From contig NZ_JAGGLM010000006.1 of NCBI RefSeq assembly GCF_017874415.1, positions 1 to 64,000 on the forward strand: 64,000 nucleotides of DNA. Reading direction: 5' to 3'. Of this stretch, positions 1 through 64,000 are shown in pieces. Both the position numbers and the translations under genes were made by a program. The DNA comes from Clostridium algifaecis (GTDB lineage Bacteria > Bacillota > Clostridia > Clostridiales > Clostridiaceae). Every line of letters begins with the position of its first letter. Within the stretch, counting starts at the first letter, position 1. The notes beneath the pieces are model-generated. The model did not search any database. It worked only from the letters and a program-made list of their open reading frames with translations, and had not been told where the DNA came from.

Positions 1-277
1 TCTTGGCGAAGTAGGCTGCCGCTTTTTTTAATATTTCATTTTCTTCTTTAAGATCTCTAATTTCTTTTTCTAATCTTCTTAATTTCTCATCTTCAAGCTT
101 AAGATGTCCACTGCCAGGAAAAGGTGTATCAGGTGATTCTCTATACTTCTTTACCCATCCATGCATTGTTGTTGGTCTTACTCCTAATTCTGTTGCTATC
201 TTATTTAATGATTCTCCAGATTTCTCTAATCTTTTTATTGCTTCAATTTTAAATTCTGCGCTATATTGTTTTTTCAT
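1..277 (-). CDS. IS3-family transposase OrfA (partial)
   Basis: This encodes the helix-turn-helix DNA-binding half of an IS3-family transposase. The protein begins MKKQYSAEFKIEAIKRL at 277 and 92 codons are visible before the window edge. Residues about 5-45 form the HTH_Tnp_1 domain with the motif ATELGVRPTTMHGWVKKYRE. Residues about 60-90 are a charged leucine-zipper-like coiled coil (EKEIRDLKEENEILKKAAAYF), which is typical for OrfA multimerisation. The DDE catalytic OrfB would follow to the left, outside the window. The start is the only ATG near the conserved N terminus. The family call is firm, the subgroup is not. Confidence 0.9.
   Translation of the reverse strand, partial: MKKQYSAEFKIEAIKRLEKSGESLNKIATELGVRPTTMHGWVKKYRESPDTPFPGSGHLKLEDEKLRRLEKEIRDLKEENEILKKAAAYFAK
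22..29 (-). other. Probable -1 programmed frameshift site (A7G)
   Basis: On the minus strand, seven A residues followed by G lie near the 3' part of orfA, just before the AAAYFAK coding stretch. IS3-family elements commonly use an A6G-type slippery run here to make the OrfAB fusion transposase. The run and its position are seen; its use is inferred. The downstream stimulatory structure would lie outside the window. Confidence 0.5.
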
Positions 278-346
278 AACCCTACCATTCCTTTCACTTT
301 TAATATAACACGAGTTCCTCGTGTCTATCAAAGTGGGTAAGGGTCA

Positions 347-837
347 AAAAAGATTGGATAGTTTATTGTAAAGCCCCATTTAAGAGTAGTGAACATGTAT
401 TTGAATATTTAGGAAGATATACACATAGGGTTGCAATTTCAAATAACAGAATTCTTGCTCTTAAAAATGGCCTTGTGAGTTTTAAGTGGAGAGATTACAG
501 GGATAATAATAAAGAAAAAGTTATGACAATTGCAGCTGAAGAATTCATACGTAGATTTTTAATGCATATACTGCCGTCTAAATTCATCAAAATAAGGCAT
601 TATGGAATTTTAAGTAATCGCAGCCGCAGAACAAAGCTTAAAAAGTGCAGGATAATTCTTAAGGTTTCGATAGGGAAAAGTGAATCTAAAACTAAAGTAA
701 CAGCATCAGAGTTCCTTTTAAAAGTTACAGGAGTAGATATAAATAAATGTCCATGTTGTAGTGGAAAAATGATAACAAAAATGAAAATAGAACCCAAAAT
801 TTCAGGACCACCAGATAAAAATACTAAAACAGCATAA
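347..837 (+). pseudogene. IS91-family transposase, 3' fragment
   Basis: This is the C-terminal part of an IS91-type (HUH, Y2) rolling-circle transposase. The frame is open from the IS3 border and reads KDWIVYCKAPF, then YLGRYTHRVAISN and EEFIRRFLMHILP, then IRHYGILSNR. These blocks are characteristic of the Y2_Tnp family. A C-terminal CPCCSGKM zinc-knuckle-like motif is also visible. A GTG at 475 only looks like a start: the homology begins well upstream of it, so the gene is 5'-truncated. The N-terminal zinc finger and the catalytic region are missing, cut by the IS3 insertion. The fragment is not expected to be active. Confidence 0.85.
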
Positions 838-1148
838 AGTATGGACATTGTGATTAGTTTATTAACTATGGGGAGGGGGAAAGTCTGTATGTGATTAAGT
901 AAAAGTCAAATAAATGTGGGCGTATCTTACAGTTTTACTCTAAATTCTGTGCTAAAACATAGGTAAATGTTAAACTTAAGAATATATAGGGTATATTGAA
1001 ACCCCATAATAATTGCCTCGCGGCTTCGTCCTATAATTCGTTTCGGAAATTGAGCGACTTTAGAAATTAACATCATTTAAGTATGCATCTTATGGTGTTG
1101 GTTTTTATCGGCTCAAAATCCGAATACGAATCTATTCATATTACGTTC
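838..1148 (+). mobile_element. Probable 3' end region of the IS91-family element
   Basis: This 345-base non-coding gap follows the transposase fragment. It contains a locally GC-rich stretch (about 1016-1070, CCTCGCGGCTTCGTCC) that stands out from the AT-rich background. IS91 elements carry a structured replication origin at this end and insert next to GTTC or CTTG. A GTTC occurs at 1145-1148, just before the next gene's ribosome binding site, and is a candidate right border. The border is inferred; only the position, composition and tetranucleotide are seen. Confidence 0.35.
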
Positions 1149-1183
1149 TAAAAATTATTTACTTTTTAAAGGAGTGAAAGATA

Positions 1184-1492
1184 ATGCCTGTTGTAGTTTT
1201 GATAACCATATTATTCATTATTTTAGGAGTAGTTTTTTCTCTAGGCAAAGGATCTTTTTTAATAGCAGGATACAACACATCAAGTAAAGAAGAAAAAGCC
1301 AAATATGATGAAAAAGCACTGTGCAAATTTATGGGCAAATCAATGTTTGTATTTGCTTTTAGTATTTTTTTATTCGGTTTAAGTGATTTAATTAAACAAC
1401 CTATTATATTTGTTATTGGATTAATCTTATTGCTTGCTACAGTCATATTTATTCTTATTTATGTAAACACCAAAAATAGATTTATGAAATAA
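1184..1492 (+). CDS. DUF3784 family small membrane protein
   Basis: This is a 102-residue integral membrane protein of unknown function. It has an N-terminal hydrophobic segment (residues about 2-19), the family signature GKGSFLIAGYNTSSKEEKAKYDEKALC (about 22-47, split here only by length), and two further membrane segments (about 52-68 and 73-93). Length and motif match the DUF3784 family, whose members occur widely in Firmicutes without an assigned role. AAAGGAGTGAAAGATA precedes the ATG with good spacing. It lies directly downstream of the IS91 remnant and is closed by a strong hairpin at 1551, so it looks monocistronic. Confidence 0.8.
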   Translation: MPVVVLITILFIILGVVFSLGKGSFLIAGYNTSSKEEKAKYDEKALCKFMGKSMFVFAFSIFLFGLSDLIKQPIIFVIGLILLLATVIFILIYVNTKNRFMK

Positions 1493-1550
1493 CACTGTAC
1501 AAAATAAGCATAATATTCATTCGTTTTCTTCTTATTTTGTCTGTCATCAG

Positions 1551-1587
1551 CAGGCAGTCCAAATTCAGCTTAAATTTGGACTACCTG
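1551..1587. terminator. Hairpin terminator between convergent genes
   Basis: A 15-bp stem with one mismatch joins CAGGCAGTCCAAATT to AATTTGGACTACCTG around a 7-base loop, followed by TCTTT. It lies 3' of the DUF3784 gene and on the 3' side of the convergent RloB-like gene. It probably serves the plus-strand gene. The short T-run makes it moderate in strength. Confidence 0.6.
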
Positions 1588-1739
1588 TCTTTAGCATATA
1601 TCAGTAATTTAGTCAAAGTATAAATTTAAAATCACTTAATCCTATCCATTATTATCCCACCCCAAAAGCTTTTTCTCAAGCTCTTTAAAATCATACTTTC
1701 TTTGGTTTCTAAAATCACTAATCTTTAGGTTTTATAGTT

Positions 1740-2336
1740 TTATTCCTTATTAATATCTTCAATATATTTGACAAGTTCGCCTATTCTTGTATTTGGGTTA
1801 CTTTCAACTATATTTTTTATATTTAATTCAGGTGGAACTTTAGAATAATCAATTAAAGTTTTTCCTAAATCTTTATGGTGCTTGTTTAACCTAAAAGAAT
1901 TTTCAATTGCTTGATTTGTATGATCTACAATAATATTGTACACACTCTTATTCTTTTCGTAATCTTTAAGTGGGGTTTCTTTCTGAAGTTTTATTTTCAA
2001 AGCATCATAACTTTTTAAATTGGCGGTAGTATAAGTATAATGAAGCAAATACCAAAGTTCAAAACATGGATTTGATATTCCTAAATGTATAAATGCTTTT
2101 TTCCCTTTTGCATACCTTTTAACTTTTATATAGGCTTTTTCTAATTCTTCTGCTCTTTTGCTTGTTGGATCTGCAGTATTATAATTTACATCTACATTAA
2201 CATACTTTAGATTAAATTCTTTAAAATAATTTACTTCAGTATCTTTACCTTCACATATTATTAAAATTGTAGGTCTAATTTTACGCTTTTTCCTCTTGTC
2301 CCTTGATAATTCTACAATTTTTCTTTTTACCGCCAT
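1740..2336 (-). CDS. RloB-like TOPRIM-fold protein (AbiLii-like), putative defence nuclease lacking DxD
   Basis: This 198-residue protein is of the RloB family, the second component of ATPase/TOPRIM-type anti-phage pairs such as RloAB, AbiL and the related PARIS logic. Seen: a basic N terminus, the first TOPRIM motif CEGKDTE (residues 28-34) and the family block ISNPCFELWYLLHY (87-100). What is normally between them, a strand with an acidic DxD motif followed by a helix, is not visible. The sequence runs from KRYAKGKKAF straight into IHLGISNPC, so about 20-25 residues seem to be missing in frame. Its start overlaps the end of the upstream ATPase gene by 10 bases, indicating translational coupling. 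It may be catalytically dead. Confidence 0.8.
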   Translation of the reverse strand: MAVKRKIVELSRDKRKKRKIRPTILIICEGKDTEVNYFKEFNLKYVNVDVNYNTADPTSKRAEELEKAYIKVKRYAKGKKAFIHLGISNPCFELWYLLHYTYTTANLKSYDALKIKLQKETPLKDYEKNKSVYNIIVDHTNQAIENSFRLNKHHKDLGKTLIDYSKVPPELNIKNIVESNPNTRIGELVKYIEDINKE

Positions 2337-3580
2337 TGTAAGCCACCTTTCAGATATGGAATAGCTCCATACTTACCCTGTAAATATCCTTTTTCAATTG
2401 CAGCATCTTTTCTAACCGGAAAATCATCTAGCGAATATAAGTCTGTACTATTATTTTCTTTCTTTTCAGTAAACCATATTTGATCTCTTCTGAAAATCTC
2501 CTGATCTAAAAGATTGGTATCATGAGTTGAAAAAATAAGTTGAGCATTTTTTTTATTTATTTCTTTATTGTGAAATAACTCTACCAAAAACCTTGTTAGT
2601 TTAGAGTGTAATCTTATATCAAGCTCATCTACCACAAGCGTTGCTCCTGTATCTAATACTTCAATCCACGGACCAAGGAGTCCAAAAAGTTTCTTAGTTC
2701 CATCTGATTCATTATCTAAATCAAATTCTACTAACTCTTCTGAATTATTCATTTTATGAAAGGTGCTTATATTTAAAAATTTATCAGAACTATTAACAAA
2801 CTTAGCTTTTGCATCTTCACTTAAATATTTTAGTATTGGATCATTTTTTACATCCATTGGAATTTCTGTGAATTTGATGTCTTCAATATCATTAACTACA
2901 GTTTTTAATAATGATTTCACCCTCGTATTAATAGATTCATTTGATTTCATTAAATTCATGGTAAGTTCTTGTAAATCAGTATGATCAATTATAACAATCA
3001 AGTTATCGGTAAGCCATTTAAATGGTATTTGAGTTTTTTCATATTCCCATAAGCTTGCAACTGCAATAAAAAGTTTATTTGATGAATTAAATTTATCCTT
3101 TATTGCAGTTTGTTTTTCTATATCATTAGTAAACTTATAATTATTGGTATCTTCTCTTTCGAAAATTATTGTCTGTCTTCCATTTGGATAATAATAAAGA
3201 TACTCATCAATAACTTTTTCATCTGTGGTTGAAAAACCATAAGCATACTTTATTCCTTCTGCTTTAAATATAATATCAAATTTACTTGGCATATTAAGAC
3301 AAGCTCTATCAAGTTTAAATGGCTCAACTTCAATTTTTTTACCTTTCTGCATTTCATGTGACTTTCCTAAAAAGTAAGATACGAAACTTATTGCCTTTAT
3401 CACATTTGTTTTTCCTGATGCATTAGCTCCATATATAGCTGCTGTTTTTAATACATTTACGTTTTTGCTTACATTTTTAATAATATTATTCTCGTGAGAG
3501 ATATCTTTTGAAGTCACCATACTAAGTGTTACTCTATCCTTTATAGATAGAAAGTTCTCAGCACTAAATTCTATTAACAT
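2327..3580 (-). CDS. AAA_15/AAA_21-type ATPase, RloA/AbiLi-like
   Basis: This is a 417-residue SMC/ABC-like ATPase, the sensor half of the two-gene pair with the RloB-like protein. Motifs: N-terminal FSAENFLSIKD (residues 5-15), Walker A GANASGKT (51-58), Walker B-like TLVVDELDIRLH (about 312-323) and a switch histidine in LIFSTHDTNLLD (about 348-359). This organisation matches the OLD-like/AAA_15 ATPases of defence loci. The protein is full length. GGAGGATAAATT precedes the ATG. In related systems the ATPase restrains or activates the partner effector on phage infection; that role is inferred here from pairing and overlap. Confidence 0.85.
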   Translation of the reverse strand: MLIEFSAENFLSIKDRVTLSMVTSKDISHENNIIKNVSKNVNVLKTAAIYGANASGKTNVIKAISFVSYFLGKSHEMQKGKKIEVEPFKLDRACLNMPSKFDIIFKAEGIKYAYGFSTTDEKVIDEYLYYYPNGRQTIIFEREDTNNYKFTNDIEKQTAIKDKFNSSNKLFIAVASLWEYEKTQIPFKWLTDNLIVIIDHTDLQELTMNLMKSNESINTRVKSLLKTVVNDIEDIKFTEIPMDVKNDPILKYLSEDAKAKFVNSSDKFLNISTFHKMNNSEELVEFDLDNESDGTKKLFGLLGPWIEVLDTGATLVVDELDIRLHSKLTRFLVELFHNKEINKKNAQLIFSTHDTNLLDQEIFRRDQIWFTEKKENNSTDLYSLDDFPVRKDAAIEKGYLQGKYGAIPYLKGGLQWR

Positions 3581-3776
3581 AATTTATCCTCCAACATCTT
3601 TTTTCTTGCTGCATATATTCTATATATACTAGTATGTATATTTATATTATATCCATAAACATGTGAAAAATCCACAAATTATAAATATAAAACATTATAT
3701 ATTTATAGTTTGTTTTTTAATTATATAGGCAATCATTTCTAATCTTAACAATTAATATACCACAAAATACTATTAT

Positions 3777-3806
3777 TTGATTAATTTAACTAAATTATGC
3801 TAATAT
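3777..3806 (+). promoter_or_regulatory. Candidate promoter for the 3838 reading frame
   Basis: TTGATT at 3777-3782 and TAATAT at 3801-3806 are separated by 18 bases, about 30 bases upstream of an AAGAAGG ribosome binding site. The elements are seen, activity is inferred. It is the only plus-strand signal in the 257-base gap between the ATPase gene and the next frame. Confidence 0.4.
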
Positions 3807-3837
3807 ATTACTAATGGCATTTTAAGAAGGTGAAGGT

Positions 3838-4152
3838 TTGAAAATTATTGTAAAATTAAAAGATTTACTTCATAAAACAAAAGTAAAATCTAAAAAGTTA
3901 ACTTATGATTTCATTGAACAAAGTGTTCAATGGCTAAACAGGTTTAACTTAAAATATATGCAGGATATTATATCAAATGATAATAAATATAATTATGAGG
4001 ATTTAATGCCTAAAATTGATGAGGAAAAAAATAAACACTACTGCGAAACGCTTAAATCCTTATCACTTAGTACCATTATAGTTTCCTTTTCTATTAACTT
4101 GTCTAACAGCTTTTTTGACTCTTGCGGCCATCTAACTTCTTTGTGTATGTGA
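3838..4152 (+). pseudogene. Unrecognised truncated reading frame, 3' end antisense to the PIN-like gene
   Basis: This 104-codon frame starts with TTG behind AAGAAGGTGAAGG and has a candidate promoter. The first 65-70 residues are lysine-rich and soluble (MKIIVKLKDLLHKTKVKSKK, then DFIEQSVQWLNRFNLKYM) and look like real coding sequence. From about 4040 the frame runs antisense through the convergent PIN-like gene and becomes a hydrophobic, non-protein-like tail. The simplest reading is a 5' gene fragment joined to the truncated 3' end of the opposite gene by a deletion. I do not recognise a family. Confidence 0.4.
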
Positions 4153-4280
4153 GCATGAATATAGTACACACCTTCTAATTTTAAAAGTTTTTCAAGTAGA
4201 GATTCTTCTTCTCTTTTTAAAGTTATAGAAGTTTTTATTATAGAATCTGTATCAAGAACAGTTGTGCCAAGCTTAATCAC
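4038..4280 (-). pseudogene. Truncated PIN-like domain protein
   Basis: This 80-residue product has an N-terminal strand followed by an Asp pair, TTVLDTDSIIK, and a helix with HIHKEVRWP, then KETIMVLSDKDL, where it stops. The opening resembles the first acidic motif of PIN-type nucleases, and a second acidic residue cluster is normally expected further on. The protein is shorter than a PIN domain (about 120-140 residues), so the 3' half seems lost at a junction near 4040. Its ATG overlaps the stop of the metalloprotease gene by 4 bases, so it was the third gene of that operon. The PIN assignment is tentative. Confidence 0.45.
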
Positions 4281-5095
4281 TTTTTTTCACCAAGCTCTCT
4301 ATAAACTTCATCAATGTTTCTGGTAATATATTCAATGTCATCTTTAGCTTTCATAATAGGTACTAATTCTTCCGAATTATTGTCAATTATCAATGCCTTT
4401 AAATTGTCATATCTAATGTCATTAGTTCGCTTTTGCCATCTTACAGCTGTTTCGTACTTATTTATTTCATATAAAATTCCTTTATTTTCATCTCTATCTG
4501 GAATTTGCAGCAATTCATCTGCTTTCTTAACATTTATAAATTCTATTTCAAATAAACGTAAAACAATAGTTTTATAAGGTACTGCAAAAACATCCATAAG
4601 TTTTATAAGATCTAAAGTATGAATTTTATTTTTATCAATTTTTAAAAGCTCTATTTGTTTTTTTAAAGAATTGGTTGGAACTAATAATAATGCTGCAAAA
4701 AGATTTGCCTTTTCTTCCATATCATTTTCTAGATCTGTGCTCTTTACTAAATGGCTGTAGCATTTATCTAGCTGTTCCCTATTATATTTTAAATGATATA
4801 ATTCATGGGCTGCCGTAAATATTTGTTCTTCTAGTGGAAGGTAGGTATTTATATACATGAAAATTTGTCCTTTATAATTGCATACAAAACCACATATTTC
4901 ATTATCTTTAATTGGATACATTAATAATTTTAAGTCAGGACAGTAATTCATAATAATACTAAATATATCATCTTGAATGATCATTCTTTCTCCGGTTCCA
5001 AAATATTTAGTTAAAAATGAAATAGAGCCTTCTTCTAATTTTTCATAAGTATCCTTATTTCTATTAAATATACTTTTACTAATTAAATCATGCAT
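4277..5095 (-). CDS. ImmA/IrrE-type (M78, DUF955) metallopeptidase
   Basis: This is a 272-residue putative zinc protease of the ImmA/IrrE family, which cleaves or inactivates XRE-type repressors encoded next to it. The HExxH zinc motif is visible in TAAHELYHLKYN (residues about 93-104). A downstream EEKANLFAALLLVP (about 126-139) supplies the probable third ligand. The C-terminal 130 residues are helical and unassigned. It starts at an ATG that overlaps the stop of the XRE gene (TAATG), and its own stop overlaps the next ATG, so three genes are translationally coupled. Known relatives act in mobile-element induction or toxin-antitoxin pairs; which applies here is inferred. Confidence 0.85.
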   Translation of the reverse strand: MHDLISKSIFNRNKDTYEKLEEGSISFLTKYFGTGERMIIQDDIFSIIMNYCPDLKLLMYPIKDNEICGFVCNYKGQIFMYINTYLPLEEQIFTAAHELYHLKYNREQLDKCYSHLVKSTDLENDMEEKANLFAALLLVPTNSLKKQIELLKIDKNKIHTLDLIKLMDVFAVPYKTIVLRLFEIEFINVKKADELLQIPDRDENKGILYEINKYETAVRWQKRTNDIRYDNLKALIIDNNSEELVPIMKAKDDIEYITRNIDEVYRELGEKK

Positions 5096-5472
5096 TAATC
5101 ATCCCACACTTCCTGAAGTATTCCTTTTTTCTCCTGGATTTCACTGTGAAAAAGAATCATATCCATAATCTTCTGTGCATGCATTAATCCACGCTTAGCT
5201 TCTTTGCTGTTAACTTCTCCCATAAAAAGCTTTATAGGCTCCTGCTCTTCTTCTTTTAAATCATCTTCATTTGTAAGTCTTTCCATATCTACACATAAAA
5301 TATCACATATTTTCTTTATTTCATCTATTGAAATGTTTCTCCTGCCATGAATTATTTTATTTAAAGTTTGTTTTGTAATGTCTAATTTTTCTGCCAGCTG
5401 AGTTTGTTTTATGTCTTTTTCATTTAATATATTTAAAATATTTCGCCCTATTATCTCGTTTGTACTTAACAT
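5095..5472 (-). CDS. XRE-family HTH transcriptional regulator
   Basis: This 125-residue DNA-binding protein has a lambda-Cro-type HTH at residues about 12-62 (IKQTQLAEKLDITKQTLNKI, then HGRRNISIDEIKKICDILCV). A C-terminal acidic segment and a helix may be the site attacked by the adjacent metallopeptidase. The start at 5472 is chosen because GGAGGGTTGTTT precedes it; an upstream TTG would be too close to that site. It is the first gene of the operon. A palindrome behind the promoter is a probable autoregulatory operator. Confidence 0.85.
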   Translation of the reverse strand: MLSTNEIIGRNILNILNEKDIKQTQLAEKLDITKQTLNKIIHGRRNISIDEIKKICDILCVDMERLTNEDDLKEEEQEPIKLFMGEVNSKEAKRGLMHAQKIMDMILFHSEIQEKKGILQEVWDD

Positions 5473-5495
5473 AAACAACCCTCCTTCTTACTTAT

Positions 5496-5525
5496 ATTAT
5501 ACTCATCTTTATTAATTATAGTCAA
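5496..5525 (-). promoter_or_regulatory. Promoter of the XRE-metallopeptidase operon
   Basis: On the minus strand, TTGACT (5525-5520) and TATAAT (5501-5496) are 18 bases apart. They lie just upstream of the AAGGAGGG ribosome binding site of the XRE gene. This is a good sigma-A-type match. Confidence 0.65.
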
Positions 5526-5530
5526 CAAAC

Positions 5531-5569
5531 TAGATACTTTTTATAATATATTTATAAAATTAGTATCTA
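5531..5569. promoter_or_regulatory. Palindromic candidate operator upstream of the XRE gene
   Basis: TAGATACT (5531-5538) and AGTATCTA (5562-5569) are perfect inverted arms around an AT-rich, itself nearly symmetrical spacer. The site lies immediately upstream of the -35 element. It is the natural candidate binding site for the XRE regulator. The symmetry is seen, the function is inferred. Confidence 0.5.
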
Positions 5570-5841
5570 TTGTATTACTAATATCTTCACTATTATTAAC
5601 TTATTTCTATTAGTAATTCTTATTATTTATGTCCTCCAACATGTAAAAACATAGAAATACTTGCTGGTAAATAAAAGAAATGTATTTTTTCTAATGCATT
5701 GATATAACTTGCTTCTAAGGTATATATTAAAACATACCAGTACAGATTAAAATACCTTTTGTACAACTCAAAATTGCTCAATAACTATTAATACGCATTC
5801 TTCATATTAGTGTAATAATTAAAATTAAATAATTTTCTGCA
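5570..5841. other. AT-rich intergenic region
   Basis: This is the remainder of a gap of about 360 bases between the XRE gene and the Fic gene. It is very AT-rich with many stops in all frames. I see no convincing gene, RNA or strong hairpin here. Confidence 0.6.
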
Positions 5842-6576
5842 TCATTTTAAAATATACAAATACGTATCTAGGCTTCTATTTACTGCTGCAGCAACAATAT
5901 CTATAAAGTCTTCCAAATTATTTTCAACACTTGCTTTTTCAAGGGCACTCATATATTCATTTCTGTCTTCCATTCTTATAACAGTGATTGGATATCCACA
6001 TCTCATAAGAATTAAATTCATGAGTAATCTTCCGCACCTGCCATTTCCATCTATGAAAGGATGTATAAAAGTAAATTTATGATGAAATTCTGCTACAAGC
6101 TTTATAGGATGCAATTTATTTTTATTTTCATCATACCACTTAATTAAGCCTTCCATTTCTTGTTGAACTAAGAAATGCTCTGGTGGTCTATGTTTGCTGC
6201 CACTTATGAGTACATTCACATTTCTGTATCTTCCTGCATTTTCATTGTTTATAGTTTTAAGAATAATGTAATGTAAGTTTTTTATGACGCTTTCAGTAAT
6301 ATCTATATTTTTATCAACTATATCTTCAATGTAATCCATAGCTTCTTTGTGATTAATTACTTCAAGATGCTCTCTAAGAGTTTTTCCTTTTCCAATAGTA
6401 ATTCCATCTTCCAAAATAACTTTAGTTTCTGTAATTGTAAGGGTGTTTCCTTCAATAGCATTTGAGTTATATGTAAGTTCCACATCAAAATACTCTTTCA
6501 AATTTTTAATAGCAGTTTTATCAAATGGTCTTTTACTATCAAGTATTTTTTTCTTTTCATCTATCTCTTTAATCAT
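5842..6576 (-). CDS. Fic-domain protein (probable AMPylase), class II
   Basis: This 244-residue Fic-family enzyme probably transfers AMP or a related nucleotide moiety from NTPs to a protein hydroxyl. The catalytic loop HPFIDGNGRCGRLL (about residues 170-183) carries the His, the acidic residue and the Arg expected for activity. An N-terminal inhibitory helix motif of the [S/T]xxxE[G/N] type is visible as SNAIEGN (about 38-44), placing it in class II (auto-inhibited in the same chain). The start at 6576 follows GAGGGGGATATTT; a longer frame begins 7 codons earlier without such a site. No separate antitoxin gene is seen nearby. Substrate unknown. Confidence 0.85.
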   Translation of the reverse strand: MIKEIDEKKKILDSKRPFDKTAIKNLKEYFDVELTYNSNAIEGNTLTITETKVILEDGITIGKGKTLREHLEVINHKEAMDYIEDIVDKNIDITESVIKNLHYIILKTINNENAGRYRNVNVLISGSKHRPPEHFLVQQEMEGLIKWYDENKNKLHPIKLVAEFHHKFTFIHPFIDGNGRCGRLLMNLILMRCGYPITVIRMEDRNEYMSALEKASVENNLEDFIDIVAAAVNRSLDTYLYILK

Positions 6577-6742
6577 AAATATCCCCCTCACAAACAAAAT
6601 TGTTATTTATAAAATACTCTTAAGCGTATTATACCATACAAAATTTATATTCATGGTAAAATATGAATATCTCATAATTAGTATTATTTATAATATTAAA
6701 TGAAGTCACATTTTGCACTGAAAAAAGTGTCATCTCTGCACT

Positions 6743-6756
6743 TGTAAACGCTTTTT
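6743..6756 (+). promoter_or_regulatory. cre site (CcpA operator) before the PTS operon
   Basis: TGTAAACGCTTTTT matches the catabolite-responsive element consensus at 13 of 14 positions (the expected C at position 13 is T). It lies about 110 bases upstream of the first PTS gene, in a place suited to glucose repression. It could also influence the divergent Fic gene. Match seen; regulation inferred. Confidence 0.6.
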
Positions 6757-6865
6757 TCTGAATTTATAATAAAACATGTAAATTAAGTTGTCCCTAAATA
6801 AATAAAAAAAAATAAACTATTGACGAATATGTCATTACATTAAATACAAGTGAGGTGAAGATAAT

Positions 6866-7324
6866 ATGCTAAGTGATTTATTAAATAAGGATACTATTCA
6901 AATTGATAATAACGCCCATATGAACTGGGAAGATGCTATTCGAAAAGCAGCTATTCCACTGTTAAAAAATAAGAGTATTGAAGACAAGTATGTGGAGGCG
7001 ATGATTAATTCCGTAAAAGAAAATGGTCCTTATATCAATATAGGACAAGATGTTGCATTTGCACATTCTCGGCCAGAAAATGGAGTTAATAAAATTGCAG
7101 TTTCTCTTTTAAAAACATATCCAGCTGTCAATCTAGTAAACGAAAATCATAAAATCAAGCTATGGTTTGTGTTGTCAGCTGTAGATAACAATAGTCATTT
7201 AAAAGTAATTCAGCAGTTAGCAGAACTATTGGGAAATGAAGAAAAAGTCAACAGTATGCTGTCTGCAGAAAGTGTTGACGAACTAGTAAATATTATTGAT
7301 TCAAATAATAAGGAGGAGAGATAA
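6866..7324 (+). CDS. PTS sugar transporter subunit IIA (fructose/mannitol/ascorbate type)
   Basis: This 152-residue cytoplasmic phosphocarrier accepts phosphate from HPr and passes it to IIB. It is a PTS_EIIA_2 domain over its whole length. The active-site histidine is His67 in VAFAHSRPENGV. It is the first gene of a IIA-IIB-IIC-regulator operon; IIB starts 2 bases after its stop. GTGAGGTGAAGATA precedes the ATG. The same domain occurs again at the C terminus of the operon's regulator, as usual for this type of control. Confidence 0.9.
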   Translation: MLSDLLNKDTIQIDNNAHMNWEDAIRKAAIPLLKNKSIEDKYVEAMINSVKENGPYINIGQDVAFAHSRPENGVNKIAVSLLKTYPAVNLVNENHKIKLWFVLSAVDNNSHLKVIQQLAELLGNEEKVNSMLSAESVDELVNIIDSNNKEER

Positions 7325-7326
7325 AT

Positions 7327-7626
7327 ATGAAAATTATTGCAGTATGCCAAAGTGGATTGGGAAGTAGTTTTATGGTTCAAATGAATATTCAGCAAGTTAT
7401 GAAAGATGAGGGAGTTAATGCAGATACTATTCAACTAGAACACAGTGATGTAGGAAGCGTTACAGCTGGATCAGCAGATTACTTCTTCGTTGAATCAACT
7501 CTTGCTGGAGCACTCAGCAGTATTCCTAAAGACAAAATTGTGCCATTAAAAAGCTTAATTGATAAAGAGGAAATAAAAAAACACGTAAATACAATTTTGG
7601 ATAAAGAAAATATAATCCATTCTTAA
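7327..7626 (+). CDS. PTS sugar transporter subunit IIB (ascorbate/lactose type)
   Basis: This 99-residue IIB phosphotransferase has the active-site cysteine Cys7 in a P-loop, VCQSGLGSSFMVQM (residues 6-19). This is typical of UlaB/PTS_IIB lactose-type folds. It receives phosphate from IIA and donates it to the sugar entering through IIC. It follows IIA by 2 bases behind AAGGAGGAGAG, and IIC begins 29 bases downstream. The sugar cannot be read from the IIB sequence. Confidence 0.9.
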   Translation: MKIIAVCQSGLGSSFMVQMNIQQVMKDEGVNADTIQLEHSDVGSVTAGSADYFFVESTLAGALSSIPKDKIVPLKSLIDKEEIKKHVNTILDKENIIHS

Positions 7627-7655
7627 ATAAAATAAATTAAGAGGTGAGTTTAAAA

Positions 7656-9023
7656 ATGAAATCTTTACTAAACTTATTTGTGTCAATTGCAACTCAGCCC
7701 GCTATTTTAGTTGCCTTAATCGCAATGTTAGGTCTTATTTTACAAAAGAAAAAATCAACTGAAATCGTTCAAGGCACAATTAAGACTTTTGCAGGTTTTC
7801 TAGTCCTAATTGGTGGTGCAGGTATTTTAAGTAATTCCCTGACACCATTTGCCAAAATGTTTAAATTTGCACTGCATGTTCAAGGTGTTGTTCCAAGCAA
7901 TGAAGCAGTAGTTGCACTTGCTTTAGTCAAATACGGAACTACAACAGCACTTATAATGTTAGTCGGAATGATTGTCAATATTATATTAGCTCGTTTTACA
8001 AGATTTAAATATATTTTTCTAACTGGTCAAGCAATGCTGTACGTTTCCTGTTTAACTGCAGTTATTTTAGTAAGTGCTAATTTAGGAACTGGTTTGGAAA
8101 CAATTTTACTTGGAGGTTTATTTGAAGGAACATTATTAACCGTTACACCCGCTTTATGCCAGCCATTTATGCGTAAAATTACAGGTGGTGACGTTGTTGC
8201 AATGGGACATACCGGAAATATAGGATATGCAGTTTCCGGATTAATCGGTAAATGGTTTGGGAATAATAAACAAAGTACTGAAGATTTGAACATTCCCAAA
8301 AGTCTAAGCTTTTTGCGTGATTCGACGGTCTCAATTACTTTGTTAATGTCTGTAGTTTACATTGCCCTAGCTATTATTGCTGGTCCAAATTTTGTTGAAA
8401 CCAAATTGAGTTCAGGAAATAACTTTATCATATATGCCATTGTTCAAGCTGGAACTTTTGCCGCTGGATTTGTTGTAGTTCTTCAGGGAGTCCGCATGAT
8501 TTTAGGAGAAATTGTGCCTGCTTTTCAAGGTATTGCCCAAAAACTAGTTCCAGACTCCAAACCAGCACTGGATGTACCAATCGTATTTCCATATGCACCA
8601 AATGCCGTTTTAATTCGTTTCTTTGTAAGTTTTATTGTAGGTACTTTAAGCATGTTTGTAATGATTGCTATGAAAACAACAGTTATTATTCCAGGTGTAG
8701 TTGGACACTTCTTTTGCGGTGCAGCTGCTGCTATTTATGGAAATGCAACTGGAGGAAAACGAGGTGCAATCCTTGGTTCAGCAGTTAACGGATTATTAAT
8801 TAGCTGGCTGCCACTGTTTGTTCTCCCTGTGCTCGGAAATCTAAAACTTGCTGCCTCTACATTTGCAGATACAGATTACTTAATTCCAGGAATTATATTA
8901 GGAAAGATTGGATCTTATGGTCAATTAGCACTTATTTTTGGTATTATTGCCTTTACACTTATAGTAGTTATTTTGAGTTTTTTACTAAATTCCCGTGACA
9001 AAAAAGAGATTATAGAAAAGTAG
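7656..9023 (+). CDS. PTS transporter subunit IIC, UlaA/SgaT type
   Basis: This 455-residue membrane permease is of the ascorbate-type PTS IIC family (UlaA/SgaT). About 10-11 hydrophobic segments are visible, with family blocks KTFAGFLVLIGGAGIL (about residues 43-58) and DVVAMGHTGNIGYAVSG (about 180-196). The ATG at 7656 is preceded by GAGGTGAG at good spacing; a GTG four codons earlier overlaps that site and is rejected. Members transport L-ascorbate, but related proteins with a IIA/PRD regulator handle other pentitol-like or keto sugars. No ascorbate catabolic gene is present here, so the substrate stays open. Confidence 0.88.
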   Translation: MKSLLNLFVSIATQPAILVALIAMLGLILQKKKSTEIVQGTIKTFAGFLVLIGGAGILSNSLTPFAKMFKFALHVQGVVPSNEAVVALALVKYGTTTALIMLVGMIVNIILARFTRFKYIFLTGQAMLYVSCLTAVILVSANLGTGLETILLGGLFEGTLLTVTPALCQPFMRKITGGDVVAMGHTGNIGYAVSGLIGKWFGNNKQSTEDLNIPKSLSFLRDSTVSITLLMSVVYIALAIIAGPNFVETKLSSGNNFIIYAIVQAGTFAAGFVVVLQGVRMILGEIVPAFQGIAQKLVPDSKPALDVPIVFPYAPNAVLIRFFVSFIVGTLSMFVMIAMKTTVIIPGVVGHFFCGAAAAIYGNATGGKRGAILGSAVNGLLISWLPLFVLPVLGNLKLAASTFADTDYLIPGIILGKIGSYGQLALIFGIIAFTLIVVILSFLLNSRDKKEIIEK

Positions 9024-9032
9024 AAATTACAG

Positions 9033-9058
9033 CCTCCGGATTTTAATTCGGAGGTTTT
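9033..9058 (+). terminator. Weak hairpin between IIC and the regulator gene
   Basis: An 8-bp stem CCTCCGGA/TTCGGAGG (one G-T pair) with a 6-base loop is followed by TTTT. It lies in the 62 bases between IIC and the regulator. It may attenuate read-through so that less regulator than transporter is made. Confidence 0.45.
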
Positions 9059-9085
9059 GGTGTAACCTGAAAAGGGGTGTATTTT

Positions 9086-11146
9086 ATGATTCACTTTAGT
9101 CATACAAAACATGGAGATGAGTTGTTAAATTTATTAATAAGTGCTGACAGGTATTTATCTCTTCAAGAATTACAAGATAGGCTAAAACTATCCAGGAGAA
9201 GTGTGTTCTACATACTTAAAAAAGTCAATGCTGAGCTTGAACAGGATAATTTAGATCATATTCAGAGAATCGGTACTGTAGGATATTATTTGACTCCAGA
9301 TGATATTGCCCAATTAAATAAAAAACAATATTCATCTGATTTTGCACTAAAGCCTAAACTTAATCGTCTTGAAAGAGATCAATTTATTATATATAAATTA
9401 ATAAATTGCGAAAGAGTCTCATTACTCACAATTACTTCAGCTTTAAATATTTCCAAAAATACTGCTATTAGCAGTTTAAAAAATGTAAACCTTGAATTAA
9501 AAAAGTATGGATTAAAATTAATTAAATCAAAGCAAGGTCAAAAGCTGGAAGGATCAGAAACATCGCAGCGTAATTGGGTATATGAGCAATTGAGCAAGCA
9601 TAATTCAGTTATTTACAGTCAGCTATCCAATGACCCAAGCAAACTATCGCAGATTAATGCTTATCTTCACCAGTTGGAAAAAATAACTGGAAACTACTTA
9701 ACAGATGATGCTTTAATGATTATAAGTACTTTCATACTCTGGTATTTAGATCGCATTAAAAATTCACATAAATTATCGATTAATATTCCAGAAAATGGCA
9801 GTTTTGAAGATTCAGCAGGATTAAAATGGACCAAAGAATTTCTCAATAAAAATGGTATTACAAATGAAGGTGAAGCTCACTATTTAGTAAAAATGATCAA
9901 TTCCAGCCAATTTTCTAAAGTAAATCAGGAAGATCTCACAATTAAGAAATTGATTCCTATTACTAGAGCAATAGTTGATAGATTCAACCAGGTAGCAGGT
10001 GTTGCTATTCCACCTAAGAATTTAGAGATTTCTTTAACTACACACTTGCTTTCAACTTATCACCGCGTAAAGTACAACATTTCTTATAAGCATCCAAATT
10101 TAAAACAAATAGAAGTAAAATATCATCAGTTATTTAGCCTCACAAGATATTCTGTTTACTATTTTGAAAAATTTATTTCAACACACTTAAGCGATGATGA
10201 AATAGCACTTATTGCCCTTTATTTTGGAAGTGAACTTAGAAAACTAGAAGAAAAAGCTCTTAAAAATGAAAAGCCTGATGTAATTGTAGTTTGTTCCAGT
10301 GGAATAGGTACATCTATTGTTTTAGAGCAGCAATTGCGCAGTCGTTATCCTTCAATTAAATTTTCTTCACCTATGAGTGTCCTCCAGTACGAAAGTAGTT
10401 CTCTATCTGGAGTTAAACTAGTTATTAGCACAATAGATTTGCTGGAAAGAAAACAAATACCGGTAATTCAAGTTACTGCAATTCCAGATATACCTGAATG
10501 GAACAGCATTACCCAAACACTTGCTAAAGTCGGTTTAAATAGCGGAAAAAAGTCACAGATTAATATAGAAAATTTATTAGATATTATTAGTAACTATGCT
10601 AGAATTGAAGATGTAAATAGTCTTAAAAAAGCATTGGAAAGTTATTTTAATCAAGTAAAAAATGGTAAAAAGTTAAATACAGAAAATAATATCAGACTGC
10701 AAGACCTACTTTTTGAGTCCCACATTATGTTATATAAGCAAAAATCAAGCTGGGATGAGGCTATTCAAATTACCTATGCTCCACTTATTAAAGAAAATAT
10801 CGTAAAATACAGATATATTGATGAAATTATTAATTTAACTAAAATTCATGGACCATATATGGTACTTGGAAAAGGCATTATGCTTGCACATGCAAAGCCA
10901 AGCAACGGTGTTAATTCTCTCGGAATTTGTTTAGCACTATTCAAACATGCTGTGGATATACCTGTTCTAAAAGATAAAGGAACAGCTAAAGTTAATCTCA
11001 TTATAGGTTTAGCCCCAGTTGATTCAGTAAGTCATCTTACAGCACTATCACAATTGATGAATAAAATTCAAGATGACAATTGGATTGCTTCTGTTTATAA
11101 ATGCACTAATGAAACACAGTTAAAAGAATTAATTTTATTTTCTTAA
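9086..11146 (+). CDS. PRD-containing PTS-controlled transcriptional regulator (MtlR/BglG type)
   Basis: This 686-residue regulator is built of an N-terminal HTH (LSLQELQDRLKLSRRSVFYI, about residues 22-41), a second HTH/Mga-like segment and two PRD domains (about 175-390). It ends in a IIB-like domain with Cys in VVCSSGIGTS (about 407-416) and a IIA domain with His in IMLAHAKPSNGV (about 605-616). This is the MtlR/LicR plan: phosphorylation by HPr and by the cognate PTS sets activity. The start at 9086 follows AAAGGGGTG; a GTG three codons earlier overlaps that site. It probably activates the operon in which it lies. Confidence 0.9.
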   Translation: MIHFSHTKHGDELLNLLISADRYLSLQELQDRLKLSRRSVFYILKKVNAELEQDNLDHIQRIGTVGYYLTPDDIAQLNKKQYSSDFALKPKLNRLERDQFIIYKLINCERVSLLTITSALNISKNTAISSLKNVNLELKKYGLKLIKSKQGQKLEGSETSQRNWVYEQLSKHNSVIYSQLSNDPSKLSQINAYLHQLEKITGNYLTDDALMIISTFILWYLDRIKNSHKLSINIPENGSFEDSAGLKWTKEFLNKNGITNEGEAHYLVKMINSSQFSKVNQEDLTIKKLIPITRAIVDRFNQVAGVAIPPKNLEISLTTHLLSTYHRVKYNISYKHPNLKQIEVKYHQLFSLTRYSVYYFEKFISTHLSDDEIALIALYFGSELRKLEEKALKNEKPDVIVVCSSGIGTSIVLEQQLRSRYPSIKFSSPMSVLQYESSSLSGVKLVISTIDLLERKQIPVIQVTAIPDIPEWNSITQTLAKVGLNSGKKSQINIENLLDIISNYARIEDVNSLKKALESYFNQVKNGKKLNTENNIRLQDLLFESHIMLYKQKSSWDEAIQITYAPLIKENIVKYRYIDEIINLTKIHGPYMVLGKGIMLAHAKPSNGVNSLGICLALFKHAVDIPVLKDKGTAKVNLIIGLAPVDSVSHLTALSQLMNKIQDDNWIASVYKCTNETQLKELILFS

Positions 11147-11177
11147 GAATTTATTCCTTTTTTTAGAAAAGCTATGC

Positions 11178-11214
11178 TTGAAGTAAAGGGGAGCCATTTC
11201 CTCTTTTACTTCAA
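11178..11214. terminator. Bidirectional terminator between convergent genes
   Basis: TTGAAGTAAA pairs with TTTACTTCAA, extended by GGGGAG/CTCTTT-type pairs around a short loop. It lies between the PTS regulator stop and the stop of the convergent membrane protein gene. Confidence 0.65.
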
Positions 11215-11223
11215 CTTATTAAA

Positions 11224-11856
11224 TTACTCTACAAGTACAATCATTTTCTTTTCAAATAACATATTAGTTAATGCAATAGCACGTCCAACACCAATAACTG
11301 CTGCCAAAGTTCCAAGTCCAATTCCAACAATTTTTCCAGCACATACCAAACCAATAATTATAGTAATTATAACACACGATATATCCGTTATATTCTTCGC
11401 CAATCCAAGCCCTTTTTTTATTCGTTCTGATAGTGCCTGTGTGAGACCATCTGCTGCATTCGGAACTATCTTCATTTTAACTGTAATGTATGCCCCTATT
11501 CCAGTTAGCATAATTGCTGCTGCAAGTAAAAGCAAATTTATTATCAGGTTATTACAATTTATGACTATCATATCATTAAAAATGTTAATTATGCGACTAA
11601 ATATAATGCTCATAGGAATTTGTAATAAATCAAATAGATGAAATTTTTTTCCTCGCAATACTGCTTGTCCAGCTACACACAGTATATAAATGCACATAGT
11701 TGCATTTCCTAAATTTATATTCCAAATCTTTGATATAGAATATGGTATTGAAATTATAGGAGATACCCCTAAACCAGTTTTTGTATTTAATATAATCCCT
11801 AATGCTAATATTAAAAGTCCAATACAGTACATCATTACTCGATAAAACTTCTTCAC
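11224..11856 (-). CDS. YczE/YitT-like integral membrane protein
   Basis: This 210-residue multi-pass membrane protein is of the YczE/DUF6198 group. It has about five to six hydrophobic segments and the family-typical LALGIILNTKTGLGVSPI (residues about 17-34) after the first segment. A second glycine-rich block, KMKIVPNAADGLTQAL, lies about residues 127-142. Function is unknown; B. subtilis YczE is linked to surfactin locus genes but has no established activity. GAGGGATACAT precedes a GTG start. It is the last of three minus-strand transporter-like genes (MATE, EamA, this gene) with short gaps. Confidence 0.75.
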   Translation of the reverse strand: MKKFYRVMMYCIGLLILALGIILNTKTGLGVSPIISIPYSISKIWNINLGNATMCIYILCVAGQAVLRGKKFHLFDLLQIPMSIIFSRIINIFNDMIVINCNNLIINLLLLAAAIMLTGIGAYITVKMKIVPNAADGLTQALSERIKKGLGLAKNITDISCVIITIIIGLVCAGKIVGIGLGTLAAVIGVGRAIALTNMLFEKKMIVLVE

Positions 11857-11896
11857 ATGTATCCCTCGATTCTTAATTCTATTTTAATATTTCTAT

Positions 11897-12760
11897 TCAA
11901 TCTATTTTTCTAATATTGTAAACAGCATAAATAACAAGTGCAGCCCCAAAAACCTGCAGTAATGTCAAAGGTTCCTTTAAAATAAAAAATGAAAGCAGCA
12001 TGGCTGTAGGTATTTCTAAGTTGCCTATTATTGAAACCTTTAAAGGTCCAATATTCTTAATTGCTGAATAAAGCAAAGTCAAAGGAATTATTTCACAGAC
12101 TACTGCTAATATTACAATACAAATAATTAATTTAATGCTTAAATTCTGCTCAAATGCTTTCATTGGTGATTTAAATATTATCAGGGATAAGAATGAAAAA
12201 ATAATTGAATAAAAATTAACCGTAAGAGAATTTATTTTTGTCATCTTTTTTTCAGTATATATGTTCATAAAAGCATAAAATATTGCTGCTAAAATCCCAC
12301 ATGCAAAACCTTTTATTGAAAATGACTTTATACCGTTTGTAAGTCCTAATGCCAGGAAACAGCCTGTAAAAGCAGCAGCAAGATCAAAAACTTTATTAAA
12401 ACCTATCTTAATCTTTTCAAATATTGCATAATAAATAAAAACCATTGCTGGATATGTATAAAGCAGTATGGTAACCATTGAAACATCCAGATAATTAAAA
12501 GACATATAATAGAAAACTGTCATAAATGTATTACCTACTATCCCAAGTACTGCTGTATGACATAAATCACTCTTTTTTATTTTCAAAGCATTTTTGTCTG
12601 TTATTAATATACTTAAAAATATAATTGGAATTGACACCATATATTGAAGTATCAATATATTTATAGAATCTGCTCCTTCCGCAAAAGCAATTTTTATTAT
12701 AATTCCACAAGTTCCAAATAATATTGCAGACAAAACAGAATATATGTAACCTTTTTTCAA
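11897..12760 (-). CDS. EamA/DMT-family transporter
   Basis: This 287-residue protein has ten predicted membrane segments, made of two EamA repeats of five (residues about 5-140 and 150-284). It is typical of drug/metabolite exporters and amino-acid or nucleotide-sugar permeases. Repeat ends show the usual conserved proline/glycine pattern (LTLLYSAIKNIGPLKVSIIG, about 228-247, and FILKEPLTLLQ). It starts at TTG behind AGGGGTG. It lies 26 bases after the MATE gene, suggesting one operon. Substrate unknown. Confidence 0.85.
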   Translation of the reverse strand: MKKGYIYSVLSAILFGTCGIIIKIAFAEGADSINILILQYMVSIPIIFLSILITDKNALKIKKSDLCHTAVLGIVGNTFMTVFYYMSFNYLDVSMVTILLYTYPAMVFIYYAIFEKIKIGFNKVFDLAAAFTGCFLALGLTNGIKSFSIKGFACGILAAIFYAFMNIYTEKKMTKINSLTVNFYSIIFSFLSLIIFKSPMKAFEQNLSIKLIICIVILAVVCEIIPLTLLYSAIKNIGPLKVSIIGNLEIPTAMLLSFFILKEPLTLLQVFGAALVIYAVYNIRKID

Positions 12761-12786
12761 AAAAACACCCCTACTTCAATAGTTAA

Positions 12787-14118
12787 TTAACAGTTAATAT
12801 AATTTTTCTTATACCTAAAATAATATGGTACTTCATAGACTAACATAAGTATCCATCCTATGAAGCTTGCATATGCAACTCCTTCAATTCCTATATGTGG
12901 AACTAATACATACACAAATATTACTCTAAATGATATTTGTATAATCGTAGAAACTAACGTAATCTTCATATTACCGATGCCTCTAAAGAATCCTTGTACA
13001 CCATTTGTAAATGCCGAAAGTAGATAGAAAAATGCCATGAGACTTAAATACCGAACACCAATATTAATCATGCCTGTCTCTTTCGGAGAAACAAACAATT
13101 TCATAATTGGCTTTTTCAGACATAAAATAACTATACAAATTAATATCCAATAGCAAAATTCAACGAATAATCCATTTTTAAATCCAGCTTTAACACGTTC
13201 TTTATTTTTTGCGCCATCGTTTTGTGCTATAAATGTCATCATTCCGTGAGATATGCTTTGTTCTGGTGTAAATGCAAAATCATCAACTCTGCTTACAGCA
13301 TTAAATGCTGCAATAGAATCGACTCCTAAAGGATTAATAACACCTTGTATCATCAACTTTCCAATCGGTTGGCAGGACTGTTGTAAAGCTGTGATAGACC
13401 CTTGACTCAGTGTCTTTTTCAAAAGATATTTGTCCAGTTTTATATCCTCTTTACTCATTCTTAATAGTGGAACTTTTTTATATATATAAATTATACAAAA
13501 AAGTGCAGAACAAGCTTCTGCAATATCTGTCGATAGTGCCGCTCCAACTACACCCATTTTAAAACCACCTACCAAAATCAAATCAAAACATCCATTTAAA
13601 ATAGACGCAAATGCTAAAAATTTTACTGGTGTTTTGGAATCACCAACACTTCTCATAGCTGCCGCTATTGCATTATACAAATATGTGAATGGCATTGCTA
13701 TAAATATAATTCTAAGATAAATTTCTGCAGAATCAAGAATTTCATTTGGTACTCCGAGAAGACTTAATATTCCTTTTGAAAAAATCAAACCGAAAATTAC
13801 AATCAATAAAGAAAAAAAGCAGCCAAATAATAATGTGGTTGATATTTCTTTCTTTAATTTTTCATACTCACCAGCGCCAAAGAATTCACTCATAATAACT
13901 GACGCTCCAATGCATATACCTGTTATTCCCAAAATGACAATATTCATTACAGGATTAGCTGTCCCAACTGCTGCTAATGCATCTCTTCCTGAAAATTGTC
14001 CTACAACTATAGAATCCACTGCATTATAAGTTAGCTGAAACATATTTCCAAGTATCAAAGGTATAGAAAAACTAATCAAATGTTTTGGTATATTACCTTT
14101 TGTCATGTCTTTAATCAT
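12787..14118 (-). CDS. MATE-family multidrug efflux transporter
   Basis: This 443-residue protein has about twelve membrane segments arranged as two MatE repeats. The N-terminal signature IPLILGNMFQLTYNAVDSIVVGQFSG (about residues 20-45) and the second-half LKKTLSQGSITALQQ pattern mark the MATE family (DinF/NorM-like branch common in clostridia). It would export organic cations or drugs using Na+ or H+. GAGGAAGTGAGTCT precedes the ATG. It is first in a run of three transporter-type genes, and a PrpR-type regulator gene lies just upstream on the same strand. Confidence 0.9.
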   Translation of the reverse strand: MIKDMTKGNIPKHLISFSIPLILGNMFQLTYNAVDSIVVGQFSGRDALAAVGTANPVMNIVILGITGICIGASVIMSEFFGAGEYEKLKKEISTTLLFGCFFSLLIVIFGLIFSKGILSLLGVPNEILDSAEIYLRIIFIAMPFTYLYNAIAAAMRSVGDSKTPVKFLAFASILNGCFDLILVGGFKMGVVGAALSTDIAEACSALFCIIYIYKKVPLLRMSKEDIKLDKYLLKKTLSQGSITALQQSCQPIGKLMIQGVINPLGVDSIAAFNAVSRVDDFAFTPEQSISHGMMTFIAQNDGAKNKERVKAGFKNGLFVEFCYWILICIVILCLKKPIMKLFVSPKETGMINIGVRYLSLMAFFYLLSAFTNGVQGFFRGIGNMKITLVSTIIQISFRVIFVYVLVPHIGIEGVAYASFIGWILMLVYEVPYYFRYKKNYINC

Positions 14119-14216
14119 AGACTCACTTCCTCGTAATATTCTTTCAATATGATATTATACTAAAGTGATTATGACATCTTCAACACATTATTGATCAGTT
14201 TTGTTTCATTATGAAA

Positions 14217-15755
14217 TCATTTTAATTTTCTCCACAATGTACTATGCCCAATCTCTAATCTTTTTGCAACTTTTACTTGATTCATGCCTTCCTCAACCAT
14301 TATATGCCTTATAATACGAGTTTCAATTTCTTTTAAACTTCCACTAATATCAATAGGCACCAGAGAAGCATTTCTATAATTATCACGTTCTTTTTTTATG
14401 GCTTTTTTAACTTGGCTTTCAATAATATAGGAACCATTGCATGTCAGTGTCAATTCATTTATTACTCTCATAAACTGTCTCAAATTTCCCGGCCAGTCAT
14501 AATACGATAATAATTTTATCCCTTCTTCTTTCATTCCAACAACCTGACTTGCACATCTTACATCTAATTTGGCAAGATACATACTTATCATATTATTAAT
14601 TTCACTTGTATAATTTTTAAAAGGCATTAGCTCTATTCTTACTTCATCTAAAATTGAACGAAGCTGTCTTAGAATCCGTTCACTCGAAACGCCAATTTCT
14701 ACAGGTAATTCAGAAGATGCAATTATTTTAACATTACCATTTTTATTTAACCTTTTTAAGATATTGATTATATTTTTCTGTCCTTTTTTGCATAACTTTT
14801 CTATATCCTCTAAAAATAAAGTTCCACCTTCACTATTCAAATGATTCATTATAAGATTATCCAGTAAATCATAGTTATAATCATCTGGTATTGAATAACA
14901 ACTTACACATATTACACTCTTCTTTTTCTGAGGACCAAAACAGCAGCATAAATATCCAACATCATTTTTACACATTCCATCTTCACCAGTTATAATAGTT
15001 GGAAGTGATGTATTGCTTAGTTCTGATATTTGAGAAAAAATTGTCTGTGGAAATACAGTGTGTACAAAACCGGGTGATATTTCATCTGCATTTAAAATTC
15101 TCACAAATTTATTGACATTATCTTTTTCTATCTTCTTATCATATGCGTAATTATTTGATAAAGTAATTTGATCTTCATTTTTATAAATAGCATTGCATAA
15201 TCTCACTGCCTCTTCAATAGCACTTTTTACACTTTCTATTCCACTAGTAAGCAATATACTGTTCATTCCTAATTCTTGTGCTGTCTCATATACAATATTA
15301 TCTCCAATTACTAGTTCATAGTTTTCTTTTTTTAGTTTTTCAATTATGCTTTTTACTTCTTTATGCTCAAAATAACATTGTGAACTTATGGAATATCCCA
15401 TAAGTTCACTTAACTGTTTGAATGACTTAAAAATGCTTTGATAAGCTAAAAATATTTTCTTTCCCGTATACCCTTCAGACAATTTTAAAATTCTAAGTAT
15501 ATCAAAAGCATTTGAATAAACTTCAATGATTGGCGTTGTTGTAACCTTCTTGCATACTTCAACTGTGCCGCCCCTTGTTATAATCGCACTATAATTTTCA
15601 TCAGCCTTAAGTTTCTTTAGAAGTTTTGGTCCATTTTCATAATTTCCTTGATACACATCAATCTGTATACCTTCATATTCCTTTTCCTCTAAAACTGACA
15701 TTGCTAGTTCTTTCAGTCCCAAATATGGTGCTATAAAAAGAATTTTCATTTTCAT
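14217..15755 (-). CDS. PrpR-N sensor regulator with degenerate AAA+ domain and Fis-type HTH
   Basis: This 512-residue regulator has an N-terminal PrpR_N sensor domain (about residues 3-190; KKLKADENYSAIITRGGT is typical). A central region in the position of a sigma-54 AAA+ domain follows (about 230-450), then a C-terminal Fis-type HTH, NQVKVAKRLEIGHSTLWRKL. The AAA+ part is degenerate: the Walker A position reads GEDGMCKN instead of GxxxxGKS/T. No GAFTGA loop is present, while the Walker B-like TLFLEDIEKL is retained. It is therefore unlikely to activate sigma-54 in the normal way. The start at 15755 follows GAGGAATATAGTT; a longer frame adds five residues. Targets may be the MATE/EamA genes downstream (inferred). 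Confidence 0.75.
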   Translation of the reverse strand: MKMKILFIAPYLGLKELAMSVLEEKEYEGIQIDVYQGNYENGPKLLKKLKADENYSAIITRGGTVEVCKKVTTTPIIEVYSNAFDILRILKLSEGYTGKKIFLAYQSIFKSFKQLSELMGYSISSQCYFEHKEVKSIIEKLKKENYELVIGDNIVYETAQELGMNSILLTSGIESVKSAIEEAVRLCNAIYKNEDQITLSNNYAYDKKIEKDNVNKFVRILNADEISPGFVHTVFPQTIFSQISELSNTSLPTIITGEDGMCKNDVGYLCCCFGPQKKKSVICVSCYSIPDDYNYDLLDNLIMNHLNSEGGTLFLEDIEKLCKKGQKNIINILKRLNKNGNVKIIASSELPVEIGVSSERILRQLRSILDEVRIELMPFKNYTSEINNMISMYLAKLDVRCASQVVGMKEEGIKLLSYYDWPGNLRQFMRVINELTLTCNGSYIIESQVKKAIKKERDNYRNASLVPIDISGSLKEIETRIIRHIMVEEGMNQVKVAKRLEIGHSTLWRKLK

Positions 15756-15807
15756 AACTATATTCCTCATTTAATTACTGTTTTTATTGCATTTTTATCA
15801 ATAGCTA

Positions 15808-17820
15808 TTATCTTTTTAGGTCATATAATTCAGCAGCCCCATTATTAAATCTTTGATTTTTTTCCTGGCTCTTTGAAGTATTGGAATTATTCCATTTACT
15901 ATTTGGAACAACTTTTCCATTTTCTTTAATCCAATTCATGATATTATTATTTGAATTATTTCCGCCAGCACCTCCGAAACCTCTATTGTTGTCTGTATTC
16001 ACCAAAGCATACCTTAAAGCTCCACTATCAACTAATTTTTTAAACTTTTCTACAGTAAGTATTGGATCGGAACCACTAAATCCTCCAATTGCCATTACAG
16101 GCTCACCAGTTTTAAGTATTAGATCAGAACCATAAGAATTAGCTGAAGGAACCGCAACAAGATATTTTTCATTTGTCTTGTTATTCTCTAAGAATTTTAT
16201 AAGCTTCGAATTATTACCAGTACCTGAATTTCTCTGTTCATTAGAGCTTGCAAGTTCTAACCCGGCTGAAGGACTGCTTCCATTCATCTTATAAAACATT
16301 GGAGTAAACGACCAAACTGTAGGAGCGATTAAAACTCCTGTAAAAGCAGCACTAATTAATACTTTACTTAATGCTGTAGTATTACCTTTGTATGAACTTT
16401 CTCTCTTGATTCTAGTTAAGTTTACCATACACAATATAATTGAAGATACAATGCATAAAATTCCTGTTACTAAAATTATAATCCTGTATCCATTTGATCT
16501 ATTATAATTATAAGATAAAATAAGCATCTCTGCACAGCCATTTGCAATAAGTGCTATTGGTAAAATCCATGACTTTGACTCACCTTTTTTATAAAATTCA
16601 TACATAGCCGATAATCCAATTCCAGTCAAAGCTGCTATAGATGGTGCCATTGTCGTTAGATAATATGTGTGGGTTATGTTTTTTGAAAAGCTAAAATATA
16701 TAAATTCAGGCAGCAGCCACATAATCCATAATATCAATGACAGCTTTCTTTTATTATCAAAAGGAGCTTTTAACTTTTCCTGTATTGATGCAGCAACAAA
16801 TCCAATTATGGCAAACAATAAAAGCCATGATATTTGATCTGACATGTTTCCTTTGGCAAACAATCTAAAAATGCCAGAATTTGAACTGGATCTCATGCCA
16901 GCTTGACCACCACCTGCATATTGCATATTTTTATTTGATGTATTAATTCTATTTCGATTATTATTTTTACTTGATTCACTTTTAAATATTCCCTGCTGCT
17001 TTTGACTTCTACCTGCAATTTTCTTGCCTAGTCCAATTCTCTCAAGTCCATTATGGCCTATTATAAGCTGCATAACCGTATTATTTGTGCTGCTGCCTAT
17101 ATAAGGTCTGCTGCCTGCTGGTATCAAATCTACAGCTACCGCCCATGACAGTGATACTACTAAAAGTACAACTGTACCTAGAACAAGATCCCTTATTTTC
17201 TTTTTAAAATTCATATTAGAAGCTAGAAGATAAGTTATATATATAGCAGGAGCTACCATATATGCCTCCACCATCTTTATATTAAATCCTATACCTACAA
17301 GAACCAAACTAAGCATAAGGTATTTAGTTTTTCCCTTTTCAGCAGCTATAAGAGCAGCCCAACATGCAAGTAATAAAGGCAGTACAAGTAAATTATCAAT
17401 TGTATTATTTCTACCTGCAGCTACAGATATTGGAGTTACTGCAAGACATAATGCTGCAATTAGTCCTGCTGAAGTTCCAAAAGATCTCTTAACAATATGA
17501 TATATAATTCCAACTGAAATTACTCCTGCAAGAGCCTGTGGAAGAATTATACTCCAACCGCTGAATCCAAATATTTTTGCAGATATAGTTTGAATCCAGA
17601 ACCCCACAGGTGGTTTGTCAATAGTTACAAAGCCTGCTGGATCAAAGGATGCAAAAAAGAAATTTTTAAAGTTCATCATCATACTTTTTACACCTGCCGC
17701 ATAAAAAGTATTTGCATTTCCCTCTATCCCCAAATTAGCGAAATTTAATATTGCAGATAATACTAAAATTAATAATAACAAAATATTTTCCCCTGTAAAT
17801 TTCATTTTTTTGTTCAACAT
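15808..17820 (-). CDS. GT39-family (ArnT/PMT-like) membrane glycosyltransferase
   Basis: This 670-residue polytopic membrane glycosyltransferase would move a sugar from a polyprenyl-phosphate donor to an acceptor outside the membrane. After the first membrane segment, the GT39 block FASFDPAGFVTIDKPPVGFW (residues about 56-75) contains the acidic residue expected for catalysis. About ten to twelve membrane helices follow, then a soluble C-terminal domain (about 520-670). Two low-complexity Ser/Asn/Gly-rich stretches (about 275-315 and 620-660) are unusual but common in clostridial members. AAGGAGGCTATT precedes the ATG. Substrate unknown; cell-wall or protein glycosylation is likely. Confidence 0.85.
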   Translation of the reverse strand: MLNKKMKFTGENILLLLILVLSAILNFANLGIEGNANTFYAAGVKSMMMNFKNFFFASFDPAGFVTIDKPPVGFWIQTISAKIFGFSGWSIILPQALAGVISVGIIYHIVKRSFGTSAGLIAALCLAVTPISVAAGRNNTIDNLLVLPLLLACWAALIAAEKGKTKYLMLSLVLVGIGFNIKMVEAYMVAPAIYITYLLASNMNFKKKIRDLVLGTVVLLVVSLSWAVAVDLIPAGSRPYIGSSTNNTVMQLIIGHNGLERIGLGKKIAGRSQKQQGIFKSESSKNNNRNRINTSNKNMQYAGGGQAGMRSSSNSGIFRLFAKGNMSDQISWLLLFAIIGFVAASIQEKLKAPFDNKRKLSLILWIMWLLPEFIYFSFSKNITHTYYLTTMAPSIAALTGIGLSAMYEFYKKGESKSWILPIALIANGCAEMLILSYNYNRSNGYRIIILVTGILCIVSSIILCMVNLTRIKRESSYKGNTTALSKVLISAAFTGVLIAPTVWSFTPMFYKMNGSSPSAGLELASSNEQRNSGTGNNSKLIKFLENNKTNEKYLVAVPSANSYGSDLILKTGEPVMAIGGFSGSDPILTVEKFKKLVDSGALRYALVNTDNNRGFGGAGGNNSNNNIMNWIKENGKVVPNSKWNNSNTSKSQEKNQRFNNGAAELYDLKR

Positions 17821-17904
17821 AATAGCCTCCTTATAATCAATCTGAATTTAATATTACATTATAAAAATGCTACTCATATGTCAAACTTGTGAATAATATG
17901 AAAA

Positions 17905-19041
17905 CTAATCTAATGAAAAAATATGTTTAAATGAATTTTTAACTGAAGCAAAATTTATTTTGGGCTTTGATTTTATACCTATCGCATATTCACTATAAGG
18001 TAAATAATTAATTACATAAAAAATAATTGTAGTAAACATAACCGTCTCTATTAACAATAACATGGGTGAATACAAATTCTTTGTTTGATGATAATTATTT
18101 ACAATATACTGTATTACAACTATATGAAACATATATGCAGGGAAAGAATATTTTCCGATAAACATAAGCAGCTTGGACAATATTTTTCTTTTATTTAAAA
18201 TATATGCGGAAACAATATAAAAGAACAATATAGATAGTATTCTGCTGTTAATATTTATAATATAGTTGAATTTAATATATGGAAGTGGATTTCCTATTAC
18301 ATCACGTATCTCATCATAATAATTATAAGCAAGAGTCAAACCATACAAAGCAGTAACAATTTTCTTGTATTTTAAAATTAACGCTTTAAATTTATCATAA
18401 TTTAATATTATATATACACCTACAACAAAATATAATGACCAGAGCACCGGAGTTATATTTATAAATCTCTGCTGCAAATCGTCTGGATTTTTAAATATAA
18501 GTGTTCCTAAAAAATTTGTTATATCAATATTATTTTTCAATAACCACAAATATCCTAAAAAATAAGAAATAAAGAAACCTGCTTTTATTAAAATACTCTT
18601 TTTATTTATTTTTCTTATAATTAAAAGTATCAAAGGAAAAAACAAATATACTCTTAAAGTCATTGCCATATACCACAAATGATATGCCGCATTTCCTGTG
18701 ACAATTTGAGCTATAAAACTTTTTAATCTATCTGTATGCTTTAAAAAAACTATATTCAAAAACGAAAATATAATATATGGAATAACCAGAAATTTTAATT
18801 TCTTTATATAAAAGCTTTTCAAATTAAATTTATCATAATATGTATATACTAATCCCATAGCAGTCAAGGCCAAAAATATTACAACAGCTGGCTTGGACAT
18901 TGTATAAATAAATCTTGTTATAAACAAGTTACTAGTAGAAATATCTTTAGAGTAAGAATATCCACCTAAAGTATGTTCAACTACTACTAAAATAAATGCA
19001 AATCCCCTCAATATGTCAAGTTCCAATAGTCGTTTTTTCAT
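17905..19041 (-). CDS. Acyltransferase-3 family membrane protein
   Basis: This 378-residue polytopic protein is of the OafA/YrhL acyltransferase family, which acetylates sugars of cell-surface polymers. The N-terminal block LLELDILRGFAFILVVVEHT (about residues 4-23) carries the Arg and His typical of the family. About ten membrane segments follow. The start at 19041 follows GGAGGTAATTTA; a longer frame adds seven residues without a suitable site. It lies upstream of the GT39 gene on the same strand, so the two may modify the same envelope glycan. Confidence 0.85.
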   Translation of the reverse strand: MKKRLLELDILRGFAFILVVVEHTLGGYSYSKDISTSNLFITRFIYTMSKPAVVIFLALTAMGLVYTYYDKFNLKSFYIKKLKFLVIPYIIFSFLNIVFLKHTDRLKSFIAQIVTGNAAYHLWYMAMTLRVYLFFPLILLIIRKINKKSILIKAGFFISYFLGYLWLLKNNIDITNFLGTLIFKNPDDLQQRFINITPVLWSLYFVVGVYIILNYDKFKALILKYKKIVTALYGLTLAYNYYDEIRDVIGNPLPYIKFNYIININSRILSILFFYIVSAYILNKRKILSKLLMFIGKYSFPAYMFHIVVIQYIVNNYHQTKNLYSPMLLLIETVMFTTIIFYVINYLPYSEYAIGIKSKPKINFASVKNSFKHIFSLD

Positions 19042-19186
19042 TAAATTACCTCCAAATGTCATGTGTTGTATAAACTGAATATAATTATAATAACATATCT
19101 TTTACATATCTAAATTTAACTAATTAAAATCTTATAAACTGTTCATACTAATATTGTTATTTTAAAATACAGGAGGTAGCATTTAT

Positions 19187-20062
19187 ATGAACGATAATAT
19201 TTATTTAAATTTTCCAAAATCGGTTCCAGAACAAAGTCAAAATAAACAACCTGGAATAGAATCTCAGATGAATCCAAAACCAGTATGGGAAGATCCAGAT
19301 TATAAAGGCTCTTTTAGATTAAAGGATAAAGTTGCTCTGATTACAGGTGGTGACAGTGGTATAGGAAAAGCTACTGCTATAGCTTTTGCAAAAGAAGGTG
19401 CAGATTTAGCCATAGTTTATTATGATGAAAATTCAGATGCAGTAGAAACCCAAAAAATTATAGAGAACACTGGAAGACAATGCTTACTTTTACCTGGTGA
19501 TATATCAGATGATAATTTTTGCAAGACTGCAGTAAAAAAAACTATGGATAAATTCAATAAAATAGATATACTCGTAAATAATGCAGCAGTTCAATTTCCC
19601 CAAAACAGCATTGAAGATATAACAGATGAGCAGCTAGAAAAAACATTCAAAACCAATATATTCAGTATGTTCTATCTAACACGAGCAGTTGTACCTCATT
19701 TAAAACCTGGCTCCTGTATAATAAATACTTCTTCTGTAACTGCTTATAAAGGGAGTGAAGTATTAATTGATTATTCTTCTACAAAAGGTGCTATCATTTC
19801 ATTTACCCGTTCTCTAGCTCTATCTCTAATAAAAAGAAATATAAGAGTAAATGCTGTTGCACCGGGACCTGTTTGGACACCTCTTACTACTTCTTCATAT
19901 AGTCCACAAAAAGTAGGAAAATTTGGATCAAATGTTCCTATCGGCAGACCTGCTCAACCAGTAGAACTTACATCAACATATGTATTTTTAGCATCTCCTG
20001 ATGCCTCCTACATAACAGGAGAAACTGTACATGTAAATGGAGCAGAATTTATAGCAAGTTAA
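19187..20062 (+). CDS. SDR-family oxidoreductase (YhdF/YhxC-like)
   Basis: This 291-residue short-chain dehydrogenase has an N-terminal extension of about 45 residues, typical of the YhdF/general-stress subgroup (KPVWEDPDYKGSFRLKDKVA). The NADP-binding motif is TGGDSGIGKA (about 51-60). NNAAVQ is visible at about 131-136. The catalytic Ser precedes YSSTKGA, which holds the Tyr/Lys pair (about 201-207). CAGGAGGTAGCATTT precedes the ATG. It is monocistronic and ends at a strong hairpin. The substrate is unknown; relatives reduce aldehydes under stress. Confidence 0.9.
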   Translation: MNDNIYLNFPKSVPEQSQNKQPGIESQMNPKPVWEDPDYKGSFRLKDKVALITGGDSGIGKATAIAFAKEGADLAIVYYDENSDAVETQKIIENTGRQCLLLPGDISDDNFCKTAVKKTMDKFNKIDILVNNAAVQFPQNSIEDITDEQLEKTFKTNIFSMFYLTRAVVPHLKPGSCIINTSSVTAYKGSEVLIDYSSTKGAIISFTRSLALSLIKRNIRVNAVAPGPVWTPLTTSSYSPQKVGKFGSNVPIGRPAQPVELTSTYVFLASPDASYITGETVHVNGAEFIAS

Positions 20063-20072
20063 AATTCTCAAA

Positions 20073-20114
20073 AATAGCGGAAGGTTATGCATTAGCTTGC
20101 ATCCTTCCACTATT
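20073..20114. terminator. Bidirectional terminator between SDR gene and tyrS
   Basis: AATAGCGGAAGG (20073-20084) pairs with CCTTCCACTATT (20103-20114) with one mismatch, enclosing ATGC/GCAT inner pairs. T-rich sequence follows on both sides. It serves the two convergent genes. Confidence 0.75.
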
Positions 20115-20132
20115 ATATTTAATTTAAACTCA

Positions 20133-21353
20133 TTATTTTATTACAACTTTGTTGTAATTTTTCTTTCCTCTTCTTATAAGCATACTTCCATCTTTAAAGT
20201 CCTCATTAGTAATTACTGCATTAGCATCAGTAACTTTTTCGCCATTTATGGTAAGTCCACCTTGTTTTATAAGTCTTCTTGCTTCACTCTTGGATGGCAA
20301 TATTCCTGTTTTGACAATAATATCTACTATTCCAGAGTTAATTTCAGCTTTTTCTATTTCAACAGTTGGAACATTATCCATATTCGATCCGCCTGAGAAC
20401 AATGCCTCCGCAGCCTTTTTAGCTTTATCAGCTTCTTCTTTTCCATGAATTAATTTTGTAACCTCATAGGCAAGAATTTCCTTAGACTTATTTATTTCAG
20501 AATCCTTAAGTGAACCAAGTCTCCTAACTTCATCCATAGGTAAAAAAGTCAAAAGTGCCAGACACTTTTCAACATCTGAATCATCTACATTTCTCCAGTA
20601 CTGATAAAATTCATATGGACTTGTTTTTTCCTTATCCAGCCATATAGCTCCACCTTCAGTTTTACCCATCTTCTTGCCATCGCTCTTGGTTAAAAGAGCA
20701 AACGTCATTCCATATGCAGCTTTCTTTTCTTTTCTTCTAATCAAATCCACTCCTGCAAGTATATTTGACCACTGATCATCTCCACCCATTTCAAGAATAC
20801 AGCCATATCTTCTATTTAATTCAAGGAAATCGTAACCCTGCATAAGCATATAATTAAATTCAAGAAATGATAATCCTCTCTCAAGTCTCTGTTTGAAACA
20901 TTCTGCCGTAAGCATTTTATTTACAGAAAAATGAACTCCGATATCACGAAGAAAATCAATATAGTTTAGCTTAGAAAGCCAGTTTGCATTATTCTCCATT
21001 ATAGCTTTTCCTTCACTAAAATCTACAATTCTCGAAAATTGTTTTTTAAACATATTGACATTGTGCTCTATCTGTTCTTTAGATAGCATTTTTCTCATGT
21101 CTGTCTTTCCTGATGGATCACCTACCATACCTGTTCCTCCACCAAATAATGCTATAGGCCTGTGTCCTGCCTTTTGCATATGTGCCATAACCATCATTTG
21201 AACAAAATGTCCTACATGAAGACTATCTGCTGTTGGATCAAATCCTATGTAAAAAGTTACCTTCTCTTTCCCAAGTAATTCTCTTATTTCTTCTGCATGT
21301 GTAGTCTGTTTTATGTAACCACGTTCCAGCAGAGTATCATAAACATTATCCAA
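20133..21353 (-). CDS. tyrS: Tyrosyl-tRNA synthetase
   Basis: This enzyme charges tRNA-Tyr with tyrosine in the cytoplasm. It is a class I synthetase of full length (406 residues from the chosen start). The HIGH-type motif is HVGHFVQM (about residues 47-54), the KMSKS-type motif is KMGKT (about 227-231), and a C-terminal S4 RNA-binding domain (about 335-400) is present. The frame can start with GTG at 21365, but its AAAGG lies directly against that codon; a TTG at 21353 has proper spacing and fits family N termini. I saw no T-box in the 180-base upstream region, unlike trpS and proS here. Confidence 0.95.
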
Positions 21354-21544
21354 ATTATGTTCCACCTTTCGAATAGTTTTTTTCTTTTAATTCTTCCATT
21401 TATTTCTTTAAAAATGCCATATATTTAGCTTAGATGTAGAGTTTATAATAAAACTACATATTAAAATATACTAATAGTTATGTATTATCATAAATATTAG
21501 TATATAATTAAAGCTCCTTTTTATCAACAGTTGCAGAGTATAAA

Positions 21545-22702
21545 CTATTTAAACTTTTTAATTCCCGGATAAATAACCTTGAAATTATCATTCTTCATTG
21601 AGTTTATAAATTTTATTCTTCCCTTATTTCTAAAAGCTTTCTTCATTTTATTAAAGCCATCTCCAGCCTTGATAAATCTGTCCTTATCGTCTAAGGTAAT
21701 CATTTTTTCGTATATCCATGTATTTCTATTTACATAATTATAAGAATTGGTATTATTTCTCCTTATAAGTATACCAGGACTTGAAACCGTAATACTATTA
21801 TTATCAATTACAATTTTTATTTCTCTTGAGAAATCAGAATAATCTCTATAAAGTACAGCATTTCTTATTCCTTCGTTTAACGCTTCTAAAGGATAGGATT
21901 TATAAATTATATTTGATAAAATCTCCTCTGTCTTATTTATGATATACAAGAGATCACCACGAACTATAATTGGCTGTGAATAATTATTTACTTTATCAAT
22001 TATTTTTATCATATTATGTGGTAAATATATATTATTAATCTTTGAAAATACTAAAAGTCCTCCTAATGTTACCATATATTTGCCGGTATCTTTATCCATA
22101 TATATAATTGAAGCATTTTCCATAAGCTTAACTCTATTTTCTTCATTGATCCCTATACCTTGAATTCTAAAATAATTATCTACAATTTCTTTATCGATAC
22201 AACTTAAATCACTGTGTGGTACAGGACAAAGCTCAGAATTTAATATAAGATTTTCACTTATAGTAGACACTATTTCCTGCTTTCTCATAGTATCATTAGT
22301 TGATCCCCTTCTTATGTAAAAAGCACCATTATCCCTCATTTGATAAGGTTTTTGAGGTCCATCATATATATTTATAATTGCTATATCCTTGTCTTCATAT
22401 TTTATAAACTCCAATGACACTGGAACTGGCGGATCTATTCTTGAACTAACAATCTGCTGAATTTTTTCTTCATTTAAATCGTTTTTGCAAATGCCTAGTA
22501 TTCTTTTGCTCTTGTCCTCAACTCCAATAACAAGATGACCCCTTCCGCCTCTTGAATTAGCTATGGCGCATATGTCTTTAGCCAATTCCTTTCTTCCAGA
22601 ATCAATATCAATTTCTATACATTGCTTAAAATCTAATTTTGAGCCTTCCGGTTTTCTAAGTAAATTTAAAAATTTTTTTGTATCCACAATAATCATCCTC
22701 AA
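21545..22702 (-). CDS. AlbA_2/Schlafen-type ATP-binding regulator
   Basis: This 385-residue protein has an N-terminal AlbA_2 domain (former AAA_4; EGSKLDFKQCIEI, about residues 19-31, and NSRGGRGHLVIGVEDK, about 48-63). A middle region with INEGIRNAVLYRDYSDFSR resembles the HATPase_c_4 part of this family, and a basic C-terminal tail follows. Such proteins are usually annotated as putative transcriptional regulators; some have Schlafen-like nuclease activity. The start is uncertain: the ATG at 22702 has no clear site, while a GTG a few codons on is well spaced from TTGAGGA. It is monocistronic and its target is unknown. Confidence 0.8.
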   Translation of the reverse strand: MRMIIVDTKKFLNLLRKPEGSKLDFKQCIEIDIDSGRKELAKDICAIANSRGGRGHLVIGVEDKSKRILGICKNDLNEEKIQQIVSSRIDPPVPVSLEFIKYEDKDIAIINIYDGPQKPYQMRDNGAFYIRRGSTNDTMRKQEIVSTISENLILNSELCPVPHSDLSCIDKEIVDNYFRIQGIGINEENRVKLMENASIIYMDKDTGKYMVTLGGLLVFSKINNIYLPHNMIKIIDKVNNYSQPIIVRGDLLYIINKTEEILSNIIYKSYPLEALNEGIRNAVLYRDYSDFSREIKIVIDNNSITVSSPGILIRRNNTNSYNYVNRNTWIYEKMITLDDKDRFIKAGDGFNKMKKAFRNKGRIKFINSMKNDNFKVIYPGIKKFK

Positions 22703-22817
22703 CTAATTAACTGTTCAGTCTATTAATTTAATTATACCCTTATTTAAGGTATTATTTAATATAATTTCAGTAAATTATTGTTTAGATTTGATCCAATGAT
22801 ACATATTTAGTTTTATA

Positions 22818-22845
22818 TTGTTTTTTTATTGCCATATGATATAAT
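22818..22845 (+). promoter_or_regulatory. Promoter of the small zinc-ribbon gene
   Basis: TTGTTT (22818-22823), a 16-base spacer and TATAAT (22840-22845) lie about 130 bases upstream of the start codon. This leaves a fairly long 5' leader in which I see no known riboswitch. Confidence 0.55.
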
Positions 22846-22976
22846 TAGTTTAGAGTTTTACTCTAATTATTTTGTAAGTAGGCCAAATTTTTTCAAGGTA
22901 CCAATTTCTCCTTAATAAATCTAAGGGGTAGTTATCAAGAATAAATTAGTCCTATGATTTTAAGGAGGTTTTTTTA

Positions 22977-23138
22977 ATGGCAGATAAGACTATTGTATGT
23001 AAAGACTGCGGAAAAGAATTCGTATTTACAGAAGGTGAACAAGAATTCTACAAAGAAAAAGGTTTCGAAAATGATCCTGTAAGATGCCCAGAATGTAGAA
23101 GGAAAAGAAAAGCTGAAAAGAATAGATCAAGAAGATAG
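22977..23138 (+). CDS. Small zinc-ribbon protein (zf-trcl type)
   Basis: This 53-residue protein contains two CxxC pairs, CKDCG (residues 8-12) and CPEC (37-40), which would bind one zinc ion. A very basic tail, RRKRKAEKNRSRR, follows and suggests nucleic-acid or ribosome binding. It matches the clostridial probable zinc-ribbon family (zf-trcl), function unknown. AAGGAGGTTTTTTTA precedes the ATG, and a terminator follows 9 bases after the stop. It is too short for usual gene-length cut-offs but every sign of a real gene is present. Confidence 0.88.
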   Translation: MADKTIVCKDCGKEFVFTEGEQEFYKEKGFENDPVRCPECRRKRKAEKNRSRR

Positions 23139-23147
23139 TGAATAATT

Positions 23148-23168
23148 AGGAGAGGATAATCCTCTCCT
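23148..23168. terminator. Terminator between zinc-ribbon and ECF genes
   Basis: AGGAGAGGA and TCCTCTCCT form a perfect 9-bp stem with a 3-base loop, followed by TTTATTTATT on the plus strand. It sits between two convergent genes and probably ends both. Confidence 0.8.
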
Positions 23169-23175
23169 TTATTTA

Positions 23176-23742
23176 TTATTTGTTTCTTATAATATTTGCT
23201 TTTTTTAATATCTTTCCAAGTGGCAATGCTATAGCTGCACCTGCTATTGATTGGGCTATATTTCCCGGGATTTCAGCTGCTGACATTATAAATGCCTGAG
23301 AAAATTTTATATTTGTTACAAAATGCATTAGTATAACACCTGCAAAATAATATGCAGCTATCATCCATATACCTGCAGCTACAAAAGCTATTATATTATT
23401 CCATATTTTTTCTCCATTGTAGCTACTTCTATATGCAATAGATGCAGCAATATAAGCCATAATACCTTTTATAAAGAAAGTAAATGGTGCCCATATAGCA
23501 TATGGTGATAAAATATCAAATAAACTCATTCCTACAGCTGCTGAAAAGAAAGCTTTCTTCTTTCCTAATAAAATAGCAGCTAACAGCACCATGCTGTCTC
23601 CCAAATGGACTACACCTTTAAATACCACCCCACTAGGTATATTTATAACTGCTGTCGCAATATAAGTTACTGCAGCCATAAGAGCTATTTGTATAATGTC
23701 CTGGATTTTCAATTTACTTAAATTTAAATTCTTTTCTTCCAT
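23176..23742 (-). CDS. ECF transporter S component (HmpT-like)
   Basis: This 188-residue membrane protein would be the substrate-binding subunit of an energy-coupling factor vitamin transporter. It has about six hydrophobic segments and the family mark VVHLGDSMVLLAAILLGKK (residues about 40-58). Group II S components share a common EcfAAT module, which is not in this window. The sequence resembles HmpT/thiamine-precursor types, but no THI riboswitch was found upstream, so the vitamin is not assigned. The start follows a G-rich AAGAACCCCC-complementary site. Confidence 0.8.
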   Translation of the reverse strand: MEEKNLNLSKLKIQDIIQIALMAAVTYIATAVINIPSGVVFKGVVHLGDSMVLLAAILLGKKKAFFSAAVGMSLFDILSPYAIWAPFTFFIKGIMAYIAASIAYRSSYNGEKIWNNIIAFVAAGIWMIAAYYFAGVILMHFVTNIKFSQAFIMSAAEIPGNIAQSIAGAAIALPLGKILKKANIIRNK

Positions 23743-23952
23743 TTTAAATAAGAACCCCCTGTATTTATTAATAGTATATATTATATTTGTATAACCACAA
23801 ATTTCAAAATGTACCCATACATTATTATGAAAATGTTAAAATTTTACTATAATAAATTTATTCAATAATGTAAATAATAATATACGACTAATACATAAAA
23901 ATATTCTATAAGGGAGGTACTATTGCTATTTTTACTTTGGCAATAAATTTAT

Positions 23953-24108
23953 ATGATTTTCTTCAAATGGCTCTTTAGCTTAATACTTGTAATTGTATTA
24001 ATTACAGCAGCACTAAAAATAAGCGGCTTACTTGTAAACATAATACTTGTTAGTTTGTTACTAATGTTCATAATCGACATATTATTTATACATAAAAAAA
24101 ATGTATAA
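23953..24108 (+). CDS. Possible small two-helix membrane protein
   Basis: A 51-codon frame encodes a very hydrophobic peptide with two membrane segments (residues about 4-22 and 26-45) and a basic end, HKKNV. This resembles small lmo0937-type membrane proteins in size and plan. No ribosome binding site lies next to the ATG. A good AGGGAGGT lies 35 bases upstream and serves a TTG-started 7-codon frame (LLFLLWQ, 23923-23946) in the same phase, which ends 6 bases before this ATG. Reinitiation after that leader peptide is possible. The gap 23743-24295 otherwise shows only an inverted repeat. Confidence 0.4.
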   Translation: MIFFKWLFSLILVIVLITAALKISGLLVNIILVSLLLMFIIDILFIHKKNV

Positions 24109-24191
24109 ATAATTATTTTACCCTCTTTATAACTCAAAATAGTGCAAATTTTACTTTTCACAGCTAATTTTACTCCAATACCGAATTAATT

Positions 24192-24265
24192 CTTAAGTAC
24201 ATGTTAATTTATTTAAGTTTTTGTTAAATTACACTATGTACTTAAGCTATTACTAGTGATATAAT
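24192..24265 (+). promoter_or_regulatory. Promoter with overlapping 11-bp inverted repeat before the PAP2 gene
   Basis: CTTAAGTACAT (24192-24202) and ATGTACTTAAG (24236-24246) are perfect inverted arms 33 bases apart. TATAAT lies at 24260-24265 and the right arm covers the matching -35 position (24237-24242, TGTACT, 17-base spacing). A regulator binding both arms would block or help polymerase. The arms and elements are seen, the role is inferred. Confidence 0.5.
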
Positions 24266-24295
24266 TTATTTTGTGTATAAGGAGGAGAAAATTTT

Positions 24296-25285
24296 ATGTA
24301 CAATGTTATTGAAAAAAGTTCATTCCAAACTTTAAAGTATGTATTAAATAAAATTTGGGATTTATTTTATAAATATTACTTCATTTTAATAGGAATTTAT
24401 TTTCTAAAAAGCGCCATACATCTTTCTAAATTTCATTCAATTAGTTTAACTAGTAAAATTTACTTATTTGTACTAGCCTTTATGGCATTCTCTGCCTATA
24501 AAGATATGAGAAATGATGTAAAATTAATTCCTTTTTTAGTATTAGCTGTTCCTTTTTTTCTATTTCTTATCTACTTAAATAAAAATGGATATGCAATGTG
24601 GGGAAAAATATTGAACTGGCAGATAGGTCAAAGGATAGTTATTGATTTAAATCCCATATTCAGCAAAATACCTTTTAATGATGGAAGTTTTGCAAGATTA
24701 TACAAATCAGAAACTTTAACATGGTTCTTTAGGATGGTTTATAACAATGGCTTTGTATTACCTGCTTTGCTTGTAATATATAGATCTGCAATTACAAGAG
24801 ATTTAAAAAAAATGATAAGATATGCTTTATCAGCACATATAGTACAAGTATTTTTGATAACACCCTTTTATTTGACTTTTCATCTTCAAGAAGTATGGTA
24901 CGTATTAGGACAACCTGATGGATTAGACAGGCATTTAACTGGTGCTGCTGCCGCTGGAACAGCATTAAATTGTTTTCCATCCATGCATACTTCCATAACT
25001 TTTGCAATGTTTCTATTGGTTTTAAGAGAAAAGGACAAGCTTTTTAAAATATTTATGTCGTTTTTCTGTTTAAGTGTAGCATTTTCTACATTATATTTAG
25101 AAGTTCACTGGGTAATTGATGTAATTGCTGGTATGATTTTAGCTTATTTAACTGTAAAGTTAGTAGATTTTTTAATGGCAAAAATACAGCATGTTATACA
25201 AAAACCTTTAGACAGATTTTACTATAAAAAAAGGAAAACTTCTTATATAACTATAACTAATTATTATTTAGATACTATGGATTAA
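24296..25285 (+). CDS. PAP2-superfamily membrane phosphatase / inositolphosphotransferase-like
   Basis: This 329-residue integral membrane protein is of the PAP2 superfamily, Aur1/inositol-phosphorylceramide-synthase-like (PAP2_3) branch. Six or more membrane segments are visible. Catalytic motifs lie late in the chain: CFPSMHTSITFAMF (about residues 224-237) and EVHWVIDVIAGM (about 268-279). They supply the two histidines of the C2 and C3 motifs. It would handle a lipid phosphate at the outer face. GGAGGAGAAAATTTT precedes the ATG. It is monocistronic, with a possible operator in its promoter and a strong terminator after it. Confidence 0.85.
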   Translation: MYNVIEKSSFQTLKYVLNKIWDLFYKYYFILIGIYFLKSAIHLSKFHSISLTSKIYLFVLAFMAFSAYKDMRNDVKLIPFLVLAVPFFLFLIYLNKNGYAMWGKILNWQIGQRIVIDLNPIFSKIPFNDGSFARLYKSETLTWFFRMVYNNGFVLPALLVIYRSAITRDLKKMIRYALSAHIVQVFLITPFYLTFHLQEVWYVLGQPDGLDRHLTGAAAAGTALNCFPSMHTSITFAMFLLVLREKDKLFKIFMSFFCLSVAFSTLYLEVHWVIDVIAGMILAYLTVKLVDFLMAKIQHVIQKPLDRFYYKKRKTSYITITNYYLDTMD

Positions 25286-25304
25286 AATTTAACTTTAAAT
25301 ATAA

Positions 25305-25334
25305 AACTGTCTCAAAATAGATTTTGAGACAGTT
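25305..25334. terminator. Bidirectional terminator
   Basis: AACTGTCTCAAAAT and ATTTTGAGACAGTT form a perfect 14-bp inverted repeat separated by 2 bases, followed by TAATTTTAT. It lies between the PAP2 gene and convergent prfC. Confidence 0.8.
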
Positions 25335-25370
25335 AATTTTATATATAATTATTTTGAATTTCATCTTTAA

Positions 25371-26963
25371 TTACTCTGATTTTCCTATGTCGGATAGAAC
25401 CAATCCTTTATTGTGTTCAAGCGCCCAGCTAATTGACCACTCATTTTGAAATATCAAAAGATCCCTATTTTTTAAATCTTTAACTTTCTTAGTGTCACTG
25501 CTAAGTACAAGATCTTCAATACTAGAATCAGTTTTCTCAATCCATCTTATAGCTCTATATGGAAGTATTTCTATTTTTGAATCAACATTATACTCATTTT
25601 TCATTCTATATTCAAGAACTTCAAACTGCAGTACACCTACTACACCAACTATTATCTCTTCAATTCCAATATTTAATTCTTTAAATACCTGAATTGCTCC
25701 TTCTTCCGATATTTCATTTATCCCTTTTATAAATTGCTTTCTCTTCATGGTATCTATAGTTCTAACTCTTGCAAAATGTTCAGGTGCAAATATAGGTATT
25801 CCTTCAAATTTAAATTTTTTCTGGGACATGCAAAGAGTATCTCCTATATTAAAAATTTCAGGATCAAATACACCTATTATATCTCCAGCATAAGCTTTTT
25901 CTACAATTTCTCTGTTTTGTGCTAAAAACTGCTGCGGTTGGGCAAGTTTTACCTTATTATTGCCCTGGACATGAAACACTTCCATACCCTTTTTAAATTC
26001 ACCCGAACATATTCTCATAAATGCGATTCTATCCCTATGGGCTGGATTCATATTAGCTTGTATTTTAAATACGAAAGCAGAAAATGGTTCTTCAAATACA
26101 TCTACTTCACCTTTATCTGACATCCTTGGAGTAGGCGATGTAGTCAGTTTTAAAAATTCTTTTAAAAAAGGTTCTACTCCAAAGTTAGTCAAGGCACTTC
26201 CAAAGAATACTGGTGTAAGTTCCCCAGTTTTAACCTTTTCTATATCAAATTGATCTCCTGCTATATCTAAAAGTTCTATATCTTCTTTTAGCTTTGAATG
26301 AAGTGAATCTCCTATAAGGTCCTTAAATACCTCATCATCTACACCTCCTTCTACAGATTTAACTGTAGTTTGCCCATGATTTCCACCATTAAAAGCTTCT
26401 ATTATATTCTTATTTCTATCATAAACTCCCTTAAACTCAGCTCCTGAGCCTATAGGCCAATTCATAGGATATGATTTTATTCCAAGTACATTTTCTATAT
26501 CTTCCATAAGTTCAAAAGGATCTTTGCTCTCTCTATCCATTTTGTTTACAAAAGTAAATATAGGAATTCCCCTTAAACTGCATACATGAAATAATTTTTT
26601 GGTCTGTTCCTCTACTCCTTTAGCTGCATCTATTACCATAACAGCACTATCTGCTGCCATTAAAGTCCTGTATGTATCTTCACTGAAGTCTTGATGTCCT
26701 GGTGTATCAAGTATATTTATGCAATAATTATCATAGTTAAACTGCATAACTGATGATGTGACAGAGATTCCTCTCTTTTTTTCTATATCCATCCAGTCCG
26801 ATACTGCATGTTTTGACGCTTTTCTAGCTTTAACCGAGCCTGCAAGTCTTATGGCACCTCCATAAAGCAGTAATTTTTCTGTAAGTGTGGTTTTACCTGC
26901 ATCTGGGTGAGATATTATTGCAAAAGTCCTTCTTTTTTCTATTTCCTTTTTTAAGTCTGCCAC
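25371..26963 (-). CDS. prfC: Peptide chain release factor 3
   Basis: This 530-residue translational GTPase recycles RF1/RF2 from the ribosome after termination. G1 is SHPDAGKTTL (residues 18-27), G3 is DTPGHQDF (about 86-93) and G4 is NKMD (about 140-143). Domain II/III and the RF3 C-terminal domain are present at full length. It starts with GTG behind AGAGAGGGAAAGTT. It appears monocistronic, transcribed away from the HAD phosphatase gene. Confidence 0.95.
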   Translation of the reverse strand: MADLKKEIEKRRTFAIISHPDAGKTTLTEKLLLYGGAIRLAGSVKARKASKHAVSDWMDIEKKRGISVTSSVMQFNYDNYCINILDTPGHQDFSEDTYRTLMAADSAVMVIDAAKGVEEQTKKLFHVCSLRGIPIFTFVNKMDRESKDPFELMEDIENVLGIKSYPMNWPIGSGAEFKGVYDRNKNIIEAFNGGNHGQTTVKSVEGGVDDEVFKDLIGDSLHSKLKEDIELLDIAGDQFDIEKVKTGELTPVFFGSALTNFGVEPFLKEFLKLTTSPTPRMSDKGEVDVFEEPFSAFVFKIQANMNPAHRDRIAFMRICSGEFKKGMEVFHVQGNNKVKLAQPQQFLAQNREIVEKAYAGDIIGVFDPEIFNIGDTLCMSQKKFKFEGIPIFAPEHFARVRTIDTMKRKQFIKGINEISEEGAIQVFKELNIGIEEIIVGVVGVLQFEVLEYRMKNEYNVDSKIEILPYRAIRWIEKTDSSIEDLVLSSDTKKVKDLKNRDLLIFQNEWSISWALEHNKGLVLSDIGKSE

Positions 26964-27166
26964 AACTTTCCCTCTCTTCTTTTTTTACTCTCATCAATGA
27001 TTTTAACTTTATTAAACAATGATGTCAATATAACTATTTTAGTAATACATTACTTCTGTTAAACGTTTAATTATTAAAGTAATTACTGAATATGACAAAA
27101 TATAAAAATTAAAACTAATGCTATAAAAACCATGTGATGATATAATTATATATCATGGAGGTAACT

Positions 27167-27982
27167 ATGTATAAATTAATCGCAATAGATATGGATGGAA
27201 CTTTATTAAAAGATAATAAAACTATATCAAATGAAAACATTGAAGCAATAAAAAAAGCAGTTGAGCATGGAACGAAAGTATCACTTGCTACCGGACGCCC
27301 TATAAAAGGTATTGAAAAATACCTTAAGCAGCTCGATTTAATTTCTGATTCAAATTATGCTGTTGGATTTAATGGAGCTGTAGTTGAAAATACAATGTCT
27401 CACAAGATAATATCTCAGGATACGCTATCACAAGACGATATTGAATTTATTTATAAATTAAGCAAAGCACCAAATATATATCCACAAATAGCACTAAAAG
27501 ATTCTTCTGTATCACCCATAAAAAATAAATATAGTGAATTAGATGCTTATCTAAATAAAATAACTTTTAAAATAGGCAGTATTGAAAATGTTTCTGAAAA
27601 TGAAAATATATTTAAATTTATGTTTTTAGGTGAAGGGCCTGATTTATCCAGGTGTATATCTAAACTTCCAAAAGAAATATATGATAAATATACTGTAGTT
27701 AGAAGTGAACCTGAAATTCTCGAATTTATGAACAAGAATACAAATAAAGGTCACGGTGTTGATGTTCTAGCTAAAAAATTTGGAATAGATAAAAGTGAAG
27801 TTATATGCATTGGTGATTCATTCAATGATGTTCACATGATAAAATATGCAGGACTTGGTGTAGCTATGGGAAATGCTGCCACAGAAGTTAAAAATATTGC
27901 AAATTATGTTACAAAGACAAATGAGGAAAATGGAGTAGCTCATGTTATAAATAAATTTGTACTTTCAGGTATCCTAAATTAA
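27167..27982 (+). CDS. Cof-type HAD-IIB family sugar phosphatase
   Basis: This 271-residue hydrolase of the haloacid dehalogenase superfamily, Cof/YidA subgroup, probably dephosphorylates sugar phosphates or flavin-type phosphates. The nucleophile motif IDMDGTLL (residues 6-13) and motif IV, CIGDSFNDVHMIKYAG (about 216-231), with a Cof cap between them, are visible. The start at 27167 follows GGAGGTAACT; an ATG four codons upstream contains that site and is rejected. It is monocistronic. Confidence 0.9.
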   Translation: MYKLIAIDMDGTLLKDNKTISNENIEAIKKAVEHGTKVSLATGRPIKGIEKYLKQLDLISDSNYAVGFNGAVVENTMSHKIISQDTLSQDDIEFIYKLSKAPNIYPQIALKDSSVSPIKNKYSELDAYLNKITFKIGSIENVSENENIFKFMFLGEGPDLSRCISKLPKEIYDKYTVVRSEPEILEFMNKNTNKGHGVDVLAKKFGIDKSEVICIGDSFNDVHMIKYAGLGVAMGNAATEVKNIANYVTKTNEENGVAHVINKFVLSGILN

Positions 27983-27990
27983 ATAATTAT

Positions 27991-28029
27991 CAGCAAAATC
28001 CACCTGATTGTTACAGGTAGGTTTTGCTG
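27991..28029. terminator. Terminator between HAD gene and trpS
   Basis: CAGCAAAATCCACCTG pairs with CAGGTAGGTTTTGCTG (one mismatch) around a 7-base loop, followed by TATTTGTATTT. It serves the plus-strand HAD gene and possibly convergent trpS. Confidence 0.8.
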
Positions 28030-28071
28030 TATTTGTATTTATTACAATAATCTTTATCTTAAAACTAAGAA

Positions 28072-29085
28072 CTATCTAGCTGGTGGAATAAATCCTATTT
28101 TCTTCTGCATCTTTCTAAGTACCTTGTTTGATACATAATATGCCTTTTCTGCACCTTTTTTATATATTTCTTCCAAATAGTCTTTATCTTGAAGATACTT
28201 ATTTACTTTATCTTGAATTGGTTTAAGTTCTCCAATTATAGCTTCTGCTACATCATTTTTAAATTCTGCATAACCTACATTTTCGTATTTTTTTTCTACA
28301 GCTTCTGCTGTAGTTCCCTGTATTGCTATAAGTATATTTATAAGATTTTTTATTCCAGGCTGTTCATCGCTATATTTTACCTTTCCAATACTATCAGTTA
28401 CGCATCTATTTATCTTTCTTCTTATAACATCTGGTGGATCCATAATTAATATAAAACTATTAGGATTATCAGATGACTTTGACATTTTTTTATTAGGTTC
28501 CTGAAGGTCCATAATTTTAGCTCCACTTTCTGGTATATATCCTTCTGGCAGAGTAAAAGTAGGACTGTATAGACTATTAAATCTCTGAGCTATATCACGT
28601 GTAATTTCTATATGCTGCGTTTGGTCCTTGCCAACCGGTACAAGATCTGCATTATACAGGAGGATATCTGCTGCCATTAAAACAGGATAATTTAAAAGTC
28701 CCGCACTTATAGGTTCTCCAGAATCACTATATTTCTTGGATTTACTTTTATACTGTGTCATTCTGCTAAGTTCACCTACATATGTGAAACAATTTAAAAG
28801 CCATGCAGCTTCAGAATGAGTAGAAACGTGAGATTGAATAAATATTGTATTTTTTTCTGGATCTATTCCTGCTGCAAGATATATAGCAAGAACTTCAAGT
28901 GTTCTCCTTCTTAAATCCTTAGGCTCCTGTCTTACTGTTATAGCATGTAAATCAACTACACAAAAATAGCATTCATACTGATCTTGGAGCTTTACCCAGT
29001 TTTTCAGTGCTCCTAAATAATTTCCAATAGTAAGATTTCCCGATGGCTGAATCCCACTAAATATTCTCTTCTTTTTTTCTTCCAT
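28072..29085 (-). CDS. trpS: Tryptophanyl-tRNA synthetase
   Basis: This 337-residue class I synthetase attaches tryptophan to tRNA-Trp. It shows SGIQPSGNLTIGNYLG (residues 10-25) with the HIGH-type TIGN and the KMSKS motif KKMSKSSDNP (about 202-211). Length is normal for bacterial TrpRS. It is preceded by a T-box leader with a UGG specifier, so expression rises when tRNA-Trp is uncharged. Monocistronic. Confidence 0.95.
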   Translation of the reverse strand: MEEKKKRIFSGIQPSGNLTIGNYLGALKNWVKLQDQYECYFCVVDLHAITVRQEPKDLRRRTLEVLAIYLAAGIDPEKNTIFIQSHVSTHSEAAWLLNCFTYVGELSRMTQYKSKSKKYSDSGEPISAGLLNYPVLMAADILLYNADLVPVGKDQTQHIEITRDIAQRFNSLYSPTFTLPEGYIPESGAKIMDLQEPNKKMSKSSDNPNSFILIMDPPDVIRRKINRCVTDSIGKVKYSDEQPGIKNLINILIAIQGTTAEAVEKKYENVGYAEFKNDVAEAIIGELKPIQDKVNKYLQDKDYLEEIYKKGAEKAYYVSNKVLRKMQKKIGFIPPAR

Positions 29086-29134
29086 AAATTATACCTGCCC
29101 TTCTATGTATTATTTCATTCATATAACTACAACT

Positions 29135-29330
29135 AAAAAACCCTATGATATTTTAATATCATAGGGTGTATTAACACTGTGCCACCTAAATTCAAAAAGA
29201 TAAAATATATCTTTTCCTTATTAAATAAACATACTTTCTTCAAAAATCCCATTCGATTCAAGCATAACTTCTGCATTTTCAGCACCCTGCAGCTCTCTAA
29301 AAATCTGTTTTTAAATCTACTTGTTTTTCA
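29135..29330 (-). promoter_or_regulatory. T-box riboswitch, tryptophan (UGG specifier)
   Basis: The leader reads, 5' to 3' on the minus strand: the AAGTAGA start of stem I; the AGAGAGCTGC and CTGAAAATGCAG distal part; GAATGGGA with specifier UGG at 29251-29249; the T-box sequence AGGTGGCACAGTG (29187-29175); and a terminator. The terminator has a perfect 12-bp stem (29141-29152 / 29155-29166) and runs into six T. Uncharged tRNA-Trp would favour the antiterminator and trpS expression. Sequence blocks seen; mechanism from the known family. Confidence 0.9.
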
Positions 29331-29340
29331 TCATCAGAAC

Positions 29341-29394
29341 ATTTTAGTATATAATTTTATATAAAATTATATACTAAAATACTTAAAACTGCAA
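29341..29394 (-). promoter_or_regulatory. trpS promoter overlapping a 40-bp perfect palindrome
   Basis: On the minus strand, TTGCAG (29394-29389) and TATAAT (29371-29366) are 17 bases apart, a good sigma-A promoter for the T-box transcript. The -10 element lies inside a perfect 40-base palindrome, 29341-29380 (arm ATTTTAGTATATAATTTTAT). The palindrome may be an operator, a 5' hairpin of the transcript, or the end signal of the giant gene whose stop lies at 29429. Confidence 0.65.
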
Positions 29395-29428
29395 ATCATA
29401 AAAAATTATTTCATGATTTTATATAATT

Positions 29429-32400
29429 TTATATATTTACAATTATTTTATGTATTCCATCGTTTAAAAATGGAATTATATTATTTTTCATTTTTTCTCC
29501 ATCGACAAAAATTCCTTTATGGATATCTCTTGCTATTTTAATGTCATATATGCATTTATCTTTTTTATACTTTATGCTGTATTCTTTCCAGCTGTCAGGA
29601 ATACATGGCTTTACAGTAAAACCTTCCTTGCCTTTAAACTTAAATCCAAGTATACTTTCCATGCCTGCTCTATACATCCAGCCTGCAGCACCTGTATACC
29701 AGCTCCATCCACCTCTTCCTTCATTATTTTTAGAATTATATACATCTGCCGCAATTACATAAGGCTCCAATTTATACACTCTGCAATCCAAATAAGATTT
29801 GCTGTGATTTATTGGATTCAACATACTGAATATATCATATGCCTGATTATTATATCCCATATCGGCAAATGCAATTATTGACCATATAGCTCCATGAGTA
29901 TATTGACCTCCATTTTCTCTTATACCAGGTAAATATCCTTTTATATACCCAGGCTCTAAATTTGAATTATTAAAAGCAGGCGTCAAAAGCAGAACAATGC
30001 CTTTATCCTTTTTAACCAAATTTCTGTATAAAGCCTCCAGTGCTTCTTTTGCCCTTGATTCTTTTGCAGCTTTTGATATAACTGCCCAGGCTTGAGCTAT
30101 ACAGTCAATTCTGCATTCATCATTTTCCATTGAACCTAGTGAAGTGCCATCATCAAAATAAGCTCTCTTATACCAGCTTCCATCCCATGCATTTTTTTCC
30201 AGGCTATCTTTTATAAAATTTTTAAGTTCTTTATACCTTTCAGCATTTTTTATATCCATATTATAATTACATATAGGTATAAATTTATCTAATATATCAT
30301 ATAAGAACCAGCCAAGCCATACACTTTCACCTCTGCCTTTATTACCTACTGTACTCATTCCATCATTCCAGTCTCCAGAACCCATAAGAGGAATATTGTG
30401 TGTTCCGAACTTACACGCTCTGTCTATTGCTTTAATACAGTGCTCATAGACAGAACCTTTTTTATCTGAAACCCTGGATATATTGTATCTCTCATCTTCA
30501 TTTTCTTTTAAAATACTGTCTTCCAGATATTTCGTCTCTTCTTTCAATACACTATAATCTCCTGTATTTTCTATATAATCTGCTGTTACATATGGAAGCC
30601 AGAGAAGATCATCTGAAAATTTCGTCCTTATACCACTATCTACAACTGGATGCCACCAATGTTGTACATCACCTTCTAAATATTGTCTTGTAGAACTGTA
30701 TACTATATGCTGTCTTGTTATATCCGGGTTTAGATAGCCAATTGCCATTACATCCTGAAGTTGATCTCTAAAGCCATATGCTCCTCCTGATTGATAAAAG
30801 GCTGTTCTTGACCAGTATCTGCAGCTAAGCGCCTGATATATAAGCCATCCGTTGAGCATAATATTCACTGATTTATCTGGGGTATTCACCTGTATCCTTC
30901 CAAGAAATTCCCTCCAGAATTCTTTAGAATGTTCAAGCTCCTTCTCTGCAATACCTGGCTCATTATACTTTTTTATAATTCTTTCTATATTGTCCTGTTT
31001 ATCTTCCTGTCCCAGTAAAACTACCAATTGTTTTTCTGAATTAGGTTTCAGGGTTACACCTACACTTTCAGATAAACATGGATCAAATCCAGCTCCTACT
31101 TCATCTGACAATTTTTCTTTTCTAAGTCCTCCTGGATCTTTAAAACTACAGCCCCTGCCTATGAATTCTTCTCTATTTCCCGTGTAGGATATCTCTTCTC
31201 CTCCGATAATTTTTAAATAACATATCAGTTTTCCAAAATATTGGCTGTATGGATTTCTTGCATAAATATACTGGTTATTTGGTTCAAAGCCTGTAAATAT
31301 ATATTGGGCTGTCTGTTCATGGGCAACACCTAAAACGAGTTTTGCATAATAACTTAAAGAAAGTTTTCTTATATTTTTACCAATATTTTTTAATTTTATT
31401 GTACATACTTTTACACTTTCATCCATATCCACAAACATAGTAACTTCTCCACATATGTCACTTACAGTATGCTTAAAATTAGAATATCCGAAGCCATGTT
31501 CTATAACATATTCTCCACCATCCCTTATAGGTTTAGGTGATATGCTCCATACTCTTCCTGTCTCCTCATCTTTTATATATATAGCTTCTGATTCTCCATC
31601 TACTACTGCATCATTCGTCCATGATGTCAATTTATTTTCTCTGCTGTTCTTATTCCAGGTATAGGCAGCTCCTCCTTCTGATACATGAAATCCAAAACTT
31701 TTATTTGATATTACATTTATCCACGGAGCAGGTGTATTATTGTAATCTTTAAGCACTATAATATAGGAATCGCCCTGTTTTGAAAATCCACCCAAGCCAT
31801 TAAAGTATTGTAATTTTGATGTATCAATTCCATAACTAAATGTAGACTTCTCTGCCTGCTGTGATTTAATTTCATTTTTATAAATTTCATTACTTTTAAT
31901 CTCATTTTCTTTTATGTGCTTGAATAAATCTCTATTTGCACTATCCACAACAAGTCTTGCTATAGCCATTATAAGCTCAATATCTTCTTCTTTCATGGTT
32001 TCTTTATTATAAACAAATACTCCACCAAATTGGTTCTTCTTGTTTCTAAGATGGCTTGAATCTATGAGCTCGTTTATCTCATTTTGCATTGGCTGAACAT
32101 AAGAATTTCCTTCTAAATTAAGTATAACAAGATCTACTTTCAATCCTTTTAGTCCCCAATACTCATGTGCACATAAAATTTGTCTAACCAAATATATATC
32201 TTTTTTATTTCTCGTTATAAGCAATATTATAGGCAAGTCACCTGAAATCCCATAAGGCCACAGTGAAGATTGCCCTTTCTGTATATTCATAATATGCTTG
32301 CTTCTATCCTTTAGAAGCCTATTTAAAAACAGTATTCTTGATGCCATTATTTGATACATGCTAATTCTGGATGCCTTTAAGCCAAGATACTGAGTTTGCA

Positions 32401-35400
32401 TATTCATTTCATTTTTAGAAAGCTCAAATATTCTATTTATGTTACCCATATTCCCATATTTTTCAGCCAAATCTATGATCTTTTCTCTCGAATTTGAAAC
32501 CGCTACAGAGTATGCAATTCTACATGTTTTACCAGGTTGTATTTTCATCCTGACTCTCAAACTAATTATAGGATCAATTACTGCTCCAACCGTCATGGTA
32601 AGCTGCGTGTCATTATCCATAGCTTTAGGATTTGAAATATCTCTATTTCTTCCTATAAAATTTTCCCTGCTGGTCTCATACTGTACTGAACCGATTTGAG
32701 TACCTTCTACTGCAGCAGTCTGCATAAGCCAATTTTTTTCTGCTCCCTTAGTTCTAGGTCTCCTGCTCGCCATCAAACACATTGGACTCTTTAAAAATTC
32801 TGTCTCTATAAACAAGTTGCTAAATGATGGATGAACCAAATCTGCACTATAAGGAGCCAGTGTAACTTCAAGATAACTTGTAACTTCAACTTCTCTTACA
32901 TGACTGCTATTATTTGTTATTGAAATTTTTCTGATTTCTACATCATCTTCCTGAGATACAGTAACTTCCGTATAGGTTTTTAGATTTCCGTCTTTTCTCT
33001 CAAATTCAGCTTTGTCTTCTGAAAATACAACCTTGTAATCCTCGCCCGTATATTTGCACGGTTCGTAAGCCGCACTCCAGTATTCATTTGAATTTATATT
33101 TTTTATATAAAAGAACATTCCTGTATCATCTAAAGTAGAATCTTCTCTCCACCTGTAAACTGACATTTCATCTTTTTTACTATACCCGCTTCCGCTATTT
33201 GTTATCATAATAGAATAACTTCCATTTGACATTATATTTGTTTCAGGAAATTTTGTATTTGCAGTAGTATATTTTCTTTCTGCCATAAGAAAATTTTCTT
33301 TTTTAGAGTATACGGATTTCTTTTTTTCTCTTCTATCATACACAATAGTTTTTGGCATTTTTTCTTGAAGCAATAATTCTACAGCTTTTACCCTCGGTAT
33401 ACTATGAAATCTTTTTTGGATTATATTATCATTTAATGAGTTGTCAAGTGACATAAGACTCATTCCCTGGTGATGTATCATAAAACATTTTACTATTTTC
33501 CTTTTATTTTTTTCTAAATGTCCTCTAGTATAATCTACAGATTCATATAATCCATATCTTCCCTTTAATCCATCAGCAATTAATCTTTTAATATTATAAA
33601 ATGCATCTTTTTTATTCACTTGAAGTGCCATAACAGATGCATATGGTGCAACAATTCTTTCGTTTGCCATATTTCTATCTAATCCTATGTCCGGCACTCC
33701 TATAGCTTTATACTGATATGCAGAGTTAGCATCAAAGCTATAGTAAGCACACTCAGATATTCCCCATGGAATGCCCATTTTCTTTCCATAACTTTTTTGA
33801 ACTTCAACTACATTTTTATAAGTTTCGCCAAGAAGAGTACCTGGAAATGACTTCATTATAATAAGAGGCATCAAATATTCGAACATAGTACCTGACCAGG
33901 ATACTAGAATTTTTTCTTTAAATGCAAGTGCCATGGATCTGCTTAATTTAAACCAGTGATTTTTCTCTATCTGACCTTTTGCTATAGCTATAAAACTTGC
34001 CTGCCTTGCCTCAGAAGCTAAAATATCATAATAGCTTTTATCTTGAAAGCTTTTATCTGCATCGTATCCTATAGAAAAAAGCTGTCTTTTGCTATCATAT
34101 AGTACTGTGAAATCATGAGAGTCATCAATAGCTTTAAATCTTTCTATTAAATCTTTAATTTTAGATATTAAAGTATTTATATTTTCAAGACTTATTTTTA
34201 GATTGTTTCTAAACTTTTCTATTTCATCTTCATTAGAATATGTCTTAAAATAATCAATTGCCTTTTCTAAATTCCCTGGTATATCCTCAACAGGTATATC
34301 ACAGGTAACTTTATAAAGAATATCTTTAATTTCTGCTGACTTATCTTGTTTATTTGAATTTTTATAAAAATCATCATTAACCCATTGTAAATATTTATTG
34401 ATAAAATCAGTAAAGTCATTTAAAGTTTCTTTAAGTTTTTTATTCCAGTATAAATTCTTATACTTTTTTAATACCTCATCACACTTTTTCTGTAAATCAT
34501 CCAAAAAATTTTGAAGCATATAAATGTTCATTTCTTTTTTTTCATTAATTTGATTTATATTTTCATTATAAATACCTTTTATTTCATTTATATTTTTAAT
34601 TTCCTGTTGTGCCAAATTTATAGTATCATATACACCACGAATAAAATTTTTATTCAAAATAGGTGATTTTAGATACCCAGAAAGAGTTTCTTCTGTAAGC
34701 CATACATAACAAACCAGGTTACCACTATCCACTGTAGATATATAATTGTGAAGTGGTTTTTTTGATTTTATATCGTACCAATTATAAAAATGTCCTTTAA
34801 ATCTATCCAGACTTTCCATATTAGAAACTATTTTTTCAAGTCTAAATTGAAGTTTATCCAAAGTTATATATCCCAAGTCATATGCAGCTGTATTTGAAGT
34901 TATCCCCATTGCCATATTAGTCGGCGAAGTTCTATATGCTATACCCAACTTTGGATATTCTTGATAATTATCAGGAGAGAGCCAGTTGGTTTCTTCTGAA
35001 ACAAAATCTTCAAAATATGCCCATGTTCTCCTTGCAATTTCTTTTAAAATGTTATTCTGTTTCATGCTCAAATCATCTTTATTAACTTTTTTATCCATAC
35101 TTATTTTATATGCAATATATGGTGACAAAAACCATACAATGCAGGATGGCATCATTAAAAAGCCCGTAAATTTAGAATTATAAAAAGCCAAGATTCCAAT
35201 AAATAATCCTATTAGACTGCCTGAATACATAGTTCTTATATAGTCGTAAAATGTCTTGCCTGAATTCATCTCTACATCTGCCGCAGTAGTCCATTGAAGT
35301 AGATGTTTTCTACTTACAAAAAGCCTGTATAAAGTTCTAATTATAGCATCTAACATCAAATATGCCTTGTATGGTAAAAATATAAATATAAGCAAAAACT

Positions 35401-38083
35401 GTTCAAGTGCAGTTTTAAAATTATCAACTTTTCCTGAAAGACTTATTCCCCTAGATGGCATTACAACACAATCTGATGCATTAAAAAATACAGGACACAT
35501 GAGAGTTATCAGCGCTATAGTAAGACCTTTGTCTGGATTTTTAAATACAATAATAGACCAGAAAATAAGCATTATTATAAAAGGTGCCAGTAAGCTTCTC
35601 CTTAAATTATCAACTATTTTCCATCTTGATAATCCATTTAATTTACTTTTTTTAAAGATCCAAGGAATAAGCTGCCAATCACCCCTAACCCATCTATGCA
35701 GTCTTTTGGAACTCGAATTGTAATATGCAGGATATCCATCTATAAGTTCAACATCTGTTAAAAGTCCAGCTCTTACATAAGAACCTTCCAAAAGATCATG
35801 ACTTAAAACTGAATTTTCAGGTATCTTATCCTTTAATATGTTCATAAAAATATCTACATCGTAAATTCCTTTTCCTGTAAATATTCCTTGATCAAATAAA
35901 TCTTCATACACATCAGATACAGCATTTGTATATAAATCTATTCCAGTATCTCCTGAAAAAATACTGGAATAGATAGTCTTGTTTGCACTTAGAGTGCCTA
36001 CACTTACTCTAGGCTGCATAAGTCCATGTCCTCTCACTATTTTGCCATTAATTACGTATGGTTTATTTAAAACATGTGCCATGGCACCTACAAGCACTTT
36101 TGCAGTATCTTTCGGAAGTTTTGTATCTGCATCCAACGTTATTACATATTTTACTTTGTATAAATTCTTTATATCTCCACTTATAACATTGTAACTCGTG
36201 GATTTGTCTCCTCTTATCAAAGAATTGAATTCCATAAGCTTTCCACGTTTTCTTTCCCATCCTATCCATTTTTCTTCTTTTTCATTGTATTTTCTATACC
36301 TATTTAAAAAATAAAACTTGTCATTTTCACCATTTGAATACTTATTATTCAATCTTTTAATCATATTTAAAGCTGTTTTGAGTATTAATTCATCTTCAGG
36401 TTCATGCTCTGATGTGCTGTCCTTGAAATCTCCTAAGATTGCAAAATATAAATTTTTTTCCTCGTTAGAAAGATAATAAACCTCCAGTTCATCTATAAGA
36501 CTTTTTAATCTGGAAACACTTTCAATCAATGTAGGTATGACAACAATAGTGCTGTATTCTTCAGGTATCTCATGTTTAAATTCTATTTTAGGTATAAAAT
36601 TAGGATTGGTAAGTCTGCTTATGCTCCAGTTAAATATAGATATAAATACCTCGCTTATTGGTATTAGCAATACTAAAAAAGTTATAATATATTTCCATGA
36701 AGTATTGTAACTTTCAGAATATATATCCATATAGCTTACAATTAAACTAATAACTCCAGTTACAGTCAATATGGTATATATATACAATTTCTGAGTAAAT
36801 ATGCTGCTGTATGCCGGAATATTTTTCTTGCTTTGATCTATAGAATTTCTTAAAACTCCTACTCCATCATCGATTATATAATAGCCTACGTGCATTTCAT
36901 ATTCTTCTACATTATTTCCACTATCTTTATCATCTGCAGCCTTTTGTGCACATTGTACTGCTTTTTTCGCTATGAGTACTTCTGAAATTCCTAATTTTCT
37001 CGATAATTTTTCTATTCTATGCCTATAGTAATCTCTGGAATAAAAGTCCATATTTTCATATAATTTAATAGGATCCTTTTTAAGTATTTCTTCTACATAA
37101 CTCAATCTTTCAAAATTCTCTCTCCAATTTAGAGATGAAATGTTTCTTATTCCATTAAAAGAATTGCTCATTACAATCTGATAATTACTCTGATTTTGAT
37201 GATCAATATTTACCATCATATCAAAAGTCTTATCCTGTTTTACAAGTTCATCATCTATCCATTTATAAACTTCTGGATTTTCTATAAAATTATCTCTAAG
37301 TATTTTTATAAGTTTTTCTGTAAGGGAAGGTGTAAATTTAATATCTTCTTTTTTAAACTTTTCAATTTGTTCAGATACATGATTTTTTCCTTTTAAGCCT
37401 TCGTCATTGCATAAATTTATTATACTGTTTGCTATAACTTCTCCTCTGTTTTTTTCTTTCTGTATATAAACTATATTTTCTACAGACCTACTTATATTTC
37501 TAATCAAAGCTATTCTAAGCATTACCGGAAATAGCCATAGCTCTCCGCTTGTAAGTACTGTATTTTTCTGATATTCATTTAAGAAATTTTCTATTTCATT
37601 TTCACTGATTTTTCCATAATCCCTGTTTAACATTTCAACTGCAATATGGTACACCCTCGGATAGCCTTTCATGTATCCTTCATCAATAACAGGTAAATTT
37701 TTATAATATGGGCCCATCATATTACACTTTATATCCTTGTATTCTCTTTGAATTAAGTACATATTGTCAAGAATCCACCTGGCACATGAAATTATTTCCT
37801 TGCTTTTATCAATTTCATTATCTAAAAAGTTATAATTTTCCAGTATGCTATTATAAGATTTATCTAGATTATTTACTAATTTTCTTCTGCAATTTTTTAT
37901 TTTAATTTTTAAAGGAATGGATGATATTTTTTGTGCATGCTCACTTAATTCTTTTCCAGCATCACTTGCTGTATACATATCTTCCACTATATTTTGATTT
38001 CTATATTTTAAAATGTAGATCGTAAAATATAAAAGTATACAAATTAACATTAAACCTATTAAAATAGTACTATAATAAAGCAT
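29429..38083 (-). CDS. Cyclic beta-1,2-glucan synthase-like giant protein (NdvB type)
   Basis: This is one frame of about 2,885 residues. N-terminal membrane segments are at about 5-25 and 430-490. Then comes a GT84 glycosyltransferase domain with LDADTKLP near residue 650 and HRWVRGDWQ near 807, and further membrane helices. A glycoamylase-like domain spans about 1040-1490. Two GH94-type N-terminal beta domains begin near 1630 and 2145. The C-terminal GH94 phosphorylase domain has YGFRDQLQD near 2442 and GDWNDGMS near 2575, which holds the general-acid Asp. This is the NdvB plan: initiation, elongation, and length control by phosphorolysis of beta-1,2-glucan. ATG at 38095 sits against AAAGG; the ATG at 38083 is preferred. 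Monocistronic. Confidence 0.9.
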   Translation of the reverse strand: MLYYSTILIGLMLICILLYFTIYILKYRNQNIVEDMYTASDAGKELSEHAQKISSIPLKIKIKNCRRKLVNNLDKSYNSILENYNFLDNEIDKSKEIISCARWILDNMYLIQREYKDIKCNMMGPYYKNLPVIDEGYMKGYPRVYHIAVEMLNRDYGKISENEIENFLNEYQKNTVLTSGELWLFPVMLRIALIRNISRSVENIVYIQKEKNRGEVIANSIINLCNDEGLKGKNHVSEQIEKFKKEDIKFTPSLTEKLIKILRDNFIENPEVYKWIDDELVKQDKTFDMMVNIDHQNQSNYQIVMSNSFNGIRNISSLNWRENFERLSYVEEILKKDPIKLYENMDFYSRDYYRHRIEKLSRKLGISEVLIAKKAVQCAQKAADDKDSGNNVEEYEMHVGYYIIDDGVGVLRNSIDQSKKNIPAYSSIFTQKLYIYTILTVTGVISLIVSYMDIYSESYNTSWKYIITFLVLLIPISEVFISIFNWSISRLTNPNFIPKIEFKHEIPEEYSTIVVIPTLIESVSRLKSLIDELEVYYLSNEEKNLYFAILGDFKDSTSEHEPEDELILKTALNMIKRLNNKYSNGENDKFYFLNRYRKYNEKEEKWIGWERKRGKLMEFNSLIRGDKSTSYNVISGDIKNLYKVKYVITLDADTKLPKDTAKVLVGAMAHVLNKPYVINGKIVRGHGLMQPRVSVGTLSANKTIYSSIFSGDTGIDLYTNAVSDVYEDLFDQGIFTGKGIYDVDIFMNILKDKIPENSVLSHDLLEGSYVRAGLLTDVELIDGYPAYYNSSSKRLHRWVRGDWQLIPWIFKKSKLNGLSRWKIVDNLRRSLLAPFIIMLIFWSIIVFKNPDKGLTIALITLMCPVFFNASDCVVMPSRGISLSGKVDNFKTALEQFLLIFIFLPYKAYLMLDAIIRTLYRLFVSRKHLLQWTTAADVEMNSGKTFYDYIRTMYSGSLIGLFIGILAFYNSKFTGFLMMPSCIVWFLSPYIAYKISMDKKVNKDDLSMKQNNILKEIARRTWAYFEDFVSEETNWLSPDNYQEYPKLGIAYRTSPTNMAMGITSNTAAYDLGYITLDKLQFRLEKIVSNMESLDRFKGHFYNWYDIKSKKPLHNYISTVDSGNLVCYVWLTEETLSGYLKSPILNKNFIRGVYDTINLAQQEIKNINEIKGIYNENINQINEKKEMNIYMLQNFLDDLQKKCDEVLKKYKNLYWNKKLKETLNDFTDFINKYLQWVNDDFYKNSNKQDKSAEIKDILYKVTCDIPVEDIPGNLEKAIDYFKTYSNEDEIEKFRNNLKISLENINTLISKIKDLIERFKAIDDSHDFTVLYDSKRQLFSIGYDADKSFQDKSYYDILASEARQASFIAIAKGQIEKNHWFKLSRSMALAFKEKILVSWSGTMFEYLMPLIIMKSFPGTLLGETYKNVVEVQKSYGKKMGIPWGISECAYYSFDANSAYQYKAIGVPDIGLDRNMANERIVAPYASVMALQVNKKDAFYNIKRLIADGLKGRYGLYESVDYTRGHLEKNKRKIVKCFMIHHQGMSLMSLDNSLNDNIIQKRFHSIPRVKAVELLLQEKMPKTIVYDRREKKKSVYSKKENFLMAERKYTTANTKFPETNIMSNGSYSIMITNSGSGYSKKDEMSVYRWREDSTLDDTGMFFYIKNINSNEYWSAAYEPCKYTGEDYKVVFSEDKAEFERKDGNLKTYTEVTVSQEDDVEIRKISITNNSSHVREVEVTSYLEVTLAPYSADLVHPSFSNLFIETEFLKSPMCLMASRRPRTKGAEKNWLMQTAAVEGTQIGSVQYETSRENFIGRNRDISNPKAMDNDTQLTMTVGAVIDPIISLRVRMKIQPGKTCRIAYSVAVSNSREKIIDLAEKYGNMGNINRIFELSKNEMNMQTQYLGLKASRISMYQIMASRILFLNRLLKDRSKHIMNIQKGQSSLWPYGISGDLPIILLITRNKKDIYLVRQILCAHEYWGLKGLKVDLVILNLEGNSYVQPMQNEINELIDSSHLRNKKNQFGGVFVYNKETMKEEDIELIMAIARLVVDSANRDLFKHIKENEIKSNEIYKNEIKSQQAEKSTFSYGIDTSKLQYFNGLGGFSKQGDSYIIVLKDYNNTPAPWINVISNKSFGFHVSEGGAAYTWNKNSRENKLTSWTNDAVVDGESEAIYIKDEETGRVWSISPKPIRDGGEYVIEHGFGYSNFKHTVSDICGEVTMFVDMDESVKVCTIKLKNIGKNIRKLSLSYYAKLVLGVAHEQTAQYIFTGFEPNNQYIYARNPYSQYFGKLICYLKIIGGEEISYTGNREEFIGRGCSFKDPGGLRKEKLSDEVGAGFDPCLSESVGVTLKPNSEKQLVVLLGQEDKQDNIERIIKKYNEPGIAEKELEHSKEFWREFLGRIQVNTPDKSVNIMLNGWLIYQALSCRYWSRTAFYQSGGAYGFRDQLQDVMAIGYLNPDITRQHIVYSSTRQYLEGDVQHWWHPVVDSGIRTKFSDDLLWLPYVTADYIENTGDYSVLKEETKYLEDSILKENEDERYNISRVSDKKGSVYEHCIKAIDRACKFGTHNIPLMGSGDWNDGMSTVGNKGRGESVWLGWFLYDILDKFIPICNYNMDIKNAERYKELKNFIKDSLEKNAWDGSWYKRAYFDDGTSLGSMENDECRIDCIAQAWAVISKAAKESRAKEALEALYRNLVKKDKGIVLLLTPAFNNSNLEPGYIKGYLPGIRENGGQYTHGAIWSIIAFADMGYNNQAYDIFSMLNPINHSKSYLDCRVYKLEPYVIAADVYNSKNNEGRGGWSWYTGAAGWMYRAGMESILGFKFKGKEGFTVKPCIPDSWKEYSIKYKKDKCIYDIKIARDIHKGIFVDGEKMKNNIIPFLNDGIHKIIVNI

Positions 38084-38197
38084 AAAAAAATTCATCCTTT
38101 CTTATGAAAAATATTAACTTTGCTTTGATTATTGTTCCCAATAATCCACAAAATATTAATTCATAGAAAGAATGAACCTACCTGAAATATTAATTCA

Positions 38198-39496
38198 CTA
38201 AAGCATTAATTCATTCTGTATTATATCCTTTAGATCTTGCCTCTTGCAAACCAACTTCGTTTTTTCATTATTTACAAACACAACTGCCGATCTTTCAGCT
38301 TTATTATAATTACTGGCCATGGAATAACCATAAGCCCCTGTAGTAAATACAGCTAAAATATCGCCTCGTCTTACCTCGGGAAGCTCTACATTTTCTATTA
38401 ATATATCACCAGATTCACAGAACTTTCCTGCTACAGTCACTTTCTCTTTAAAATCAGATTCCATTCTATTTGAAATGGCACATTCATACTCAGCTCCATA
38501 TAAAGCTGGCCTTATATTATCTGCCATTCCACCATCTACAGATACATATTTTCTTACACCCGGAATATCCTTTATAGCTCCAACCTTGTAGAGAGTAGTA
38601 CCTGCATTTCCGACAATCGATCTTCCTGGTTCAATTACCAGACTTGGAAGTTTCATTTCAAGTTCATCTGCTTTATTTTCTGCTTTATTTAATATAATGG
38701 AGCAAAATTCTTCTATGGATTTAGGCTTGTCACCATCTACATAATATATTCCAAAGCCGCCTCCCAAATCAAGTTCATCTACAGCAATCTTAAATTTATC
38801 TTGAATATTCTTTATAAATGACAGCATAACATCAACTTCTTCACAATATGGCTCCACCTCAAATATTTGAGAACCTATATGGGAATGCAGTCCTGAAAAA
38901 TGTATATTTGAAAGCCTCAATGCTTTTTCTACTGCCTCTTCAGCTTTGCTATCTACTATAGTAAATCCAAACTTTGAATCTATCTGACCTGTTTTTATAT
39001 AGTCATGTGTATGTGCTTCTATGCCTGGTGTAATCCTCAGAAGTATATCTTGAACTTTACCTTCTTCTTTAGAAATATCATTTATACTTTCCATTTCTTC
39101 TAAATTATCTACTACAAACTTTCCAGTTCCCAATCTAACTGCCATTTTAATTTCATCAATAGTCTTATTGTTTCCATGGAAATAAATTCTTTCCATTGGA
39201 AAGTTGCTCTTATATGCAGTAAATAGTTCTCCTCCTGATACTACATCAAGATACAGTCCTTCACTATTTATAAGCTGACACATTGCAAGAGTTAAAAATG
39301 CTTTTCCTGCATACGCTACTTTATTTGTACCCTTTTCTGATTTAAAAGATGTATAATATCTTCTACACTTATCCCTAATTAATTTCTCATCCATTACATA
39401 AAGAGGTGTACCAAACTTTTCTGCTAGGTCTACCGAATTTACACCATCGATATACAAAATATTATCTTTAACTTTCATATTATCAAATAATTTCAA
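38198..39496 (-). CDS. lysA: Diaminopimelate decarboxylase
   Basis: This 432-residue PLP enzyme performs the last step of lysine synthesis, meso-DAP to L-lysine plus CO2. The PLP lysine lies in VAYAGKAFLT (residues about 59-68), the phosphate-binding glycines in ELDLGGGFGIYY (about 241-252), and the catalytic Cys in FCESGDIL. It starts at TTG behind AGGAGGAAACTTTC. It begins 30 bases after lysC, so the two form an operon under the lysine riboswitch upstream. Confidence 0.95.
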   Translation of the reverse strand: MKLFDNMKVKDNILYIDGVNSVDLAEKFGTPLYVMDEKLIRDKCRRYYTSFKSEKGTNKVAYAGKAFLTLAMCQLINSEGLYLDVVSGGELFTAYKSNFPMERIYFHGNNKTIDEIKMAVRLGTGKFVVDNLEEMESINDISKEEGKVQDILLRITPGIEAHTHDYIKTGQIDSKFGFTIVDSKAEEAVEKALRLSNIHFSGLHSHIGSQIFEVEPYCEEVDVMLSFIKNIQDKFKIAVDELDLGGGFGIYYVDGDKPKSIEEFCSIILNKAENKADELEMKLPSLVIEPGRSIVGNAGTTLYKVGAIKDIPGVRKYVSVDGGMADNIRPALYGAEYECAISNRMESDFKEKVTVAGKFCESGDILIENVELPEVRRGDILAVFTTGAYGYSMASNYNKAERSAVVFVNNEKTKLVCKRQDLKDIIQNELML

Positions 39497-39526
39497 GAAA
39501 GTTTCCTCCTAAATTTCCATAGCATT

Positions 39527-40729
39527 TTATAGATTGAATTCATTTGCTACTATTTTAACCGTTCTAAGCTTATCTTCATGTTTTATTGCACATGTTACCC
39601 TTATTTCAGATGTAGTTATCATCTTAACTTCTATATTGTTCTCTCTGAATAATTTAAACATCCTAGCTGCAACTCCAGATGTAGTCTTCATTCCTATACC
39701 TACTATAGAAAATTTAGTTATATCCTCATCTATATCTACCTGACTTTTTATATCACAATGTTCTTTTAGTATATTCAAACACTCTTCTAAATCTATCTTT
39801 GGTATTGTAAATGATATATTTATTTTATTATTTATAGGTGCGGTCTGACTTATCATATCTATATTGATTTTTTTATTTGCTATATTTTCAAATAAGTTAG
39901 ATATCAAATTTATATTTCCATCGATATCTTTTACAGTTACAGCTATATCCTCATCGCTAGTAGCAATCCCTGTTACTGGCTTATTTTCCATATTCATATT
40001 ACTTTCCTCCTTTATGATCGTTCCTCTTATTTTACTATTACTTAATCCAACATATATTGGTATACTATATTTTTGTGCAAGTTCTATGGATCTAGGGTGC
40101 ATTACCTGTGCACCAAGACTTGAAAGCTCAAGCATTTCCTCATAATCTATTTCATATAGTTTGCTTGCATCTTTATGTTCTCTTGGATCTACACTATATA
40201 TTCCATCAACATCGGTGTATATTTCACAAAGTCCATTCAATTTTACAGCTATAGCTACAGCCGTTGTATCAGATCCTCCCCTTCCAAGTGTAGTTATATC
40301 TCCATCTTCATTTATTCCCTGAAAACCAGCTGCAATTACTATTTTTCCTTCATCAAGACTCTTTTTTATTTTGTCTACATTGATGTCGTCTATAAGAGAT
40401 TTACCAAACTGTCCACTTGTTTTTATATTTATTTGATATGCTGTATAGCTTACAGCATCACATCCTAATGACTTTATAGCCATAGCAAGAAGTGCTGCGG
40501 ATCTCATCTCTCCTGTAGATAAAAGAGCATCCAATTCTCTCTTATCCGGACTGCTTGTAACTTTATTTGCAATATCTATGAGTTCATCTGTAGTATCTCC
40601 CATAGCTGACACTACAACAACCATACTATCACCGGAATTTTTTCTATCCGTTACAGTCTTAGCTATAGCTTTTATTTTTTCTACTGTACCAACAGAACTT
40701 CCACCATATTTTTGAACAATAATTGCCAC
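39527..40729 (-). CDS. lysC: Aspartate kinase (monofunctional, lysine-regulated type)
   Basis: This 400-residue enzyme phosphorylates aspartate, the entry to lysine, threonine and methionine synthesis. The kinase motif is VQKYGGSSVG (residues 5-14), with TLGRGGSDTTAVA near 155-167 and two C-terminal ACT domains for feedback. The start is GTG at 40729 behind AAGGAGTGATATC. A longer open frame to 40876 runs through the riboswitch and is not protein. The lysine riboswitch directly upstream shows that this is the lysine-controlled isozyme. Confidence 0.95.
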   Translation of the reverse strand: MAIIVQKYGGSSVGTVEKIKAIAKTVTDRKNSGDSMVVVVSAMGDTTDELIDIANKVTSSPDKRELDALLSTGEMRSAALLAMAIKSLGCDAVSYTAYQINIKTSGQFGKSLIDDINVDKIKKSLDEGKIVIAAGFQGINEDGDITTLGRGGSDTTAVAIAVKLNGLCEIYTDVDGIYSVDPREHKDASKLYEIDYEEMLELSSLGAQVMHPRSIELAQKYSIPIYVGLSNSKIRGTIIKEESNMNMENKPVTGIATSDEDIAVTVKDIDGNINLISNLFENIANKKINIDMISQTAPINNKINISFTIPKIDLEECLNILKEHCDIKSQVDIDEDITKFSIVGIGMKTTSGVAARMFKLFRENNIEVKMITTSEIRVTCAIKHEDKLRTVKIVANEFNL

Positions 40730-40804
40730 GATATCACTCCTTAAAAATTTATAAAATAAATGCAGCAAAGGAAACACCTCTACTGCAAAAATATCGCAAT
40801 GTTG

Positions 40805-40990
40805 TGTTACCTTGTAGCTCTCCACCAAATATATAAAAATTAGTGACAGATTTACACATATTTTATGTAAACCCAAAGATTAATTTTGCCAAATTAATCT
40901 TTTCGGCTGTAGTTCCTTTTTTTGATTCTTAACACCTGCCGGCTAAAATCAAATACTCCTAATTACAGCACCTCTACCCTAGGTAGACCG
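40805..40990 (-). promoter_or_regulatory. Lysine riboswitch (L-box)
   Basis: On the minus strand the aptamer blocks appear in order: GGTAGAGGTGC (about 40983-40973... 40970), AGGAGTA, GCCGAA...TTTGGCA, CTGTCACT and GGTGGAGAGCTAC (about 40827-40815). These are hallmarks of the L-box. Downstream, GCAG...CTGC with an AGAGG/CCTTT stem and a T-rich tail (about 40796-40752) may be the expression platform. Lysine binding would stop lysC-lysA transcription. Exact ends are approximate. Confidence 0.88.
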
Positions 40991-41007
40991 TTATTAAATT
41001 TTCCATA

Positions 41008-41036
41008 AGTGTACCATAAATATTTACACATTTCAA
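41008..41036 (-). promoter_or_regulatory. Promoter of the lysCA operon
   Basis: TTGAAA (41036-41031), a 17-base spacer and TACACT (41013-41008) on the minus strand lie just upstream of the lysine riboswitch. The position fits a transcript that starts at its 5' edge. Confidence 0.65.
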
Positions 41037-41044
41037 CTATATTT

Positions 41045-42349
41045 TTATAAATCGTAAAATTTTTTAAAACTTTTTATTGAATATGAGTAATCTTTTACCC
41101 CTCCAAGTTCTCTTACAGAATGCATTGAAAGTATTGCGAGTCCCATATCTACAGACGCAATATTAATGTGACTTGAAGATATTGGTCCTATAGTTGAACC
41201 TCCCCTTTCATCAGAGCGATTTACAAATGTCTGTACAGGAATTCCAGCTTCACTGCATATACTTTTATAAACTGCACTTGATACACCGTCTGTAGTATAA
41301 CTTTGACTGGCACTTAACTTTATTACAGGGCCTTTATTTATTACAGGTCTATTTACAGGATCACATTTTTCCTGATAATTCGGGTGGAGTGCATGACCTA
41401 AATCACAAGATATCATAAACGACCTGGATATAGCTCTATAAAATTCATCTTTGTCTTTATCAAGATTAATTGCTATTCTCTCCAAAATTGAATATAACAT
41501 AGGAGAATTAGCACCCTGTTTTGTAGTACTTCCAACTTCTTCATTGTCAAAACATACCATTACATTTGTGCTCATATTTACTCTAGAATCTGAAATTGCT
41601 TTTATACCTGCATACACCATACTTAAATCATCAAGTCTTCCAGATGATATGAACTCTCTGTCTGCTCCAAGTATACTTCCTTTTTGAAATTCATATAAGA
41701 ACAAATCAAAATCCAGTATATCTCCTTGAGGTACAGATAATTCATTTGCTATTATTTCAGCTAAATAATGACCTCTTTCAAATTCATCACTTACAAGTGC
41801 CAAAAGTGGCAGTAAATGTTTCTGCCTGTTCAGTTCAATACCTGAATTTATATTTCTATTCATGTGTATAGCCAGGTTAGGTATTATCATAAGAGGTCTA
41901 TTTATATTTATAAACTTTACATCCGGACAGAACGGATTTTTTCCCTTTAGCACAACCCTTCCTGCTATTGAAAGCGGTCTATCCATCCATGTGTTAAGTA
42001 TAGGTCCCCCATAGACTTCCGTGTTTAACTTTACATATGAATTTTCGATTTCAATATCCGGATTTGGTTTTATTCTAAAACCAGGTGAATCAGTATGAGC
42101 ACCTATTATTCTAAAACCATCTTTTTCAAGTTCACCATTTCCAACTACAAACGCAATTAATGCAGAATTATTCTTAGTCACAAAATATTTTCCACCAGTA
42201 TGTAATTCCCAGGATTCATCTTCTTTTATTTCAGTAAATCCGCTCTTTTCAAGTGCAAGTTTTGCGTTATTTACAGCATGAAATGATGTAGGACTTTCAT
42301 AAATATAATCTATAAGTTCTTTTGCTTCTTCAATTTGAAAATTTTCCAT
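41045..42349 (-). CDS. M18-family aminopeptidase (ApeB/PepC-like)
   Basis: This 434-residue zinc aminopeptidase of family M18 is a cytoplasmic exopeptidase that prefers acidic or hydrophobic N-terminal residues. Metal and substrate motifs are GAHTDSPGFRIKPNP (about residues 82-96) and CFDNEEVGSTT (about 265-275). A third ligand region lies near SCDLGHALHPNY. GGAGGATGTT precedes the ATG at 42349; the frame's earlier ATG contains that site. It follows hydE's strand but is a separate peptide-recycling function. Confidence 0.92.
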   Translation of the reverse strand: MENFQIEEAKELIDYIYESPTSFHAVNNAKLALEKSGFTEIKEDESWELHTGGKYFVTKNNSALIAFVVGNGELEKDGFRIIGAHTDSPGFRIKPNPDIEIENSYVKLNTEVYGGPILNTWMDRPLSIAGRVVLKGKNPFCPDVKFININRPLMIIPNLAIHMNRNINSGIELNRQKHLLPLLALVSDEFERGHYLAEIIANELSVPQGDILDFDLFLYEFQKGSILGADREFISSGRLDDLSMVYAGIKAISDSRVNMSTNVMVCFDNEEVGSTTKQGANSPMLYSILERIAINLDKDKDEFYRAISRSFMISCDLGHALHPNYQEKCDPVNRPVINKGPVIKLSASQSYTTDGVSSAVYKSICSEAGIPVQTFVNRSDERGGSTIGPISSSHINIASVDMGLAILSMHSVRELGGVKDYSYSIKSFKKFYDL

Positions 42350-42372
42350 AACATCCTCCAATTAAAATTTTA

Positions 42373-43407
42373 TTACATTTTCATCCTGAAACCTTTAGTA
42401 GAAGCTACCTCTCTACCTATCATAACTATTTTTCCTGTGATGCAGTTAACACAATGTGCAGGTGTATCACCTGTACATATTTTTCCAGGATAGAGAGCAT
42501 ACAGTTTTCTGTATATTCCCTCCGTAACATTTGGCATAACTACATTTGCACCACTTCTTAAAGTTAAAGTTCTCCCATCTTTATTTAATGTCTCCATAGC
42601 TGTAGTTGCCGGTATATTTATATCAGGCATTAAAAGTCTCATTATGGCTACAATTTTACGTGCAATTTCAAATTTTCCACCATCTGCATCCTTTAGAGGA
42701 GTATCTGCATTAGGTATAAACGGGCCAACACCTACCATGTCTGCATCTATTTCTTTAAAAAACAGTATATCATCTGCCAGTGATTCCATGCTCTGATTAG
42801 GGAGCCCTATTAAGCATCCCGTACCAACTTCATAGCCAAGTTTTCCTAAATCCCTAATACATTTTTTTCTATTTTCGTGGCTCATTCCAGGATCCATAGC
42901 TCTGTAAAGTTCAGGATCTGTAGTTTCTATTCTTATAAGATATCTGTCCGCCCCTGCTTTTTTTAAAGCCTTATATTCTTCAAATGTCTTTTCACCTATG
43001 CTAAGAGTTATAGCTACATCCATCTTTTTTATATTTGATATGATATATTTTAATATATCAACAGTATAATAGTCATCTTCTCCAGACTGCATTACTATGG
43101 TTCTATATCCATATCCAACTGCTTTTCTAGCTAATTCTATAATCTTATCCGGCGGTATTCTGTATCTTTCTATATTCTTGTTTGACCGTCTAAGTCCACA
43201 ATACATGCAATTTCTCTTGCATATATTTGAAAATTCTATAAGGCCTCTCAAGTGTACTTCATTCCCAACATATTTTTCCCTAACCCTATCTGCTGCTTTA
43301 AAAAGTTCATCGTCATATTTGCTTTCTTTAATCAATCTTACGATATCGTCTTTCTCCATATAATGACTTTTTTCAGCATTTTCTATCACACTTAATAAAT
43401 TTTTCAT
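42373..43407 (-). CDS. hydE: [FeFe]-hydrogenase H-cluster maturase HydE (radical SAM)
   Basis: This 344-residue radical-SAM enzyme works on the dithiomethylamine ligand of the [FeFe]-hydrogenase active site. The SAM cluster motif is CKRNCMYC (CxxxCxxC, residues about 58-65) in a BioB-like barrel. A second cluster motif of the CX7CX2C form is visible near the C terminus, CTGDTPAHCVNC, as known for HydE. The start at 43407 follows AAAGGATTTGGATTTT; a longer frame overlaps the upstream gene and lacks homology. HydF, HydG and hydrogenase genes are not in the window. Confidence 0.9.
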   Translation of the reverse strand: MKNLLSVIENAEKSHYMEKDDIVRLIKESKYDDELFKAADRVREKYVGNEVHLRGLIEFSNICKRNCMYCGLRRSNKNIERYRIPPDKIIELARKAVGYGYRTIVMQSGEDDYYTVDILKYIISNIKKMDVAITLSIGEKTFEEYKALKKAGADRYLIRIETTDPELYRAMDPGMSHENRKKCIRDLGKLGYEVGTGCLIGLPNQSMESLADDILFFKEIDADMVGVGPFIPNADTPLKDADGGKFEIARKIVAIMRLLMPDINIPATTAMETLNKDGRTLTLRSGANVVMPNVTEGIYRKLYALYPGKICTGDTPAHCVNCITGKIVMIGREVASTKGFRMKM

Positions 43408-43438
43408 AAAATCCAAATCCTTTCTGAAAAATTTAGCT

Positions 43439-45571
43439 TTAAAATACACCGTGAGCCTTATATACACATAATTTATGCAAGGCTCTCGTACACATAATGT
43501 ATTTAAGTTTGTCTTCACTATCATTTGAAAAATTATCTATCATTATAACTGCATCAAATTCCAATCCCTTTGCAAAATAGCTTGGAATTATTATTTCTCC
43601 CTTTGAATATATCATATATTCCCTGTCAAAAACATTTATATGTATCTTTTGCTGAATTAGTTTGCTTAATGCTTCAGTTTCTTTTAAAGATCTGCATATT
43701 ACGGCTATACTTTCATAACCTTCATCTCTCAGTTCCATAATGTTCTTAACTATTTTTTCTGCAAGTTCAGGCAAATTATCAATTTTAAATTCATCAACTT
43801 TTTCACCGTTTCTCACTCCTACAGATAATTTGTTTGAGCTTACATATTTATCCGCATATTTCATGATTTCATTTGTGGATCTATAGCTGGTTTTAAGCAG
43901 AAATTTTTTTACATCCACATCATCAAATAAATTTTCCAAGTTAATCATTGCGGTCTGTTCTTTAAATGGCAAAATACTCTGACTTACATCGCCAACTATA
44001 GTAAATGATTTACAATTTGTAAGTCTTCTTATAACTATAAATTCCAGAGGTGAATAATCCTGAGCTTCATCTATTACTATATGTCTTAAATGTTCCTTAT
44101 ATTTTAATCCTTCCAGCTCAATTTTCATATAAAGTATAGGTGCTAAATCTTCATATATAAGTTCCTGATTTCCATTAAAATCATTATATATATCAATAAC
44201 ATCAGGATTTTTCAACCTATTTAATTGTTCATTTTTAATCTTCAGAGATTCTTCTACTACTTTTCTAATTTCATTTTTCTCTTTGAATTCAAGATTTGCT
44301 GCGTTGATGTTGAGTTCTTCTTCTGTCATACTTTTTATTAGATAATTATAACCTTCTTGTATTTTTCTTACCCTTATATTTCTCTCTTCTTTTATTTTAG
44401 AATATATTATACGAATTATTCTACTGCTCCTTTTGAAAAGAGGCATTTTTTTAAAATATACATTAAACATATCTTCTATTTCTGACTTTTCAACTAAAAC
44501 TTTATTATAAAATTTTACATCAGAAACCTTAAAATAATTTTTTTTCAGGTTATCTATCAAGCTATCAATCGCATTAATATATTCCATGGATCTCTTATAT
44601 TTAATTTTTTTCGTAAATTCGCAATTGTTTTGCAGCACATTTTCCATATACCTTTTAAAGTCCATTATTCCATCTATCTCAATTATTTGAGAAGCAAATT
44701 TTCTAAAGGTAGTCTGTTCTACCCCTTCTTCACCAAGACTCGGAAGTATTGTGGAAATGTAATCCATAAATATACTATTAGGGCCAAATATAAGTACTTT
44801 ATTCTGAAGCTCACTTCTATAATTATAAAGGAGATATGCTACTCTATGAAGTGCTATTGTAGTTTTACCACTTCCTGCCACTCCATCTATAACTACAACT
44901 CCTTTTCTTGGCTGCCTTATCAAATCATCTTGTTCTTTCTGTATTGTCATAACTATATTTTTTAATTTCTCATTCGCATTTTTACTCAAAACATACTGAA
45001 GTATCTGATCCTTTACATTTAATATTGAATCAAACATTCCTGTAAGTTTACCTTTTTTTATAATAAATTGCCTTTTAGAAATTATATTTACATCTTCTTC
45101 ACCTTCAGGAGCATTATATTTTGCTTCCCCCAATTTATCCTGATAAAATAAAGAGCTTACAGGTGATCTCCAGTCTACTACAATTGGTGTACATTCATTC
45201 ATGTCAGTAATTCCAAATCTACCTACATATATATTTTCTTTTCCATATTTATCTTCAAAATCAACTTTTCCAAAGTAGGGGTAATCTTTTAGAATATTGA
45301 ACTCTCTCAACTTTTTATCTATAACCTTATATTGTTCTTCCTTTATAAACAACTCATGGTTAAAATATTCTATTTTCTTATCCTCATCATATTTATACTC
45401 TTCTAAACTCTTTTCTCTATAATTTAAGATAAAGTTTGCAACTTTTTTTCTAGCACTAATAAACATTAAAATTTGATCGTTTATTTCTTTTATGACTTCA
45501 CTTAATTTGTCTTTTTCATTGTTTATCTCAATTTCCTTTTTAAGTTCATTTTCCAATTCACTATTTTTCAT
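43439..45571 (-). CDS. HelD-like UvrD/Rep-type helicase (RNA polymerase recycling ATPase)
   Basis: This 710-residue SF1 helicase-like ATPase has the HelD plan: an N-terminal coiled coil (about 1-110), IVVDWRSPVSSLFY (about 131-144), Walker A DGVAGSGKTTIALHR (about 232-246), the Walker B-type VIDEAQDYSPLE, and a C-terminal UvrD_C part. In Gram-positive bacteria HelD removes stalled or dormant RNA polymerase from DNA. GGAGATATGATT precedes the ATG at 45571. It is placed upstream of hydE with a gap of about 30 bases, but the functions are unrelated. Confidence 0.85.
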   Translation of the reverse strand: MKNSELENELKKEIEINNEKDKLSEVIKEINDQILMFISARKKVANFILNYREKSLEEYKYDEDKKIEYFNHELFIKEEQYKVIDKKLREFNILKDYPYFGKVDFEDKYGKENIYVGRFGITDMNECTPIVVDWRSPVSSLFYQDKLGEAKYNAPEGEEDVNIISKRQFIIKKGKLTGMFDSILNVKDQILQYVLSKNANEKLKNIVMTIQKEQDDLIRQPRKGVVVIDGVAGSGKTTIALHRVAYLLYNYRSELQNKVLIFGPNSIFMDYISTILPSLGEEGVEQTTFRKFASQIIEIDGIMDFKRYMENVLQNNCEFTKKIKYKRSMEYINAIDSLIDNLKKNYFKVSDVKFYNKVLVEKSEIEDMFNVYFKKMPLFKRSSRIIRIIYSKIKEERNIRVRKIQEGYNYLIKSMTEEELNINAANLEFKEKNEIRKVVEESLKIKNEQLNRLKNPDVIDIYNDFNGNQELIYEDLAPILYMKIELEGLKYKEHLRHIVIDEAQDYSPLEFIVIRRLTNCKSFTIVGDVSQSILPFKEQTAMINLENLFDDVDVKKFLLKTSYRSTNEIMKYADKYVSSNKLSVGVRNGEKVDEFKIDNLPELAEKIVKNIMELRDEGYESIAVICRSLKETEALSKLIQQKIHINVFDREYMIYSKGEIIIPSYFAKGLEFDAVIMIDNFSNDSEDKLKYIMCTRALHKLCVYKAHGVF

Positions 45572-45618
45572 AATCATATCTCCACATTAATAAAATATTA
45601 AAATCTCTGAATAATATA

Positions 45619-45660
45619 TAATATCCACTTTTAAATTCTAGAGAATTAAAGTGGATATTA
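45619..45660. terminator. Inverted repeat between ftsH and the helicase gene
   Basis: TAATATCCACTTT pairs with AAAGTGGATATTA, with a further imperfect AATTCT/AGAATT inner stem. On the minus strand it follows ftsH by 11 bases and can end its transcript. Confidence 0.7.
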
Positions 45661-45671
45661 TATGTCGTTTT

Positions 45672-47528
45672 TTAAACGTCTGAGTCTTCAATGACAGTAA
45701 TCTCTTTGCCATTTTCTTTTTGATATTCATGCACCATAGCCATAAATTCATCTCCCATAAGAGTTTCTTTTTCTATAAGAGTATTAGCTATTTTATTCAA
45801 AAGGTCAATATTATCTAAAAGGACACCTTTTGCCTTTTCATGAGCTTTCTTTATTATTTTCAAAGTTTCATTATCAATAATTGTTGAAGTTTCAGCACTA
45901 CAATTTCGCACAGGCCTGCCGTCCAAATATCTGTTTTGTATAGATTCAAGTCCCATCATGTCAAACTTGTCGCTCATTCCATACATAGTAACCATACTTC
46001 TTGCAGTTTGAGTAGCCCTTTCTATATCATTTGCAGCACCGGTAGATATACTGCTAAATTTTACTTCCTCAGCAGATCTTCCACCCAACATAACACATAT
46101 TTGATCTAACATTTCTTCCTTGGTATTTAAATATTTTTCATGTTCTGGAAGCTGCATGGTATAACCAAGTGCACCCATAGTTCTTGGAACTATAGTTATC
46201 TTATGAACAGGATCTGTATGTTTAAGTAATGCAGCTATAAGTGCATGACCCACTTCATGAAAAGAAACTTCCATCTTCTCCTTTTCAGAAAGTATTCTAT
46301 CTTTCTTTTCTTTACCTGCTATAATTACCTCTACTGCTTCTTCAAGATCATTCTGTTCAACTTCATTTCTTCGATTTTTAACTGCAGTTAGTGCAGCTTC
46401 ATTTATTATATTAGCCAGATCAGCTCCTACAGCTCCAGGAGTAGCCTTTGCTATAGAATTTAAATCTACATTATGTGAAATTTTCACACCTTTTATATGA
46501 ACTTTAAGTATATCTTCTCTACCTTTCAAATCAGGTCTATCAACTATTACCCTTCTATCAAACCTTCCAGGTCTTAAAAGAGCCTTGTCTAAAACTTCCG
46601 GTCTATTTGTAGCAGCCAGTATAACTACTCCTTTTGAAGAATCAAATCCATCCATTTCAGCCAGAAGCTGATTCAATGTCTGTTCTCTTTCGTCATTTCC
46701 AGACATATTGCCGTCTCTACTCTTACCTATAGCATCTATTTCATCAATAAACACTATACAAGGTGCTTTTTCCTGAGCCTGTTTAAATAAATCCCTTACC
46801 CTTGCAGCACCCATTCCAACAAACATTTCCACAAATGCAGATCCTGATATGGAGAAAAACGGCACTTTAGCTTCTCCCGCTACCGCTTTTGCAAGAAGTG
46901 TTTTACCTGTTCCAGGCGGTCCTACAAGAAGTGCACCCTTAGGCAATCTAGCTCCAATAGCCACATATTTTTGCGAATTATGAAGAAAATCAACTATTTC
47001 AATAAGTGATTCTTTTGCTTCTTCCTGTCCTGCAACATCATTAAAGTTTACTCCAGTTTCATTTTCAGCATAAATTTTAGCAGTATTTTTACCGAAAGAC
47101 ATCACTCCACTGCCCATTTTTTTATCGAGTTTTCCAAAAAGCAGTCTTCCTAAAAAAGCAAGTATTAAAAACGGAATTACCCATCCTGTAAGAATATTCT
47201 TTACAGCCGAATTTTCCTCTGGCATTCCTCCATATTTTATTTTAGCATTGTCTAATTTCTTAATTAAATCTGGATCATTAACTCTTTCTGTATATAAAAT
47301 TTTCCCTCCGCTATCTTCTTTAGGAGTAATTAACAACTTATCCTTAGTTATTTGTACTTCAGAAATTTTATTCTGATTTATATAGTTTACAAAATCACTA
47401 TACTCTATACGTTCAGATTTCATCCCATTTATGTAATCGTTCAATACAAATATCACTATGGCTATAATTAAAGAATAGTATATAGCATATTTAAATTTGT
47501 TTCCATTAAACTTTTTATTATTGAACAT
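45672..47528 (-). CDS. ftsH: ATP-dependent zinc metalloprotease FtsH
   Basis: This 618-residue membrane-anchored AAA+ protease degrades misfolded membrane proteins and regulators. Two N-terminal membrane segments (about 14-30 and 112-128) flank an extracytoplasmic domain. Walker A is GPPGTGKT near residue 203, Walker B is CIVFIDEIDAIG near 260, the second region of homology includes RPGRFDRR, and the zinc site is HEVGHA near 423. Length is close to the usual 600-650. Start ATG at 47528. The sequence gives no sign of regulation. Clostridia often carry several ftsH copies. Confidence 0.95.
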   Translation of the reverse strand: MFNNKKFNGNKFKYAIYYSLIIAIVIFVLNDYINGMKSERIEYSDFVNYINQNKISEVQITKDKLLITPKEDSGGKILYTERVNDPDLIKKLDNAKIKYGGMPEENSAVKNILTGWVIPFLILAFLGRLLFGKLDKKMGSGVMSFGKNTAKIYAENETGVNFNDVAGQEEAKESLIEIVDFLHNSQKYVAIGARLPKGALLVGPPGTGKTLLAKAVAGEAKVPFFSISGSAFVEMFVGMGAARVRDLFKQAQEKAPCIVFIDEIDAIGKSRDGNMSGNDEREQTLNQLLAEMDGFDSSKGVVILAATNRPEVLDKALLRPGRFDRRVIVDRPDLKGREDILKVHIKGVKISHNVDLNSIAKATPGAVGADLANIINEAALTAVKNRRNEVEQNDLEEAVEVIIAGKEKKDRILSEKEKMEVSFHEVGHALIAALLKHTDPVHKITIVPRTMGALGYTMQLPEHEKYLNTKEEMLDQICVMLGGRSAEEVKFSSISTGAANDIERATQTARSMVTMYGMSDKFDMMGLESIQNRYLDGRPVRNCSAETSTIIDNETLKIIKKAHEKAKGVLLDNIDLLNKIANTLIEKETLMGDEFMAMVHEYQKENGKEITVIEDSDV

Positions 47529-47649
47529 ATCTAGCCTCCACTTTATTTCATCTACATTTATATTATAACAATAAATATTATTTTCCTATATAGTATTAAC
47601 AAAAATATTATAATATTTAATGGAATGTTTAAAAATACCTATACTCAAA

Positions 47650-49041
47650 TTACTTAGCCAGTTCATATATAGCATGGGCATATATTTTTGCATTTTTAAT
47701 TATATCATCAATTTTTATATATTCATTTGCATTGTGTATTGTTTCAGGTTCTCCCGGGAAAATAGGCCCAAATGCCACTATGTTATCCATATCCTTAGCA
47801 TAAGTACCTCCCCCTATTGCAAGTAATTCAGCCTTTTCTCCTGTTTGTTCCTCATACACTTTTTTCAGTTTCTTTATAAGGGGATGATTTTCAGGGAAAA
47901 ACAATGGTTTTTGATGCACCATATCTTCAATTTTGAAATCAAGCTCCTTAATTCTCTTTTTAAATGGATTCATCATATCATCATATTTAAGTGTTACAGG
48001 ATATCTCAAATTAAGAGCAAAAGAAACTTTATCTTCACTCATATGAACTGCACCTACATTGAAGGTAAGTTTCCCTGATTCCTTATCTTCTAGTGCTGTT
48101 CCAAAAAATTTTCCATCAGTTTCAAATCCTACATATCTATTAAAAAAATCTATTACAGACATAGAATCACATTTTTCTATCTTTAGTTCTCCCAGCAATT
48201 TAAACATCTGCATTACTGCATTTTTTCCAAGTTCCGGAGTACTTCCATGAGCTGCAAGTCCCTTAACTCCAATTATAATTAAGTCATCTTTCGATTCTAC
48301 TTTTACGTCAAATTTATTTTTATTTGAAATCTGTTCTATAGAATTTATTACAGAGGCTCTATCATTAGCTTTTAACCCAGCCTCACAATAATTAGGAACT
48401 ACATTTGCCCTTTCTCCACCTTCTACATATTTTATAACTATGTCTCCATGAGATTTTTTATTTAATTCTTTAACCAGATTAAATGTAGTTATACCCTTTT
48501 CTCCATATATAATAGGATAGTTTCCATCTGGAGTAAATCCAAGAACAGGCTGTTTTTCTCTATCATTATAATATTGTATTTCAGAACATCCATTTTCTTC
48601 ATTTGTTCCAAATATAATTCTAACCCTCTTTGAAATAGGTAATTTCAAATCCTTTATAACTTTAAGAGAATAAAGTGTAGTTATTATAGGTCCTTTATCG
48701 TCCATAGTTCCTCTTCCATACATTTTCCCATCATGTATTTCAGCTCCATAAGGTGGATATTTCCATCCTTTTCCTTCAGGTACTACATCAAGGTGTCCAA
48801 GCACTCCTACATAATCTTTGCCTTTACCGTATTCTGCATATCCAACATACCCATCTAAATTTGTAGTTTTAAATCCAAGCTTTCCCGCAATTTCAAGTGC
48901 CTTGTCAAGAGCTTTTGATACTCCTTCTCCAAAAGGTTTTCCTGGCTTTTCCTCATCACTTACGCTTCTTATCTTAATAATTTCTTGAATAGATTTTATC
49001 ATGTCTTCCTTAATTTCTTCAACTTTACTGTCTATTTCCAT
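47650..49041 (-). CDS. pepV: Dipeptidase PepV-like (M20 family)
   Basis: This 463-residue M20 zinc dipeptidase hydrolyses dipeptides inside the cell. Metal-site motifs are GVLGHLDVVPEG (about residues 79-90), GRGTMDDKGP (about 109-118) and FGTNEENGCSE (about 145-155). The lid domain is present in the middle and the last ligand is in ETIHNANEY. The start at 49041 follows GGAGTTTTGATT; a TTG two codons earlier is too close to that site. Confidence 0.92.
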   Translation of the reverse strand: MEIDSKVEEIKEDMIKSIQEIIKIRSVSDEEKPGKPFGEGVSKALDKALEIAGKLGFKTTNLDGYVGYAEYGKGKDYVGVLGHLDVVPEGKGWKYPPYGAEIHDGKMYGRGTMDDKGPIITTLYSLKVIKDLKLPISKRVRIIFGTNEENGCSEIQYYNDREKQPVLGFTPDGNYPIIYGEKGITTFNLVKELNKKSHGDIVIKYVEGGERANVVPNYCEAGLKANDRASVINSIEQISNKNKFDVKVESKDDLIIIGVKGLAAHGSTPELGKNAVMQMFKLLGELKIEKCDSMSVIDFFNRYVGFETDGKFFGTALEDKESGKLTFNVGAVHMSEDKVSFALNLRYPVTLKYDDMMNPFKKRIKELDFKIEDMVHQKPLFFPENHPLIKKLKKVYEEQTGEKAELLAIGGGTYAKDMDNIVAFGPIFPGEPETIHNANEYIKIDDIIKNAKIYAHAIYELAK

Positions 49042-49162
49042 AATCAAAACTCCAATCTATATTTAATTATGCATTAATTCAATTTAATATTTATACTAAC
49101 AAAAATTATTATATCACAATATAATAATTAATTGAAAAATTTTACAGGTTTTATATTAAAAA

Positions 49163-49196
49163 GACAGAAAATCATTGGATACCAATACTTTCTGCC
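49163..49196 (-). terminator. proS terminator
   Basis: GGCAGAAAGTATTGG pairs with CCAATGATTTTCTGTC (one bulge) on the minus strand, followed by TTTTTAATAT. It lies about 40 bases after the proS stop. Confidence 0.75.
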
Positions 49197-49233
49197 TTTA
49201 CCTACGCAAAATTATTATCTATTGTAAATTATA

Positions 49234-50670
49234 TTAATAAGCTCTTCCCCAGTAAACAAGTTTCTTAGCTTTCTTGCCGCAGCAAACACATGTATCTGAA
49301 ACTTCTTCTTGTTCAAATGGCATACACCTTGAAGTAGCTCCTGTTTCTTCTCTTATTTTGTCCTCACACTCTCTATCTCCACACCACATAGCCTTTACAA
49401 ATCCAGTTTTATTTTCAACTATATCCTTAAACTCATCCATATTTACAGCTGTATGTGTTTTTTCCTCTACATTTTTCTTAGCTTTCTCAAACATATTATT
49501 ATGTATGTCATCTAAAAGTTCTGGTATTTTAGTCTCTAAATCATCCATTGAAACTGTTATTTTATCTCCTGTATCTCTTCTTGCAAGTACAACCTGATTG
49601 TTTTCTATATCTCTAGGTCCAACTTCAAGACGAATTGGAACACCTTTCATTTCATACTCACTAAACTTCCATCCCGGCATCTTATCACTATCATCAAGTT
49701 TAACTCTCGCAATCTTTGCAATTCTATCTTTAAGCTCATTTGCCTTTTCAAGAACTCCATCTTTATGCTGGGCTACAGGAACTATGATAACCTGTATTGG
49801 TGCTATTCTTGGTGGTACAACAAGTCCATTATCATCACCATGTACCATTATTATAGCTCCTATTAAACGGGTTGTTACTCCCCATGAAGTCTGGTACACA
49901 TACTGAAGTTTTCCTTCTTTATCTGAATACTGCATTCCAAAGGATTTTGCAAAATTTTGTCCTAAGAAATGGGATGTACCTGCTTGAAGAGCCTTTCCAT
50001 CGTGCATAAGTGCTTCTATAGTATATGTAGCTTCTCCACCTGCAAATTTTTCTTTTTCAGTTTTTCTACCTTTTAAGACAGGTATTGCAAGCACATTTTC
50101 ACATAAATCAGCATAAGTATTTAACATTCTCTTAGTTTCATTTTCAGCTTCTTCTTTAGTTTCATGAATTGTATGACCTTCCTGCCATAAAAATTCAGTT
50201 GTTCTTAAAAATGGACGTGTTGTTTTTTCACATCTTACAACAGAACACCACTGATTATATAGTTTTGGAAGATCCTTATATGATTGAACTATCTTTGCAT
50301 AGTGTTCACAAAATAATGTTTCAGAAGTAGGTCTTACGCACAATTTTTCAGTAAGTTCCTCGTCTCCACTATGTGTAACCCATGCAACCTCTGGTGCAAA
50401 TCCTTCCACATGGTCTTTTTCTTTCTGAAGCAGGCTCTCTGGTATAAACATTGGCATATATACATTTTGATGTCCTGTTTCTTTGAACTTTTTATCTAAA
50501 TAACTCTGTATGCTTTCCCACATTGCATAAGCATATGGACGTATTATCATACATCCCTTAACACTTGAATAATCAGCTAATTCAGCTTTTTTTACTATAT
50601 CCGTATACCACTGTGCAAAATCCTCATCTCTTGATGTTATTTCTTTTACCAACTTTTTTGACTTTGACAT
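49234..50670 (-). CDS. proS: Prolyl-tRNA synthetase, archaeal/eukaryal-type (ProS3)
   Basis: This 478-residue class II synthetase charges tRNA-Pro. Its short form without the editing INS domain, and with a C-terminal zinc-binding domain, identifies the archaeal/eukaryal type found in many clostridia. Motif 2 is seen in [24 protein letters not shown] (about 141-164, split here), and motif 3 in [14 protein letters not shown]. The zinc domain has cysteines at about 427, 432, 446, 459 and 461-462. It starts at ATG behind TAGGAGGCAATGTA and is controlled by a Pro T-box. Confidence 0.95.
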
Positions 50671-50710
50671 TACATTGCCTCCTAATTTATTTCATAATAT
50701 TTTTCACTAC

Positions 50711-50930
50711 AAAAAAACCTCAATCCCAATAAAGGGACCGAGGTTATACATCGGCGGTGCCACCCTGATTAATATATCTCATATTAAATACATTCTCTCA
50801 AACTTTAACGGCAGGATACCGCTGCAACTTTCATTGCAGAACTCCAGGGTAGGTTCAAAATCATCCATTAGAAGCTTTCAGCTGCCGCTTCTTCTCTAAA
50901 ATAGATTGAATTTCTACTAATCCTCTTCTT
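50711..50930 (-). promoter_or_regulatory. T-box riboswitch, proline (CCU specifier)
   Basis: The minus-strand leader shows stem I starting at AGTAGAAATT, the AGAGAAGAAGCGGC and GCAGC distal region, and GAACCTACCC with specifier CCU at 50853-50851. The T-box AGGGTGGCACCGCCGA (50766-50751) and a terminator AACCTCGGTCCC/GGGATTGAGGTT running into seven T (50745-50711) follow. It would turn on proS when tRNA-Pro is uncharged. Confidence 0.9.
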
Positions 50931-50947
50931 TGTATTTCATATTTAAA

Positions 50948-50987
50948 ATTCATATTTTATATTAAAATATGAATCCTGTATTGTCAA
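50948..50987 (-). promoter_or_regulatory. Promoter of proS overlapping a hairpin
   Basis: TTGACA (50987-50982), a 17-base spacer and TAATAT (50964-50959) form a strong promoter for the proS T-box transcript. A 12-bp inverted repeat, ATTCATATTTTA/TAAAATATGAAT (50948-50974), covers the -10. On the minus strand this same repeat lies just after the Ldh-type gene and may also end it. Confidence 0.7.
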
Positions 50988-50995
50988 TAGTATAT

Positions 50996-52093
50996 TTATT
51001 TTAATATTTTTATATAGTCATTAAATTTTATATCGAAATACTCACATATATCACTTATTTCCTTAAGAGTGCTATCATTCATTGGAATTCCATTTTTCAT
51101 TTTATCATTATAAGCTTCAACTTCTTTTTCACCATGAGTATATATTCTTGCAGCACCTTTAGCTTTCTTTGATTCTCTGAGTTTCTTCAAATAATTAGAA
51201 AAGCTCTCTTCAATATCCTTCTTGTCTCCAAATATTCCATAATCTACTGCAAAGAAATAATGGCATGTCCCTGATCCACCTTTTCCGTCCAAATGAACTT
51301 TATCTCCTGTAAATCCTCCAGACAAAATAGCAGTAAACATTTCAACTGCAAGAGCAAATCCATATCCTTTATGCCCACCTGTCAATTCTTTAGATCCACC
51401 AAGTGGAAGCAATCCCCCACCAAGTTTTCTTGGTACATTATATAATATATCATGTGGGTCTTCTGTATCTTCTCCATCAATATTTAATGCAAGCCCTAGT
51501 GGAAGTGGTTCTTTTCTCTTATTATAGACTTCAATTTTTCCTCTTGTAACCACGCTTGTTGCCATGTCCATTAGAAATGGATAAGGTTCAGCCGGCATAG
51601 ATATTGCAATAGGATTTGTTCCAAGCATCGCTTCTCTGCCAAAGGTAGGAACTATAACAGCTGGTGAATTAGTCATGGATATTCCAAGCAGTCCTTGCTC
51701 TTCAGCCATTTTGGCATAATACCCTGCAATTCCATAATGATTTGAATTTCTAACTACTACCATCCCCATACCTGATGTTTTAGCTTTTTTAATTGCCAGG
51801 TTCATAGCTTTTTTACCAATAAGCTGGCCCATGCCTGCCTGTCCGTCAATAGTTGCAGATACAGGTGTTTCTTTGACTATCTTTACATCTGAGCTAACAT
51901 TTATAAGTCCATTTTTTATCTCACTGTAATACTTTACAAGTCTCTGGATTCCATGAGATTCAATACCATATAAATCTGCTAATAACAAAACATCTGTTAT
52001 TGACTGACTATCTTCTGCACTAAATCCAAACTTTTCAAAAACCAAATCGCACAGTTCTTTTAAATTTTCATACTTAACTTTTGAATATGTCAT
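50996..52093 (-). CDS. Ldh2/ComC-family NAD(P)-dependent 2-hydroxyacid dehydrogenase
   Basis: This 365-residue oxidoreductase is of the malate/L-sulfolactate/ureidoglycolate dehydrogenase (Ldh_2) family, which oxidises 2-hydroxyacids to 2-oxoacids and is unrelated to classical LDH. Seen: SHGIQRLVKYYSE (about residues 47-59) with the catalytic His, VVRNSNHYGIAGYY (about 113-126) and FLMDMATSVVTRGKIE (about 166-181). GGAGGAATAAT precedes the ATG. It is the last gene of the minus-strand run with LarA and the ABC transporter. Family members include sulfolactate dehydrogenase ComC, which fits the sulfur-linked leader, but the substrate is not shown by sequence. Confidence 0.85.
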   Translation of the reverse strand: MTYSKVKYENLKELCDLVFEKFGFSAEDSQSITDVLLLADLYGIESHGIQRLVKYYSEIKNGLINVSSDVKIVKETPVSATIDGQAGMGQLIGKKAMNLAIKKAKTSGMGMVVVRNSNHYGIAGYYAKMAEEQGLLGISMTNSPAVIVPTFGREAMLGTNPIAISMPAEPYPFLMDMATSVVTRGKIEVYNKRKEPLPLGLALNIDGEDTEDPHDILYNVPRKLGGGLLPLGGSKELTGGHKGYGFALAVEMFTAILSGGFTGDKVHLDGKGGSGTCHYFFAVDYGIFGDKKDIEESFSNYLKKLRESKKAKGAARIYTHGEKEVEAYNDKMKNGIPMNDSTLKEISDICEYFDIKFNDYIKILK

Positions 52094-52249
52094 ATTATTC
52101 CTCCTAAAATAGTATTAAATTCTTCATTACATTAACGCTTTATCAAATAAAAATATTTAATACCAGCCCCAAATTATATTATCAATTAACTATTATAATA
52201 ATACTTTTTTATATTATTTTCCACTGCATTTATTATAGCCCTAACTTTT

Positions 52250-53521
52250 TTACTTAAATTTTGGTTCTCCATTATAGAACTTAACATCCTCAGCTTCTGT
52301 CAGAATATCCAGATCAGGGTTCAATTTCACTTCTTCTAAAAGTGGTTCACTAACTATAATGTTATCTAATTTCATTGTATTTTTAATCCACACAATTTTA
52401 TGTTCACCAATCTTTACTCCATTGCAAATTTTTACTGCAATTTTTATTGCATCTTCTGAATTTGCCGCAACCATAGGTATCTTTGCAGGTTCCATATATG
52501 TACTAGTAAAGCAATTAGTATACATAGATATAAAATCTATCTTATCAAATAACTTTCTAGTAATTACATCCGATACTCCAACACCATTAGCATTTCCATG
52601 AGATTCTTTACTTATATCAAGTATTGCACATTTCTTAAATTCAGGTCCTCCACTAGCATATTTTGTAAAATATAATCCTGTTACATTAGGATCTTGTCCA
52701 TTTCCGCTTATATTCTTTCCTATTTCATCTATTACAAGTACATCAAATTTGGGCAAAAGTATTTTTGCCATAAGATCTCTGCTTTCTTTCAATAAAGCTT
52801 CTTCTCTTTTTAATTGAATAATCTCATCTTTATTTATAAATTCTATTTTATAAGTTTCATCATAAGCATTTTCAATTATAGCTAAGGCAAATAATACATT
52901 GATTTTTTTTGCTATCATACATCCAATCCCGGGTATAAGTTCTGAAAATCTTCCAAATCCTTTACTATGTATTGAATCCGCTCCTATTTGTTTTCCAAGT
53001 CCTATAGATAACATTTTGCAAATTCCGCTTTCTACTCTTCCTCTAAATCCTGTATGAGGTTTTATCCTTGGTATTATCACTATACCATCAGCCATAAGCA
53101 CACTTTTAGCTAAATATACAGGCAAATCAGGTTCATATTCTCCTATAATTTTTGTGTCCATAGATCCATCTATTTTAACACCCATAGTCTCTTCTGAAAT
53201 TCCATAAGAATTCAAAATTTCTATTTGTCCATTTTCTGTAGCTCCTCCATGACTTCCCATAGCAGGAACTATAAATGGTCTGGCTCCAGCCTCTTTTAGA
53301 CAGTTTATGACTGTTTTCGTTATTATATTTATATTTGCTATTCCCCTGCTCCCTACACCTACTGCAATTTTTTTATTTCTCAAGCTATTTATATATGGCA
53401 TAATCTGTTTTTTCACTTCATCACTAACATTTTCAATTTTATCCCTTTTAAAATTTTGTCTTACTTTTAAGAATTTAGGCAATTCTATTTTAGAAAATTT
53501 ACTTAAATCAAGAGACTCCAC
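52250..53521 (-). CDS. LarA-family (nickel-pincer) 2-hydroxyacid racemase-like protein
   Basis: This 423-residue member of the lactate racemase LarA family (DUF2088) has PAMGSHGGATENGQ (about residues 91-104) and IPRIKPHTGFRG (about 151-162), which match the histidine-rich cofactor-binding region. The conserved lysine region near ISKESHGNANGVG (about 290-302) is also visible. LarA enzymes need a nickel-pincer nucleotide made by LarB, LarC and LarE, none of which is in this window. The start is GTG at 53521, 8 bases after AGAAGG. It lies between an ABC transporter cluster and a dehydrogenase for 2-hydroxyacids, which suggests that it interconverts the enantiomers of the same compound. Confidence 0.8.
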   Translation of the reverse strand: MESLDLSKFSKIELPKFLKVRQNFKRDKIENVSDEVKKQIMPYINSLRNKKIAVGVGSRGIANINIITKTVINCLKEAGARPFIVPAMGSHGGATENGQIEILNSYGISEETMGVKIDGSMDTKIIGEYEPDLPVYLAKSVLMADGIVIIPRIKPHTGFRGRVESGICKMLSIGLGKQIGADSIHSKGFGRFSELIPGIGCMIAKKINVLFALAIIENAYDETYKIEFINKDEIIQLKREEALLKESRDLMAKILLPKFDVLVIDEIGKNISGNGQDPNVTGLYFTKYASGGPEFKKCAILDISKESHGNANGVGVSDVITRKLFDKIDFISMYTNCFTSTYMEPAKIPMVAANSEDAIKIAVKICNGVKIGEHKIVWIKNTMKLDNIIVSEPLLEEVKLNPDLDILTEAEDVKFYNGEPKFK

Positions 53522-53551
53522 ATTATACACCTTCTAAATAATTAATATTTT

Positions 53552-53595
53552 TAGATTAGCCTTAGTCCATATTAAAATGTACTAAGGCTAATCTA
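53552..53595 (-). promoter_or_regulatory. Strong intercistronic hairpin between SBP and LarA genes
   Basis: TAGATTAGCCTTAGT and ACTAAGGCTAATCTA form a perfect 15-bp stem with a 14-base loop, starting right at the SBP stop codon. On the minus strand it is followed by A-rich rather than T-rich sequence. It is therefore not a classical terminator. It could stabilise the upstream mRNA or set relative expression. Confidence 0.6.
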
Positions 53596-54603
53596 TTATT
53601 GCTGTATTCCAGAATCTTTTATATAAGTTTTATCTATAAGGTCATTTACCTCTACATCTTTTCTTATAGTATTATTTTGTCTTAAAGTTTTAATAGTTGA
53701 TGTAAGTGATTTTGTAACTTCATCAGTTAATCTTATATCAAAGTCTTCCTTAGCAAGACCTTTTGCTACAATTTCCTTTTTTAACTTAAGTTCTTTTGAT
53801 ATAATATCAGCTGCCTGATCTGGATTTGCTTTGACCCATTTTTCCGTCTTTTCGTAGACTTTCAATACTCTTTTTATTACATCAGGATTATTTTTAGCGA
53901 AGTCATTATTTGCCATAATTAAATTTACATCATATTTAAGATTAGTTCCATCCCCTATTATGTGAGCTGTATTCTCAGCTTCAATAGAAGATGCATATGG
54001 TTCCCAAACAATTGCCGCATCAATGTTCTTTGATGTAAAAGATGTTTTTATATCAGGCGGCTGTAAATTAACAAGTTGTATATCACTTTGTTTAAGTCCT
54101 TCTGATGCCAAATACCTAGAAAGAAGCATATGTGCAGAGGAACCAACCGTAACTGCCACTTTTTTTCCTTTTAAATCTTTAGCTGACTTTATATTTGAAC
54201 CAGTTGCTGCAAGTATTGAATTTAATCTATAACCTGCTGCATAAACTCCAATAGCTTTAACATCAGTGTTATTTGCTCTCGCCTGAATGGCAGGTTGATC
54301 TCCAACTTCTCCTATATCAAGTTTTCCTCCTGCAAACGCTTCAACCATAGGTGGTCCAGATACAAAGCTTTGAAATTTAATATTTATATTATCTTTTTTA
54401 AACTCATCATTAAACCATCCTTTATTTTTGGCAATAATTAAAAGTGCATGATTTATTCCAGGTTGATAACCTATATTAATCTCTTTTAGTTTCGATGGAG
54501 ATTTTTTTGTATTATTTCCAGAATTACCACTTGTTTGTCCGCATCCTGAAAAAGCAAACAAACTTATTAATAATATTGAAACTATAGAAAATACTTTTTT
54601 CAT
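53596..54603 (-). CDS. ABC transporter substrate-binding lipoprotein (SsuA/TauA/NMT1 type)
   Basis: This 335-residue extracytoplasmic solute-binding protein has a lipoprotein signal peptide whose lipobox is FAFSGCG (Cys at about residue 20). The NMT1/SsuA-like fold follows: EINIGYQPGINHALLIIAK (about 41-59), GGKLDIGEVGDQPAI and VGSSAHMLLSRYL. This family binds sulfonates, taurine, nitrate or thiamine precursors. AAGGAGAGTGAATATT precedes the ATG at 54603; the longer frame has no signal-peptide logic. It is 19 bases after the threonine-synthase-like gene and in one operon with permease and ATPase. Confidence 0.9.
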   Translation of the reverse strand: MKKVFSIVSILLISLFAFSGCGQTSGNSGNNTKKSPSKLKEINIGYQPGINHALLIIAKNKGWFNDEFKKDNINIKFQSFVSGPPMVEAFAGGKLDIGEVGDQPAIQARANNTDVKAIGVYAAGYRLNSILAATGSNIKSAKDLKGKKVAVTVGSSAHMLLSRYLASEGLKQSDIQLVNLQPPDIKTSFTSKNIDAAIVWEPYASSIEAENTAHIIGDGTNLKYDVNLIMANNDFAKNNPDVIKRVLKVYEKTEKWVKANPDQAADIISKELKLKKEIVAKGLAKEDFDIRLTDEVTKSLTSTIKTLRQNNTIRKDVEVNDLIDKTYIKDSGIQQ

Positions 54604-54622
54604 AATATTCACTCTCCTTATT

Positions 54623-55822
54623 TTAAATATCTGCATCAATTTCAATTACCGGAAGTTTTTCTTCAACCAAATTAGGATATTTTAATCCACTTCCTGTATT
54701 CAAAAGTACAACTTTTTCATCTGATTTTAAGAAACCTGTCTTAAACAATTTATTTACTGCTGCAACTAATGTAGCTCCTTCAGGGCATATAAACAGCCCT
54801 TCAGTCTTTGCCAATAAATCAAGTGATTCAACAATTTCAGAATCTTTTACTTCAACTGCTGTCCCTTTGCTCTTTCTAATTGCATCTAAAACTATAAAAT
54901 CTCCAAGAGCTTTAGGTACACGTATTCCTCCAGCTATAGTATTTGCATTTGTGCAAAATTCAGAAGCTTCTGTATTTTCATTAAATGCTTTTACAATAGG
55001 ATTACATCCTTCCGATTGAACTGCAATAAGCTTTGGAACCTTGTCCTTAATCCATCCAAGTTCTTTAAGTTCCTGGAAAGCTTTCCATATTCCAATTATT
55101 CCCACACCGCCACCCGTTGGGTAAAGTATTGCATCTGGAAATTCCCAATTAAAATATTCTGCAATTTCAAGCCCCATAGTCTTTTTTCCTTCAATTCTAT
55201 ATGGTTCTTTAAGTGTAGCTGCATCAAACCATCCGTATTTTTTTACACCTTTAGCTATTATTTTGCCAGCATCAGATATTAATCCCTTAACAAGATAAGT
55301 TTTTGAGCCATATATAAATGCCTCTTTTTTAGCCAGATCAGGTGCATCTTGAGGCATAGCAACTACAAGTTCAATTCCTGCTTTAGCAGCATATGCTGAC
55401 CATGCTCCTCCTGCATTACCTGCTGTAGGCATTGCTATTGTTTTTATTCCAAGTTCCTTAGCCTTTGATAATCCAACTGCAGCTCCCCTTGCCTTGAATG
55501 TTCCTGTAGGATTTAGTCCTTCATCCTTAATATATAAATTCTTTAACCCTATTCTTTCTCCTAAATCTTTGGCTTTAAGTACAGGAGTATCTCCTTCACC
55601 AAGAGTTACTATATTTTTTTCATCTTCAATTGGCAATAGTTCTCTAAATCTGAATAATCCTTTTTCTCTAGTTTTAAATACATTTTTGTCTACATTCTTT
55701 TTTATTTTTTCCAAATCGTATCTTACAAGTAATGGACCACCACACTCACATAAATTATGTGGCTCATCTATTGAATATTTTTTTCCACACTTTGAACATT
55801 CTAAATAACTAAAATAACTCAT
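54623..55822 (-). CDS. Threonine synthase-like PLP enzyme
   Basis: This 399-residue fold-type II PLP enzyme has an N-terminal four-cysteine zinc ribbon (CSKCG at 9-13 and LCECGG about 28-33). The PLP lysine lies in NPTGTFKARGAAVG (about 103-116) and the phosphate-binding loop in LYPTGGGVGIIG (about 232-243). It is closest in plan to threonine synthase of the archaeal/plant type; cysteate synthase is a known paralog with the same plan. Its place inside a SAM-riboswitch-controlled sulfonate-type ABC operon is unusual for a plain threonine synthase. I therefore keep the reaction open: threonine synthesis or a sulfur-related beta/gamma-replacement. Confidence 0.8.
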   Translation of the reverse strand: MSYFSYLECSKCGKKYSIDEPHNLCECGGPLLVRYDLEKIKKNVDKNVFKTREKGLFRFRELLPIEDEKNIVTLGEGDTPVLKAKDLGERIGLKNLYIKDEGLNPTGTFKARGAAVGLSKAKELGIKTIAMPTAGNAGGAWSAYAAKAGIELVVAMPQDAPDLAKKEAFIYGSKTYLVKGLISDAGKIIAKGVKKYGWFDAATLKEPYRIEGKKTMGLEIAEYFNWEFPDAILYPTGGGVGIIGIWKAFQELKELGWIKDKVPKLIAVQSEGCNPIVKAFNENTEASEFCTNANTIAGGIRVPKALGDFIVLDAIRKSKGTAVEVKDSEIVESLDLLAKTEGLFICPEGATLVAAVNKLFKTGFLKSDEKVVLLNTGSGLKYPNLVEEKLPVIEIDADI

Positions 55823-55863
55823 AATAACTACTCCTTTAAAATTATATTTTTTATATCGTTAAT

Positions 55864-56652
55864 TTATATATTATATGAAAATGGATTTTCTACTTTAGTA
55901 AAAAATTCATCATATATCTTGCTTTTAATACATGTAAAATCATATCCACTTCTATCACGAGGCCTTGATAATTCAACAGGCACTATTTTCTTAATTGTTC
56001 CTGGTCTGCTGGATAGAACTATTACCCTATCGCCAAGATATATAGCTTCATCTATATCATGGGTTACAAGTATCATGGTAGTATTTTCTTTTTCCCATAT
56101 TTTTAAAATTTCCTGCTGCATATTAATACGTGTCATTGCATCTAAAGCACCAAATGGTTCGTCTAATAATAGAAGCTTAGGTTTATTTATAAGAGCCCTA
56201 GCAATACTTATTCTTTGTTTCATACCACCTGACAATTGATCAGGATATGCTTTTGCAAAACTAGTAAGTCCAACTAATTCAAGCTGCTTGTGGACTAATT
56301 CTTTTTTTTCAGAATTTGATACTCTTCTACTAAGTCCAAAAGCTATATTCTTTTCTACTGTAAGCCACGGAAAAAGTCGTGCTTCCTGAAAAATCATTCC
56401 ACGATCTACTCTAGGTCCTTTAATAGATTCTCCATATGATAATATATTACCTGAATAATTTCTATCCAAACCAACTATCATTCTAAGCAAAGTACTCTTG
56501 CCACATCCACTAGATCCAACAATGCTTAAGAATTCTCCTTGATTGACTGATAAACTTATATTATTCAATACATTAAAATTTCCACCATCTATTTTAAAAG
56601 TCTTGCTAAGATTCTGTATTTCAATTGATTTTAAAGTTTTTTTATCATTCAT
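55864..56652 (-). CDS. ABC transporter ATP-binding protein (SsuB/TauB type)
   Basis: This 262-residue ATPase has Walker A GSSGCGKST (about residues 45-53), a Q-loop in MIFQEARLFPW, the signature LSGGMKQR (about 134-141), Walker B LLLLDEPFGALD (about 156-167) and the switch LVTHDIDEA. The aromatic-type Q-loop sequence and size fit the nitrate/sulfonate/taurine group. GAGGTGCAAAGTT precedes the ATG at 56652. It follows the permease by 23 bases. Confidence 0.92.
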   Translation of the reverse strand: MNDKKTLKSIEIQNLSKTFKIDGGNFNVLNNISLSVNQGEFLSIVGSSGCGKSTLLRMIVGLDRNYSGNILSYGESIKGPRVDRGMIFQEARLFPWLTVEKNIAFGLSRRVSNSEKKELVHKQLELVGLTSFAKAYPDQLSGGMKQRISIARALINKPKLLLLDEPFGALDAMTRINMQQEILKIWEKENTTMILVTHDIDEAIYLGDRVIVLSSRPGTIKKIVPVELSRPRDRSGYDFTCIKSKIYDEFFTKVENPFSYNI

Positions 56653-56675
56653 AACTTTGCACCTCTTTTTTAATT

Positions 56676-57464
56676 TCAACTATTTACATTCCATCTAATA
56701 ACTAAAACTTGTAATTTTTTTATCATGTAATCTATTAAAAATCCAATCACACCTATTGAAAAAACCCCAACTAACATGACATCTGGCTGCGAAAGTTCCC
56801 TCGCATATGATATTGAATATCCTATACCTGAAGTAGCTGCAATTATTTCAGCTGTAATAACACTCATCCATGCACTCCCAATTCCTATTCGAAGTCCTGT
56901 AAAAATAGATGGAAGAGCTGATGGGAAAACTATTTTTGTAAGTACTTCAAGCTTATTTTTTTCTAATATTTCAGAAACTTCCAAATATTTTTTATCTGCT
57001 CCTTTTATACCATAAATAGTATTTATGAGTATAGGCCAGAAACTTCCAATTACTATTACAGTTATTTTAGAAGCTTCATCTATTCCCATCCACAGTATAA
57101 GTACAGGAACCCATGCTACAATAGGTATTGGTCTTAAAAAACCTATAAGCAAATCTACAGCTTTTTCTGCTATTCTGAACAATCCAATCAATATACCACA
57201 AATTATACCCAAAGATGCTCCTATACAATATCCTTTTACAACTCTTAGTATACTTATGGATAAATTTCTTGCCAAATCTCCGCTTTTAACCATATCTATA
57301 AATGCTAAAAATATAGTATGAGGAGAAGGAAGAACAGATTGCTTAACAAGTCCTTTATCACTTAAAACCTGCCATAGTAATATTATTATTACCGGAACTA
57401 CCAATGCAATAGCTATGTTTCCTATCATTTTAATTTTTTTGTTCAAATCAAATTTTATATTCAT
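56676..57464 (-). CDS. ABC transporter permease (SsuC/TauC type)
   Basis: This 262-residue membrane permease has six hydrophobic segments and the cytoplasmic EAA-like loop (YLEVSEILEKNKLEVLTKIVFPSALPSIFTG, about residues 164-194, shown by its ends). It belongs to the BPD_transp_1 sulfonate/nitrate group. The ATG at 57464 is spaced properly from GAGAGGTG; an ATG two codons earlier is too close. It is the first gene after the T-box/SAM-I leader, so the whole run from here is under that control. Confidence 0.92.
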   Translation of the reverse strand: MNIKFDLNKKIKMIGNIAIALVVPVIIILLWQVLSDKGLVKQSVLPSPHTIFLAFIDMVKSGDLARNLSISILRVVKGYCIGASLGIICGILIGLFRIAEKAVDLLIGFLRPIPIVAWVPVLILWMGIDEASKITVIVIGSFWPILINTIYGIKGADKKYLEVSEILEKNKLEVLTKIVFPSALPSIFTGLRIGIGSAWMSVITAEIIAATSGIGYSISYARELSQPDVMLVGVFSIGVIGFLIDYMIKKLQVLVIRWNVNS

Positions 57465-57600
57465 TTTCATTCACCTCTCTTGGTATTATATTAAATTCAA
57501 TAAATAAATTTTGTAATATATAAAATATTCAAATTATTATTTCTATAAGTTTTATCTTATTTAATTGATATCTTACATAGTAATTAAAACTTATTTTAAT

Positions 57601-57635
57601 TAAAAAAGCTGTTTTTCGTATAAGAAAAACAGCTT
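57601..57635 (-). terminator. Terminator of the SAM-I riboswitch
   Basis: AAGCTGTTTTTC pairs with GAAAAACAGCTT on the minus strand with a 6-base loop, followed by TTTTTAATT. It lies 40 bases after the SAM aptamer and 137 bases before the permease start. It is the expected OFF-switch of that riboswitch. Confidence 0.85.
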
Positions 57636-57673
57636 GAAATTCAAGTTAAAAACTCAATTAACTCAACTACTTT

Positions 57674-57781
57674 TCTTATCTTCCAGAACAAATTACTTAT
57701 TCTGCAGGAATTGACACCGATACATATAAATGCCGGTTGTCGGGTTTCATAGGGCCAGTCCCTCTACCTCTCTTGATAAGA
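57674..57781 (-). promoter_or_regulatory. SAM-I riboswitch (S-box)
   Basis: On the minus strand the S-box core is clear: CTTATCAAGAGAGG at the 5' side (57780), then GGGACTGGCCC, TGAAACCC and GACAACC. GTGTCAATTCC follows, and GATAAG at 57680 pairs with the first CTTATC as helix P1. SAM binding would allow the downstream terminator to form and stop expression of the ABC/PLP operon. Very close match to the family consensus; regulation by SAM is established for this class. Confidence 0.93.
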
Positions 57782-57873
57782 GAATAACTATAATTTAATT
57801 TTATTTAATAATATTAAATCATTTATTCCACTTTGTCAATATTAACAATATTTAATTTTTTAATTAAGAATAT

Positions 57874-58072
57874 AAAAAATTCTCCCCCTATAAATACAAA
57901 GGCAGAATTAATTCCGCGGTCCCACTCTGTTTACTATAAAATAAATTTATAGTAACTCTTATACTTAAATGCTCAAGAGTGCACTTCAATTAATAATATT
58001 CAAGATCTCTTCCAGCTCATTAAAGATCTCTCTCTTGGAATTCTTCTTAATTTACTCTTTCCTTCATTGCAT
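57874..58072 (-). promoter_or_regulatory. T-box riboswitch upstream of the SAM-I riboswitch (Cys or Val specifier)
   Basis: The minus strand shows GGAAAGAGTAAATTAAG opening stem I, the AGAGAGATC and GAGCTGG distal parts, and specifier region GAAGTGCACTC (57987-57977). The T-box AGAGTGGGACCGCGG (57928-57914) and a terminator, AATTCTGCC with GGGGGAGAATT and six T (57909-57874), follow. The specifier reads UGC (Cys) or GUG (Val) depending on phase; spacing like the other two T-boxes here gives GUG, sulfur context favours UGC. This is the first of two switches in tandem. Confidence 0.85.
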
Positions 58073-58156
58073 AAAATAATTTATTTTTAAAATCTAATAA
58101 ATATTACTTTTATAATTTCTTGATTTCATATATGATTATATCAAACACATAGACAT

Positions 58157-58189
58157 ATATCAAATACTTAAAATATATAGAATTGATAT
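58157..58189. promoter_or_regulatory. Candidate LysR operator in the divergent promoter region
   Basis: ATATCAA (58157-58163) and TTGATAT (58183-58189) are inverted repeats 19 bases apart, 37 bases upstream of the LysR start; another TTGAT/ATATCAA pair lies just to the left (about 58122-58145). Such AT-rich dyads are typical LysR sites. Function inferred. Confidence 0.4.
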
Positions 58190-58225
58190 GAAAAACATAT
58201 AAATAAAGTGAGGAAGGATTATTTT

Positions 58226-59098
58226 ATGGATATTAGACAGCTCAAATACTTTTTGAAAATTGTCGAAAAGGGTAGTATAACTAAAGCGGCAGCAGAATTA
58301 CATATAGCTCAACCCCCATTAAGTCAACAATTAAAATCACTTGAGGATGAACTTGGTATAAAACTAATAGAAAGAAATACCAGAAAGATTCAGATAACAG
58401 ATGCCGGCAAAATATTGCAATATCGTTCTAAACAAATTCTAGAACTAACTAAAAATACAGAAAAAGAATTAAAGGATCTAAAACATGGCTCTAAAGGAAT
58501 ATTGTCCCTAGGAACTGTTCCATCTTCAGGTACTACAATATTGCTAAAAAAAATAAATCAATTTCACGAAAAGTATCCCCATATAAATTTTAAAATAAAA
58601 GAAAGCAATACTTTTGAAATATTAAAATTATTAACTATAGGGACTATAGAATTGGGCATAGTATTTACACCTTTTAATTCGGAAGCTTTCGAGTCATTGA
58701 TGCTTGAAAGTGAACCAATGGTAATTGCTTTTAGATCTGGGGATTATTTTAATAACAACAACTACTACAAAATCGGTTTAAATGAACTTATAAATAAACC
58801 ACTTATAATAGACCAAAAATTTAAGGATATGTTAATCCATTCATGTCAGCAATCTGGATTTGAGCCAAGGATATTATGTGAAAATCAAGATGCTAGAGCA
58901 GTACTCCTATGGGCAAATTCTGGAATTGGAATAGGGATAGTTCCTAAATCAGCTTCTCAACTTATACCAAGCTTAAATCTACAATATATAGAAATAGATG
59001 ACTTAATTTTAAAAACAAGACCTGCTGTAGTATGGTTAAGAAACAGAATTCTATCTGATATCTCAAAAAACTTTTTAGAAACCTTTAAATGCAATTAA
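58226..59098 (+). CDS. LysR-family transcriptional regulator
   Basis: This 290-residue LTTR has an N-terminal winged HTH (residues 1-60; QLKYFLKIVEKGSITKAAAE and AQPPLSQQLKSLEDELG) and a periplasmic-binding-like effector domain (about 90-290). It is divergent from the ABC/PLP operon, whose leader lies in between, and the candidate operator sits in that gap. This is the classic arrangement for a regulator of the neighbouring operon; sulfur LTTRs (CysB/Cbl/YtlI) work this way. The start at 58226 follows GAGGAAGGATT. Effector unknown. Confidence 0.9.
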   Translation: MDIRQLKYFLKIVEKGSITKAAAELHIAQPPLSQQLKSLEDELGIKLIERNTRKIQITDAGKILQYRSKQILELTKNTEKELKDLKHGSKGILSLGTVPSSGTTILLKKINQFHEKYPHINFKIKESNTFEILKLLTIGTIELGIVFTPFNSEAFESLMLESEPMVIAFRSGDYFNNNNYYKIGLNELINKPLIIDQKFKDMLIHSCQQSGFEPRILCENQDARAVLLWANSGIGIGIVPKSASQLIPSLNLQYIEIDDLILKTRPAVVWLRNRILSDISKNFLETFKCN

Positions 59099-59128
59099 TC
59101 TTTTGATTGTTTTGCATTTAAAAGAATT

Positions 59129-60829
59129 TTACTCTGCTTTCCACTCACCTTGATTTAAGAAATTTTTGGCACTTTGTTCTGCCTTTTTAACAATATCTTC
59201 TTTATATCCTAAAATGCCTAAAAGTTTTATGGCATTTTGAGTAGTAGATCTACCATTATGTACTTTATAGTCAAAAGATATATCATTGCCTATAATATTT
59301 TCCTGGAAATGATAATTTTCAAAATATTTTTCCAGTATATACGTGAGCTCTACATCGTGTGTAGCTGCTATACATATACAATTGCTTAAAGTCAAATATT
59401 TAAGAACCTGGGAAGATGCTGCTATTCTTTCAACTGTATTTGTACCTCTAAGAATCTCATCTATGAAACATATAGTTGGTATATTTTCATCTATACTGTC
59501 TATAATTCTTTTAAGTGATTTAGTTTCTGTTATATAGTAACTTTCTTTACTTAATATATTATCTCTCAAAGCCATGGAAGTATATATTTTTGAATAGTAT
59601 GTCTTAAATTCACTAGCAGTACAGGTTCATATAGTCTGTGCAAATATACAATTTACTGCTATAGTCTTTAAAAATGTAGATTTGCCAGAAGCATTTGAAC
59701 CCGTAATAAGTATGGAATCTGAAATATCTATCGAATTTGCTACACCATGAGGTATTAGAGGATGTCTTACATCTTTTAATACAATATCCTGCTCTTTTTT
59801 GTTATCACATTTATAAAGTTCTGGAATTGTATAATTTTTTACTCTGCATCTATAAGAAGCAATTGATATAGAGCTATCTATAATTCCAAGTACTTGAAAA
59901 ATAGTTTTAAATTCCTCATTATCTGTCTTAAGTTTTTTGTTCATCTTCTCATAATTTATTAAATCTTTTAAGAAAATTATATTAATATAAGAAATCATAA
60001 CAGATGCATCTGTACTATTACTATTTAAATCAAAGTGTACATTTTTAAATTGCTTTACTGACTTTATTACATTTTTAAGTATATTATTATAATATTCAAT
60101 TTCCTTTATATTTTCCTTTAATATTAAATTTGAGCATTTTATCATTTGTATTATATACGAATAAGCTCTCAATTTATAATCAATTCTCTGTTTAACATAA
60201 TAATGTAATACACTATTAATCATAAATGATATAAATAATGACATTAACCCAATACCTAAATTTAAAAACATTATACCAACAGATACTAATGGTACTATGC
60301 TTAATATTCTATATATGATTAATTTAGATTCTTGATTTTTTTGAGTATAATTTAAAAAATAACTACTTATATCTGATCCCCTTTTCCTTCCTAGTTTAGC
60401 AAGGTTATACTGAATCTTTTCTCTTTTTTCTTTATTGTTTTGAAAAAATTCAATGAGCTTGTTTCTATTTTTGAGTTTTATATCATCATAAATAGGCTCT
60501 CTTAGCATAACATATAAACATTCTTCTCCAGGTGTACTTTCCGTGCTGTTTATATACTTAAATATTTCGTCCATTTCTAAATCATTCCATGTGATTTCAT
60601 CTATAAAAAATTTACCTTTATATTCGCATTTTTTATTATAAAAATATTTTGATATATAACTAATATTGTCAGAAGTATATTTTCTATCTAATTTATTTCC
60701 CCATTCCCTTTCTATTCTTCTTTTAATTTTCCTGTTATTTTTTATGTTTGATATTATAGAACATGCAAGTATTGATACTGCAGCACCTGCCAAGCAAAAT
60801 ATTAAAACGATATCTTTTGGTAAATTCAT
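59129..60829 (-). pseudogene. MutS-related ATPase gene interrupted by an in-frame TGA
   Basis: Two frames (60829-59627 and downstream to 59129) are in the same phase and separated only by a TGA at 59629-59627. Read through, they give a protein of about 566 residues of the MutS-related type, with an N-terminal membrane segment (about 8-28) and two more (about 175-215). Walker A TGSNASGKST lies just before the stop, and Walker B CFIDEILRGTNT and HDVELTYIL after it. The stop separates Walker A from Walker B, so the gene is inactive unless the stop is read or is a sequencing error. Function of this MutS branch is unknown. Confidence 0.8.
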
Positions 60830-60917
60830 GCTTTATATTTCTCCTCAATTAATAAATTTTACTATAGTTTACCAGTGTTATTTGTTTATATCAAGCATTC
60901 CATATTTATAATATAAA

Positions 60918-60950
60918 AAAAGTATGCCTATTTAAAATAAACATACTTTT
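60918..60950 (-). terminator. Terminator after the sugar kinase gene
   Basis: AAAAGTATG pairs with CATACTTTT on the minus strand around a 15-base AT-rich loop and runs into seven T. It lies about 20 bases after the kinase stop. Confidence 0.7.
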
Positions 60951-60968
60951 ATAATCAATTATTGTATT

Positions 60969-61925
60969 CTATTTTCTGCTATTTATAAAATCATCAAGAT
61001 GAGCCTTATCTGGATAACCATCATTATCACCAGCAGACATTACAGCAAGTGCTCCTATAGCATTTCCTCTTTGAACTGCATATTTAATACCCAAGCCTTC
61101 AAGTAATCCACTTATAAGTCCAACAGCAAATCCATCTCCTGCACCTACTGTATCCACAACTTTCTCAACCTTAAAACCTTTTACTGTAAATGATCCATCC
61201 TTAGACTTTACATAAGCACCTTCGCTTCCAAGTTTCACAACAACAGTTTTAACCCCTTTATTTAAATAAAAATCTGCAATTTCTTCTGGCTTGTCACTTC
61301 CAGTTAATATTAATCCTTCACTTATTCCAGGAAGTACAATATCACTCTTAAATGCTATATCATTTATAACCTGTTTCATTTCTTCCTTGTCTTTCCAAAG
61401 AGGCAATCTTAAATTTGGATCAAATGTAATCCTAACATTATTTTCTTTTGCAATTTCTAATAATTTATAAACAGATTCTCTACAATTCTTAGATAATGCC
61501 GGGAATATACCTGTCAAATGCATGTGTTTCAATCCATTAACATCAAGTTTATTTAAATCATTTACTGAAAAATGAGATGCTGCAGAATTTTTTCTGAAAT
61601 AAAATATACCAGGATCTCCATGGCTAACTTTTGATTTTAACTGATATCCGGTAAAATATTCATCAGTCTCACCTATATAATCCGTACCTATCTTCTCTTT
61701 ATTTAAACTCTCCTTTATAAAATATCCAAAAGGATCTTGTCCTATTTTAGTTATATATTGTGTTGAATGTCCAAGCCTCGAAAGCCCTACACATACATTA
61801 ACTTCTGCTCCTGCCAAAAATTTTTCATAGAATTTTACATCTTTTAATTCCTTATCAACTTCATTTTCTCCACTAGCAGCAAACAATGTCAATGGCTCTC
61901 CAATAGTTAAAAATTCACTCATCAT
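60969..61925 (-). CDS. PfkB-family sugar kinase (2-keto-3-deoxygluconate kinase-like)
   Basis: This kinase of about 318 residues is of the ribokinase/PfkB family. The N-terminal TIGEPLTLF and GAEVNVCVGLSRLG (about 38-51) and the C-terminal DTVGAGDGFAVGL (catalytic Asp, about 258-270) are typical. The early EPL and the FYFRKNSAA region fit KdgK-type enzymes better than fructokinase. GGAGGAATAT precedes tandem ATGs at 61925 and 61922. It lies under a LacI-type operator (61987) and beside the LacI and GH31 genes, so it is part of a sugar catabolic locus. Confidence 0.85.
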   Translation of the reverse strand: MMSEFLTIGEPLTLFAASGENEVDKELKDVKFYEKFLAGAEVNVCVGLSRLGHSTQYITKIGQDPFGYFIKESLNKEKIGTDYIGETDEYFTGYQLKSKVSHGDPGIFYFRKNSAASHFSVNDLNKLDVNGLKHMHLTGIFPALSKNCRESVYKLLEIAKENNVRITFDPNLRLPLWKDKEEMKQVINDIAFKSDIVLPGISEGLILTGSDKPEEIADFYLNKGVKTVVVKLGSEGAYVKSKDGSFTVKGFKVEKVVDTVGAGDGFAVGLISGLLEGLGIKYAVQRGNAIGALAVMSAGDNDGYPDKAHLDDFINSRK

Positions 61926-61986
61926 ATATTCCTCCATTTTTATAAATTATTCTATATTCAACTAAACACTTTTAAGTGTTTTTTAG

Positions 61987-61996
61987 AAACCGGTTT
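61987..61996. promoter_or_regulatory. LacI-family operator upstream of the kinase gene
   Basis: AAACCGGTTT is a perfect palindrome with a central CpG, as expected for LacI/GalR-type operators. It lies about 60 bases upstream of the kinase start in the gap after lacI. A nearly identical site lies before the regulator itself. Confidence 0.6.
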
Positions 61997-62014
61997 ATAA
62001 ATAATATATACCCA

Positions 62015-63037
62015 TCACTTAAGTACAGTTGAACCTCTTATTTCAAGTTTAGATTTTAAATAAATGCATATATTCTTTTCAGTTATTCCATCTTTTATCC
62101 TGTCTAATAATATCTTTGCTGATTTCATTCCCATATCATAAGATGGTTGTGATATAGTAGTAATTCCTGGTGGTATAAGTGATGCCCAACCCCAATTGTC
62201 ATATCCACAAATTCCTACATCTTCAGGTACTTTTAAGTCAAACTTATTTATAGATTGCAATACATTTAAGAGTACTACTCCATTAATAGCAAATATAACT
62301 TTGCTCCCTTCATAATTATTTAAAAAGTCAAACAAATCAAGTTCTACATTTCCTGTGTTATTCCTGTCTACGGTGTATACATTAAAATTAGAACTATCAA
62401 GTCTACTATTACAAACATCTAAAAATGCTCTTTCCCTTTCAATTCTTACGCTTATTTTATCTACATACTGCGTAAAAAGTGCTGCATTTTTAAAGCCAGA
62501 ATCAATTAAATAATTTATAGTTTTAAATGTCATATCGTAGTTGTTACTAGTAACAGAATCAAAGATTTCATCATTTATAATTCTGTCCATAGTTACAACA
62601 GGAACACCTTGATTAAGTATATCGATTAATAATTCTTCATTATGACCTGTTCCATTTACTATTAATCCATCGACATTCTGAGACATAAGAGAAAGAATAT
62701 ATTCTCTCTCTTTATCTTTGTCATTATCTGAATTGGCTATTATAGTATTATAAGCATATTTTCTACATTCATCACTTATGCCCTTTATGAGCAGTGATGA
62801 AAATGGATTAGTCAAATCTGCAATTATAATTCCTATAAGTTTACTTTTCTTGAGTTTTAAACTTCTAGCTACATTGTTAGGTTTGTAATTTAATTCATCT
62901 ATTACCTTTTCAATGTTTTTTCTAGTTTTTTGTGACATAAATTCAAATTTCCCATTTAAATATCTAGAGATTGTTGACTTGGATACTCCTGCTTTTTCTG
63001 CTACATCATCAATTACAATTTTTTTCTCAGACTTCAT
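62015..63037 (-). CDS. LacI-family transcriptional regulator
   Basis: This 340-residue repressor has a LacI HTH at residues 7-30 (IDDVAEKAGVSKSTISRYLNGK) with the hinge helix following (PNNVARSLK) and a sugar-binding periplasmic-type core. The start at 63037 follows AGAGGTTAAATAT; a longer frame has no homology upstream. Two similar palindromes (61987, 63056) lie before the kinase gene and before this gene. This indicates control of the kinase and autoregulation. Inducer unknown. Confidence 0.92.
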   Translation of the reverse strand: MKSEKKIVIDDVAEKAGVSKSTISRYLNGKFEFMSQKTRKNIEKVIDELNYKPNNVARSLKLKKSKLIGIIIADLTNPFSSLLIKGISDECRKYAYNTIIANSDNDKDKEREYILSLMSQNVDGLIVNGTGHNEELLIDILNQGVPVVTMDRIINDEIFDSVTSNNYDMTFKTINYLIDSGFKNAALFTQYVDKISVRIERERAFLDVCNSRLDSSNFNVYTVDRNNTGNVELDLFDFLNNYEGSKVIFAINGVVLLNVLQSINKFDLKVPEDVGICGYDNWGWASLIPPGITTISQPSYDMGMKSAKILLDRIKDGITEKNICIYLKSKLEIRGSTVLK

Positions 63038-63055
63038 ATATTTAACCTCTTTTAG

Positions 63056-63065
63056 AAACCGATTT
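63056..63065. promoter_or_regulatory. Second LacI-type operator, before the regulator gene
   Basis: AAACCGATTT within TTTAGAAACCGATTTA shares TTTAGAAACCG with the site at 61981-61992. It lies about 20 bases upstream of the lacI start codon and suggests autoregulation. Confidence 0.55.
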
Positions 63066-63237
63066 ACTAATATTATATTATCATGTAAGGTTAACGCTTT
63101 CAATAGTTAATTCAATATTATCAAGTTAGTAATAATATTAATTGTAAACTTAAATAAGTCATCGCTTTATGATATACTGTTTTTATTAAAAAATACAGAA
63201 ATATCAATAAATGATGACTTAAACATACTTTTTGATT

Positions 63238-64000
63238 TTATATAGATATTAAATCTTTTACACTAAAGTTGATATTAATATCATAACTTTTATTTATATT
63301 TTTATACTTTATTTTAGCAATTTTTTGTTCTGCATCATAGAACCATCCTTCTTCAATTGCCTCAAATTCCTTTTCATCTAGGAACATAGACATCTTTTTA
63401 TTTTCTAAGCTTATCTGAACTGGTGCTACATCTTTGCATATTAAATCTATAGTCATTTTTTTAACTTGTTTATTATAATTTCCGTCTTTCTCAAATTTAA
63501 TTTTAACTCCATTATTCTTCTTTATAGATATTATTGTTTTTAAATATTCTTTGTTTTTGTAATTGTTGGTAATACCATCATCTTCATATAATACAAAGCT
63601 GGATTCCTGTGATGGCTCTATTATAAGTTTAAGTTTTTCTGCTGAATCATTATGAATATTCATTAAATCCTCACTAATTGGTATAATTGATCCACTTCTA
63701 AGGAACATAGGAATTGAATCTAATGTAACTTCAAATTCAATCGTTTGTCCTCCTTCATATACATGTTTTGTATTCCAATCAAACCAAGTAGCTCCTTCTG
63801 GTAAATATACTTTTCTTGTTTTTGCACCTTTTTCAAGGACATTGGCAACCAATATAAAATTTCCAAGCATAAAATCAAAACTTTCATTTAATAATTTTTT
63901 ATCATTTTGAAATTCATATATTAAAGGTCTCATAATTGGCGATCCACTTGCAGATGCTTCAAACAATAATGAATATAAATACGGTACCAATTTATACCTA
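63238..64000 (-). CDS. GH31-family glycosidase, C-terminal part
   Basis: This is the last 250 or so residues of a GH31 enzyme (alpha-glucosidase/alpha-xylosidase group), open to the window edge. The frame begins RYKLVPYLYSLL and continues with SGSPIMRPLIYEF and FMLGNFILVANVLEKGA. VYLPEGATWFDW and IPMFLRSGSIIP follow, all standard blocks after the catalytic barrel, then a DUF5110-like beta domain. The catalytic Asp residues lie outside. It is upstream of the LacI regulator on the same strand, so it is probably part of the same sugar locus. The substrate cannot be set from this part. Confidence 0.85.
   Translation of the reverse strand, partial: RYKLVPYLYSLLFEASASGSPIMRPLIYEFQNDKKLLNESFDFMLGNFILVANVLEKGAKTRKVYLPEGATWFDWNTKHVYEGGQTIEFEVTLDSIPMFLRSGSIIPISEDLMNIHNDSAEKLKLIIEPSQESSFVLYEDDGITNNYKNKEYLKTIISIKKNNGVKIKFEKDGNYNKQVKKMTIDLICKDVAPVQISLENKKMSMFLDEKEFEAIEEGWFYDAEQKIAKIKYKNINKSYDININFSVKDLISI

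Follow-up and report, generated by a model that had tools for sequence, protein, structure and literature searches.

The window, that is, the whole stretch of 64,000 nucleotides from Clostridium algifaecis analysed here, carries on its minus strand a six-gene operon whose leader holds two transcription-terminating elements in series: a T-box and then a SAM-I riboswitch, each with its own terminator. Both lie upstream of an ssuC-like gene, and a LysR-type regulator gene diverges from the operon. Features are given below in the order of transcription, with coordinates from the window.

58208..59098, plus strand: LysR-type regulator gene, divergent (PF00126 and PF03466)
58135..58163, minus strand: promoter-like site P1 (TTGATA-17-TATAAT) upstream of the T-box, 11 of 12 consensus bases
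57895..58076, minus strand: compact T-box leader, predicted for tRNA-Cys, without Stem II and IIA/B (RF00230, 72.9 bits, E 9.7e-16, cut-off 93)
57981..57983, minus strand: specifier codon UGC (Cys), from the RF00230 alignment
57896..57930, minus strand: T-box antiterminator with bulge UGGGACC (57924-57918), fold -8.9 kcal/mol
57874..57909, minus strand: T-box intrinsic terminator and T run (32-nt stem-loop 57909-57878, T run to 57874, -11.9 kcal/mol)
57811..57839, minus strand: promoter-like site P2 (TTGACA-17-TAATAT) between the switches, 10 of 12 consensus bases
57673..57782, minus strand: SAM-I riboswitch aptamer (RF00162, 89.4 bits, cut-off 44.4, full length)
57620..57680, minus strand: SAM-I antiterminator (3' strand of the aptamer P1 helix plus 5' arm of the terminator), fold -15.5 kcal/mol
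57602..57635, minus strand: SAM-I intrinsic terminator and T run (12-bp stem 57635-57606, -14.3 kcal/mol)
56676..57470, minus strand: ssuC-like permease (PF00528; PRK11365 SsuC 183.6 bits, below cut-off 347)
55864..56679, minus strand: ssuB-like ATPase (PF00005, 127.2 bits)
54623..55822, minus strand: threonine-synthase-like PLP enzyme, a paralogue (PRK08197, 610.2 bits, cut-off 303)
53596..54645, minus strand: SsuA-family sulfonate-binding protein (TIGR01728, 254.5 bits, cut-off 163.5)
52250..53530, minus strand: nickel-pincer-cofactor isomerase, group 22, LarA-like (NF052515, 513.4 bits, cut-off 400)
50996..52093, minus strand: Ldh2-family dehydrogenase, sulfolactate-dehydrogenase-like (PF02615 395.4 bits; NF040650 271.9 bits, below cut-off 500)

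Covariance search and folding recover both switches and both terminators, confirming the tandem that the first-pass annotation of this DNA had described; its coordinates (T-box 58072-57874, SAM-I 57781-57674, second terminator 57635-57601) are right to within a few bases. Rfam models had been named there as the check on both elements, and a score under threshold for either as one of two findings that would refute the reading. The SAM-I aptamer scores well over its cut-off, whereas the T-box falls below its gathering score, so that this finding formally applies to it. No open reading frame of at least 80 amino acids lies between the two elements. A joint pattern of T-box and SAM cores, composed after the leader had been inspected, matches once in the 64-kb window and in none of 100 shuffles.

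The tandem is more than a one-off: complete tandems occupy six leaders in three genomes: the window and two further leaders (L055 and L056) in the same genome; L058 in C. tyrobutyricum (named record L042); and L051 and L059 in another congener, G398. Behind L055 (contig C8; T-box 108.4, SAM-I 82.9 bits) is a second ssu operon, with an arylsulfotransferase-like gene and with ssuC-, ssuB-, and ssuA-like genes, the last of which (156.5 bits) falls just short of the 163.5 bits that TIGR01728 requires. Behind L056 (contig C19; SAM-I 86.8 bits) is a sulfate-activation operon: cysC, aprA, an aprB-like ferredoxin (below the aprB cut-off), ssuA/B/C-like genes, cysD, and cysN. The L056 T-box, at 93.0 bits, sits at the cut-off; it was listed by the T-box search of the genome and absent from two other scans. 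The genes behind L058 match this sulfate operon by order and by sequence starts. L051 (T-box 75.6, SAM-I 88.9 bits) precedes the orthologue of the window operon, and its T-box is compact like the window's. L059 precedes a small open reading frame. Genes behind tandems thus include SsuABC types, APS kinase, APS reductase alpha, CysD, and CysN.

Two side observations concern neighboring arrangements. At L059 (3048-3620 in G398), the order is T-box, SAM-I, the small open reading frame (which we take to be YezD-like), and then a second SAM-I. At L057 (G000:C8:62000-72000, in the window's own genome), a UGC T-box at 1922-2178 on the minus strand and a SAM-I riboswitch at 2447-2556 on the plus strand are arranged divergently; this SAM-I lies upstream of two nitrogenase-component-1-like genes, perhaps encoding a methylthio-alkane reductase.

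The alignment of the window T-box (E-value from an 851-base search, 57400-58250) spans RF00230 model positions 1-219, apart from 40 deleted positions that correspond to Stem II plus the IIA/B pseudoknot. Both are absent from the window and L051 T-boxes and present in the other six of eight aligned. Because its score lies below the gathering score, the element is not listed by a scan at that threshold. The low score goes with the missing domain, which is optional, and the Rfam cut-off is a curator's threshold rather than a structural feature; a review of T-boxes, in its accessible text, likewise terms Stem II optional (PMC7583486). Anatomy therefore guides the assignment: the specifier, AGTA, UGGN bulge, antiterminator, and terminator are all intact, and Stem I with the specifier is present and covarying. 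On these features the element is classed as a T-box of compact form, despite its score.

Folding shows the T-box antiterminator and terminator to be mutually exclusive. A consensus terminator scan of 57400-58400 gave two terminator-like matches, against 0.1 expected from shuffles: the SAM-I terminator, and 57917-57902, corresponding to the upper helix in the T-box antiterminator; the T-box terminator was not among them. When the antiterminator stretch is folded, the minimum-energy structure looks as expected in four of seven leaders (window, L051, L055, and L058) and takes another shape in L053, L056, and L059.

The specifier position comes from the RF00230 alignment, and the codon was compared across eight T-boxes: those of all six complete tandems, plus two from the window's own genome (L057 and L017) that were included on the basis of reading UGC. 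UGC is invariant throughout, including all six tandem T-boxes, and valine or methionine specificity was rejected on this ground and on the RF00230 alignment. The gene contexts of the two added T-boxes are as expected for cysteine: L057 precedes a methyltransferase gene and a Cys/Met PLP gene, and L017 precedes a PALP gene that is probably cysK. RNAalifold predicts 41 pairs from the alignment, 20 of which have changed on both sides in one or more sequences, a raw count that ignores the relatedness of the sequences. The genome encodes a tRNA-Cys with anticodon GCA and end U73-CCA. The UGGA bulge of the six T-boxes other than those of the window and L051 pairs fully with this end; the UGGG bulge of the latter two pairs U73 through one G-U wobble, and the T-box database, in the text available, permits such a wobble (PMC7778990). 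Taken together, these features predict that the window T-box reads and responds to tRNA-Cys, although, without Stem II and IIA/B and with a wobble at U73, it may be weak.

In the SAM-I platform, residues 57679-57670, from the 3' strand of the P1 helix, pair in the folded antiterminator with 57630-57620 and thereby exclude the terminator, the competition expected of a SAM-I expression platform. The same alternative is found in the five other leaders folded. SAM binding by the aptamer, and SAM-dependent termination, are predicted from this arrangement.

Both sensors, each with its own expression platform, are present in one leader, with the P2-like sequence between them. We consider it likely that this leader is a two-input RNA gate that turns the operon on when uncharged tRNA-Cys coincides with low SAM. 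RNA polymerase would start at the promoter-like P1 site and transcribe the compact T-box first. With uncharged tRNA-Cys, the GCA anticodon would pair with the UGC specifier and the UCCA end with the UGGG bulge, holding the antiterminator; with charged tRNA-Cys, no antiterminator would form and transcription would stop at the first terminator. Polymerase that passes this point would make the SAM-I aptamer. Bound SAM would close the P1 helix, leaving the second terminator free to form; an unbound aptamer would give up its P1 3' strand to the antiterminator and permit readthrough. Expression of the ssuCB, PLP enzyme, ssuA, isomerase, and dehydrogenase genes would then require a shortage of cysteine and of SAM (methionine) alike. 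Because oxidised sulfur supplies cysteine as well as methionine, genes that import it would sensibly be switched off whenever one of the two is abundant. The elements, alternative folds, covariation, specifier, tRNA, and recurrence are seen directly; the ligand responses, the gate logic, transcription from P1, and the organosulfonate substrate follow from them by interpretation. The AND-type logic proposed in the first-pass annotation stands insofar as the switches are in series, and is refined to "uncharged tRNA-Cys AND NOT SAM"; the tRNA, there left among those for methionine, cysteine, and valine, is read as tRNA-Cys.

A promoter between the switches, making two separate transcripts, had been named in the first-pass annotation as the other finding that would speak against its reading, and a candidate is present: P2, at 57839-57811. 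Under a two-promoter arrangement, the P1 transcript would be under T-box and SAM-I control and the P2 transcript under SAM-I control alone, yielding mainly SAM control with a cysteine boost. P2 lies in a 91-nt spacer, and the -35 part of the site is identical in L051. T-box and SAM-I matches are 112 nt apart in the window as against 38-46 nt in L055, L056, L058, and L059, and the lone SAM-I of a related leader, L052, has a promoter-like site upstream (11 of 12 bases, reached by 7 of 500 shuffles). However, 68 of 500 shuffles of the spacer equal the P2 score (58 of 500 for L051), and the -10 is not conserved: L051 offers at best TATGTT, with a spacing of 18, and the best site in L053 differs. 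Promoter-like sites abound in this AT-rich stretch: a 1001-base scan (57400-58400) finds 10, against 7.5 (sd 2.9) in shuffles. In L055, L056, and L058, moreover, just 19-24 nt separate the T-box terminator from SAM-I, and a promoter core does not fit. Two promoters seem to us the less probable arrangement, albeit the strongest competitor to the two-input gate; P2, if active, would let part of transcription bypass the T-box. The P1 score is reached by 8 of 500 shuffles of its region, and P1 is aligned in L051 (10 of 12 bases, reached by 68 of 500 shuffles) and L053. L055, L056, and L058 have a promoter-like site matching all 12 bases upstream of the T-box, which no shuffle of 500 reaches. Given this pattern of sites, the sulfate and second ssu operons would have the tightest gate, and the window leader may be leaky.

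Alternatively, the window T-box could be a decaying remnant, leaving SAM-I alone functional. The two compact T-boxes are the lowest-scoring of the tandems (72.9 and 75.6 bits, versus 93.0 for L056 and 102-116 for L055, L058, and L059), Stem II and IIA/B are gone, and L053 has lost Stem I. Yet the specifier, AGTA, bulge, antiterminator, and terminator are intact, L051 retains the same compact T-box with compensating changes, and the lost Stem II is of the kind described as optional (PMC7583486, accessible text), so that decay appears improbable. That the T-box and SAM-I are chance neighbors in separate adjoining units can be given hardly any credence: the P2-like site is all that speaks for it, while the elements share a strand with no sizable reading frame between them, the tandem recurs in congeners, and the counts of each element in the genome lead one to expect about 0.02 same-strand pairs within 200 nt, against three found. 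The two-input gate thus remains the preferred reading.

Pattern searches indicate that the T-boxCys/SAM-I pairing is rare. A loose core pattern was found in 3 of 206 family genomes at short spacing and 3 of 206 at long spacing; combined, these are four genomes (G000, which is the window's own; G336, C. tyrobutyricum; G398; and G393, with a remnant), or 4 of 13 in the genus and none of the 193 other family members. In a phylum sample at short spacing, it matched 1 of 398, the window's own genome. A strict pattern matched 2 of 391 class genomes, and within the genus 3 of 13 at short and 1 of 13 at long spacing; in the genome_contigs collection, from which records near the window's genome are possibly left out, it matched one record. 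These counts are lower bounds: the patterns need exact core letters, the order T-box then SAM-I, and about 46-167 nt between cores; the strict form missed L051, and the loose form covered the family at two spacings and the phylum sample at short spacing. Weak T-boxes can also be missed, as the T-box search of the window's own genome gave 31 matches without the window T-box among them. For L052, L054, and L055-L059, the RNA-family scan was run at gathering scores.

The operon's sulfur link, first drawn from the switches, is supported. Its genes include SsuCBA types and a sulfolactate-dehydrogenase-like gene, and tandems also precede the second ssu and sulfate operons. The SsuA-family protein, at 254.5 bits against a cut-off of 163.5, is the mark of sulfonate uptake, and the substrate is presumably an organosulfonate. 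For the ssuB-like ATPase, no NCBIfam model among those shown exceeded its cut-off. The best PDB match of the dehydrogenase is malate dehydrogenase 1v9n, and the second is L-sulfolactate dehydrogenase 2x06 (1.7e-69). The PLP enzyme lies beside ssu-type genes in all eight genomes examined. Although it scores over the PRK08197 cut-off, it is neither the only copy nor linked to thr genes, as a true ThrC would be; a role as the cell's sole threonine synthase was rejected, as the genome has another, canonical thrC, whose product of 501 amino acids carries the ThrC N-terminal domain.

The group 22 nickel-pincer isomerase has no related solved structure at E 0.001. Its membership of group 22 was rejected as support for a dedicated sulfolactate racemase, because a 71%-identical relative in congener G210 lies among sugar-acid dehydratase genes. 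At that locus (L092, 7026-11162), the relative is accompanied by galactarate/altronate-dehydratase-like and xylonate-dehydratase genes. In G398, fragments of a group 22 isomerase lie downstream of ssuA (G398:C1:2631173-2631547), apparently a decayed gene.

Leaders of orthologous operons, when aligned, differ in how much of the tandem they hold. L051 has the full tandem. L053, still before SAM-I, keeps the P1 site, antiterminator, and terminator, with Stem I and the specifier deleted; a T-box search up to E 1 returns nothing for it, and the T-box input seems dispensable in this line because Stem I has been lost there. The L053 relic is at 11428-11530. In L052, SAM-I has no T-box partner and follows a promoter-like site of its own. 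Three genomes from a different genus (L089, L090, and L091) retain the six-gene operon and divergent LysR gene, and they give no RNA-family match up to E 0.01. The LysR gene adjoins the operon also in L051 and L053, but not in L052 or L054; for L052, no LysR-like gene was found within the 18 kb taken. On the simplest reading, LysR control would have come first, the RNA switches would have been gained within the genus, and the T-box would have been lost again in one line.

Related arrangements are in print. A 2022 survey, in its accessible text, counts T-boxMet/SAM-I (two cases) and SAM-I/T-boxMet (seven cases), and predicts "A AND NOT B" and "NOT A AND B" logic (PMC9481103). These tandems, like the window leader, place a T-box and SAM-I in series. 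However, theirs respond to tRNA-Met, so that both inputs report on the methionine branch, whereas the window leader would combine cysteine and SAM; T-boxCys/SAM-I does not appear in the accessible text of Table 2 of that survey. A 2025 survey, as far as its accessible text goes, lists "T-box SAM" before ssuA/ssuB/ssuC COGs in Bacillota as 8% of contiguous-switch cases (PMC12452182). The gene families and switch order are those of the window, and such leaders may be included in this class, but that text gives no tRNA specificity, and the operons are treated there as hydroxymethylpyrimidine/thiamine transport, whereas the window operon is read as sulfur-linked.

The ubiG-mccBA operon of C. acetobutylicum, as described in the available text of two reports, has a T-boxCys in the sense leader and an S-box on an antisense transcript (PMC9943018, PMC2940859). 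The same two sensors thus act on one sulfur operon in both cases. In ubiG-mccBA the antisense S-box lies at the 3' end and high SAM favors expression; the window leader, in contrast, has both switches in one sense leader, and low SAM is predicted to favor expression. A T-boxCys/SAM-I tandem is named in none of the titles and abstracts of the openly accessible literature searched. The parts are therefore known, and the kind is already in print and partly catalogued; the pairing of cysteine with SAM is a new variation.

A broader reading, which we put forward tentatively and as somewhat short of an even chance, is that a small Clostridium lineage runs a two-input RNA regulon, in which T-boxCys/SAM-I tandems would gate sulfate activation and organosulfonate uptake, so that oxidised sulfur enters only when cysteine and SAM are both short. 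The leaders would then show the gate built and lost (no RNA family; SAM-I alone; full tandem; Stem I deleted), and the window operon, with its transporter, PLP enzyme, nickel-pincer isomerase, and sulfolactate-dehydrogenase-like enzyme, may be an oxygen-independent route for assimilating a C3 sulfonate such as sulfolactate or cysteate. Such a system would be a natural gate with two metabolite inputs, both of them products of a single assimilation pathway, and would serve three operons in the same genome. Relatives whose gates are complete, partial, or missing offer material on the rise and decay of such gates, and the linked operon offers candidate genes for using sulfonates as a sulfur source under anaerobic conditions.

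Other RNA switches lie elsewhere in the window. The next element downstream of the operon is a T-box at 50939-50730 on the minus strand, before proS (prolyl-tRNA synthetase) and with CCU (Pro) at the specifier position; it forms a separate, ordinary unit. A lysine riboswitch (114.2 bits) is at window positions 40984-40807.
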